Position numbers and translations under genes: made by a program. The notes beneath the pieces are model-generated. The model ran no database searches. It had not been told where the DNA came from and saw only the letters and a list, made by a program, of their open reading frames with translations. A stretch of 64,000 bases of DNA from Ceratodon purpureus (Eukaryota; Streptophyta; Bryopsida; Pseudoditrichales; Ditrichaceae), in assembly GCA_014871385.1 (NCBI GenBank), contig CM026431.1:5555089-5619088 (forward strand), written 5' to 3'. Below, one piece after another: positions 1 through 64,000 of the stretch. How positions within the stretch are numbered: position 1 is the stretch's first letter; each line of letters opens with the position of its first letter.

Positions 1-414
1 ACGGAAGAATTAGTTTTTAATTGTAGTCAAAGAGTAGAGTCACCGCAGCCGTCTATCAGATTTAATGACTCTTTGACGGGGGAGTCAAATTCTCAATCAG
101 ATTTACGTTTCAACTCCGACGAGGTTAGTATTACTAAACCGTCTTAAATGTTGGGAATTCTTTATATTAATTCAATAATTTTAAGAGAAGATGATTTAGT
201 ATCAACTGAATTTAAATTAGGCAACTCCGTGAGGTCCCTCAATTATCACGCATTTTAAGTTAAATGGTTTGGGTAGGGTATCGAAAGGATAAGGGAAGTC
301 GATCTTCGAAGAAGGGTTTCAGTTCCTCAGGAGGGGTGCGACATCGAGCAGCTGCAACTCATTGCGAGGAGAGCAAGAAGTAGAATTCTAAGTGCAGGGG
401 AAGGGGGGGAGGCA

Positions 415-3400
415 ATGGCAGCAAGGTTTGACCAGATGAGGGGCGGAGAGGAGGAGCAAGGCGACGCAGAGGCTGCGGGGCAGGCGTATGTGGAGATGGA
501 GGCGGACGTGGGGGGAGGTGGACAGGAGCAGCCCGAGCTGGTTGGGGATGCGAGTGAGGATGTGGAGAGGACGGACGGGGACGATGGAGAGGAAGACCCC
601 GAAGATGGAGACCAGGTATGGAATCATGAACTCCAGAGGAGGTTGACAGTACCACGTGTTTGAATGATGAGGTTTTTGAATGGGGTGTTGTACGGATCTT
701 GGGGTTTAGTCAACAGTACGGCTTAGAATATTTTGAGAAATGAGTTGGGTTCGTACGTTATGGGGAAATGGGTTGTGATTAGTTGGGTAACGTTCTTTTT
801 GTGTTTGGGAAGTGGGTTTCTGGGTTGTGGTTTGTGGGTTGTGGTTGGTGGGTTGGGTTTGGGTTGATTGCATTATCGTTGTTGATTTTCGCTCCTTTTA
901 AGCTGCTCTGGGCTGCTTGGATTGACTGATCGCTTGCGCTTGGGATTACGAGGCACTGCCTTCATCTGGACTTTGGAGAAGATTTCATTTACGATTTGAG
1001 TGTGTCGTGGTCGAAATCCTGTTGCTGACCATTTTCGAAGAACTTGTGCGAATTCGCGAATGCTTGGATCGACTCATTCGAGCTGATATTCAACTTCGAG
1101 GGAGCAGCTTTAGAGGTTTCTGGTTGGGGATTTATGTTGGAATGTTTTTTATAAGTGAGGGTTCGATAGTTTACTGCTGATCGAAGCTGCCTGAACAGCG
1201 TGGACGGTTGCTCGGAGCTCCTTGTACAGCCTGCAGAGGCTTACCCTCGTGGTGCCCAGCCCCCGGCTTACAATGTTCAGGTGACTTGAATGTTGCACAG
1301 TTATGTAGTCCATTGTTACGCAAATATAATGGAAGCTTTAGTTGATACACCGTTCGTCTCCTGGAATCATCAGTCGGCACGTTCTTGTATTCGTCTTCTT
1401 TAATGGTTCACCTCATGCCCTGCTCACGTTGTTCCTTCTCTGTGTTCCGCTACCGCACCTGATTAGCTTGCACTTTCTTGTTCTGGGTGCTTTCTTTCTC
1501 TTTGCGAGAGGCTTGTGAAGTTCAGGGTAGGACTTTGAATGCTATATCATTTTGTATGGCATTGCTTGACGTTTTCGCAAATCCTCCAATACGTCGATCT
1601 GCTGCTCATCATCAGCAGCAGAATGCTCATTTTGCTGATCCAAGCCATACAACACTTGAATGAGGCGTTTGATGTGCGGTCGATGGTTGGGTGGGGGCTC
1701 ACCATTTAATTTGGGGATTTTGTGATAAGTTTTTTTGTTTGTGTGGTTGGTGACAACGTGTGATAATGAACTGCATCATTGCTCAGAACTTGTTAGTTAT
1801 ATTATCAATATTTTGTAGAATTTGAGAATTTTCATTATTATTTTTTATAAATTTTGAGTTTTTAAAAAACCCCGAACCTACTGTCGTCAACGACAGTAGG
1901 CCGGGGCACACCAATGAATTTGGGCATTTTGTGATTTGTTTAATTTTATTTGTGGTTGGTGACATTATGTGATAATGGACTGCGTCATTGCTCAGAACTT
2001 GTAAATAAAATTTTGAATGTTTTGTAGATTTTGAGATTTTTCTTTATTATTTTTTTTAAATTTTGAGTTTTTAAAAAACCCCTAACCTACTGTCGTCAAC
2101 GACAGTAGGCCGGGGCACACCAATGAATTTGGGCATTTTGTGATTTGTTTTAATTTTTTTTGTGGTTGGTGACATTATGTGATAATGGACTGCGTCATTG
2201 CTCAGAACTTGTAAATAAAATTTTGAATGTTTTGTAGATTTTGAGAATTTTCTTTATTATTTTTTATAAATTTTGAGTTTTTAAAAAACCCCGAACCTAC
2301 TGTCGTCAACGACAGTAGGCCGGGGCACACCAATGAATTTGGGCATTTTGTGATTTGTTTTAATTTTTTTTGTGGTTTGTGACATTATGTGATAATGGAC
2401 TGCGTCATTGCTCAGAACTTGTAAATAAAATTTTGAATGTTTTGTAGATTTTGAGATTTTTCTTTATTATTTTTTTTAAATTTTGAGTTTTTAAAAAACC
2501 CCTAACCTACTGTCGTCAACGACAGTAGGCCGGGGCACACCAATGAATTTGGGCATTTTGTGATTTGTTTTAATTTTTTTTGTGGTTGGTGACATTATGT
2601 GATAATGGACTGCGTCATTGCTCAGAACTTGTAAAAAAAATTTTGAATATTTTGTAGAATTTGAGAATTTTCATTATTATTTTTTATAAATTTTGAGTTT
2701 TTAAAAAACCCCGAACCTACTGTCGTCAACGACAGTAGGCCGGGGCACACCAATGAATTTGGGCATTTTGTGATTCGTTTTAATTTTTTTTGTGGTTGGT
2801 GACATTATGTGATAATGGACTGCGTCATTGCTCAGAACTTGTAAATAAAATTTTGAATGTTTTGTAGATTTTGAGAATTTTCTTTATTATTTTTTTTTAA
2901 ATTTTGAGTTTTTAAAAAACCCCTAACCTACTGTCGTCAACGACAGTAGGCCGGGGCACACCAATGAATTTGGGCATTTTGTGATTTGTTTTAATTTTTT
3001 TTGTGGTTGGTGACATTATGTGATATTGGACTGCATCATTGCTCAGAACTTGTGAATATAATTTTGAATATTTTGTAGAATTTGAGAATTTTCATTATTA
3101 TTTTTTTTAAATTTTGAGTTTTTAAAAAACCCCGAACCTACTGTCGTCAACGACAGTAGGCCGGGGCACACCAATGAATTTGGGCATTTTGTGATTTGTT
3201 TGTCTTTATTTCTTTTGTTGGTGACATAGTGTGATAATGAAATGCATAATTGCTCACAATTTGTTAATAAAAATCAGAAATTTCGAAGATTTTCGGTATT
3301 TTCTTTATTTATTTCTTTTATTTTGAATATTTGAAAAAACCCAAACCTACTGTCGTCAACGACAGTAGGTTTGGAGCACTTCAATAAATCGAAAATTTTA

Positions 3401-6400
3401 TATTTGTTTGTCTTTATTTCTTTTGTTGGTGACACTGTGTGATAATGAAATGCATAATTGCTCACAATTTGTTAAATAAAATCTGAATTATTTTTTGATT
3501 TTCAGTATTTCCTTGATATTAATTTTTTATTTTGAATTTTTGAAAAACCCCAAACCTACTGTCGTCAACGACAGTAGGCTGGGGGCACTTCAATAAAGTC
3601 GGGGATTTTATATTTTTAATTCTTATTTTTTTTTGTTGATGGCATTGTCTGATAATGAACTTCATCATTGCTCACAACTTCTTAATTTAATTTTGAGTAT
3701 TATCTTATTAATTTTTTAAATTTTGAAATTTTTAAAAAACCTTCAACCGGGATTGCTTGAGAATGCTTTGTTTTCATTGAAGTTTTGATGGATTTTATTG
3801 ATTTTTTAAAGGGTTTTATTGAGAATTAAAAATAAAAAAGAAACCCCATTTGGATTTTTGTGTTATGTTAATGCGATTGTCTCACAAACTCTGAATGAAA
3901 AACTGAATTCTTGAGATTCATTGTACGTATTTGAATGTTTTTTATTTGGTTTTTTGAAAAAATAAAAAAACCCCAAACCTACTGTCGTCAACGACAGTAG
4001 GCTGGGGGCACTTGAATAAAGTCGGGGATTTTATATTTTTAATTTTTATTTTTTTTTGTTGATGGCATTGTCTGATAATGAACTTCATCATTGCTCACAA
4101 CTTCTTAATTTAATTTTGAGTATTATCTTATTAATATTTTTTAAATTTTGAAATTTTTAAAAAACCTTCAACCGGGATTGCTTGAGAATGCTTTGTTTTC
4201 ATTGAAGTTTTGATGGATTTTATTGATTTTTTAAAGGGTTTTATTGAGAATTAAAAATAAAAAAGAAACCCCATTTGGATTTTTGTGTTATGTTAATGCG
4301 ATTTTCTCACAAACTCTGAATGAAAAACTGAATTCTTGAGATTCATTGTACGTATTTGAATGTTTTTTATTTGGTTTTTTGAAAAAATAAAAAAACCCCA
4401 AACCTACTGTCGTCAACGACAGTAGGCTGGGGGCACTTGAATTAAGTCGGGGATTTTATATTTTTAATTTTTATTTTTTTTTGTTGATGGCATTGTCTGA
4501 TAATGAACTTCATCATTGCTCACAACTTCTTAATTTCATTTTGAGTATTATCTTATTAATTTTTTAAATTTTGAAATTTTTAAAAAACCTTCAACCGGGA
4601 TTGCTTGAGAATGCTTTGTTTTCATTGAAGTTTTGATGGATTTTATTGATTTTTTAAAGGGTTTTATTGAGAATTAAAAATAAAAAAGAAACCCCATTTG
4701 GATTTTTGTGTTATGTTAATGCGATTGTCTCACAAACTCTGAATGCAAAACTGAATTCTTGAGCTTCACTGTACGCATTTAAATGCTTTTTATTTGGTTA
4801 TTTGTAAATATGAAGTTTAAAGACTTTGTCGAATTTTTTTATTTTTAATTTCTCACTTTGAATGTTTGTGTTATGGAATGCAATTACGCTCACAAAGTCT
4901 TGATGAAAATTTTATATGTTTTTATGAGTTTTTAATATTTAATTGGGAGCCCTGTCTAGGTTGTGGTTTGATTCTTCATAGTTGTAAGTTTTTCTAATAA
5001 TTATCAATTTCCTCAGGACGTTGATGGTGATCATCTGGGGAGCGAACGTCAAGACCCTACGCCAGCAGAAACTGAGGTATTTCATTCAATCTTCAATTTA
5101 TATTCTTTATTTATGTTCATGATTCTGAGTTCTATTCGCCCTCATCCCTTCTTTGTTTCCTACTCTTTTAATTATGGAAGTTAATCCTCTCTTTATTTCT
5201 CCTACTCTAGGTATCATCCGATGCTCCTGAGATGTCGGCCACCTCTCCCATTTCTGTGATCAATGTTTCCGATCTATCGGATTCGTTTGACCAGCCCTAT
5301 TGTACCTGTGATGTAGCCAACCCTGTAGGTGTGGATAGTGGACCTCTCGAGGTCCACTCTCCTCAGTACATGCCTACCTCGCCAGTGTACATGCCTACTT
5401 CTCCAGTGTACATGCCTACATCCCCGGTTTATGAGCCAACCTCCCCGGGCTATATGCCCACGTCTCCTCCACAGGGCTCCCCGCCGATGTCTCCACCCTC
5501 TCCTTCCTCGCCGATTAGAGTCAGGAGGCCAGCCCATGTTGTCTTTGCTCTGCCGGTTATTCTGCCGTGCCCTGTCCAACAGACCAGGCGATTTTGGAGG
5601 AGGCGCCGTCACTGGAACTGTAGACAGTCTAAGGAGTACTATAGTCGTTCCTCACGTAGATAGTTTTATCAATCACAGATGATGATTGAGTTGTTAAAAG
5701 AGAGATGACAGTATGAAGATATATTGTTACTTTCTTTTACATACTTGTCAACTTTGCATGACTTTCTTCGATTGTGCTTGTTCTCCTAATTTGCGTACCT
5801 TCTGGCAGGTTACGCAAACACAAGATGTGTTGGTGAAACCATCTTGTCCGTTAAACTTGAAGACTGCCACAGAAGGGGAATTGAAACATCAAACCTTATA
5901 CAAGGTGAACACCAACGCCGTCATCAACAAGCTCAGGATCAAGCCATCGCAGAAGTCCCGAATGTCGGTGCCCCTGTGCAGGATGATCCCAATGGCAAAG
6001 GTCAGACCAGTGGGCGAAGTGGGTGTGCAGCATTTGGAGCGGGAGTTCGTCAAGGGGTATAGAGATGGCGACCGCGTCATGTACATCTCCATGTACAACA
6101 ACGAAGAGCAGACACGAGATGTTACGGATGAGGTCATGGCTAAATGGAGCCCATTGTGGAGGGACGCGAATGATGCATTTGAATCTGAACTTCTAAATGA
6201 CGAGGACTGGTCGCAATTCTCGGGGAAGATGTTTTTTGTCTGGGAAGGAAACCATCGCCTCTCAGCATGGCTTCGTCATATCAACAAGCATCATGCAGAC
6301 GACCCGTCATGGCACATATCTGTGAACTGCATAGTACTCGATCCCCGTGGCCATGTTGGCAATCTTCTTCACGCAATGCATGACATCAACTGGTTAGTAC

Positions 6401-9400
6401 TTGTTTCTTTTTTCCTGTTTTCCCATTTGTTACTTTATCTCATCTCTTTTATTCATCATACGGTTTTGGTTCATTTTCAGGTCGACTGAGAATGACCACG
6501 TCAAGAGTAATCTCCCTGCAAAACTATTTCGAATCCGCTCTTTCGGAATTATGAAGCTGGAGGAATTCAAAGACCTCCTCAGTCCTGAAGAGTATGACGC
6601 ATGTTTGAAGAACAAGCCACCTAATCCCTCCTGGTTTCCCTTGACAACTAAAATTTTCATCGCCTTTTTGTACCGAGTAAGTCCTACATCCTCTCTCTAT
6701 TTGCTTCTTATTATTCAATACTCATGAAATTTCCTAAGTCTGAATTCTCTTTCTACAGCGGGAACTCGCTGCGGCCTCCGATGAAGCAGCCAATGCCTAC
6801 CGCATGAAGACACCCGAGGATGAGCAGTCTGCAAGTGCAGTTTGGGATGTCATGAATGAGGCATCAGAGAGAATGGTCGAAGCCATCAAGAAGAAGGACT
6901 TTACCAAGTACTTGGCCATTGCAAATCCCAAGAATGGTGACGACTTCCTCAACGAGGTGACTCACTGATCATTGTTCAATTCACTGTTTCCCATGACTTC
7001 CATAATTTCTGTATTTATCTTTTTCAAACTTCGGTGCTTCTTGCAGATTAATCGCCATTTCAGTCTCAACAATAAGCCTGAGATGTCAGTGGATAAGCTT
7101 CAGAAGATTGTTCCTGCGGCCGTTGAGCCCAAATACAAGGCTCGTTGGTTGAAGTGGTGGAACTCATCCCCGAGTGCTCGAACGTCTTACAGATTTCTGC
7201 CATCTGAATTCAAGGACACCGAATTCGACCCATGGTTGAACAAAGCTTCATTCTGGGCTGGGGTAATTTTCATAAAAAACCCATTCCAATTCCTTGTTCC
7301 TTTAAATTTTTACCATATTCATTCTTCGATGCTACTTATATGAATTTTGTATTACAGTTGGAGGAAGCCGTCATCCACGAAGTCGAAGACGTATTCAAGT
7401 CTGAGAACCTCGATATCGATTGGATGGCGTTTCCTGATGTCCAACAGCCGGGCGATTTTGTCGAGAGTTCACGTATTCTCTTGTGGGACAAGGCCTTCCC
7501 TACGTTCATTGGAAAAAAAGCTGAGAAGCACTTCGACAAGAAGTCCAACTTCGCTAAATTCCCGGGAACCGCGCAAGTTGTCAAGCGGGTTACTTACCGG
7601 TACATTACCTTACTTAATCTCATTTCCATTTCATAGTTTTCTTTGTAATTGTTTTTTATACTTACCTCCTTCTTGTCTTCCCATAGGTACTTCAAGCGAG
7701 AGCTTGTTTTGAAGGGGGCCATCACCGTTCAGCAACTCCCCATGTACTTCAAGCTTTGGACGCAGACATCCTCGGACGAGTGTATGTACTCTCCTCAGCA
7801 GATAAAAAGGTACAAACCTGCTCACCTGGATGCTGGATGCTGGTATCTTGATTGTATTGGTGGTTTCACTATTGACTCCGAGGCGGAAGTCAAGATGCTG
7901 CACGATGGGGGTACGGTTGTGGTGGAGGACTCCGTGGATGATGCAGAAGGTCGTGAAGGAGAGCAGGATCAGTCTTCTGCTCCACCACCGAAGAGAGGGA
8001 GAGGAAGGCGACTGAAATCTCTGCGTTCTCAGTCAGAGGCATCACAGCAAACTGGTGCGGAGTCTTCCGCGCCAGCTGAGAAGGCACCAGAGCCGTCTCC
8101 GGGTGTTGTTGTTACCAACCCTTCTCCAGCTTCTTCGCCGGCTCCTTCATCGATCAGTGCTTCGGAGATCACCAGAGGTCTCCTTCAGCAGAGGAAGGCC
8201 AAACTATATCCTCAAACAACTTCTTCAGCTGGAGCTTCGATTTCCACACATGTTTCCGTCTTCAACTCATCTGTGGATTCCTTGTTACGGCGAAATAGGA
8301 GACAGGAGAATAAAGGGGGCGACCCGGATTGGATCAAGACTCAAGACTTCATTCGCAAGGTTTGTTCGTATAATTTGACATCTAATGGATTCTGCCAACT
8401 CTACTCGCTATGTAGTTACTAACTCTCCTTTCTTGTTTCCTCTAGTTTGGAGCAGGCCGCGAAAACGAAGTTCCGGACCGGTGCAAACAAGAGAACCATC
8501 TGGGAGTCGACTTGATCATTGCCGACATCCCTGAGAATCTTCCCGTCCCATCCGTTTCCATTCCCCCCACGAGTATTCCGCCTTGGAACTCTCGCTACAA
8601 GGATTATTTGTACGACATCTTCCATTTTGCAGATGAATTCCTGCAGAAAGATGGTGCCATCTGCCTCATCTACAACACTGATCAGAAGCTGGCTAAGGAT
8701 ATCGAGGAAGAAGCTGCTGCTGGAGGATACGTGCTGTTCAAGGACTGGTGGGGTGTCAATGTACTCGGCCTGACTTCTCCTACGAACCCCGAGAACTTGG
8801 TACTTTTCCTAAACATGCCCTTCTCTTCGGTTACTGATAACCCTTCCGCTTAATTTTACTCACTAGTTCTGCTTGACTGCAGACTATGCGGTTCTGGATT
8901 CGCGTCTACGTTCGTAGTGGCAGTACTTTCTCCTTCCAGACGAAGAAGGAAGACCTGATACATGGGCTCCTCAACATTACCGAGAGTGATGCCATTTTCA
9001 ACTTCACCGATGCCGAATCTCAGCTCATGAATGGGAAGGTGCCGTGGAGAGGCCCAAGGGAGAAATCCCCTGAGATGATGCAGAACATCATTGAGGAGCT
9101 GTCCAAGCCCGACGACATAGTCGTTGACTGGAATGCTGGGACAGGTATCTCTCTTACATATCTCTGCTTCATTTTTCCTCTCGTTTTTTGCAAAGTTTCT
9201 CATTTCTTTGTTTCTCTTCGAGTTTCAGGGGCCTCCATCAAGGCCGCCAAGGCTGTTGGTCGTCACATTCTCGCTTTTGAGGAGGACGAAGCCATATTCA
9301 ACGCCCTTCTCAAACCATCCGCCATGGGCCCTCCTAAACATCCAAGGCCGGCAGCAACAGGTGAAGCGCCTCCAAAGAGAGCAAGACCTGACAAGTGGTG

Positions 9401-9761
9401 TACGTCTTCTACTCTTCGTTCACATTATCCAAGCATTACTTCTCTTTCCAGCTCTACGTACAAGATCTAACCACAATCGGTTCTCTATTGCAGAGTAGTT
9501 TCTGCATCACCGCCACGTGAGCCAAGAGCAGTGTCCACTCCATCGTGGCGTCTTCATTCCAGCCCGATTCAGCCTTTTATACTTCCGGACTACGCAGAGG
9601 GCTTAGCACAGGCGTTTCAATCTGGAGCCCTTACATATGTTCCTAGTCGGCCAACTACTTTTGATCCCAGGGCCCTTCTATTCGTCGATGACGAGGCGGT
9701 AGAAGGAGATTCAGAGTCATCTAGTTCTGAGAGTGGAAGTAGCGATGGTAGCATGTTCTGA
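415..9761 (+). CDS. ParB-like / degenerate N4-N6 DNA methyltransferase fusion with Pol II CTD-like heptads
   Basis: Proposed exons: 415-615, 5017-5076, 5211 to about 5573 (donor uncertain), 5809-6392, 6481-6676, 6759-6956, 7047-7262, 7358-7599, 7687-8359, 8446-8799, 8883-9144, 9229-9399, 9496-9761; about 1,260 residues. Phases agree at every join from 5809 on. Order: acidic N-terminus; five heptads of the form YMPTSPV (5367-5470); a ParB/sulfiredoxin-like domain containing [11 protein letters not shown] (exon 5809-6392); a charged Ser/Pro-rich linker; then a methyltransferase fold in the permuted beta-class order. IIADIPE (8518-8535) sits where DPPY would be, and [12 protein letters not shown] with downstream [15 protein letters not shown] sits where DPFxGSGTT..AA..LGR..IGIE would be. 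ParB plus N4/N6 methylase fusions are familiar in bacterial mobile DNA. The altered catalytic motif argues against ordinary methylation, so reader or scaffold roles are possible. Joining exons 1-2 to the rest is inference. The C-terminus ends in an acidic Ser tract. Confidence 0.75.
1780..3600. repeat. 210-bp tandem repeat with an invariant 24-bp palindrome
   Basis: Nine units with a period of 209-211 bp. Each carries an identical palindrome with arms CCTACTGTCG and CGACAGTAGG around a TCAA loop, at 1877, 2086, 2296, 2506, 2716, 2927, 3137, 3346 and 3555. The rest of each unit is AT-rich and varies more, with recurring TGATAATG and CATTGCTCA motifs. Just outside the stem, units alternate between CCCCGAA and CCCCTAA (1877 to 3137), a dimeric higher-order pattern. 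Most copies also have an outer CCCC/GGGG pairing. Confidence 0.95.
3601..4800. repeat. 424-bp extension of the palindrome array
   Basis: The same 24-bp palindrome recurs at 3978 and 4403, now 423-425 bp apart. Each long unit adds a segment containing ACCTTCAACCGGGATTGC and AAAGAAACCCCATTTGG, present three times (near 3740, 4164 and 4588). The third long segment (4560-4800) is not followed by another palindrome. The long unit looks like a 210-bp unit enlarged by about 214 bp and then amplified. Confidence 0.9.
5367..5470 (+). other. RNA polymerase II CTD-like heptad block within the coding region
   Basis: Five consecutive heptads read [35 protein letters not shown]. Relative to the Pol II consensus YSPTSPS, positions Y1, P3, T4, S5 and P6 are invariant, Ser2 is Met or Glu, and Ser7 is Val, Gly or Pro. 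Nucleotide similarity between heptads suggests recent tandem expansion. The block is embedded in a Ser/Pro-rich exon of the ParB/methyltransferase-like gene, not in an RPB1 gene. Confidence 0.9.
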
Positions 9762-10279
9762 GTTTGAAGGAGGCTTCGGTCTTTCATTGTTTTCATTGGA
9801 TTTGATTTGATTTGATTTAATTGGAGTTCATTGCGTAATCCTTCGTCTAATCTACTACCCCAAACCTAAACTTGTTATGATTCTCATATCCAATTTGTCT
9901 CCGTGTTTGTAAAGGATGAAATGTCACAACTGTAATGCTCAAAATATAATATGAAGAATGAAATGTTACAAAAGAAAGGCTCAAATATAATATTGTGCTG
10001 TTATTTATATTTTACTCATTCAAAATCCCACATTTCCATAGCCATGTTACCTATTCTTCACTAGGTGTACATCTTGGTTTCTGCTACTCCATTATTGTAC
10101 ACGAACTCTGAAATATTCCACGGACTTCTAAGACCATTTCTTATAGATGGTTTTTCTTTTCTTATTTCTAGAATCATCTATATTATCTAAAACCATCCTG
10201 CTGGAATACTCGTATCTAGATCCAATGACTGACCAAATCTTAAGGATTGTATTCGAACACCCCACTAGACTTCACAGTA
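9762..10279. other. Intergenic, 3' flank of the methyltransferase-like gene
   Basis: AT-rich sequence with no coding signal I trust. A GATTTGATTTGATTT run lies near 9799. A segment at about 10066-10145 recurs, diverged, at about 10945-11030 in the same orientation (both contain TCTTGGTTTC and GAAATATTCCA), bracketing the minus-strand ORF between them. Confidence 0.6.
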
Positions 10280-10663
10280 CTAATCCTTCGAAGGATATAC
10301 AGTCCAACTCTTGTCCATATCAAACCAGCAAGTTTCGCCATCCGATATGATCACTTCGGGCAGCTGAACAACTGGTTTCTCATCGACGTTCGATAGCAAT
10401 GGATACGGGATTAGGGACAACTCCATAATACGGAGAAGCTCATTGGTACAAAGCACTGTCCAACGCCATTCACCTTCACCAACATGGAGGCTTCCGATGT
10501 GCCTAAACGGTGGCAGGTCCATGCCTCGTTCCCTGGAGCGCTCCACCTCCAGCAGCCACGGCCGCAGCTCCTCATAACTCGCCGGTGCCTTTGGGGGCAA
10601 ACCTACAGCCGCTCTCGTCCTCCTGGATCTCGCATTACACACCTTCGGCATCGCGCAACACAC
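10280..10663 (-). CDS. Uncharacterised protein, family A copy 1
   Basis: A 127-residue open frame on the minus strand. I do not recognise the family. Its middle (ASYEELRPWLLEVERSRERG, then GEWRWTVLC, then MELSLIPYPLL) aligns with the plus-strand ORF at 11516-12140 (ASQLREWLHVVEAWRASR, then APWFWSVGC, then LEDLSGIPFPLP). This is a conserved pattern of about 75 residues with shared Trp, Arg and Pro positions. Conservation between two inverted, diverged copies supports real coding, but the start is uncertain and a 5' exon may be missing. It may also be a gene fragment. Confidence 0.4.
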   Translation of the reverse strand: MCCAMPKVCNARSRRTRAAVGLPPKAPASYEELRPWLLEVERSRERGMDLPPFRHIGSLHVGEGEWRWTVLCTNELLRIMELSLIPYPLLSNVDEKPVVQLPEVIISDGETCWFDMDKSWTVYPSKD

Positions 10664-11515
10664 TGAATTCTTGTAGTCTTAAAACGTTACAGGCAAGCTT
10701 GCAGATTGACATCCCCGAACTCCTACGCTACCTTCGCATACAGCACAGCATGCCAAGGACTGTGTCACTATCCAAATACGCCATCTAGAGACAAGCTCAA
10801 GAAACCAAGAGTGACCTCCTTCTCTGGAACCCAGCATACCAAGTGTTGTTTGATGATGAAAATCTCCTACTTGTATCACTGAAATGAAGATGCTTTGTTG
10901 CCTACGAAGAGAGAGTAATCTTCGATGAAGACAAGGACTCTAACAAGGTATATCTTGGTTTCAGCAGTTAAGATATTATACACGAATTTTGAAATATTCC
11001 AGGAAGTTTTCAAACCTTGCCTCCTTTACGTTCTTTCAAATTTTATTTTTTCCTTGTGCATTTACATAATCCTATGAAAGAATTATTTGTTTGGTCTAAA
11101 ACTTAACGCCTGATCATTATATCTTGTCTAAATCCATGAGAAATATAACAAAATATATGCATGACGTCATCATGACATCAGCCCTAATTTGTATCTTAGA
11201 GAACAAACGTAACAAATTTTTACCAGAGATAACCCTGATTTCCACGGTAATATACTATTTTTCTAAAAATAGTGTCAAAATTCCGCCTTAATTTAGTAAT
11301 TTTCCACGGTTATAGGGTCTACTTTGCTTTTGGAAATTTTCCTAATTCTCAATTCTGTGCTCTCCATTCTGCGCTCACCGCTCTCCGCTCTACGCTCTCC
11401 GCTCACGTACGAACTTTCCCCGGTCCCCATCTGTGGAGCCGCGACAATACACCGTGTATGCCTCATCCGGGAAGCTGTGGAGAGGGGTTCGGTGCGTCGG
11501 CAGTCCCCAGTCGCC
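10664..11515. other. Intergenic between the two family-A copies
   Basis: Non-coding as far as I can see. It includes the second copy of the ~80-bp direct repeat (10945-11030), an AT-rich stretch, and a CT-rich low-complexity run (11360-11405, repeated CTCTCCG and CGCTC motifs) just upstream of the plus-strand ORF, probably a promoter or 5' leader. Confidence 0.5.
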
Positions 11516-12384
11516 ATGGCTGGGCGAGCACACGGCAGAGGCCGACTGCGCCCCGATCCCGCAAACGCTTCGCAGCTGCGCGAGTGGCTCCATGTCGTTG
11601 AGGCATGGCGCGCCTCCCGTGTTTACGCAACTCCCCGTCCGCGCCTGCTCCTCGATCTAATAGAGCCAGGCGCCCCATGGTTCTGGTCGGTGGGGTGCAT
11701 CCTTCAACGACGGGAACTAGAAGACCTGTCTGGAATCCCGTTTCCACTGCCGCAGCAGGGGTCCCTCATGCTCGCCGACGCAACTCCTGCGCACGTGGCG
11801 ATGGCTGGTCACTCCGTTAGTAGCGCTCCCGCAGTCCACTCACCCGAGCCGGCACCGGAGTCTGTTACTACGTCTCAGTGGGTTCGTGTTGTGGAAGAGG
11901 CCATGGAGTGCCACAGCAACACAACCGTGCCCACTGACCATCACAACGATACGAGCGCCGGCCATTCCAGTGAGGCGGTACATTCCGTAGTCTCTCACCC
12001 GTCAACTTTCCCCCCTTCCGTCGATAGCGAGCACTCTTGTTTCCCTCCACGCGGGGAATCCTATGGCTCCTGGGATTCCTATGACTACCGTCCAGGGATG
12101 GATGTTGTTTGGGCTTACATTGCCGAACACAGAAATGTTGGTACGTGTCTTCCTCTAAAACCAAAACCCTAAACCGCATTCCTTCTAGCACTGAACTCTC
12201 CTTCACTGTGTGTCTTTATCCTTTCATTTCCATATCACTGTATGTAAGCAAAATTCTATTTGGACTTCGAAGTCAGCTATACCATTTCTCGAGCCCATGT
12301 TGATAACTTATGCACCTCGGTGTTCTTGTTCTTATAAACGCAGGTAGACGCGCTACAGGGGGTACATATGGACTGCTGCCATAG
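11516..12384 (+). CDS. Uncharacterised protein, family A copy 2
   Basis: Exons 11516-12140 and 12344-12384 (donor GTACGT, acceptor AACGCAG) give 221 residues. The ATG at 11516 has a strong context (CGCCATGG). The open frame extends further upstream, so the start is a choice. Residues 1-90 form the domain shared with the minus-strand ORF at 10280-10663. The remainder is Ser/His/Pro-rich and probably disordered, with a Tyr/Trp/Ser patch (YGSWDSYDY) near the end. No signal peptide or membrane segment. No known family recognised. Confidence 0.5.
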
Positions 12385-13890
12385 AGTTAGAGGCCCCCAC
12401 TCCCTCGCTAAGGAGACCCCCCCTCGAAACATGCAGTTCCTGTATACGGAGCATTCGCCATCTGCACGCCGCAAATGCCTCGGAGACCTGGGACAGGGGC
12501 CAACGGTTTTGCGGCAGACAAGACCAACTGCCGTGAGTGGACAGGGTTCGGCTGAAGGGGACACTACCCTCCAATCGCCATGACCCCTTCCTTCCCCGGG
12601 TCCCCTGCCTTTCCCTCTCCCGTTCCCCCCGTGTGCACTCCCTAGTTAGGTGGTCGCTCGCCAAGTTTCCAGGAGACCGTGGTCGCTCCCAATGGGGATG
12701 GGTTCAGAGGATAGTTGCAGCTGCCGGAAAGATTAGACAGGTGGCTGTTTTTTAGTGGAAGGCTCTGAGAGTGAAGGAAAACTACGGTGTGAGGCACTTC
12801 TACAGCCTTGCAAACGTATTTTGAACCGCAGCGAACAAGTTTGGGTGTTGCACTTTGATTTTTTTGCACCATGCCGATTTATATGTGCGTGGGAGGAATC
12901 TGACCGTCGTGATTGTAAAAATTCGATTTCTACCTTGTCCGTTCCAGTCTCCGAAGTTCAGGGTGGAACCGTATACCTCAGCCTGTTTTCTTGACTGAGA
13001 ATGCAATATCAATTACGAAAAAATTATTTTTTGTGTAAATCTTCGCTCAAGTGTTCCTTCATTGTGTTAGGTAGCGCGTCCAAGGCGGTGCAGGTTTTTA
13101 GCATTTTTTCACACACCTGTCAAGAACAATTCCTTGACGACCTCATAACCGTATGCAATTTTTTTCACTCTATTTCATTCCCAAATACACATCAATATCT
13201 GCCACCACCGGGCCAAACACTCCGAAATTAATGGGCCTTGCGATACATCACTGAGTCCTCTTCAATTTGCAACGATCAGATTTGTAAATCAGCTTCTGTG
13301 TTCGACATTACCATGTGATTCAGGCGCCGGGGTCACAAAAAACCACAAACAGCCAGAAACGACCCGGTCACTAAAGGGTTAATCCCTCCCGCGACTCGTT
13401 TATGCAGAAGCCTTGCATGCACGAGAACTGCATACCAAAAACCAACACTAGTCTATGAAACCAGCCCCATCTACCATATTCGTACATTTTAGAACCTGCG
13501 ATCTACAGAAAACTGACCCCACGGGTTCATTGTATTGTATACCCAAAACCAACTCGTACTTGAAATTCAGATTATCTACATAATGAAGACATTTCCATAA
13601 TTATAACATCGACGAGAGGGACATGCTCTCAGTTCAAACCCCTGGTGTATAAATTCGCCGTATGTACGCAGTTCCGTATGATGAAGACAGCTTCAATGAC
13701 AAACTAATTAAGGAATAGTGCAGAGGACCAGAATGGAGAAGTCCAGAAGAACTCAAACTCGAAAGAGCTTCGAGAGAGACGAAGAACAAGAGCGACGGAG
13801 AAGAGCTATGGAGGCCTGACTGTGGAGCTGTTCAACATACGTATGTGATAAATTGTTTCGTCGTGAGGGAAGTCGGCAGGCTGAGTTGAC
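12385..13890. promoter_or_regulatory. Intergenic and probable lipase promoter
   Basis: No convincing gene. A TATA-like GTATAAATT lies at about 13648, roughly 240 bp before the lipase ATG, followed by a purine-rich leader (13720-13810). The leader contains short upstream ATGs, for example near 13679, which could act as small upstream ORFs. Confidence 0.35.
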
Positions 13891-16800
13891 ATGGAGAGTT
13901 TTCTGAGTTTCAGGATGAAGACGGTGCTGTCGATGGCTGAGTTGTACGTGTGCGTGCTGCTGTTAGCGGTGCTGGTTCATGGCGCGTGCGCGTCAAGCTT
14001 TTGCCAGCAAGTCGTGGAGCCGCTCGGCTACGGTTGCAGAGAATTTACCGTGAAGACGGAAGACGGTTTCGTGCTCGCTATGCATCGGCTGAGCCGGATT
14101 AGCTCGTTGGTTGCGAGTGGTGGACGAGCGAGTGCTCCAAGTGTGAGCGTCTCTCCCGCGTTCGCTCCAGCGGTGTTGCAGAGTGGCCAAGGTGTTTCTC
14201 AATATCCTGAGGGTCACGGTCAAGCGCCATCTGCGATGGTGACTCCCAGCGGTAGGAGTAGCCTGGTGAGCGTTAATGAATCAACAATGCTGACAGTTCC
14301 TTCAAGTGTAGCGGCGCATTCGACTTCTGCGGCAAAGCAAGCACCGGCAGTTCTCGGAAACAGGAGCACAGATGTTCATCATCATTCCGATTCGGCTAAT
14401 TCATCTAACAGGAGGCGACGACAGCATCATCCCTCGCAGGGATCATCTCCAGGCCAGCCAGAAGCTTTATTGCCTTCAAACAGGACGGCAGGCGCTACTT
14501 CTCCAACGTTGAGTATAGTTGCACCAGGTCCTGCTCCAACCCGGACCACACAAAGTCCATCGCCGTCTTCGGGACGAAAACAAAGACAGAGTTCCACCGG
14601 CGGCGGTTCTCGTTCGAACTACACAGCTAATCCAGAGGTACGGTCCGTTTTTGACAACTCGTTGCCATTACACCAGGTTGTGCTTGTTTCGTTAGTGGAC
14701 AAAATTACTTTCTCTTTTACCTACATGGATAGTGATGTTCGAGATAACGCCTGGGGTTACGCATGTCGACTCCGCAATCGTGGTATATCTGCCAGAAGTT
14801 TCAATAAATAGTTAATGTTCCCCGGAGAAATGACATTAGTGACATTTCAAGCCATCCTGGAATTCTTGAAGAGAGAGTACACTCCGACTTCACAAATGCT
14901 GTTTTCCAAGAGTATCCTAGTATGCCACAGTATGTCACAATCCATTTTACAATATGACTCATTCGTGTTCAGCAATCGCAGTGCGTTTGATAATCATTGT
15001 CCTCATTGCAGGCCGGAAAGGGCTCCCCGGTGTTACTTATGCATCAAGAGTTTTTGAATGGCGATACCTGGTTCGAGTTCGTTGATTTGGAAAACCGAAG
15101 TAGCAGTCTGCTGCCGATTATGCTGTTGAACGACGGTTTCGACGTCTGGATTGGCCATCAACGTGCGACGTACTGGAGCCGTGGCCATACTCACCTCAAG
15201 TCCACGGATCGGGTAGGTTACTCTTAAATTCTTTCATGTTTGATCAATGTAAGCGCATGGATATGATCAGGGTTACCTGCTTGGTGTTCGGAAAAGTTAT
15301 CGTTCAATAGCCAAGTCTATGCCCGCTCTACGTTTTCTGTTTGCAAATGAATTGCAGCTTATGAGTCCTATCAAACTTTCTCAGCATGAGCTTAGAAATC
15401 TGTGGTCACTAAATTATTCTCGGTGCATCTAATTGCTGGATCACTGTGAAGGACATGAATTCACGACAGTTACACTTAAAGGTTCGCTCATTAGTGTCAA
15501 TGCAATGCGTTGATGATTGAACATTTCTAAAAAATGAGGAGGGATAATCCTGCTGCAAGTATGACGACACAGAGGGTTACTCAATCGGCTGCTCAATATT
15601 TGTATGCAGGAGTACTGGAACTGGTCGTGGGATCAGCATGCACAGTATGACCTCCCCGCGCAGGTGCTTTACATTTCTACGGAGACGAATCAACCTGTTC
15701 ACTTCATTGGCTTGTCGCAGGTAAGCTTTATAACTGACCTAATGTACGAGGTAGGGCCATCATTTGTCAACCTTTTGGTTATCCGAGCTGTTTCATGTCT
15801 TAATGCTGCACTTGATATCTATTCGGGTGACGTCGAATCCCAACTTTCGTTTCGTGGCTAAGATAATCTGCTCGGTAATGATGCAGCCTCTTTAACATAC
15901 AGGCTCTCTCGTGTTGGTCTCATTGCAGGCTGCAACTGTTGGTGTAGCAGCGGCTACCGATCATGAAACAGCTCAGATGATTCGAAGTTTGACACTCATC
16001 GGCCCTACCGCGTACCGGGGATATACCAATTCGTTGGTGCTGGACGCTTGGGCGTACATTTTCGGATATGCTATTGACTCGGTGAGGATGTACTACCAGT
16101 GAATGTTGTTTGGTCTGCCATAGATTTTTCTGTCAGGCGGTTAAAACTGCATTAATCTTAGCAGCCGTTGACTAGGAAGTAGTAGAGTTCGCTGAGTTAC
16201 TGGCATCTAAAGTGTACTGTCTAACTTCTCTGTAATTGAAACTTTCAGTCCCATTGGTGAGAGTCAATAAGCAGTTGCTGATAGATTGGGCATTGTCTGG
16301 CTTTGCACTGTTGAGATTATGCAGGAATATTATGCGACGGGCTTTCAAAATGGAGCGTTCAATTATTCCACGTGAGTGTATTCTGTGATCTTTTGGCTGT
16401 GGAATATCTCTTGTGCAGATGGGCTCATCAAGTTGCCAGAATACAACTATGTCTGAAATCTAGTCTCAAATTACAGCGGCCTCATGGGGTCAAGCTGCTA
16501 GCTCGAATGATCAATCTCAGTTACACCTGTTGCGTAGGGTAGTTTAGTCCTTGCATATATTTTCCGGTTTCAATCCTGAATGTCGTCGGATCTACCAGCC
16601 GATTTTTTACATGCACATCTTGACTCTTGAACTTCTTTGCATTTCCACTATTTACCGACATTCACAATAACCTTGAAACACATGCAACAGGGAATTCCCT
16701 CAGACAGGGTCAGGAGTCGGCAATACAGCAATCTCTGTAATATCAGGTGAGAATCTTCTGATGAGGATCTTGCCATGTGCAGGCTCCCATTCTTTTGCAA

Positions 16801-17631
16801 TTTCAGAGAGCCTATTGAGCAGTGTGACATCCCGCATCGTTGGTTCAGCGAAGGCTAATGTCACTTTTCTGACCACAGAGCTCCAGTGTGCATTACATCG
16901 GTCGAAGTCGCAAAATTGTAAACAGAAAAGTCACTAATTAGTATTTGCTAATCAATGCGTTCGTAATGGCAGGCCCGAATTGCTGTCTTAGTTCAGCACC
17001 GATGCAATTTGTTAATGGCTGGGACGGAACTACGTCGTTCAAAAATCTTCTCCATTGGCAGCAAGGTACTGTAGACTACCTGGATACTTAAGGAGCACTA
17101 ATGATAAGTTCCATGCTTTGTGTTTGTCCTGTAAATTCTGTTTAGCATCAATTACGTCTTGCTCAGAAGACCGGAAGTATGCGCATTGAGGTTCAGTCGA
17201 ATTTAGACCACAACAATCTCGAAGTGGCATATCGAGTGTAATTTGACTAGTTGACCCACTACTAATAATTGTATGATTAATTCTCACTCCCAGCGGTTGT
17301 TATTTTGGTCGCAGGCATACGGACGAACAACTTCGCTCACTACGACCACGGCAGCTCAGCCAGAAACATGCAGGCGTATGGTCGAACGACTCCCCCTGCT
17401 TACAATGTTGGACTGATTCCCAGACGAATGCCAGTTCTTATTGTAGCAGGTGGCAGGGATTGGTTCGCCCCTTCTCAAGGCATCAGACTTTTGTTGTCTC
17501 AACTGCAGCAGCAAGCGACACTAATCAATATGACTAACTATGCTCATTACGACTTGGAGTTCAGCGTCAGACGGGAGGTCGACGTGTATCTGCCCGTTCT
17601 CCAGTATCTTGAAGGACCCAAGTTTCAGTGA
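13891..17631 (+). CDS. Secreted acid lipase (LIP1-like alpha/beta hydrolase)
   Basis: Exons 13891-14637, 15012-15212, 15610-15720, 15929-16081, 16325-16371, 16691-16746, 16807-16887, 16973-17065, 17315-17631 keep one frame; about 601 residues. The 16691-16887 exons are the least certain. An N-terminal hydrophobic signal (CVLLLAVLVHGACA) predicts secretion. The abhydro-lipase start (YGCREFTVKTEDGFVLAMHRL) is followed by about 180 residues of Ser/Pro/His-rich sequence with several N-glycosylation sequons, then the hydrolase core (GSPVLLMHQEFLNGDTWF; FDVWIGHQR; EYWNWSWDQHAQYDL). Predicted triad: Ser352 in GLSQA (family norm GHSQG), Asp545 in AGGRDWF, His574 in NYAHYDL. The role would be triacylglycerol or sterol-ester hydrolysis in an apoplastic, vacuolar or oil-body related compartment. 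The insertion and altered elbow are unusual. The start could instead be the ATG at 13915. Confidence 0.85.
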
Positions 17632-18292
17632 GGAACATTCTTCCAAGAGCTAAGATCACATGGTGATCAATGGTCTACCCTTGAGAATGTTAAGTCAGCT
17701 ACAATGAACTGCTTTTAATGTCCCAGTTTAGTTCGTCTCCCTATGCAAAACTTTCGGTTACACAATGCAAATACACCACGATTTTTGAGTTGATACAGAA
17801 CAGGTCCAAGATTCGGTTAAGTACGATCTGCAACGCACAACTCAGGCTTACATCAAACTCTCGGGTCGCATTGTTTTTGGGAGCTGGACATGACTCTATA
17901 AGCCCCTGATTGTTGAGTTTCTCGACGAAATCGTGGCCTCCTCAGTTCCTGCTATCCTCGCTGAGAAGACTATACGATTCTACGAACTCGAACCAATATA
18001 ATGCACGTCGCGAGGGTCTTTAAAGTAGAGTTGAGTTACGTTAAGTATGGAAAGCTCGGAAAAATAAAAGCTCAATGCCTTCAGAAGACCTCACCCAGTT
18101 GAAAAAATGTCTGAGAGACAGCCAAGGTTAATCAATGAAGAGCATGCACTGACTGCTTAATGATCATTTCAGAAATTGGAGTATACAACCAAAACATTTG
18201 CAGAAAAAAACCCACAATTGCTGAAGGCTCCTCAACTCGGGTATCACCACGCAACATGGTGCTTCATTCTGCTTGTCTGCTCCGGCTACTAA
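17632..18292. other. Convergent intergenic spacer
   Basis: Lies between the 3' ends of the plus-strand lipase and the minus-strand methyltransferase. Contains AAAATAAAAG near 18060 as a possible polyadenylation signal. Nothing else is supported. Confidence 0.5.
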
Positions 18293-25105
<6,813 letters not shown>

Positions 25106-25700
25106 TGTACAGTACTCCGCCCTCCCCCTCTCCGCCTGGCTGTCTATATCTGTCCCAGTATCTCTATCTCTCTGTGTCTATGTTTCTGTATCTCTGCCTA
25201 TGTATCTACATGTGTTAATGTTGTCTCTGTGTGATATGTGTCTATGCTTCAACTCTCTGTATGTGTCGCAGTCTCTCTGTGTCTGTGTCTATGTCTATAT
25301 GTGTCTGTGTCTCTGTGTCTAATATGTGTATCTATGTGTCTCTGTGTGTGTCTCTGTGTGTGTGAGTGTGTATGTGTTTGTGTGGCACAACAACTTGGGC
25401 TTGTTTGAAAAATTGAATCTTTGGCAGCAAAAGCAACAGCATCAGCAACAACATCAACAAACAACAGAGTGACCGAGATAGCAAAGATGCTGGTGCCTGA
25501 CTGAAATGGGTTTAAGGTAGGGTTTGAGCTTCCACCAAACTGGAGTTTTGCAAAAACCATCACACAGTAGCTCTTTCTCTTTGTCTTCTCTCTCACTCTG
25601 TCTCTCTCCTTCAATTTGGCATTTTTTCATATAGGAGTTAATTTGGCATTTTTCATTCACTAACTTAGAGTTCAATTTGTAAATTCACACCGGGCTTGTT
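25106..25700. repeat. TG/TC-rich low-complexity upstream region of the methyltransferase gene
   Basis: From about 25130 to 25385 the sequence is a degenerate TGTGTCTATGTCTCTG-type repeat. It is open in several frames on both strands only because of composition. It lies directly upstream of the minus-strand methyltransferase ATG, so it is promoter or 5' leader sequence. Short pyrimidine tracts follow at 25565-25610. Confidence 0.7.
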
Positions 25701-27079
25701 TGAAAGTTCATAATATAGTAGGTTAGGTGGGTTAAACCGGGAGTCCGGGTATGTAAAGCGGGGAACACTCTCCACCAGAGTTCTGTGAGGTCTCTTCACC
25801 TCTCTCGGAGCTTACTGCGAATTATAGCATAGTCAGGTTCCTTTTCACTCCGAGTTTGGAAACACGGAGATAACCTTGGCATTGAGCGGGGACTACCGGT
25901 TTAGCTAGGGTGAAGATTCTTGAATTTATGTGCTTCAACTCACGTGGGTGAAACTCTTTTACATTGTTGAACTTTGGATTAAGATGGGAGAACCTGGTTT
26001 TGTCATGAGGCGTATGTGTGGTTGGATTCATGTGTTTTTTGGATTTTGATCCTTAAGCAAATCGAAATGAATTGAATTCAAAACGAATCAAGCTTGGACA
26101 GAAAAGAATCAATTTTAAAGATTTTTGTTACATCAAATGCAGTAATTGGTGTTACTTCTTTTGTTCTAAAAACTTTTAAGATTATTGGTAGTTGTAATTA
26201 TTTGGTTGGCATGAAAATCACAAGTCTACCTAAAGCACGTAAATTGTGGGTAGAGTTGAGAGAGGCAAGACAAAATCTTTGTATTTTTATGATAAATGTG
26301 TTTAAGATTTTGAGCAAATGGAAGCATTTGGAGTTGATTGGGTTTATGGATGCTCATGAACATTTCACCTCAATTCGAAGTAATATCAATATTGTTGGTT
26401 TGGAAGAGCTAGATTGGCCAACATTAGATTAAAAGTGGTATAGAGCGCATTTTTTTAGAAGATTATGTTCAAAATGAAGATTTGTGGGTTAAATTTTGGT
26501 TTCCCCGTCAAGTCATTATTTTAGTTGAATTCAGAAAACTTTGTGAAGGAAATTCACATTTTGAATTGTTAGTTGATAATCTTCTTACACCTATTAAAGA
26601 ACCATCTTAGATTATTTTTTAAGGAAAATAAAAAAAAACTTAATAGCTTTAAGAAGAATACTAAAATGTTTATTGGAAAGAACTAGTAGATCCTCCATCT
26701 TAAAATGAAATTGACAATGGGTATATTTTTGGAAAAAAAATCTTTTTTATGGTTGACATTAATCATGTGAAAGCTCCAACTAAAGAGTATACAAATCAAT
26801 GCATTTTCAATGTGAAGAATGTAGAAAAAGTTAACAATGCATTGCCATTGAGACGATTAGTGGAAAATCATTGAATCACTTTACGCTCAATATTACAAGA
26901 ACTCTAATGGCATTGTTGAAAAAGAAACACATTTCAAAGGAAATAAAATTCAAAACAAACATTTTTAAAATGCTTAAAGAAAATGCCCGGGAATTTTTTG
27001 AATCCAAAGGCAATTCTTTCTAAAAGGCATTATATTTGAGCTAATAGATGAACAACATATTATGCACGCTTGTAGTATT
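25701..27079 (+). pseudogene. AT-rich decayed coding sequence
   Basis: An open stretch at 26094-26432 (112 codons, containing LWVELREARQNLCIF and LEELDWPTLD) is followed by more protein-like but stop-interrupted sequence to about 26900. I do not recognise the source. The composition is more AT-rich than the neighbouring genes and fits an old mobile-element or gene remnant. Confidence 0.3.
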
Positions 27080-27083
27080 TTAA

Positions 27084-27734
27084 CCCCTAAAGGACAATTG
27101 TCCTAGAATGGGCTTTTATAAATTTTGGGCAGATACCTGTGATGTCAATCTTAAATATATTTTTTTGAATTTTTTTGTGAATGTAGGCCATAACAAGAAG
27201 TTTGAGGGAATTTAATTTTTTTTTCAATTAGACATTTAAAAAAATAGTTATGGTAACCGATGTTGTCATCTTTGAGATTTCCAAAATAAAAAACTTCTTT
27301 TTGTACAAAATGTTCACTCCACAAAATATCAAAGGTTTCACATGAAGTTTTTATTTATTTTTAATATGCTACACTTGTCTTTTGTGTGCATTTTTTTTAT
27401 TTTTTTAACAATTCCTTACTTAGTCTCCTTTAACATGCACCAAAACCTCCAAAACCCATAATGCAAAAAACCTAAGAAAAATAAAATTAAAGTGTATCAA
27501 CCTTGTCAAAAATCTTGACAAAAAAGTTTGTTAATGAATTCAATTGCTATAATCTTCTAATCTCTTTGGTCAACTATGATGAAATTTTTTGAGCTATTTA
27601 CTACAATAATCTAGTCAAAGATCTTACAGTTAGAATTAGAAAATAATGATTTTTTAGTCATTCATGCTTTTTACATCGGGAATGGCAGTTTTGGAGCGTT
27701 TTTTTGGTAAAACTTAGTCAAGGAACTTTAGGGG
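27084..27734. mobile_element. piggyBac-like MITE, copy 1
   Basis: A 651-bp segment directly flanked by TTAA on both sides (27080-27083 and 27735-27738). It begins CCCCTAAAGG and ends CCTTTAGGGG-like (AACTTTAGGGG), giving a short terminal inverted repeat CCCCTAAAG. Internal blocks match the second copy at 62440-63311 in the same orientation, for example ACATGCACCAAAACC against ACGTGCATCAAAACC, and AAGATCTTACAGTTAGA against AAGATCTTACGGTTAGA. No transposase ORF. TTAA duplication with a CCC-starting TIR is the signature of the piggyBac superfamily. Confidence 0.75.
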
Positions 27735-27738
27735 TTAA

Positions 27739-29700
27739 CAAAATGTGATTCTACATCTTAGTCCATTTCACATAAAGATTATGACAATATATATTCAAAA
27801 TGGTCTGCAACGTTGGTTTTGTATAATGATGTTATTATATATTTCACGAACAAGATTGAATGACATTACAATAAACAAGATTGAATGACATTACTATAGT
27901 ACTGTAGATGAAATGTTTGAAAAAAGAAGATTATTATGAGACAATTTTGGTCGTCTTTAAGTAAATGATGATAGAAAAATGATTTTTTGCATTGTTTGTC
28001 AAAAATTAGAAGCCAACATTTGGATGTATGTAAGATTTTCTACAAAGATATGAGAATCAAATTATGTGATTATATTTCTATGATCACATTTCCAAATATA
28101 TGATGAGAACCATTGAATGCCATGTATGATGCTTATAATAATGAACTTACTTTTAAGTCAAACAAGTAGCGAGTTACAGAACTTGCACTTTCAATAATTC
28201 AAAGTAAAACCAACCCAAAAAAAAAAGAAAAAAAAAAAAAAACAAAAAACAAAAAAAAACAAAAAAACAAACCTTTGGTGAAGAGCTTTCAAGTATGACT
28301 ATTGGTTGGTTCCAACTTCTTTAAGGTTTAACAGCAAACGAATGCATTCTTCTTTGTAAAATGGCACCAATAGATTTTTTGAACATATTTTGTGGAAATT
28401 TATTTTGCGGGCCAGAAGATGGGAAATTATTACAACATTAGTATAAAGTAGCAAAACTTTAAGTTGTCATTCAGAATGCCTTTAAATGGTTGGAAACTAG
28501 ACACAAAAATTCAGTGTGTGAGATTAAAAATTTGGCCACTAGTGTACGTGAAGAAGTTTGGAGGCAAGGTGCACTAGATAATTTCATTAGAGACATTCCA
28601 AATGGTCATGATTTTCAAAAACATTGCAATCATATCAATCTAGAAACCAACTATGGTATACAATGCAAACATACTGATTTGATTCCTTGTAAAGTGATAA
28701 ACCACAATGTATTGATTTCATGTGGAGGTTTGGGACTTTATTTTAATTGAAAGTCATTCCATGCAGTGAAGGTGGTACTTGAAAATTGAATTTTAATTAT
28801 GAAAAACGAACTGGATTTGGATTTCATACTCAAGTCAAAATTGGTGATTCCATTTTTAAAAGCAAAACATGTTCTATCAAAGGGAGTGCATTATAAATGT
28901 TTGATTGCCGCTATGGATTTGAAGGTGGTTATTGGTCAAAGTTAGAGTGCTTATCGGTGTTGAGTAAAATCTAGTTAGTTGGTCTTAATGAAGATTAACT
29001 AACAAAGGTTAAAAATGCTTTTTAGAGAATGCATTAGTAGTTGATAATGATAATTTCTTTGGAAACTAGATTTTATAGACTCTACAACATCACATATATT
29101 AGATTGTATACAACTTTTGTCATAACTATAGGATGATTTCACGACATATTGGATTTTGTTAATTTGAATAGTAGAATTATAAATACTCTTAACATGACAA
29201 TGAAGAATATGATTTAAAACATGACACTTCATTCCTAAATGATAATGTATTTAAGATGCTCAATAGTGAATACAAGCACATGTCCTTCAAATCCCATGAC
29301 TCTTTGGAGAATAATGCACAACTACTTTCTACGGTAAACCCATGGTCCAAATGACAGAATGGTTTGGTCCATGGGATTATAACCTTAACTTTGGTCAAGG
29401 ATGCAACCATAAGTCCCATGACACTATACACATTTACTTTAGCCTAAAACTTGAGTTGCTGTCAAAATTAGAATCACTTGTCACAACATGTCTGCTATTT
29501 ACAACATGTCTACTTGAAATCTTTTTACCATAGTTAAGACTGTGTAAGTGTGCTACATCTTTGAGGCATAATTAGCATTGTGTGCACATGCATGCCACAT
29601 AGTATTTACTACAGCAGGTCAACCATTCAGGGACAATGGATGACACCTTCAAACGAGGCAACCATCAAATGGTATGGTCTTGGCTGATTACAACATACAC
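27739..29700 (+). pseudogene. AT-rich remnant with a short open stretch
   Basis: An open frame at 28490-28750 (86 codons, containing VREEVWRQGALDNFI and INHNVLISCGGLGLYF) sits in stop-rich sequence that looks coding-derived from about 28260 to 28960. I do not recognise a family. An A-rich low-complexity tract occupies 28205-28272. This may be the same decayed element as 26.1-26.9 kb, split by the MITE. Confidence 0.3.
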
Positions 29701-30680
29701 AAGGAGTCATACAAAACTCTAGAATCCACAAGTATCCTCAACGGAAAACATTCTAGGACTTTCATTTCTCTAAAATGTGGGCTTCTGTAACTACAGTACC
29801 GTGCTACTGGATACTGGAAGTTATTCCCAGCATATAGTTTATCAGAGTGATACAGTGTTGACATCAAGGTCATAGGTAACCGCATGTATAAGCACTGACA
29901 GGAACAGTAGAAGCAATGTAACGAAAACAAAATTGAGGCAAATCCCAATAGATGCATTCAGCCCCCAAGAGCTCTTAAAAAGCCCAATGGCAAAGTGATG
30001 CTACGAGTAAACAGGAAGTTGTACAAAGTCTTCCTATGTCATTGATACTGACATCTTGAGTTGCAAAATGAACATGCGACCAGAAGCTCAGCCTGATGAG
30101 TTGGGTCCAAGCACTTTTACTGCTACAGATGATATTAATCAGACTAACGGATGTCACCTGCACGTAGCATCTTCAATTGTTGGGACACTGGCAATCTGTC
30201 CTTGGTGTAGTAATTATACACGAATCTCCATGAGACAAACCATGATTTCTTCAAGTATCTGCAAGCCCATGCAACAAAAAGAATTAGAAAAAAACATCCA
30301 TAACAGGCAGAACAAATGAGTACATATATCGTGCAACTTAAATTGAAGAGAATTGATACACACAAAAACACATCACTGAGCGCATAAACAAAACTAAAAT
30401 AAAACAAAAGCTGTAAAAGGTCGTTGAGTCCAAAATTTGAAAGCATAGAAAGTGATGGCATACCTCATCTCATTCGGTTTGGGAGCGAATTCTTCAGGTA
30501 AACAGATACTGCATACTGGTAGCGGCACAAATGTTGCGCACTGGCTAGAAAATGCGTTTTACGCATCCAGAATGTTTTAAATTCGTAACGACCTGGAATC
30601 TTCAAATCGCGGCATTGATTCCATGATAGGGTCCTTGTTCTTGTTCTCTATTGTCTCCAAGCTATCTTTAGATTAAAAAA
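29701..30680. other. Intergenic, downstream of the INO80 subunit gene
   Basis: No supported gene. ORFs here are short and lack splice-consistent extensions. The part nearest 30680 is probably the 3' UTR of the minus-strand INO80 subunit gene. Confidence 0.5.
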
Positions 30681-33600
30681 TTAATGTGTTGAAGTAATGG
30701 GAAGAGTATGAACTGCTTTGTAACATTGAAGGCTGCAGAGAGGAACGTTAGATTTGCTATCACGATACTTGTACGAGTTGGAGCATGTCGGAGCAGCACA
30801 CTTTTCTCGTGGTGGGGGATATCTGGAAACACAATTTGAATGTTAGCAGTCAAATCTCCAGAAGTAACAATGAAAAAATAAAATAAAAATAAAGAAGATA
30901 AAAATGCATGCCACCTAAAAAAGAGCATGTAGGAGTATGGACCAACCTGATAGGGCCTGAATTAAAGAAGCTTGGAAGTCCGACGTCCTCTGAAAATGAA
31001 ACAATAGAACCAGTAGGACGAAGAATCCAGCGGATACTATTGGTAGAGGGAGCAAGTTCGGCTGCCTTCTTCTCCTGTAAAATAAGAAAGACTTTAAGAC
31101 CCACGTACACGAACAAACTGATTCAACCTGCCGTCAACACTAACATATTTCTTGTCCAGACACACTGTAACAATAAACGAAGTAGTTCAAATTATGATAC
31201 TAAATCTTGACAAAGGGCAAGATCCTCTTCTGGTGCATTACTGCATGTGCAAGTGAATACAAGACAGATTATAATTGCAAAGTGTATAAATGAAACAAAA
31301 CGAGACAAACCTCTTCAATATCTTGTCTCTGTTTCTCAAGACGATTTTCACGTCTTTTCCTTGTAGAATCCTGTCCCAGGATTCTCTGAATTGCAGTCGC
31401 CTACCACATCAAGAAAGACCTCTTGTTAGTCAGCCTAATAAATATGCTCAAAGTCATGCCCACAATATAAAGAAACTGGATATTGTCTGACTGCGCCTCC
31501 CAACACACTGTAAAGAAGAGCAACATAAAAATATGATGTACCTGAATATCTCTAGCAGTTTTCTCGACCTGCTGCCTTCGACGATTAGCGGCTTCTAGCC
31601 TCTTAACTTGCTTCTCAGCTTCCGACAGATTATTCTTTCCTTCTACACATTGATTTCAGTACAATCAATTTACCAAAAGTCAGAAATAGTAGCAGCTGAA
31701 TTTCATCTTCAACAAAGTTAATGACATTGAACACCAAACAGGAGGACTGAGCACCCTTTGAAAATCCTCACTACAGAAACCGACAACGGGAACTAGCATG
31801 ACTATGTATCGTATGAGTTTGTATAACGTACTTTTTGAAAGGGGGTTGGTGAGACCCTCCGGATATTCAATCAAAGGGGGAGCAGATTCTCGGTCTACAT
31901 CTTTTGATGTCTGCATTGCACGCTGTCTGGCAGTAAGAGTCACACCGGACCCACCAATCTCCTTCACTGATCGACTTTGTTGTACTTTTGCTGGCTTGAT
32001 TGTTTCTGGCCCTTCCTCATCATCACCGTCACCCAAACCTTCAAAACTCTCATCGGCTACAGTTCGAGCAACACCTTCTGATGATTCCTCCTCTACATCT
32101 CCCCCTTCTTTTTCCACCTCGTCCTCTGCTATGTGTCCACCTACAAAAACAAATGACAAGATTAGTACCCGATGTCTATCAGCAAGAAACAACGAGTAGA
32201 TGCCAGAGATAGTGCACAGGTCTCAAGAGTTACGGTAGTGCATCTACAAATGGATCCTTACATTCTCTCTCCCCATAACATGTTTCAGTTCTAGCTTGTC
32301 TAGCATTTACAAGTGGATCTAAGATCTACAGCCTCCAATACCTGGACTCAAGGAAACCAGAACATTCAGATTCAAGAACAATGTATCAACCTTTAGAAGA
32401 CGTTGATGGCCTCTGGGGTTCTATGTCATCTTCGTCCCCATCCAGCACTCGTCTTTTCGGAACACGAGAGCTTTTCCGAACAGCTTGGAGGGAAGATCCA
32501 GCTCCAAGAGTCATTGTCTTTTGATGCTCAGATCTGTTTACAGAATTTACTCTCTCACCGTTCTGTGTCTTCTGCTCACCCTGCACGGCATAGCCAGGGC
32601 TGAAGCTATCGGCTTTCCTGGGTGCTTTCGGAGGTGGCAACTCAAAATCATCATCATCGGATTGATCCTGCACAAAAAGAGCAAAGCACATGAATATGGT
32701 TAGAAACAACTTGACAAGATAGGCAATCATACGAGTAGCAAGTGCCAAGATTAATGAAATACTAGTACAACACAAGGCAGTTTAAATTTTGGACTGCACA
32801 ACAATCTCGAATAAAATACCTGTAATATTAGACGTTGTCTCCTTCGCTTGTTTGCGCCACCGGATTCAGGCTCCCGCGCCTTACTGGCTCCAGGAGCGGT
32901 ATCAGCGCCGTCTCCTTTCTTTTCAATGGTGGTTGTAACTCCGCCTACTTTAAGCTTGAGCTTCGTGAATCCTCCAGACTTCTGATCAGAAGAACCTTTT
33001 TCTGCAGATTTCAGATTGGACTCCTTTGAGCCGTGCTTCTCCCCAAAGATTGCACGTTGTGTTTGACCCGCATCACGTGACACCCTCTCTTTTCCATTAT
33101 CAAAGTCATCGCGCCCTCGAAATTTCCCTGATCTATTTCTGTCGTTTCCCCGACCTTCACCCAGATAATCATCTAAATCATCCTTCATAAGTTGCTCCGC
33201 GTCAACAATATCTTTCATACTCTTTTCCAGCCTCTTGCCTCTTTCGTGCTCAGGCCTCCTTGTCCCGTTGCTCTCCCTCCAATCCCCCCTATCCTTCTCT
33301 TTTTCCTTCTCTTTTTCCTTCTCTTTTTCCTTCTCTTTCTCCCTCTCTTTCTCTTTGGCATCATCCTTCTCATGAAACCTCCTATCACTAAACTTCTCCT
33401 TCCTTGAAAAGATTTTATTATCCCTGTAATCATCTCTCTTAGAACCATATTTGCCACCTTCTTCTGCAGCTGTTCTATCATTTCCCCTGCCTTGTCTCCC
33501 TTCTTCCCTCCTCTCGCCACCACGATAGCCACTTTCTCTCCCGTTGTCTTGATATCCATTCCCTCCGTACCTATGACTCCGCTCGTCTCTTCCGGACCTT

Positions 33601-34385
33601 GAATCATAGTCCCTCGACCTTCCGACATCTTTGCCTGCCCTGTAATCATCCTTGCCTGCTCGGTGATCATCTTTACCTCCTCTGTACTCGTCTCTGCCGC
33701 CTCTACCTTCACCTTCATATTTATCACCCGACACCCTGTCCGGCCTTCCAAAATGCCTCCCAGATGAAGCCGGAGCGGAATGCGGATCCTTACTCGAATG
33801 CCTGCTGTAATACTTATCGTCCTTCCTGGGGTCCTTCCTATCCGACCCCATGTCGGTACGAACCCCTCCCAAATCCATCACCTGCCACAAAAACATTCCC
33901 AACCCAAACACAACAACCATCAATACTCAAACAAAGTCCCACCCACCAAAAAATCGCAACCACGTCCCAAAGAACACCGCCAACCGAACCCAATTTCACA
34001 CATTGCACAAACACAATCCTGAAACCGCTAAAAACTCCACCGAACCAACCAAGCCCGTCACATAACACAAACACTCCCCTAAGAAATTCAACGAAAAAAA
34101 CAACAACAAAAAAACAAAAAACCAAAAACTCTCCCTTACATCAGCGTATTTCTCCCCCGGCCTCCGCTCCGCACTCCGATCCCGCCCCGACCCCGGATGC
34201 TCACTCCGCGGTGGCTCCCTGTAAGAGTCATACGAAGCGTGAGAACCAGGATGCCCATCCCCTCCCGCCCCCGCACCCGCCAGCCCCCCCGCCACCAGCC
34301 CCGCCTGCGGCCGCGGCCTCCTCGCCCCATCCGACCGCGGCCTCCTCACGCCCTTGCCATGATCCTCCCTCTCCACACTCTCCAT
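30681..34385 (-). CDS. INO80 complex subunit B-like (PAPA-1 domain plus HIT zinc finger)
   Basis: Eight minus-strand exons stay in phase to 784 residues: 34385-34140, 33881-32820, 32667-32391, 32140-31832, 31642-31542, 31400-31311, 31074-30947, 30822-30681. Residues 1-430 are highly charged, with DDYRAGKD-type repeats and an Arg/Lys/Glu tract including repeated KEKE. The PAPA-1 region spans exons 4-6 (LTARQRAMQTSKDVD, IEYPEGLTNPLSK, SEAEKQVKRLEAANRRRQQ, ATAIQRILGQDSTRKRRE). The C-terminus is a zf-HIT knuckle (CAAPTC..CSLQCYKAV). This PAPA-1 plus zf-HIT order defines the Ies2/INO80B subunit, which couples ATPase activity to nucleosome sliding in the nucleus. The charged N-terminus is much longer than in the yeast protein, as in plants. 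The start sits in a GC-rich leader with further upstream in-frame sequence. Confidence 0.93.
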
Positions 34386-35300
34386 CCCCACCCCCAACCT
34401 CCCCTCACCCAAACCCCACCCCAACAACGAACTCTCTCTGAAACAATCCCAACAAACAAAAGGAGTCACAAACAAAACCAAAGGAGTCACAACCAAAGGA
34501 GGAAACCAGAGGCGGAACAACCAAGGCGAGAGCTTTAAGAAGAGAAAAAAGGAGCAAACCCTAGGGACGAGAGACGGAGGAGAAAGAGAGGAGAAAGGGA
34601 GAGAGGAGATAAGTGAGAGAGGAGAAGGGAGACAAGAGGCATAAGAGAGGGGAGAGGATGAGGGGTAGAGAGAGAAGACTCGGGAGTAGGCTTGGGGAAG
34701 GAAAGGCAGGGAGGGAGGGTCAGTTAGGGTAGAGTTAGGTAAGGGGAAGGGGAGAGAGGGAGTGGACCTGGGGAAGTGGAGGAGGTGATGATGGTGGTGG
34801 GCAGGGGTGGCGATGGCGATGAGGGAGCAGGAGGAGGAGCAGGAGCAGGAGCAGGAGCAGGGAGGACGAGGCCAAGGCGAGGGCCACCAGGGCCCATTCC
34901 CACTACTCGCACTCTGTCTCTGTCTCTCTCGCTCTGCGTCTGTCGCCCTCAGTGCTGTGAGTGAGCTCCAGTTGCTGCAACCGCGAGGCTCCTTCTCGCC
35001 CAAAAGCTGAGGGAGGGAGCCCAGTCCAGGTTTGCTGTGGAGGGAGGGAGTTGGCCTTGCGGTTTGGGGCTCTGGGCTGGGAGGGGAGGGAGGGAGGCTG
35101 CAGGCCACGCCATGCCATGCCCTCCCATGCCATGCCCCGCCCCCTCAGCCCCCCCTTCTCTGTTCTCTCTCTCTCTCTCTTTCCTTGCCTTCTCTCTCTT
35201 TCGACAAGTAAGGAGGAGGGGGGGCAACTGCAAAGGAAAGGGGAAGGGAGAAAGGGAAAGGGAAAGGGCGTCGGGTGGTGAGTCCAACTTTCCTTTCTCT
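34386..35300. promoter_or_regulatory. GC-rich, purine/pyrimidine-skewed 5' region of the INO80 subunit gene
   Basis: Positions 34555-34720 are almost pure purine on the plus strand (GAGAGGAGA type). 34826-34860 is a GGAGCA repeat. 35160-35200 is a CT dinucleotide run. Long open frames here on both strands follow from composition. The location fits a CpG-rich promoter and 5' UTR of the minus-strand gene. Confidence 0.5.
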
Positions 35301-36057
35301 CGCGTCGGTTTTGGGTTCTCCCTCGTCTCTCTCTCTCTTCCCCCTTCCGCATCCCCGCGTTCCTCCCGGGTAGGTTTTGGTCTTCCGGGTACTAACTGGG
35401 TACCTCGGAGCGGGTATCCGTGTAACCGATCGTTTTTACGGGTCTTAGCTGGGTAGTGGGGGTGTAGTTTTCTATGTTGCTGTTAGGCGCTGGGGATCGG
35501 GAGCCTTGGTATGCTGGGTTTACGTCGGGTATGATCCGGGTATCGTGGCCTATGTCGGAGTCCTGGTTGGATTCAACGCATTGACCAGGGTTGACCATGG
35601 CATGGGGTAGATTTTCTAAACTATGATTTGTGATTTTGTAAGCTTAGTTTTTAATTACCACGTTGAGGTCATAAATTTTTTGAGATGTCTTCGTGAAGTT
35701 AAATGTTAATTGTGTTTATTTAAATGAGTGGTGTTATTTGTTATTATTTTTTTCAAATGAATGATATGTTAAGTATTACCTACATTTTTATGGAATAATT
35801 TGTAAGATTTTGGGATTATTTGGATACATTAGGAAAAACATGAAAAAACTTAATAGTTGTAATGTTACTTTTTTTACCATTAGATCGGGTAATGATGAAG
35901 AAAATTATCATGGATGCAAGTCATTTGTTCTACAATATTTTAAAAAGAAAAATAATTTCATGGATCTAATAGGTGTTAAACCTTTGAAAATTCTAGTTTT
36001 TGAGAAAAAACATTAGTAATAAAGAATGTATCTTCAAGTTCAAGGTCAACGAAAGTC
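35301..36057. other. Intergenic, AT-rich
   Basis: The GC-rich promoter region gives way to AT-rich sequence near 35600. A 68-codon open stretch at 35810-36016 has no recognisable content. Confidence 0.4.
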
Positions 36058-36545
36058 GTATGGTCTTGGCTCAAACCAGCAATGACACAATACAATTTGG
36101 ATGTAGACATATTGATACAAAAATTGCATGGAACAAAAATAGACCACTTGATATGAAGCACGAAACTACATAGATGTGGACAGTGCCATTGAATCAACAA
36201 TGACGCAAGATACTTTTTGGATGGGGATAGAGAGGTATACCAGTTGCGCGGGCAAAGATGGACTTTCTTCTAAAGAGCATAAAAATTGAGTAGATGTAGA
36301 CACTGCCATTGAATTAACAGTGACGCATGACACTGTTTAGATGTGGATAGATAGGTACATAAATTGCATGGAACAAAAATATACTTCTTCCTATGAAGCA
36401 TGAAACTGGGTGGATGTAGACAGTGCCATCAAACCAACAACGACGCATGTCAGTTTCTTGGTGCAGATAGACAAGTACAGTAATTTTATAGGAAAAAGAT
36501 GTTCTTCCTGTGGAACATAAAATTGGATAAATATTGATACTGTCA
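36058..36545. repeat. Diverged 120-bp tandem repeat
   Basis: About four units with a 120-bp period. The phase marker TGCCAT..ACCAACAA(T/C)GACGCA-like sequence recurs near 36063 (GGCTCAAACCAGCAATGACAC), 36182, 36302 and 36422, with a further partial at about 36539. Each unit also carries GGATGTAGACA-like and GGAACAAAAATA-like blocks. Units are roughly 70-80% alike by eye. No coding frame is maintained. Confidence 0.75.
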
Positions 36546-37812
36546 TCATATCATGAAATCATCAATTATCTAAGGTTAAAGCTATTTCCATTAAAAATTT
36601 ACAAGACAAAAATAGGTATTTACTTCAAAGAGTTAAGCCATGGAGTTTCATATATTTGAACACATGGCATAAGTTATAATTCTTAGAAACAATAAATGAC
36701 AAATGACTTCAATGTGATTACTTATTTTAGAAGACAATGACTTGGATTAGATTAAGTTAATATTAAAGAAATTGTAGCATTAGTACATATATCAAATATA
36801 TATAGCACAAATATGTATTCATGTAAATGTATATTTTACTAAGCTTGCGGCCTTCACCATATACTTTTATTATATGCGTTTGGATTGGAAAAGAAATCAA
36901 TAAAAGCCAAAACATTTTTAATTGAAAGTCTCTGTCTTCAGGATACAGCACTTTTTAAAAGCCAAGTGAATTTTTTACCGATGTAATATTATAGATGAAT
37001 CATAATAGATAATGATACAAAGCCTATTTATTAAGAAAAATTAATTAATGTTGAACACAATGATCAAAAAACTGAAGGTACAAGCCATTACAAGCTTGTA
37101 AGCTTTGATCAAACATTATAATTACTAGGATTGATGGTCCAATATAATCACTACAAGAATTAAGAAAAACAATTGTGGGAAATTTATTAAATTATTAATT
37201 ACAACATATATTTCAAATGCAAAGCCAATGAATTTTGTTGCAACCTATAGAATGTTTAAGATTGTTAATGAGACTCTATGCTCAAATCTTAAAAAGAAAA
37301 CCTGGAACATAAAAGAATTATGTGATTCAAGCTGATATATATTTTTATGTTTTTTTAAAACTTATAGATGACAAATTTTTGGGAATAATATTGATGAAGT
37401 TGAATCTCAAATGATATACAATAAAATGCTAAAGTACACTATAGATGTAAAAGCCTTCAAAATCATTTTCAAGAATTTTTTGTAGTATATCAATAATTCA
37501 ACAAACAACTATGATTTTTGAAGTGGCTTTATTCTCATAATCATTCACATGCAAACTAGTTTTGTTCTATATTCTTTATTTTGAAAGAATTGTATGATAA
37601 TTTCTAACTTCCACCGTAGCCTACTATAGTTTTGCCTTTACATTGTATCCATTCATGCTCTTGAAATAAATGTCTACGTACTAATCTAACTTCTAAGCTT
37701 GAAATGCCAAGGATCTAAAGCATCCTACAAATGAAGGCACTAATACAAAAAACTTGGCAGATAAACACTTACCATAATACCATAATAGGTTCTTCACTTA
37801 CAACACAAACAT

Positions 37813-37844
<32 letters not shown>

Positions 37845-38317
37845 TTTTATCTAAAATCACTAAAACCAACCTGAAATGGCTTAATAAAAACAAAAAACAA
37901 AAAATAAACAAAGTATCTTTAAATACTAAAAAACAAAAAACCATCTTTTAAACTATCACAAAAATTAATTAATTCTATTTCTATAATTTTATCCTCATAA
38001 ACTTTTACTTTTTTAATTTTTTTTTCTAGAGAATGATTTTTAGAACAATCCTACTATGTTGCTACAATAATTCACGCTAGACTCTTAAAAGGAGCCAAAC
38101 TTCTTCTTCTTCAGGTGTCTAAAAATGTCAACAATTTTTACTAAAAAGGAATCATAGTTCTTAATCTTCTTCTTTGGTTATCTACAAATGTAAATAATTT
38201 CTACTCATGTTAACAGTTTGTAAAAAAAAAGGGACCAGAGTTCTTCGTCTTCGGATGAGTACAAATATTAGTACCAATTTGTCAATTTGTACTCAGTTAT
38301 GGCAGTAACTGCAGGCT
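36546..38317. other. AT-rich intergenic
   Basis: No gene seen. Contains an (AT)n/T-tract microsatellite at 37818-37850. A CTTCTTC-type motif recurs at 38100-38250 close to the dioxygenase gene. Confidence 0.5.
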
Positions 38318-40037
38318 ATGAGCTCTCATGGCGATGCCGGAAGGACACACAAGCCTACCTCGTCGACAGACATGGAGATGGAGAAGGAGATGGAGATGGA
38401 GATGGGGATCAGCGATGGAGGCAGCAGCGTGCCGGTGATCGACATGGCCCAGGGGAGGGACCACATTGTGGAGCACCTGGGGGGCGCGGCTTGCAAGGCC
38501 TGGGGCTGTTTCCAACTCATCAACCACGGGATGGCTATGAAGTGCGTGGAGGATGCCAGGGAGCAAAGCCGCCTCTTGTTCGCGCTTCCCACTGCGCACA
38601 AGCTCAAGGTCAAGCGGATGCCGGGCCAGTTCACTGGCTACGGGAATGGTGCTGTTGTCAACTCGGAGGCTCTGAATGAAGAGTATTACTCTGAAGCTCT
38701 CACTCTTAGGTACCGTAGCTCGGATGCGGAGTCGATTGGTGGCAAGCTCTGGCCAGACGGAAATCCTGAGTTCCGGTACTAAGCTTGCTTCATGCCATGT
38801 TTCACTTGGTTTTCACATCTCTGGCTATGGTAGTCAGTACCTTTGTGAATGTTTTGTTAGGAGCTGAAGTTGAATATAATCTGTATGTGGAGTAAACTTT
38901 AGGATGTGATTGTATTTTGTGGTACACTCTCACATGGAGCTTTGACAGGCTGACACTGTAGGGATCTGATCCTTTTCTGAATAAGAGAAGTGGGGTATGT
39001 CAGCAGATTGATATTAGTCTTTTCTTAATCATGTTGATGTTCTAAGCTTTGATACTGATGAGCTTGAGGATGATTTTGAGAAAAATGTTGTTATGTTTGA
39101 TCCTTTGTGGTGAGGAGAGTTATGCTGAGTGATGATGAGGTTGAGAGATCATGATCTTGGAATAAGTTGAATGTTGTTGGTTGATGTGCTGTACCAGGAA
39201 GAGTGTTGTGGAGTTCAGTGAGGCAGCTCATAAGCTGTCGCTAGAGGTTCTAGGCTATGTGGTGGATGGGCTCCCAGTGGAGAGCCGGAAGCATTTCAAG
39301 GAGTATTTGATGGAGCAGTCGGGGACCTTGAGAGTGAACAATTACCCTTTGTGCCCGCAGCCTGCTCTTCATACCGGCCTACCTCCACACATTGATGCGT
39401 GCGTTGTGACCGTTCTGCATCAATCAGACAATGTTGCAGGGTTGGAGGTTGATAAGGATGGTTCCTGGGTTGGAGTTCAGCCCCGACATGACGCTCTTGT
39501 GGTTATCGTTGGGGCCATTGTTCAGGCATGAAGCTCATACCACTAATTAATCCTCTTAATTTTTTAGTTAGCTGGTAGAGATGCTCTGAGTTTGACATGT
39601 AACTTAGTGGTGTTCTGCCATTCTACTCGTGGTTGTATCATCTGTTTTGGTCTTGAGTTCTCTATTTGTTGAACGGATTGGAATAAACAGTTATTGCAAG
39701 TTCGTACTAGATGATAAGCTATTTTTTTTATTGTAGGCAGTGTGTCACGAGCCTTCCCTAGCATCATCTTAATCCTGTTTTCAATACTACACAGGTGCTC
39801 ACAAATGGAGTCTACAAAGCTGTGAAACATCGAGCAGTTTTGAATGCAGAGAGGTCACGGCTTTCTCTTGCCTATTCTGCATATCCCCCTTCCAACCTTG
39901 CAATTGTTCCTGCCTCGCAGTTCGTTAGCGACGACAAGCCTTCTCCTTACCGTCCTTTCTCGTGGGCGGAATTTTTGGCAGCGAAACAGAAGTATGTAAC
40001 TGATCCCCTGCTCGGATTACTTGCAGAATCCTCATAA
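38318..40037 (+). CDS. 2-oxoglutarate/Fe(II)-dependent dioxygenase, DOXC class
   Basis: Exons 38318-38775, 39198-39525 and 39795-40037 give 342 residues, normal for the family. The DIOX_N part has VPVIDMA and WGCFQLINHGM. The catalytic jelly roll has NNYPLCPQP, iron ligands His217 and Asp219 (LPPHIDA) and His274 (VYKAVKHRAV), and the 2OG-binding Arg284-x-Ser286 (RLS). All catalytic residues are intact, so it is expected to be an active soluble oxygenase. Plant relatives include gibberellin oxidases and other specialised-metabolism enzymes, and the substrate cannot be told from sequence. The second intron appears to use a GC donor (GTTCAG|GCATGA at 39525/39526), because only this keeps the family's IVQ-VLTNG join. 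The N-terminus carries a Met/Glu dipeptide run (EMEKEMEMEM). Confidence 0.9.
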
Positions 40038-40550
40038 CTTGACTACTCACACCTGAAGACTGGTTTGAAAATCACGAGCTATAACTTCTGTGTTAAGTGT
40101 TTATGATTGAACAAAAGTAACTAAGAATGGAACCAAGTTAGAGGCCATTGACTCTGGATCCGAATCATTCTCATATACATAATCGTCTTCTCCTCTTTGG
40201 TTTTTCAAAACTCGGAGATACAGTCATTACCAGATTTTTGTAATGATCGAGTCACATGAGCCGTAGAATTCCCATCTCCATGTCATCAAAGGATCGGAGA
40301 TAGAGTTTATACACAATGACAACATGGAAGCACTCCGTGTTTTCAGTAGTGAAATCTCAATTCAGGTATTTGTACAAATGTAGCTTCGGAATTAGGTCAC
40401 AGTGACTCAGGCATTTTGCAGGAATATTTTCTTCTCTTCAGAACTAGTGAGACTACTTTCACATCAGGCTATATATGCTGTAATCTAGTACATTTTCTTA
40501 AAAGAATTTCATGCTACATTTTCTGATGAAATACAGGCTTTACTGTAAAA
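40038..40550. other. Convergent spacer between dioxygenase and kinase genes
   Basis: Contains only the 3' flanks of the two converging genes. No further feature seen. Confidence 0.5.
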
Positions 40551-42614
40551 CTATGTAAATTTGCACAAGGACTCAGAAGGTGGGGCAAGCAAGAATCCCA
40601 CTATCTCCTCGATCACCCGATCAACCTCCTTTGAAGGTTTGTCAAACTCCAACGTCTTAGAGCAATCAACAACGAAGATTGGGCGACCTCGAATTACAGC
40701 TGGAACTTTTGAACTGGAGCTAAAATGTCCTGCCTGTGACTTGCCACCCCAATTTCCTGCAACGGAGAATTCATCAGCTGTATGAAGATTTGACAAACTT
40801 CCATGACATAAAGCGAGAATACTCACATAAACCATGTCCTCCTATGAGCATTAGTGTCGACCCTAATGAGGAATTCTAGCTGCATATACCAGCAAGAATG
40901 TGCTTCAATTGGAAACTGCAACCGCCCTAAGAACAGGCAATAGGGAAATAAACAGACCAGAGGAAGCATTTACCGGCATCGTCAAATGCACTCTCTATAA
41001 ACCACTTCTCATGCTTGGAGTGAAGTGACTGAAGGTACTCCAAGCTAACCTCTGCTTCTTCCGACCTTGCCCTGCAGAAACCCTCTATACATTGAGTAAC
41101 TCTTTTGAGATGCCCATCATGCATACAAACATAAGTTCAAAGAATACCGCTCAATTGTGATATTTGCACTATGATGTGATGTTCCAATATAAACATTACA
41201 CATAAGAGATCGGATCAGTTTGTTGGTGATGTTCCTCTACGTTAAGAATTTCTGGAAATTCAACGGTGTAAGAAGTAGATTTCGGTTTTTGGTGACGATC
41301 ATGAGCTGAATAACTTGTGTCAAAGATCTATTCCACCATTCTGCATACTACAGAAGTAGCTCATTAGTGGGTCGTGCCACACTACCATGCTTACCGTGCT
41401 TTTAAACGTTCATAGCATACGTTTGGATCAGCTCGCAGATACACAAAAGCATCAGGCACCTGCCACAGACACGCCAAGATTATCACATGATCTTTTGAAG
41501 CACTTCGGCCTTCACGATTAGCATACTGTACTAATGGATTAGTTTGCATACACTCAACATGAACATTTGGACCTTGAACAATGGTACGTGGGCTTTCACA
41601 TAGCTTACAGGCAAGGAGATAAACATCCCTGTAGCTTACACGTACCACGTTCGGAAGTGTAGTTATAACGCCATTGTACCAAGCATCGTAAGCAGCAACT
41701 TCAAGGGTATTAAAATATCCTTGTTCCCTGGCAGTCTTCACAAATACACAACGGTCAGTTAAGACCGATCGCTCCATCAGCAGCAGGGCTGCTTTTGATT
41801 GGGACGCTGCTGCATTTTGTTGCAAGAACCTCGTCGTAAACACAAAACTCTGGAACAGATACGCATACCTGCAATGTCTTTGTAAGTCACACTTGCAACT
41901 TCACAGAAGCTACAAACGTTCGAAGCAAATGCATCAATCTATTCAATTGAATGTCATATTCTTGCAGGTTTTTGATACTTCGGAGATAAAGTAGGTAGCA
42001 AATAAAACCTTTGAGGGTTCTTGTAGAAAGCTTCCAGCATGTTGAGGCCAGTCCCCTTTACATTCTGCCATTCCCAAATGGGCTCCTGCAATATTTCTGT
42101 AACTCTGCAGATGGCAAGTCCAGAAATCATAAGACAATGAAGATGTTACAAGAACCAATTCAGTGGCCCTCAACAGGCCAATGCGCAAGCTAATATAGTG
42201 GATGGGAAGGTCTTACTGCTTTAGGCGCGGATGTGAGTGCAGCAACTTCAGAATTGTGGATTTGCCCACTCCAATATTCCCCTCGAAAGAAATGCGTGCA
42301 GGTTTTGAGGCCTTCAACAAGAAATTCTCACTTTCATTGCCTTCTCTGTCAATAATTCCTGCTCTGGTTTTCTTCGTTGGAAAGTGCTCCAAATATTGCT
42401 CAATCGTATCCACTTCATCTTCAGGTTGCTGAAATGCAGCTTCATCGTGAACTTGAGTCTGTGCATCAGCAACAGGTGCAGACAGAAGCTGCGGTTCCCC
42501 ACTCGGCAGTTGGGTCTTGCTCGAGGCAGTCTCCATGTATCTTTTCAAAGGAACTGCCATCAGATTGAGAGATGAGAACCATGATGCAGGAAATTTTCGT
42601 GCCAGAGCTTCCAT
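40551..42614 (-). CDS. Deoxynucleoside kinase (dCK/dGK family)
   Basis: Minus-strand exons 42614-42217, 42104-42009, 41868-41646, 41459-41395, 41071-40974, 40756-40551 give 361 residues in frame. P-loop GNIGVGKST is at residues 112-120, followed by ILQEPIWEWQNV, the ERS motif (LLMERSVLTDRCVF), PDAFVYLRADPNVCYERL and the lid arginines (ARSEEAEVSLEYLQSLHSKHEKW). It phosphorylates deoxynucleosides in the salvage pathway. The ~105-residue N-terminal extension is Ser/Gln-rich and may include an organellar targeting sequence (MEALARKFPASWFSSLNLMAV). The third intron (41645-41460, 186 bp) has no in-frame stop and is a multiple of three, so retention would insert 62 residues before PDAFVYLR. Family length favours removal. 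Confidence 0.93.
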
Positions 42615-44787
42615 TACATCTCATTTCAAAACCCAGACATGGGATTAGTGTGGCCTTCAATATTGCAGCAGCTTAGGGCAACGCTGAAGCGAGCTGTTCC
42701 GCCATGGAAAGGGTCTGAAAAGTGCATTACTATTAGACATCATGGTCTATCATAATTATAAATGAGACAAACAGGCCTACACAAACTACACAAATAAAGC
42801 TGTGCATACAAAGTAGGCAACATGAATTGAATCCGAGAATGAATGCTGGAGGAAAACAATGCATAAAGACCACATGCCTGGTAACTTGCACTGCAAACGT
42901 AGCTCCTTTGAAAATCCCAATCTCTCCAACCTTACTCCCCAGCACAAGTAGCCTTTCTGCAACCAAGAGCAGATCGAATGGAAAGTGAGCTCCTCACTTT
43001 GCGAGTCACACAGTTTAACGACATTGAAGAGGAATTGGCTCCATGAAGAAGAAAATAAAATGCCTTTCAACAGATTACAAAATGGCAAACTCTTCCTCAA
43101 CGATCACTTCAACCAGCCCTGACAAACCCCCACTCTCGTCCCAGGCAAGGTCAGCAATGGTAACCAAGAAACGACTCAAGCGGCATCGCCATTTGAGAAA
43201 AAATTAGCTCCGCTCCTGCACAAAACCCTGATAGAAGAATGATGACCAGTCATCGAAGGAATGGGCACAGCAGCACTGTTCCAAGTGGCCCCTGCCATGC
43301 GGACGCACTGCAGCTCGTTGTTCTTTTAGTAACTTCCATTGAAACTGCTCAAACTGTTCTTACGTCCAGTAATTGCATTCTGGAGGTAGTAGGGAGCATC
43401 ATCTGGCGGTCGCTATGTGCGGACCAACTTCCAACCTTGTTTTCTACCGATATCCATGTTTCGGAGGATGAGACTTTGCAAATTAACATCGTCAAGCATT
43501 CAATTTCTCAGTCCTTTAGATCAGGGCATCGGTTTTAGTCCAAGCATTCGGAGTCCATGTCAATGTTATCTCAGGTGGAGGATACATCTAGCGAGCTCCT
43601 TCAGATTACACATTGAGTGATGCCCTTGTCCTAGACCTAGACCAGGAGAATTGAAAGGAGTGGAAAGCCTTGAAGAACCAATGTTATGAAAGTTCGTGGT
43701 TGTGCTCAAGGTCTTCCAGTTCAATTCTCTTCCGCAATCGACGAAACAGATGATTCAGACAGGTAAACTACCGTCTTGCTGCAGCCCAAGTATTCGACTT
43801 GATAAACCTCGCCCCAAATCCTAAACCCTACACAAGTTCTCTCATCCTATTCGAAGGTTTTTAGTAGAGTAGGCCAATGTAATGATCGTGATGTATCCGC
43901 CGTGTAACCGAAGGCAACTCCTACAGAATTCCGTCCAGATCATGTGACTAGGATGGCTTCAAAGTGATCACCAGAGATTGACGTTGGCTACAGAAGAACA
44001 ATCCTACCACCGCTAAATGCTCCTAGGCTTATGACGTGAAGGAATGAATCGCTAGTGGCTGCAGAAGACTTGGATTTCAAGGCAGCATTGAAGGACTAAT
44101 CAAAGGCGCACAAGACTTGATGTTCGTGCTCATCCCATGATCTTCATCAGATCACTTTGCTTCGTGCAATTTCAAAACAGACAACTGAAATTGATTCTGG
44201 GCAAGTTAGACCCTCTGTTTACGTTTTGGCAAAATCTGAAAAAAACTCCAGACAGTTTGTGCTGAATTGTAAATTCATGATAGTCTACTGTACATACAAT
44301 CAAGCATGTCACACAAGTGTGACAAAAAATTCTATTTCACAGCAGACTGAATGGATTTCGTATGCCAGCAGCTCCTCTCACTAAACAAAGGTTAAGATCA
44401 CCTCATCCTCAGTCCTCCTCTGAACCTACAGCTATGGCATTAAGCGCTGCGACAAGAATCCTGAAAGAGTCGTAATAGCCAAACAGCTACAAGAATCCAA
44501 TATAAATCATTGATCAACACCTCGCTGAAACAAAATGCTAGTCTACACACCGGACAGCATCCCTTAATGAATCAAGTAAAATACAGAGCAATGCCTACCA
44601 ACGCGGAAAGAATTGCAAATCACGGCAATCGTTCTTTCATTTCAGAGAATGGACCACGGGTGCCGGATCTGCTTACAGTACAAAGTGGAATGAAAGAATT
44701 TAATTTACAAGAAGCTCGATGCTGGTTTTCGTCGCACAAACTGCAACTGCAATGACCTTGACATCTTCTCCATCTCGAATTGTTTGG
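42615..44787. other. Intergenic with no supported gene
   Basis: Promoter and 5' region of the minus-strand kinase (42615-43200), then about 1.6 kb of sequence with only short chance ORFs. I see no splice-consistent exons, RNA gene or repeat here. Confidence 0.5.
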
Positions 44788-46127
44788 TCATTGCCTCTTC
44801 ACATCCGTGAATTGTAGATTCTTATCGGCCACCACGAGAGCGAACCGATGCACAGCAAACATGGCAGAGTTGCATCCCAAGAAGAACCAGAAGAGGAAGG
44901 AGAATTCGGCACCGAGGTAGAGACACAGATACTTATCCAAGGGGAGTGCAGCCGCTCCAACGACGACGCCGAACCCTGCCAGCAGCAGCCAAAGCTGCGC
45001 TTCTCTCAGCCCAGCTGCTTGCTCTGCGCTTTTCTGAACTGCACCCAGTGACCTCAACAAGAACGCCGCACCAGCACCAGCGGCACCGAAAGCAGGAAGC
45101 GCATACAACTGCTCCTGAACAAAAGATGGAGAATACAAGTCCACAACCACGAAGCCCACGGCGGAGGCTACCCAGGCGAGACGCTGCGTCGTCGTCCTGT
45201 CGTCAACCAAGCCGACGAACGCTGCGAAGCCGGCGATGATGGACAAGGAAGCCAACCCAGTTGACGCCACATCCATCATGTGGAAAATGGGTCGGATGTG
45301 GAAGCAGTGGAAGAAGAAGCCGCCCAGGCACATGAACCCGTAGGACAGAAGCGCAGATGACCAGATGAATAGCCCTCGACGAGCTTGCGCTCCCTGGCGA
45401 AGCGCGCGGACCAGGAGCTGCATTCCTAGCAGCCAGCATGTCACAAGGCCCGCGAAGATGACGACTGCCGTCAGTGGCCAGAACACCGTCACCGCATCGC
45501 CCCTCGGAGTCTGCAAAACCAGAACACTTGTTGCAATTACTCTTCGGCCTCTCGAGTGCAAATCATTCCGAACTCTAGATACAACATCTTCGAATGATGT
45601 AAGACATGACACCACAGACGCTTCAATCGTGGTAGTATGTGCATGGATGCTCTGTTCAATCCTACAACAAGTTCACGAGTTTGAATCACGAATTGCACTC
45701 AAATCATGGAAACCGTTGCTGCAACGTTCGGGTCAATTGCAATCATACCAAACGTTGCACGCGTCATAACTTCGGAACACAGAGTGAGACTTTTCGTGAG
45801 CAGTTTGGGATTAGAAGTAATCGTTTGAGGTGGATTTTGCTGTTCGAATCAGTTTTTGCAACTGATCTACATCTAACATGTGAGTGTGAGATTACTTGGA
45901 AAGTATGAAAGTGTGAGATGGTATCAAGGCTGCGACGTTACCTGAAGATTAGCATACGGCATAGGGCATTTTTCGGCCGCCCAGCCTGGAAACAAAAACT
46001 CGTAAATCCGGGGCGCGTAATCCCTTCCTAAACCTGTCGTCACTGGGAAGAAATGCCGCGCCATCAGGTGCGTCATGGCTGCCACCCAAGAGAAACTCCA
46101 ATCCTCGAAATCAAAACACGGCTCCAC
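44788..46127 (-). CDS. Seven-span membrane protein, possibly CREST-like
   Basis: Exons 46127-45942 and 45510-44788 give 302 residues. After a soluble N-terminus (WVAAMTHLMARHFFPVTT) come about seven hydrophobic segments: TVFWPLTAVVIFAGLVTCW, LFIWSSALLSYGFMCLGGFF, STGLASLSIIAGFAAFVGL, LAWVASAVGFVVVDLY, LPAFGAAGAGAAFLLRSL, LWLLLAGFGVVVGAAAL and FLFWFFLGCNSAMFAVHR. A Ser..FH pattern at the end of span 2, an Asp at the start of span 3 (MMDVAS) and a His in span 7 recall the CREST hydrolase arrangement (ceramidases, PAQR, Per1, TMEM8), but I cannot assign a family. It probably resides in the ER/Golgi or plasma membrane. The short charged C-terminal tail ends VKRQ. Confidence 0.75.
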
Positions 46128-46771
46128 AAAATCTCAAAACGTCGTCCAAGCTACTCCACCCTGCTGCCACCTCAGAAAACACAGAAAACACAGAAAACAA
46201 TCCTCCTCCAAAAGCCCCAGCTCTTGCCAAATGTAGAACTAGGATCAGACAAGCCTCTGAATCACGCAAACGAAAAACAGTTGCATGAAAAACCAAGTGA
46301 TGGTAGAAAAGCGTAGACTACGAAACGATTCAGCTGGTTTTTAAGCTATGCATTGCGATGGAGATCAGTTGGTTAGCTGATCTCATGTCGGAGTGGGAGA
46401 ATATATGAGAGAATGATTTGGATTTGTGGTGATGAAGGACAGCGTCGTGGAGTGAGGATTGCTTGACGGTTGGAGTCACCTCCTCGGCCCTCGAAGGCGA
46501 CGCCAAGTGGGACCCCATGAGGGCTCTCGTTTTGGCCTCATGTGCTTTTCTCGTCACCGGGATGGGCTCCAGAGAGACAACACCATCTCGGTGAGTGTCG
46601 AAGCTCACGTTGCATGTTTGATGGCTTTTGTGTGATCGGAGCTCCGAATTGGGTCACCATGTGGGCGCGGTAGATAGGTTGATGTTGTTGTTGTTGGTAA
46701 AGTGACGGGCCCACTCTTCGTTTTTCGGTGACACAGCCACTGGTGGGTTGTGTGTGGGTCACTACGTATTA
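46128..46771. promoter_or_regulatory. 5' flank of the membrane protein gene
   Basis: Upstream region of the minus-strand gene, up to the GGTAACC hairpin. No coding signal seen. Confidence 0.35.
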
Positions 46772-46880
46772 GGTAACCGGCGGGAGGAGCCCGGTTACCG
46801 AGGGAGGACGAGTCGCGGAGGCGACGAGTCCTTCCGGTAACCGGCCTCCTCCCGACGGTTACCGTACGTAACCGGCGGGG
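46772..46880. repeat. Large imperfect hairpin built from GGTAACC/GGTTACC motifs (left)
   Basis: Arms of about 45 nt (46772-46816 and 46819-46863) are near-complementary. The outer 28 nt differ at only two positions (GGTAACCGGCGGGAGGAG on one side, GGTAACCGTCGGGAGGAG as the reverse complement of the other). The inner part is looser. A further CGTAACCGGCGGGGGG follows at 46866. The motif GGTAACC or GGTTACC occurs four times within the arms (near 46772, 46792, 46836 and 46857). Confidence 0.85.
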
Positions 46881-47092
46881 GGCCGTCGGATTTGGCTCGG
46901 ACGGCGAGGATTGATTCAGATTTCGGCGGAGAAAAGTATGATGATGATGGGTTTGAACGTGGATGATGGCGTCTGAACGTGGATGATGGTACTGATTTCG
47001 ATGAACGGTGGCGATTGATGGCTAATTTTGGATCGGACGGTTTAGGTGAAAAGGGGTTGGATCGTCGTCTTCGCCACTCGAGTTTCTCTTTT

Positions 47093-47170
47093 GTGCTCGC
47101 ATTGTGCTCGCTCGGGTTTCTGTGTCGCATTGTGCTCGCTCGGGTTTCTGTGTCGCATTGTGCTCGCTCG
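47093..47170 (+). repeat. Short tandem repeat, ~33 bp
   Basis: GCATTGTGCTCGCTCGGGTT followed by TCTGTGTC recurs about 2.5 times. It sits just upstream of the 39-bp repeat and shares its GCTCGGGTTT core. Confidence 0.7.
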
Positions 47171-47244
47171 AGTTCTTTGATTGTGCTCGGGTTTTGTGAT
47201 TGCGCTCAGGTTGTTGGGGTTTCGTTTGGGACGTTGGGGTTCTG

Positions 47245-47395
47245 GTTGGGATTGTGCTCGGGTTTTGAGTTTTGCGCTCGGGTTTTGGGATTGCGCTCGG
47301 GTTTTGAGTTTTGCGCTCGGGTTTTGGGATTGCGCTCGGGTTTTGAGTTTTGCGCTCGGGTTTTGGGATTGCGCTCGGGTCGTTGGGGTTTCTGT
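47245..47395 (+). repeat. 39-bp tandem repeat
   Basis: Three units consisting of TTTTGAGTTTTGCGCTCGG plus GTTTTGGGATTGCGCTCGG. It is open in several frames because the unit is a multiple of three. Located in the putative 5' leader of the small Cys-rich gene. Confidence 0.85.
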
Positions 47396-47427
47396 GTGCG
47401 GTGATCTTCTACAGCAAGTTGCGTTCT

Positions 47428-49886
47428 ATGGATTGCATTGATCCCCAGGTACTCTCTGGTTCATTGTTTCTTTTTGGTTTGATTTGTGTGTTTTGCTTGT
47501 TGCTGCTTTGATTTGGTGCTTGTTTTGTGTACTAACTTGGATGGTTTCGTGCTACGGTTCTGTGTATGGTCATCTTTGTCGGTCAGAGTTGCTTGCTCAA
47601 CTGATCGGCAATTGAGTTTATCTCCGCTTCGCATCTGCTCCGACGTTGGGGTTTGCTTCTGCTTTCCAGGGTTAGTATTCTTGCTGAGGTTGTCTGGTTG
47701 GTGATTGCTGGTTAGGGGGGTGTGATGTAGGTGATTGTTGTGGTCGGTTGATTGATGCTTCGTTTGTTGGTGTTAGAGGGGCGGGTGCTTTGGTTATGCG
47801 TTTGCATGCTTGTTTTTGGTTTTTCTGTTTACTGTTGCGGGTGCGTCTGTTTCTGGATAGGAAGTTCGTGGGCGTGGTTTGATTGGTTTTGCATTGGGAT
47901 CTGGAGCGTGTTTCTTGTTCTGATGTTTCGCCGATTGCGATTGTTGTCGAGTGGAATAGTTTGTGTGTCTGCATCGTCCTCATGCCTTTCACGTTTGTAA
48001 CGTTTGTTAGATGCTATCTCAGATGGTCTAGAGTTGAAGTGGGAACAGGCTGTAAAGTATAGAGCTAGGTTTGTGTTTCATGTTTCAACCGTTTGTTGGT
48101 GTTAGAGGGGCGGGTGCTTTGGTTGTTATGCGTTTGCATGCTTGTTTTTGGTTTTCTGTTTACTGTTGCGGGTGCGTCTGTTTCTGGATAGGAAGTTCGT
48201 GGCGAAGGTCAATGCGTGGGGGGGACTGAGGGAATTTCTTGAAGTTGGGAATATTAGGGTGGATGGTTTTTAGCTTCAAGGGTCTTTGTTTTTGTGTTGG
48301 ATCTTTTGGGGTTCGGGTGTGTGCTTGAAATGAGCTTGGTGTTCGAGATCAGATCTTCGGGCATGTGTTTCTTGAGCGTCTTGTTCGTGTGCAGGAGCGC
48401 ATTGGTGTGAGAGTGTTGTTGATAGTTGCGGTTCTGTTTGCTGTGATTCTTTCTGCATGTAGTTGATTAGCTGACAGGGAGTTGAAAGGCAGTAGTCCGG
48501 CAGTAGTCGCGATGCATTTTTCTTTCGTTCGTGTTTGTTTTTGGATCTGTACGACCTGACGTGGCTGTGAGTTGATGACATTTTGTCTCGGTTTTTGGAC
48601 AAACGCTTGCAATTCTTTGCTAGGCTTCTTATTTAAGAAAAGTTGTTGCAAGAGTTAGAGACGATTCTTTCTCGTGTATGAGGGGATCTTGTTTCTGCAC
48701 GCTCTTTGATCCTAGTCTTTTATGATCTACGCACAAGGCATTAGTCGTAAATACTTTGAAACACAACATTAGGGTTACTTGTAATCTGCTCGACCTCTGT
48801 CCTAGGCTTAAACCCTTAGTTTGCATACTCTGTATCTGCTGCATCTTCCGCATCTTCTGGCTTAATCACGAAGATACCCTTCCCGGAGTGTTAATTTCAT
48901 TTCTTGAATTATGTTAACTACTGTGTTCACCAGTAAGCTATCGGCAAATTATTCTCTGCTTCGTTAGGCTATGCATTTTGGTTCTATGGTGGAACGTCAT
49001 TCGAGAGACTATGCTGACTGTTTCATGCTTTTGATGATTGAATACAGAGTTGCGCTTCAAAATCGGTTAGGAAAACTTCAGTTGAGAGATACAGGGAAGA
49101 AGACGAGCGTTATGAATCAACAGTTTCTGCGGGTTTGACTCTTGTCTCTGTTACTTAATCAACACTTTCAATTCCTGCAAACTCTATGAGGATGGACTTG
49201 GCTTGGAAGTAACGAATTTTTTGTTTAAACGTTGAGGGTGCTCGCTTGCAGAGGCTTTCTCTTTTTCTTGAAGTAAAATCTAGAAAATTTTAGAAGTAGA
49301 TCATGTTGCTAATTTCTAACTTTGCTGTGACCTTATCGCAGGTTTTCTCTCATCTTCAACTTTACATACAATCAACATCGAAGGTGCAAATGGTCACGTG
49401 AATTGCGGGGCAGCATGCAGTCTTGGCCTTAGGCTTAATTGCAGCGAATCAGGTCGGACCGAGTGCCCAACCATCTTACGAACGCCTGTGAAGTCTGCAG
49501 TGGTCTTTGAAGATTTGACAGAGGGAGATTACGTTGTCTCAGTGAATTGCGAGGATTGTGAAGAATCAGAGACATCATGCTATGCAGGTAAGAAGTTCAT
49601 GCACATGTGAGATATGTGTTTGGTACTTTAATGATCGCATGCTAGCCGGTTCAAAAGAAACTTCTTCTTGCATATTATCCAACCTGTAGGATAAGCTTAA
49701 GTCCACTAATCGTGTTTCTGCAACTGTTATTCGAATTGAGAGCTCTTCGACCCTGCTACACCCTGTTATCACTGCAGGTGTTTAATATGTGTCAATTGTT
49801 TTGCAGATTGTGCGGAGCCTAGAGTCAAGATGGAGATGGAGTTTTTCCAGTTTGATTTTAGTTTTTTTGTATTTTTCTTTTTCTGA
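47428..49886 (+). CDS. Small Cys-rich protein with a beta-sandwich-like motif (tentative)
   Basis: Four exons join in frame: 47428-47448 (MDCIDPQ), 49048-49132, 49342-49587, 49807-49886; 143 residues. I do not recognise the family. The core has spaced cysteines (NCGAACSLGLRLNCSESG, VNCEDCEES, SCYADCAEP) and VVFEDLTEGDYVVSVNC, which resembles the strand-turn-strand of Cna-B or carboxypeptidase-regulatory folds. No signal peptide is evident with this start, which is odd for a Cys-rich protein. The first exon is tiny and may be wrong, and the Phe-rich C-terminus (FDFSFFVFFFF) may be read-through into an intron. The recombinase ATG lies only 66 bp after the stop. Confidence 0.35.
47496..47546 (+). 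repeat. Direct repeat, left copy (about 51 bp)
   Basis: Starts CTTGTTGCTGCTTTGATTTG and runs through TTGTTTTGTGTACTAACTTG. It matches 53847-53898 with about two mismatches in the same orientation, so the pair brackets the recombinase gene at a distance of 6,351 bp. Confidence 0.85.
47761..48201 (+). repeat. Duplicated ~111-bp segment within an intron
   Basis: 47761-47871 and 48090-48201 are nearly identical (start CGTTTGTTGGTGTTAGAGGG, end GATAGGAAGTTCGTGG) with only small indels, so the duplication is recent. The sequence between them is unrelated. Confidence 0.9.
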
Positions 49887-49952
49887 TTTAGCCTTTTTTT
49901 TGGTTTTCTTGAATAAACTCGTTTTTTTTTTTTTCGAAGATCGATTTGTGTG

Positions 49953-52900
49953 ATGGCTTCTGTAAGAGTATCCTCTCGTTCAACGAAAGGGAAGAGAGGG
50001 GTGAGAGTCACGGCTTTTGAGCCTTTTCTTGTCTCAACGGGTGTATCCCCTGTACCGAAGAAAAAGAGAGGGGGGAAGAGGTCTGTGAAATCAGTCATCG
50101 CTGCTAAGGATGATTCGTCAGCACCTGCTGATGATGATTCTTTGGCATTTCCGTCTGGTCAGGAGGATTCTTTAGTGATTCCTTCTACTGATGTTGATTT
50201 TGCTCCTACAGTGACAGGTTGTGCCGTAGGTGCAGACATGTACCAACATGTGTTTGGTAGTCTTTTTGATCTTTTGCCACCAAGTCCAGTGAGTGAACGA
50301 GAGATCAATGACTTCTTCACTGTTCCTGATGTTCGTGGTACTTCTCCTGTAACAACTGTTGGTCCGAGTGTAAATCTTGAGAGTGGGAATCTTGTGTGTG
50401 GGACTGTTGAGTGTGGGAATGTTGAGAGCGTGAATGCTGGATTTAGTGACTCTTCGGATTTGGAATCTGATCGAGTTCTTGCAGTTCCTGTTGTTGATCA
50501 ACAGCCGCCAGTTCGAAGTACGTCAAGTCAGGCCTGTACGTCAAGTCAGTCCAGTCAGTCCCGTTTTCTTCCCCTTGATCCAACACTTGTGAATCGTGTC
50601 AAGGAACTGAAGAGAGGGAAGAGTTTTAAAAATAACAATTGGGCCATAAATCGCCTTAATGCATGGAGAAGTGAGGTTGGTAAGGAGCTTACCCCTATTG
50701 ATAAAATGCCGTATGAGGAGTTGTCTGGTGTCCTGCTAGAGTTTTTTCTATGCATCTGTAAGGATTCCGGTGAGAGGTATCCATCTGGATCTCTCAGAAA
50801 TTTTCATAAGTCATTTAATCGCATCCTCAGGGATGCTCAGAGACTTCGAATTTCTCAGACGAAAGTTAATGAGGAACCATTCTCCATTGAAACGAACCCA
50901 TACTTTGTGGAGGTAAATTCTGCAGTGGTTGCCGCTATGGAGAAGTCTAGAGATGCAGGTGCTAACAAGCAGAGGCGTAAGCCAAAGTGTTTATCCTTTG
51001 CTGAGGAGGCGTTGATCCTTGGTCATGCATCACAGTCACTCTCCAGCAATGTTGGTGTCCTGAAGAGAATCTTATGGTTCAACACATCACAGTTTATGAT
51101 TCGTGGGAACACTGAGATGTATAAGTTGAGGTTCAAAGATTTTACTCAAGGAATAGACGATCACGGTCGATGTTATGTTGAGTAAGTTCCTGTAACAGTT
51201 CACTTGTAAGGAGCTTTGCTTTTTTCACTAGAGGACGTTAGCTATGCTTTTCTTTGAAATCATGTCGACTTGTACTATTGCCGCATTTGGATAACATAGT
51301 AATTTCGCTGGTTGCTGATTTATAGTTCATGGGCCGTTAAAAATGTACATGAAAGTGTACACGGTCTGCGATCCCTCCGAGTGTACATGACCCTCATAGG
51401 AGGTCGTCCTGTTGATTCGTGTGGATATCGGCCACATGGGTCGTTTTTGAAGTCCTATGCACCATCCAGTATAGGAAGGCTGCACCATTTCAAGCTTTTT
51501 GCCTCTTGAGAACCATTACTGCACTGGCTGGCATGAGAGAGGCGCGCTGGAGCTTAATTGCCACACGTTTGAATTGCTAGGTTGAAGTTGGATGTGTTAG
51601 ATTGAGCTACGTGTGCCTTTCTACCTGTAGCTGAAATTAGCGAACGCTCGATTGTTCTGAAGCTTAACTTGTAATCTGTGCAGGGCTACTGCAAGAGATG
51701 CTTAAGGATGACATTTTCTGTGCTATGTGAATGCTAGGACTATACACTTGCATAGTTTCTGGTTAGAGCATATGTAACCAGTTTGACTTATCAATTTGGC
51801 TGGTTACTAATTGTTTACTAACTGTTTGTCTGTGCTTTTTTTTTAGGTACAATGAGCGCACCTCAAAGGCTTATGCTGTAGCCCTCAACCGCTGTCAGGA
51901 CGAAGATTTTCGCCCTCCTGTTCGTGTCTATCACCCTGCGGTGGTGGAGACTTGGAGAGTATATTCCCTCCACTTGGCTGATGATATGAAAGAGGGAAAC
52001 CTTTTCTTGTCTCCCATTCAACCTCATCCGATCAGTTCTCAAGTGTGGTATAAGCATACGAATGTTGGTGAGAAGAAGCTGCGGCAGTGGTTGAACCACA
52101 TGGCAAGAGAGGCAGGCATTGCAGGTGATGTTACAAATAAAAGTGGCAGACGTACTGGTATCACGAGAATGGCGCTAAAGGATACTCCAAGGGACGTTAT
52201 GTGTCAGATAACTGGGCACAAGAGTGCTTCATCACTTGATAGGTGATTAATTCTTCTGTCCAATTGATTAATGCTTTGCGTACTTTGAGTTCACGTACTT
52301 TGGATAAGTCTTTCTGTAATTTTGGATTCCTTGTCGTTAGTCTCTAAGATGGGCTTTTGTTTTGTCGTTAGTCTCTAGTTCCATCCTGTGTGGAGAGTTT
52401 TGATTCTACTTGTAACTCTGATTAATGCTGTTTGGATTGATGCTGTGTGGTTTTCTGTGGCACAGGTATGATGACACTTTGTTGTTGAAAAGGGAAGCGG
52501 CTTTGAAGGCTATTGCGACAGATAGCGAAACTGGGGATTATCACCAAATCAAAAAACAGCTTTTTAAAGAGCTTAGTAATGGAGGGAGTGGCTCCACTTA
52601 TTCTCAGTCTAATAGTCTTGCTGTTGTCCCGTATTTGCCTGAGTTGCCATCTCCTCAGATTACTGATGCAAGATTATTTGCAGATTTTCAGATTCCTCCA
52701 ATTCGTAACTCTGTTTCTCAGAGTTTCTTTACTCCTGGCCAGTTTTCCAGTCCATTACAATGCCTTCCCTGCAATGCATTCTCTGCAATGCATTCGAGTG
52801 CAGTTGATTGTGCAGTTGAGGCTGTACCCAGCCTTGGGCATCAGGCTGTACCCAGCCTTGGGCATCAGGCTGTACCCAATTTTGGGCATCAGGCTGTACC

Positions 52901-53648
52901 CAATTTTGGGCATCAGACTGGACCCAATCTTGGGCATCAGTCTGGACCGAACCAGCATCAGGCTGGACGCTACGCTGGACCGAACCTTGGGAGTACCTGT
53001 TCGTTTTCTTGTGAAATTCATTGCCCTCGGCAATTTTATCAGGACAAGAATCTTGATCCTCTCAGACCTGTGAGGAATTCTGTTGGCCCTCAGCCATTTG
53101 TTCGCCCAGTATATAAGAGTGTCCCTAAGAAGATACCTGCGCAGTTTGCACGCTCTCCCGGGCAAATTCTTCGAGATGTTGAGTTTTTACCGAGTGGTAA
53201 TGATAGATTTATGTACCGTCCAGAGCACGGTTCTACTAGCACTAGTAATGTCTCAGAAACTTCTCGTTCAGTTCCAGATGCTTACGATGGTGAGCTAGAT
53301 CAAATAATTCTGGATTATGACTTAGAGCTTTTTGAGCGTGGGAAGATTGTGAGAGCAGGTCGTGAACAGGTGAAGGAGAAAGAGTCAGATGCAGATTCGG
53401 GGCTGGGAGCTGTTGTGAAGCCATATACTTCTGCGGTTCAGCAGCAACCAAAGTTGCAGGTTCAGCAGCAACCGGAGTTGCAGGTTCAGCAGCAGCCCGA
53501 GGTTCAGGTGCAGCCACAAGTGCATCGGAGTCAAGTAGCTGCAGCGCCATTTAGCAATGTTAGTCAATTCATACAGATTAACAACACTATGGATCTGAAT
53601 TTAGAGAAGATTATGAGAGGGTTTTTTAACCCCAACAATCAGAATTGA
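49953..53648 (+). CDS. Crypton/ZMYM-type tyrosine recombinase (DUF3504-like)
   Basis: Exons 49953-51181, 51847-52242, 52466-53648 give 935 residues in frame. The disordered N-terminus has a basic patch (PKKKRGGKRSVKS). A core-binding helical region follows (NNNWAINRLNAWRSEVG, YEELSGVLLEFFLCICKDSG, YPSGSLRNFHKSFNRIL), then the catalytic-like domain: WFNTSQFMIRGNTEMYKLRF (box I Arg384), NKSGRRTGITRMALKD (Lys508..Arg511, where HxxR is usual), ITGHKS (His534) and LDRYDD (Tyr543). This architecture is that of Crypton recombinases and the ZMYM/QRICH1 proteins derived from them. Four of five active-site positions are kept, so activity is plausible but unproven. The C-terminus is low complexity (AVPNFGHQ octapeptides, Gln-rich repeats). 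It is either a resident mobile element or a domesticated gene. Confidence 0.85.
52810..52960 (+). repeat. 24-bp in-frame tandem repeat
   Basis: Units of the type GTACCCAGCCTTGGGCATCAG encode the octapeptide AVPSLGHQ or AVPNFGHQ about six times in the recombinase C-terminal exon. The first two pairs are identical at the DNA level, indicating recent expansion. Confidence 0.9.
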
Positions 53649-54127
53649 TCTTTGACTAAGCTTTCCTCCTCATTGGTAAAATAGAATAAATGTACGTGAG
53701 GAGGTTTTAATGCCAGTCTGGAGTACATTCTTGCTGTAAATCAGTGATTCCTTTAATAAAAAGCAAGAAATTTACTTCAAGAAATTTAGTGTTTGTGAAT
53801 TGGTTGTTTTTGTGATGGAGGTTGAGATTGTGGTGATAGTTGGGATCTTGTTGCTGCTTTGATTTGGTGCTTGTTTTGTGTACAAACTTGTATGGTTCCA
53901 ATTTTATGTGTTTGTTTTTCTTATTTGTTAAGATTGATTCAGGTGGTGTTCCGGGATTTTTTATGTTGTTCGTTTGTGCATTTGGATGACTGTTTGCAGT
54001 CAATTGTCGTCGAATTGTTTATTAATTTGACGAATATGATGGGTGCTTTTTCTCTTTTCATCTCTTTATTTCGTAGCTTTTCATTCAAAATTGAAATGTG
54101 AAGCATGATTACCGCTCCGGAAATCCC
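53649..54127. other. 3' flank of the recombinase gene
   Basis: Non-coding. Contains a poly(A)-signal-like AATAAA near 53686 and the right direct-repeat copy (53847-53898). Confidence 0.5.
53847..53898 (+). repeat. Direct repeat, right copy
   Basis: Matches 47496-47546 in the same orientation (CTTGTTGCTGCTTTGATTTG and onward). Sequence outside the ~50-bp match diverges on both sides. Confidence 0.85.
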
Positions 54128-54167
54128 GCAGAGCAGCAGGTTACCGCTGGTAACCCTGCTGCTCTCA
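54128..54167. repeat. GGTTACC hairpin (right)
   Basis: Arms GAGCAGCAGGTTACC and GGTAACCCTGCTGCTC around a GCT loop, with one bulged base. The arm-end motif is the same GGTTACC/GGTAACC as in the hairpin at 46772-46880 on the other side of the recombinase gene. A further CCGGTTAC lies at 54209. Confidence 0.85.
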
Positions 54168-54935
54168 GCGAATCAAAAATAGCCACGTCGACGTTCTTGA
54201 GCCCCCTGCCGGTTACAGATGGTTCATCGAACTCCAGTGGACAGAGGGCAACGTTTTTCCCAATTTGGGCAGTATTAACTTAGGTTTACCCTTGCAATTT
54301 GGGATTGAGAAGTCAATGTTCGTGAGACAGAGGAGCTGCTAGCCATCCATGAGAAGTACTGAACCTGAGGATTGGTGCGGTGGGGAGATTCGTTGAAGGA
54401 TTGCGAATTTACACGCATACGCTTCTGGGGTGGGTTTGGATTTTTAGGATGCACATTCATACCTGTGGGAACTGTTAGGAGAATGGGGTGCGGCGTTGAA
54501 TCGAATCTCCAATGCGAAGTCTATGATGGAGTCTCCGTGATGCGAAGTCTGAGAGATTGCTATTAGTTTCAGCTGTAAAGTTAGGGTTTTCAAGCTTGCA
54601 GTCATTCTCATCGTGTGGACGTTTGCATTTGTGGAGTGTTCTTCTGGTGATTAGGGGATAGTCTGAGGACGTTGTTGAACTGTGAGGGATTGGGTTCGTG
54701 TTCGTGCGAACATTCTTCGACATAAGGATGTGATCTGTTTGTTGCGTTTTAGGGTTCTCATTCCTAGATTCTGGTTTAGGTGTTTGCAGAGATGTTTTGT
54801 TTTTGTTTAGGTTTTTGAGCTCATGGATTGATTGGTGGTACTTATTAGGGTGCACAAACAATCTGGGCCAAGCGTCGAATAAGTGAGCTGCAGCTCGATG
54901 GTATGAATTTCGAATGAGGGATTAGGGAGAGAGAC
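54168..54935. promoter_or_regulatory. Upstream region of the PPR gene
   Basis: No coding signal. Presumed promoter and 5' leader of the EMB1270-like gene. Confidence 0.35.
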
Positions 54936-56543
54936 ATGGCTGCGATGATGGTGGCCGCGTCACCCAAAGCTGCGTTGTGGTGTCATTTTAGCAGCGTCTC
55001 AACTAGCAAGTGGACGTCGATCTCGCCTTCGATTTCCGTCTGCTGTGCAATGCGCCGAGAGAGGCCGGTTGACATAGAGGTAGCAGAAGAGGAGAAGGCG
55101 TTTGTGTACCGGCGAGCTTCAGCTGCAGAGAGATGGCCGAACAGTAGTGATGCACTCCAACAGCGGGCCGTGAGGGAATCGGTGGAAGAAATGAAGAGAT
55201 TGGGGAATGTGGGAGTGCAGGTTCGAGATGAAGAAGAGGGTGAAGAAAGGGAGCATCATGTGTCACCGATTTATGGCCTCATGAGGGACGACAAGGCCAG
55301 GGACAAAGCCAGGCAACGAGAGATTTTTAATCACCCGCAGAAGGATCAAACCAAGAGGCTGAAGAGGATGAACAAGTTGGCACTGAAGAAAGCGGTAGAT
55401 TGGAAAGACAGAACGGCGAGGCTGGCAGCTGCAATTTGTGAGCTGGAAGTTACAAGGCCGGTGGAGGATGTGCTTGAAGGCTGGCCAGAGCAGCTGAATA
55501 ACGAGGATTTATCTGTTGTGCTGGGAAATGTAGGAAGAGAGAATTGGCGACGGGCTCTGGAGCTTTATGAGTGCCTGAATCTCCGAAAATGGTATACTCC
55601 TAATACTCGCATGCTTGCAACTATTCTGAGCGTTCTTGGCAGAGCAAATCAAGTGGAAGTTGCCCGGGAGCTTTTCTTGAGGGCTGAGCCGGAGCTCACA
55701 GCTGATCATATTCAGGTGAGGTTCATCACTGGCTGTGGCTTTTTCTAATTAGTAGTAGGGATTGAATATCATGGAGCGATTTTGGAATCTGGTTTGACTG
55801 GGAATTGGATCAGTTGTTTTATTGCTGAAAGAGTGCAAAGCGGTATTTTCTTTGTTTTGCATATTCTTCTTAGATTATTTAGAGCATGACTATGCTTCCT
55901 ATATTTTTCAATCGTAGGTGGAAGGGCTAAGAGGATGCCCACATGATTCTTTCTAGTTACATCTTTGTTAGCTTCAGAGGTTGTGCCGTTGTTTTTAGCA
56001 AATGTTTCCTGAAGTTATGTGCATATTGTGACATGCTTGACACGTTGTTTGGGTTTTCCTTTATGACGAGCAGATGTATGGTGCTTAGCCTGTTGTTCTG
56101 CATAGCTTTTTACGTTAAACCAGTACATGATGTTTGACACAAATAGGAAAGCTGATGTTATGATCTCGTTGCAGGTCTTTAATGGAATTATGGGAGTTTA
56201 TGCGAAGCAAGGGAAATGGCAGGCGGTCCAGCAGATCCTTGAGCTAATGGAGTCAAGGGGTTGTGAGCCTGACATCATCACCTTCAACACAGTTATAAAT
56301 GCCCGGTGCAAGGGTGAGTTGCAGCCTGGAATGGCAATTGCCTTTTTGAAAGAGATGCGGAGAGCGCGTGTTAAACCAGATTTAATTACGTTTAACACTT
56401 TACTAGGTGGATGCATTGCAAACAAAAACTTCGAAGAAGCCAGGGAAATCGTCAAGGAAATGGTTCGGCTGGGTTATGAACCAGATGCGTACAGTAAGTT
56501 CTTGCTAGGGAAGAAGAAAACTCTACTTCAAGAAATTAGATGA
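54936..56543 (+). CDS. EMB1270-like pentatricopeptide repeat protein, prematurely ending
   Basis: Exons 54936-55715 and 56175-56543 give 382 residues. The basic, Ser-rich N-terminus could be a chloroplast transit peptide. Then come VEDVLEGWPEQLNNEDLSVVL, WRRALELYECLNLRKWY and ATILSVLGRANQVEVAREL, characteristic of the EMB1270 family, and PPR motifs (VFNGIMGVYAKQGKWQAV; ITFNTVINARCKGELQPG; ITFNTLLGGCIANKNFEEA). EMB1270 proteins normally run past 1,000 residues with many more repeats and act on chloroplast RNA. Here the frame stops after three. A strong donor (TACA|GTAAGTT at 56493/56494) falls exactly where the next PPR would start (..PDAY), but no PPR exon occurs before the TBCA gene 560 bp on. 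The locus is probably a truncated copy. Confidence 0.8.
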
Positions 56544-57057
56544 ACCTGAGTAGAAGCTGACTCTTGATCTGACTCAACTGGTTGGACTCTCTCACCAGTT
56601 AGTGTTCGATTAGTTGTACAATTTTGGCTCTTCAGTCAACGATACTGTTGGCCAGGTGATTACATCTGTACCCTATCACAAGAATATTGGAGAAAGGTTA
56701 ATCTATTATTTCCGAAACACTGCCAAGCATGTTGAAGAACCTCTGAATATCTTCGAAACGGAGGATGGAGAGGCATTGTGTGGAGTTGCAAATAGAGTCA
56801 GCCGACTCTGAATATGAGGAAATTGGATGATAGTGTACGATATCTATTCATTCATCGAAGTGGAGGACGTTGGACATTACAGGTTGTTGCAGAGAAGTTA
56901 GCTGGAATGTGTAGGAAAGTAACTGCAAGAACCCTATTATGGGACCACCTTGCAGAGGGACAGAGCACACTAGCACACGCAGGAGGTGCAGCTCCGGATA
57001 ACCTGAAGCTGACGTATTTGAAAATAGTCCTCTTCATCTATCTTCGTGAGAAGATTC
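56544..57057. other. Spacer between the PPR remnant and TBCA
   Basis: Two open stretches (56614-56811 and 56814-57086) look like chance ORFs. They show no PPR periodicity and no link to either neighbour. This must hold the TBCA promoter. Confidence 0.4.
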
Positions 57058-57904
57058 ATGGCGACAGTAAAGAATCTGAAAATTAAGACTGGAGTTTGCA
57101 AGCGTATGATGAAGGAGCTCCATTCGTATCAGACAGAAGCGGACAGAGAATGTGTGAAGACTGATAACATGAAGAATTCTCATGCTGACCCGTTCGACAT
57201 CAAGCAACAGGTAACACGTCATGTAGGTTGACAGGTTTTTGCGAATCAGTTGAAACATATATACAATAATGTGAATGATTACTTCTGTAGATAGTAGGAA
57301 TAGTCGGACTCTGGTTATGAGAAAATGGACTGACATTGATTAGCGTACCGAAAATTGTCTTAATGCATTCATGCGCTATAAAATTTTCTAGCAGACAGTG
57401 GTCGAGTATGATAGGGAATTTTGAGAGCTTTGGATGCCTGTTCGTTGAAATGGGTGAACGCAGAGAGGATTTTAGAATTAGCATTTTGTCACTGCTGGAT
57501 TTTCGAAAAATTAAACCCTTTTATTTCGAGTGTAAGGAAAAACTACATTGAGGGATGAGGGATGAGGGATTCTCAAGATAATTCTGGGCGTTTCAGGAGC
57601 ATGTGCTTGCGGAGTCCTGCTTGATGATATCAAATTGCAGGAAACGTTTGGAGACGGCTCTAACTGCTCTTGAGGCTGCTGTGGTAGGACACCATCATCC
57701 CTTCTATTTTAGTTTGGTCGAGTTTGTGTTTAAGGATTCGCTCTCTGGGTTGTCGTTTGAGATTCTGGTTACAGAAATAATTCATATGAGCTCGCGAAAA
57801 CATGGCAGGTTGAAGCAGAAGCAGAAACAACAGCAGAAGAGAGTGAAGAGCTATCAGCTGCCACGGAGTTGATTGCGCAAGTCAAACCCTTGTTTGCTGC
57901 GTGA
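57058..57904 (+). CDS. TBCA: Tubulin-folding cofactor A
   Basis: Exons 57058-57210, 57597-57683, 57809-57904 give 111 residues, the normal size. The hallmark N-terminus MATVKNLKIKTGVCKRMMKE is followed by LHSYQTEADRECVKT, DPFDIKQQ and LAESCLMISNCRKRLETALT. The protein is a three-helix bundle and the C-terminal helix is acidic (EAEAETTAEESEE). TBCA captures beta-tubulin released from the CCT chaperonin in the cytosol and protects it during alpha/beta-tubulin assembly. All three helices and both introns are intact, so the gene looks functional. The in-frame ATG 12 bp upstream is less likely as the start. Confidence 0.95.
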
Positions 57905-58378
57905 TCATCCTTATGGATTACTGTACCCTAGATGATTGCCATTGCACCAAAAGCTTGATGATTTTTTCTAAATGAAGACGCCAATAGGAATGATGGTTCT
58001 TTGTTAAACATATCATATCTGTGCATTCATTTCTCAAAAATCAACCTGGTCCTGATGTCCTATGTAAACTTCCAATTAAAGCTCATGATAGCCTTGCTTA
58101 CTGATCTGATATATAAAAGTTTCTCTTTTATTTCTTTTGGACAACAAGGCACTTATGTAAGCAATATGCTCATAAGAATAGTAAGAGAATCAAATGTTAA
58201 TATATCACTTCTACATAACTCAGGAATCTAGCTGAGTCATGTACCATATTCATACTCTGCTTACACAATCTTTGCAAGCGAGACCAAAGAATAATATTTG
58301 CTCAGCCCTCTACTCTTCGGGTTTGAGAAAAAAATCCTCAAACTTAGCCATGCCAACAGCCTCTGCCGAGCTGACACT
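57905..58378. other. Convergent spacer between TBCA and XTH
   Basis: AT-rich 3' flanks of both genes. Nothing else seen. Confidence 0.5.
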
Positions 58379-60804
58379 CTAACGACGAGGAAGTGTGCAC
58401 TCTTTTGGTGGCACAGGGAAACGCTTGTAGTCAGTGCAGTAGTTGTAACGCATACGCTCGGCGTAAATTGCATCCATGTTAGCAAGACGCTCCGCTGGAA
58501 GTGACCAAAAATAAGGATGGTTCCACCAGTTATCTGCCAATACACAAGGAATCATTTAGAATTCGGTCTTGGGCCATGTGTCAGTTATTCAAAATGAACT
58601 CCCAGTTGCAGTCAATGAATTTAGTACAGTCAATGAATTTAGTATAGCCTTCCACCATCTGTGCCAAGATCTATAATGTGTAACACCGCAATTGCATAGT
58701 TCGGGAAAATCATTTCAAATGCATGAAAATGTGATACTTTGAATACATTTTTAGACTTATAAAAGATGTGAACCTCAGTTGAATACAAGTCTTACTGTGA
58801 GTGGGGTGAGCGCAAGGAGAGGCATAGACGTTGTTGGGGTCGACTTGGCAAGCATCCAGGATGAAGTTGGTGTAAAGCACTTGGAAGGGCGAGTTGGACC
58901 AGTCGATCTTGTCGAGGCCTCCGCGGGTGGCCCAGTGAGAGCCATCGAAGATGCTCATGTACACCTGCATGGGCTTCGAGTTCAAGTACGCAATCCCTTC
59001 GTCTTCGTAGTTCTGGAAGATTCGGATCAACACCTCGTCTATGTACATTCTGCCCACATGCACGTTGCCCATATTTTCATCTCAGTAAATCGTCATAAAT
59101 TTTCCACTGCATCATAATCCCCTGAATACGGCTTTTTGAATTCGTCTAAAAATATGTGATACTTTGAATACATAAAACATATACTAAAAACTCCCGAGTG
59201 ACAGATTTTCTCAAAACAATTAGGTACCGGTAAAAAGATGACCATATTTTTAACTATTCTGATTTCAACCATCAGCAAGGTAATTAAGTCTATACCGGCT
59301 TCGTAACCATTATCTGTTTTGCATGTATGGGATGATCTGTTGGCAGAGTTAAGGTTTGGAATGCTGGTATAGAAGTTAGTCAACTGGCATGACAATGACC
59401 AAACGGGGCCAGACTGAGGTCATGTACAGAGGAACTTACGAGACTGTTTTATGGTTCCAGATGACACTGTAGTAGTGGTACTCTTCGGAGGGATCGAACC
59501 AAAGAGTGATGCGCTGCTCTCGCTCGCCAATGCCATTAGCGAAGATGTTGGTCTGGAGATGCCATTCGATTTGGCCTGTCACGGCATCGGTCTTGTTGCC
59601 CAGGAACTCGAAGTCTATTTCGCTGTGGTTGGAATTTGCTCCTCCTGGAGACGACAGCTGCCACATTTTTCATCAACAAATGACGCAGAGTGAGGATCAA
59701 ATCTGGTCTAGAGATCACCATGAGGTGGCGTAACTTTGGAAACTCTCAGACTCTGGGCATTGAAATGATAGTGCCATGATTTTAGGGTGCCAATGTAATG
59801 CGATGATCAGCCTACCGCTTACCCATATATTGTTGAACATATCACGAGCACCGGATAACAAAACTAACTCCAGAATTTTGCTTAATATCAAATAAACATC
59901 TATCTAGATTGATATTTCCAACTCACATTGAGTCCTTGGCCTGAGGAAATATAATTTCAGCAACATGTAAACAGGTTCTAATATGTTGAGATTAGCCTGC
60001 AAATCCTGCGATTGTTGTAACTCAATCTCTAGATGCCGTCATTGGATTGAATTGAAGTGCTTACGTAGAAGGTAGTTACTGTTCCGGCAGTGTTGCCCTT
60101 GGGCAACTTGATAGACGCTCGAAAATACCCGTTAAAGTAGGTGGTATTAGTCGACACAGTGGCACCTGCACGCATCAAGCCAGAAATTAAAAAGCGCAAT
60201 TCCAAACAGACAAACCTAAAAAAACCTAAAACACAATAATTAATAATTAAAAGTTAAAAAAATTAACATCGCCTTTTTGCCATCCTTCAAGCTAAAAATC
60301 AATGCGATTCTACCCAACGTCAGCTCACCAACAACCACACATTATTGATGATAAATGTCGTGTGTAACCGAGGACACACACCATCTTGACCACCCTGCAT
60401 TGCTAGCCCCAAATTTGTCTACTCTCATCAAAGCTTAGCCCTGAATCGTCATCAATTGTCCGTGACATTGGTCTTTCTAGCACAGAAATCTCTCATCAAC
60501 ATGCCCCTCTATTCGAACCATACTTAATCTGGATATCTTAAAAACTACTAAACCCATCTCTCAAAGCAAAGAAAACATCAGCAGAAAAACTAGCAGTCGT
60601 ACCATCAGAGAAGTTGCCGTTCTTAATCAGCTGCAGCTGCAACTGATCGCCCACCGCCCCCGCATTGTGCTCATTCCATCTCGCAACAAAATCTTTTGCA
60701 TATAAAGAACTCTGAAGGGGCAAATACTCCAACTGCGCTAACACTCCATAGCTCCAGAAACTCAACAACGTCACCAACACCACTGCAACCTTCGAAAACG
60801 CCAT
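58379..60804 (-). CDS. XTH: Xyloglucan endotransglucosylase/hydrolase (GH16)
   Basis: Minus-strand exons 60804-60603, 60165-60065, 59657-59440, 59049-58796, 58533-58379 give 309 residues. The signal peptide is [18 protein letters not shown]. The GH16 jelly roll has [22 protein letters not shown] and the active site [11 protein letters not shown] (residues 112-122; nucleophile Glu114, acid/base Glu118, helper Asp116). The usual Asp after His is Ser here. Next come [31 protein letters not shown] and [20 protein letters not shown]. The XET_C tail has [10 protein letters not shown] and PPKEC. It cuts and rejoins xyloglucan or related glucans in the cell wall. All exons and cysteines expected for the C-terminal domain are present, so it is probably active. 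Confidence 0.96.
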
Positions 60805-61830
60805 ATCAACAATATCTCACACCGCCAAACGTCCCATGAACCAAACTAGCGCACCCTCGGCACACAACACTGTCTCAAAACCGAACACATATACACCAAC
60901 TCCCTGTCTGCAAGCTCCTCCACCTCTCCACGTGCACAGTCGTCGATCAACTCACAAGCACAATCCAGCTCCCAACTAGCCTCCGAACCTGGTAAACCAC
61001 TGTTATAACCGATCACCAGGCAACTCACTCCTACTCACGCGTCCACCTACTAACATACCCGTTGCTTCGAACCCGCTAGAAGGCGAGCAAATCACTGCAA
61101 CAAGACAACATCCCTGCAGCTGGGGACACATGGTCGGAATCTAGACAAACTAGTTTAAAGAACCGGTAATTGCAGTGAATTACTCCGCACCACATCGTCG
61201 ATCAGGCTCTGGCAGGGACGGGACCCGTAATAAGTGGTGGATCGGCAGTCACCAAGGTAGGGTGCCCCTGATTGAGGGCGAGAGGACAAAGCTGGGCTGT
61301 AGCTGGAGCGATACGGAGTCTTCGGAGTCATGTGGAGGGCGCGACTGCGGGTACCACTGCAGATCAGTTAAAGTCCTGCATGCCGATCTAGACAGCGACG
61401 GAGTTGGCGAGATCTCCACTGCATCGACGGCGTGCGTTAATTGGGGCGAGCTCGGAGACCGAGTCCCGGAGTAACTTGGCTGCAGGGTTGCGTTTGTCAG
61501 GAGCTTTTTTGCGCATTTTTTTGGCTATGTGGGGGCTCTTGGGTTAGCCACGGTGGTAGGGGACTGTAGTGCGCGGAGGAGGGGTTAGGGGACCGGAAAC
61601 TGGTAATGGCATAGGAGGTGTGATAAAAATATGTAAGGGTTGGGGTCGGGTTGGGCGGATAGAGAGAGAGAGAGTGGAATTATTTTTTTTAAATGTTTCA
61701 GAGTTGTATTGAAGTTTTTGTGGATTTTTGAAGGTTAAAAAAGTAGAGTTTTAATAAGTGGGAGTAGGTGTTTATGAGAATGGTTGTTGGTTGGCTGTAA
61801 AAAGGACAAGTGTACAACTGTTAGTTGGCT
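60805..61830. promoter_or_regulatory. Upstream region of XTH
   Basis: The promoter region of the minus-strand XTH. A 99-codon open stretch at 61175-61474 on the plus strand is Ser/Gly/Asp-rich and has no homologue I recognise, so I do not call it. A short GA run lies at 61661-61675. Confidence 0.4.
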
Positions 61831-62070
61831 GATGAGGAGGCACCGACGTTAATAATGGAGAGCCACTGACATTGAGAATGAGGAGCCCTGGCACGAGCAA
61901 CATGTAGCTACTCACACTAATAATAGAGTGTTACTGGGACTAATAATAAAGAACCATTGACATCAACAATGGGGAGGCACTGACACTAAAACCGAAGAGC
62001 CACTCACACTGATGATGGGGAGCCATTGACATTAACTAAGAGGAGGCACTGACAATGAGGAATCGGGAAA
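61831..62070. repeat. Degenerate ~30-bp repeat
   Basis: Variants of GAGCCACTGACATTAATAATG recur about eight times (for example near 61859, 61943, 61974, 61997, 62028 and 62045), spaced roughly 28-33 bp. Copies differ by many substitutions. No frame is maintained. Confidence 0.65.
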
Positions 62071-62439
62071 TGGTACCATCATGAGCTATTACTTGGGAGG
62101 TCTAAAATAATAAATTGTTGGTTATTCTTAGTTATTGGCACCTTTACCTTAGGGGTAATTTAAAACACAATATTTTTTAGATGGATGAGCTTTGAATATG
62201 ACAACAACTCTTGGAAATCCTCATGGTATTTTTTTCTTAAATATTCCTTAATTTCTTTGAGCTAAATTTTATCTTTGCTTGTTGAGAACGCCAATTTTTA
62301 AAGGAATGGCACATTTTACTACTGTCCAATCTAAACTAATTTATAGCTATGCATTCAATTTCTCATAGTATTTTAATCATGATTATTTTAAAAGACAACA
62401 TGTCACCTTTTCATATACAACAAAAGTTAGTTGGATTAA

Positions 62440-63311
62440 CCCCTAAAGGACAATCATCCACATTTGGGCTTTTTTGGAATTTGGGCATGTACCTATGAAT
62501 GCAATTTACATCGGGATTTTCTGAAATTTTTATTGAAGGTGGGCCGTTCGGAGATCCTCGTGTAGGTATTTTTATTTTTCAATTCCAACATCGGGATCAA
62601 AAGTTATGAAGGTTTAAGTGTCAAACGCTGCTCGTTGGGCAGCTGCTGAAATTTTCTAAGCCACTGTGAATGCAGCAAATTCTGCCCAAAACTGCCCAAA
62701 ACTGCCCAAAATTGCGAAAATCTGCGAAAATCTGCCCAAAGAAAAAACTTTGAAATTCCACCAAAAATTGAGATTTTGATATTTTTCAAAAATAAAAATT
62801 TCTCTCTATAGAGAAGGCAGTAGAGCATGTTCCCACCGTTTGGATTTATAATCCAAATTTTTTTCATATGCTATTCTTATTGTCCAAAAACGGCCTTTGT
62901 TTGTGAATTTCAGTATACCCCCTAGTGGAAAATGATTTTTTTGGAAACCTTCCACAACTTTTTTGAATATAATTTTTTTTAATAAAATTAGCTAACTTAG
63001 TCTTCTTTGACGTGCATCAAAACCACCAAAATCCATAATGCAAAAAAATGGTTTTTTGGGCCTTCAAAATTCTGCTGTCCCCTTTTTTCGCAGTGAAAAA
63101 AAACTTGTTTTCCTACTTTGAACGTTATGATCTTGCAATTGGTGAAGAATGAGTGTGTGAGATTTGGTGGACATGTAGACTTGGTAGTTAACTACAAGAT
63201 CTTACGGTTAGATGTACCAAGAAAGACCCCTAGTTTGCCTAATCCACCTTGCTTTGAAGAGGGGCTGTTTTGAGGCAGTTTTGATGAAAAATACCCTCAG
63301 AATTTTAGGGG
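62440..63311. mobile_element. piggyBac-like MITE, copy 2
   Basis: An 872-bp segment flanked by TTAA at 62436-62439 and 63312-63315. It begins CCCCTAAAGGACAATC and ends AATTTTAGGGG (TIR CCCCTAAA). It is related to 27084-27734 across most of its length with an extra internal stretch that includes a (CTGCCCAAAA)n-like repeat at 62690-62750. No transposase ORF. Confidence 0.75.
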
Positions 63312-63315
63312 TTAA

Positions 63316-64000
63316 ATTTACAATATACAAGCTTCCTTTAATTATAAAAATAATAGTAGTGATAATAGTTCAATAGGTGATGTATTTAATTTTTTACAAT
63401 TAGTTTATCAAATCTTAATTTAAGCCATGCAATGACCTTAGTTAGACTTGCTCCTAGACCCACTTAATTTATACTTCACCCGAGTGAGAATTCTTGTCTA
63501 AATAATAGTTGATTAGAGAAAATGACAAAATGCCAAGGAAGATGGAAAAATATCTAAAGAATATATGATCAATCATTGTATATACACCAAAGGCAGAAGT
63601 CTACCATACACTCAATCCAAAAATCAACTTGATCCAAAAAAAAACTTCAATAATTCAAAAATACTTTAAAACCTTGAAAATAGCATAAATTCAAAGATGC
63701 AATCAACACATGGAAGAATATCATATTAGCTAAAACACAAAGAAAAGTTAGTAAATCCAAAAATTGCTCTAGAGGTCTTCGAAATGGCTTTGAATGATGG
63801 TAAGTTTGGAATAGTGGTATGCTTTTATCAAATTCATTACATCTAACTCAAACATTGAATGACTTTAATTCTTTATTATGATCTAAGTAACTACTAAGTA
63901 GTCATTAGGTATGTTACAAATACTAAAACTTGTTATCTACTAAGAACTCGTTAAGCATGTATGATCTTCATATGTGCGCATGGAGAGTGTGCATAGATTG
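63316..64000. other. AT-rich end of the window
   Basis: No gene, repeat or RNA feature that I can support. Confidence 0.5.

Follow-up and report, generated by a model that had tools for sequence, protein, structure and literature searches.

The gene that joins a ParB/Srx-like part to a permuted amino-methyltransferase in the moss Ceratodon purpureus is almost certainly an accessory gene of a transposon. It was found in a 64,000 nucleotide stretch of contig CM026431.1 (the window), of which positions 1..11421 belong to the transposon, delimited by inverted repeats and by 10-bp direct repeats at its ends. The transposon is a large, many-copy, DNA-type mobile element.

Ends, copies and transposase partner of the element

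The whole element is 18,016 bp long (C11:5548494-5566509 in genome coordinates), with 6,595 bases located left of the window. Its right terminal inverted repeat (11362..11421) consists of the last 60 bases, 50 of which are identical to the left end in an ungapped comparison. It is followed by the right 10-bp target-site duplication GGTCCCCATC (11422..11431), the direct repeat found at the element ends; like the element itself, both features are given without strand. Three copies align up to window position 11421 and diverge beyond it. A second copy was read at both ends and has its own target-site duplication, GGTTCTGGGG. Elements of the Mutator (MULE) superfamily have terminal inverted repeats and a target-site duplication of 9-11 bp, and the two copies read at both ends (18,016 and 18,156 bp) carry inverted repeats and a duplication of 10 bp. 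Segmental duplication instead of transposition is excluded by these terminal structures for the window copy and for copy X.

The ParB exon is present in the genome in at least 150 scored copies (of 1,907 candidates), which are spread over all 13 large contigs. Among the 150 scored copies, 46 show 96-100% identity and 13 contain an internal stop. A transposase-like gene is located just left of the window on the other strand, divergent from the ParB-methylase gene. The motifs YDATY, ADN, CxxH, NLAETVHNKW and CTCPAF..CKHLY were read in it by eye, and a Pfam search at E <= 10 gave no MULE or SWIM match; we infer that it is of the Mutator type. Its DDE region has at least 150 scored copies of 2,043 candidates, and the scored ones are all 99-100% identical. 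For 35 of the 150 listed ParB exons a divergent listed transposase is found 5.6-18.9 kb upstream, compared with a random expectation of 0.84 (mean of 200 trials, maximum 4). Since KDZ-type elements carry DNA-modifying genes, a KDZ-type transposon was also considered; it was rejected, no such match being among the Pfam hits.

Gene model, protein domains and a second lineage

Ten exons on the forward strand between 5809 and 9761, separated by nine GT..AG introns of 82-99 nt, give an open frame up to the TGA at 9759-9761. The ParB/Srx-like WEGNHRL module is encoded in the exon 5809..6392 (GNHRL at 6247-6261). Five coding exons with open frames follow (6481..6676, 6759..6956, 7047..7262, 7358..7599 and 7687..8359, the latter with a low-complexity linker at its end). 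The methyltransferase is encoded by 8446..8799 (with DIPE at the motif IV position, 8524-8535), 8883..9144 (motif X and the start of motif I) and 9229..9394 (downstream of motif I). The motif I sequence DWNAGTG spans a splice junction (9126-9144 plus 9229-9230), and the last coding exon, again with an open frame, is 9494..9761. These last and middle coding exons were compared across copies. When the homologous exons of two other genomic copies (C13 and C3) are joined, both again give 3159 nt without an internal stop, at 12 and 15 amino-acid differences, so the exon model is not due to chance. The resulting 1052-aa frame is intact in three copies of the window lineage.

Addition of two in-frame 5′ exons on the same strand results in a predicted protein of 1139 aa. 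The probable first coding exon (415..615) is open and in phase and encodes an acidic N terminus; copy X has it in frame at 98% identity, copy Y has part of it at 75% identity with in-frame gaps, and it was not found in locus L117. The probable second one (5017..5076) is in frame and conserved in X, Y and L117. The gene is thus intron-bearing, as the first-pass annotation had it, with nine introns in 5809-9761 and 11 in the longer model instead of the about 12 proposed. An alternative last exon or separate reading (5211..5663, forward strand), whose frame and stop are conserved in X, Y and L117, encodes five heptads resembling the RNA polymerase II CTD (YxPTSPx) and a basic tail before its own stop; it scores 19.9 bits against PF05001, just under the cut-off of 20.3. 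A small open frame on the reverse strand (10283..10678, 123 aa from ATG) is open in the window copy, X and Y; it was not found in L117 and has no Pfam match.

The likeness to ParB/Srx is at the level of the motif WEGNHRL, whose GNHRL core is invariant in the 11 aligned ParB-part sequences; ParB/Srx proteins have a GxxR box that comes after a strand and leads into a helix and another strand. The first-pass label is plausible by this motif, and the profile search it proposed against ParBc/Srx returned nothing named ParB from Pfam, PHROGs, NCBIfam or PADLOC; the few weak PHROGs matches fall in unnamed families. Searches of phages, plasmids, viral contigs and prokaryote genomes gave no relatives of the ParB part, the few weak hits (E 0.2-9) being at chance level, and a profile-profile comparison against a single narrow viral family (38 ParB-methylase proteins) was negative. 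Three of the 11 members show weak similarity across the GNHRL region to DndB, termed a ParB superfamily protein (PMC10853773); this similarity (best E 0.01) is at 15.4 bits far under the Pfam cut-off of 29.1 and no stronger than unrelated weak matches in the same scans (PtuB, 0.0041; SatS, 0.01).

The methyltransferase part is recognised clearly. PF01555 (N6_N4_Mtase) matches aa 966-1021 of the spliced protein (E 2.9e-8; 34.4 bits, cut-off 26.7) and all eight members of the methyltransferase-part alignment at E <= 1 (best 8.9e-10), and methyltransferase families of PHROGs match down to 2.2e-9. The family profile matches CcrM (E 1.9e-6), DpnA (6.5e-8) and MboIIA (0.0031). Profile positions 26-230 align to CcrM 52-249, most of the domain, and 20-230 to MboIIA 25-245, each in one stretch, which places motif IV before X and I; the DpnA match covers the C-terminal part. 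The proposed permuted amino-methyltransferase of bacterial or phage type in an intron-bearing plant nuclear gene is thus supported. In a tblastn search the isolated domain hit phage methyltransferases, with 371 records at E <= 10 (best E among 20 listed, 8e-7), whereas the family's methyltransferase profile had no matches in viral contigs; the profile-profile match to the narrow viral family is weak (E 0.0011, 56 columns).

The catalytic motif of amino-methyltransferases is (D/N/S)PP(Y/F/W) and the SAM motif is FxGxG. The window copy, X and Y have DIPE and NAGTG at these positions, so that the alterations seen at first reading (DIPE in motif IV, DWNAGTG in motif I) hold; the window protein shares the domain with CcrM, DpnA and MboIIA and differs from them in having neither an intact DPPY nor an intact FxGxG motif. 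In the window lineage the domain has probably ceased to act as a normal catalyst.

A second, divergent lineage of the gene has WDGNHRL in 20 of 21 loci (WNGNHQL in one). All 21 loci read have D[QT]P[FY] in motif IV and xASTG in motif I, so the key motifs are altered differently from the DIPE and AGTG of the window lineage. Median dN/dS in this lineage is 0.053 for the ParB part and 0.047 and 0.089 for two methyltransferase exons; its domains are under purifying selection. In the window lineage, values from three copies only are about 0.21 (window copy and X), 0.26 (window copy and Y) and 0.5 (X and Y, 11 changes). At one second-lineage locus the N terminus of a transposase is weakly recognisable (30%, E 3e-4) at the same position and in the same direction, and the near-identical transposase lies within 40 kb of only three of 32 second-lineage places, divergently in one. 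Element ends were not found for this lineage; the roughly 21 kb over which C1 and C13 match, reaching no ends, could therefore represent segmental duplication or transposition.

These data also bear on a possible catalytic role: as an active N6-adenine or N4-cytosine methyltransferase, the protein would mark the DNA of the element that encodes it, in the way that DNMTs carried by retrotransposons can for CG. Such an enzyme would agree with the extent of the CcrM, MboIIA and DpnA matches and with the D[QT]P[FY] motif and purifying selection of the second lineage, and it has precedents in the DNMTs of retrotransposons and the adenine methyltransferases carried by DIRS elements (PMC5890265). We consider it unlikely, since glutamate replaces the aromatic residue of DPPY in all three window-lineage copies read and motif I is ASTG in all 21 second-lineage loci.

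The palindrome array

Eleven palindromes, CCTACTGTCGT-CA-ACGACAGTAGG, are located at 1877..4426 (no strand) in the first intron or upstream region of the gene. The 24-bp palindromes are mostly spaced 209-211 bp apart, the last two steps being 423 and 425 bp. A spacing of about 210 bp corresponds to roughly one nucleosome repeat. The exact palindrome has 1,802 copies genome-wide and none in the control. Mean column identity is 0.994 in the palindrome compared with 0.762 in the rest of 51 units, which had been chosen by the palindrome.

In the examined stretch of C1, all 50 listed palindrome sites have a listed ParB exon no more than 6 kb away, and the exact palindrome is missing at one of the six listed ParB exons. 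Three of the 16 listed transposases there have a palindrome within 20 kb. The palindrome sites examined follow the ParB-methylase gene and not the transposase. Since the other 13 lack an array within 20 kb, not all copies depend on the accessory gene in cis. Loci of the second lineage contain another palindrome, GTTCN6GAAC, 101 times in 21 loci versus 2.6 expected, the pattern having been derived from the same loci. The array of identical palindromes beside the gene points to a DNA-binding helper protein encoded by the element itself. DNA binding by the ParB-methylase protein is plausible because the array accompanies its gene, and the protein may bind the element's own palindromes, which we propose tentatively.

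mudrB is a helper in the transposition machinery, and some transposases bind subterminal repeats. The gene product might likewise be a mudrB-like part of this machinery, with the palindromes serving as sites for the transposase or for some other factor, or being a structural satellite feature. Its pairing with a divergent transposase beyond chance would fit this role, whereas the association of the palindromes with the ParB-methylase gene, and their absence within 20 kb of 13 of the 16 listed near-identical transposases in the examined stretch of C1, make it improbable.

The first-pass annotation had proposed the capture of a bacterial or phage module as a host gene, and introns, plant neighbours and altered motifs would suit such a gene domesticated as a reader. 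For the window copy this is contradicted by its nature as a high-copy transposon gene: a single captured host gene is rejected because of the many copies (46 of at least 150 scored at 96-100% identity), the inverted repeats and the target-site duplications, together with the transposase-like partner, and we give it very little credence. A chance passenger without function for the element, compatible with transposase copies that have no array nearby and with the modest selection signal in three window-lineage copies, is highly improbable given the low median dN/dS (0.05-0.09) across diverged second-lineage copies and the intact 1052-aa frames in the window lineage.

Proposed function and relation to known systems

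VANDAL elements are of the Mutator type. The best explanation of our analysis, which we hold with moderate confidence, is that the gene encodes the accessory DNA-binding protein of a Mutator-like element, a degenerate ParB-methylase with VANC-like action. The ParB/Srx-like and methyltransferase-like parts would contact DNA as a dimer, at the palindrome array in the upstream region of the element, and this binding would keep the element expressed or mark its DNA, in the manner of VANC in VANDAL21. That the protein counteracts silencing is a more doubtful part of this proposal. It is conceivable, and at present speculative, that this moss DNA transposon uses a prokaryotic ParB-methylase and a parS-like array for self-recognition, chromatin loading and protection from silencing, protein and site having co-diverged in at least two lineages.

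The element resembles VANDAL21 (Hiun) of Arabidopsis in combining a transposase that is more conserved with an accessory protein that varies more, and in its tandem arrays of subgroup-specific short motifs, which in VANDAL21 occur ahead of the transposase gene as well as within VANC and VANB introns (PMC5735166). It differs in that VANC motifs have 9 bases and the moss palindromes 24 bp, and in that VANC has DUF1985/DUF287 domains (PMC5735166) and is not known to carry a methyltransferase. At E <= 10, Pfam returned neither DUF1985 nor DUF287 for the full window protein. Anti-silencing has been shown for VANC and is proposed here for the moss protein.

Prokaryotic ParB-methylase fusions such as the phage protein P0001 and Bce_0392 (PMC5512222) share the order of a ParB-like part followed by a permuted amino-methyltransferase. 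P0001 has 426 aa compared with 1139 aa in the moss model, and the moss protein differs from the prokaryotic fusions by a long extra middle region, an acidic N terminus, introns, altered motifs and a ParB part for which the sequence searches gave no relative. Retrotransposons of Symbiodinium and the charophyte K. nitens also carry mobile methyltransferase genes under purifying selection; these DNMTs are cytosine-C5 enzymes, some shown to be active, in contrast to the amino-methyltransferase relative in a moss DNA transposon (PMC5890265). No ParB-methylase gene in a plant transposon was found in the titles and abstract openings of the papers listed in searches of open-licence literature.

A bacterial-looking plant gene with introns can thus belong to a transposon, which calls for caution. 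Few transposons with DNA-modification or anti-silencing genes are known, and they reveal how genomic parasites handle silencing. The element described here would add a relative of bacterial amino-methyltransferases in a moss DNA transposon, together with a candidate binding site that has 1,802 genomic copies. Gene removal is routine in mosses, and self-recognition by a selfish element would be directly testable there.

The predicted gene and its domains

The spliced gene proposed by the first-pass annotation could be rebuilt from the sequence at 5809-9761 (+) with ten exons and nine GT..AG introns of 82-99 nucleotides; the joined reading frame stays open up to its end at 9761. With two in-frame exons added farther upstream the predicted protein has 1139 amino acids. 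In two close genomic copies (X and Y) the homologous exons, 3159 nucleotides when joined, are equal in length to those of the window copy (W), contain no internal stops and differ at 12 and 15 amino acids. Since equal-length frames are intact in two other copies, the exon model is not due to chance. An exon at 5211-5663, kept in four copies, codes for five heptads resembling those of the RNA polymerase II CTD, together with a basic tail, and has its own stop; it might be an alternative end of the ParB-methylase transcript or encode a separate small protein.

The permuted methyltransferase proposed for this gene was recovered. A Pfam search of the predicted protein gave a PF01555 (N6_N4_Mtase) match above cut-off, phage methyltransferase families (PHROGs) matched down to 2.2e-9, and the motif order is that of the permuted class. 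A profile of eight family members was compared with solved structures and matched DpnA (6.5e-8, mainly the C-terminal part of DpnA), CcrM (1.9e-6) and MboIIA (0.0031), the latter two each in a single stretch that spans most of the domain. We regard the predicted methyltransferase part as real. The altered motifs described earlier, DIPE (motif IV) and DWNAGTG (motif I), were read in all three copies of the window lineage (W, X and Y). A second lineage, consisting of divergent copies of the same gene, was found at 32 places in the genome, 21 of which were read; all 21 have D[QT]P[FY] at motif IV and xASTG at motif I. A different hallmark is altered in each of the two lineages. PF01555 matches of another kind were found in the moss's own assembly at C1:5958254 (profile 29-190) and C5:15306119 (profile 29-187), in open frames of 567 and 569 amino acids.

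The ParB label is less certain than the methyltransferase label. The GNHRL box is invariant in 11/11 aligned sequences, and in our reading the order of predicted elements around it looks right for ParB. No ParB-named model was hit in any of four collections (Pfam, PHROGs, NCBIfam, PADLOC), and this part gave a negative result when compared by profile against viral ParB-methylases of one narrow family; HMM searches of the spliced protein bear out the methyltransferase half of the proposed fusion, and for the ParB half it is the box that stands, not a profile match. DndB, which has been assigned to the ParB superfamily (PMC10853773, in part), matches the GNHRL region weakly (3/11 members, best E 0.01), a hint at most because unrelated families match equally weakly in the same scans (PtuB 0.0041, SatS 0.01, E2F_TDP 0.054, each 3/11). 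Bacteria and phages are known to carry fusions that join ParB to an adenine methylase, and one such fusion nicks DNA (PMC5512222, in part). Relatives of the ParB part were not found in phages, plasmids, viral contigs or prokaryote genomes, unlike the methyltransferase domain, which matches phage enzymes. This suggests either that the capture is ancient or that its source is not among the sequences sampled.

A DNA transposon and its transposase-like gene

The assembly searched comprises 362.5 Mb in 151 contigs, one of 110.5 Mb. The 195-amino-acid ParB-like exon is present at at least 150 places (best 150 of 1,907 candidates); among those listed, 46 are 96-100% identical, the window's own included, the weakest is 85% identical, and 13/150 have an internal stop. 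The 110.5 Mb contig (C6), perhaps a sex chromosome, has 41 of the 150 listed exons, which is about its assembly share (30%) and no enrichment.

W, X and Y, the latter two fetched with their flanks, agree up to window position 11421 and then diverge at once; the left end of the element is located 6.6 kb left of the window. Terminal inverted repeats match, ungapped, at 50/60 and 49/60 bases in two copies. Both ends were read in two copies, which are 18,016 and 18,156 bp long and are flanked by 10-bp direct repeats, each by its own (GGTCCCCATC and GGTTCTGGGG). As judged from these sequences, the predicted ParB-methylase gene belongs to a transposon. DNMT genes have been reported in retrotransposons of dinoflagellates and charophytes (PMC5890265, in part); the literature searched yielded no DNA transposon with a ParB-methylase relative.

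The partner gene, encoded left of the window on the strand opposite to the ParB-methylase gene, has two exons and codes for about 1190 amino acids. By eye, its motifs read as a DDE domain of Mutator type, a zinc-binding stretch towards the N terminus and a SWIM finger towards the C terminus; no Pfam model confirmed a Mutator-type transposase in this protein. Together with the 10-bp duplication and the inverted repeats, these motifs make it look like a Mutator-like transposase. Its DDE region has at least 150 copies (best 150 of 2,043 candidates), all listed ones at 99-100%. A listed transposase lies upstream in divergent orientation, 5.6-18.9 kb away, at no fewer than 35 of the 150 listed ParB exons, and on the same strand at one; random placement gave a mean of 0.84 divergent pairs and a maximum of 4 in 200 trials. 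Near the second lineage, a near-identical transposase lies, among the matches listed, within 40 kb of 3/32 places and is divergent in one. One second-lineage locus has a weak transposase N terminus at the same place and in the same orientation (30% identity, E 3e-4), and this lineage seems to have its own transposase.

A small frame at 10283-10678 (-), near the right end of the element, is open in three copies and had no match in the Pfam search. Plant-type neighbour genes are present in the window. A lipase match (PF04083) marks a frame at 13885-14808 (+) that begins about 2.5 kb past the right end, so that the element may have inserted in the upstream region of this frame. Long frames at 49917-53645 (+) adjoin a sequence that weakly resembles tyrosine recombinases (Phage_integrase E 0.022 and DUF3504 E 0.028, both below cut-off) and are possibly another mobile element.

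Palindromes of the two lineages

An approximately 210-bp repeat upstream of the exon at 5017 bears the palindrome CCTACTGTCGT-CA-ACGACAGTAGG. Allowing up to four mismatches, 52 copies were counted, 11 in the window and 13, 12 and 16 at three other loci; one has a mismatch and three have the centre in reversed orientation. The 16 copies at locus L117 derive partly from a recent tandem duplication, and therefore the copies are not all independent. At this locus (C7:4652000-4661999) a truncated copy and its array are tandemly duplicated (4,361 bp at 99.98%, 5,639 bp apart). Over 51 aligned units, which were chosen by the palindrome, mean column identity is 99.4% in the palindrome and 76.2% in the remainder. 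Genome-wide, the exact palindrome occurs 1,802 times and a control pattern 0 times.

Every palindrome among the matches listed (50, all on contig C1) has a listed ParB exon no more than 6 kb away. In the C1 stretch, arrays are found at 5/6 listed ParB exons and within 20 kb of 3/16 listed transposases, those three being paired with a ParB gene; in the part of C1 examined, the array thus accompanies the accessory gene. A strict need for the accessory gene in cis is argued against by the 13/16 near-identical listed transposases without an array within 20 kb.

The window-lineage palindrome was not found in the second-lineage loci L091-L115 with up to four mismatches allowed. These loci have a dispersed palindrome, GTTCN6GAAC, with 101 occurrences in 21 loci versus 2.6 expected from first-order simulations; the excess is descriptive, since the pattern was first noticed in the loci later counted and some of these are near-duplicates. 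Inside the window, the 11.4 kb that belong to the element have none and the remaining 51 kb have one. At L104, a second-lineage palindrome, CCGTTCGTCAACGAACGG, has the centre CGTCAACG in common with the window-lineage palindrome and is perhaps an intermediate.

Selection and a possible role in self-recognition

For the second lineage, the ParB part has a median dN/dS of 0.053, from 61/210 pairs with usable dS, and two methyltransferase exons have medians of 0.047 and 0.089, from 57/210 and 54/210 pairs; pairs with dS below 0.35 gave medians of 0.131, 0.047 and 0.098, respectively. Of the 21 ParB parts, that of L102 is interrupted by a stop and that of L098 is incomplete. W compared with X and Y gave dN of 0.005-0.006 and dS of 0.023 (ratios of about 0.21 and 0.26), and X versus Y a ratio of about 0.5 on 11 changes. 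The case that selection maintains the protein is strong for the second lineage, because its medians are low, and thin for the window lineage, where three copies were compared.

The protein may act in anti-silencing, in methylation of the element or as a help in transposition. The Arabidopsis element VANDAL21 encodes VANC, which binds a short motif in fast-changing tandem repeats; these are found both upstream of the transposase gene and within introns of accessory genes. VANC strips DNA methylation from its own family, leaving other elements unaffected (PMC5735166, in part). The moss element resembles VANDAL21 in outline: its transposase hardly varies, its accessory protein varies more, and its tandem repeats carry sites that are specific to a lineage. 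From this common outline we infer that the ParB-methylase protein may be a self-recognition factor of the element.
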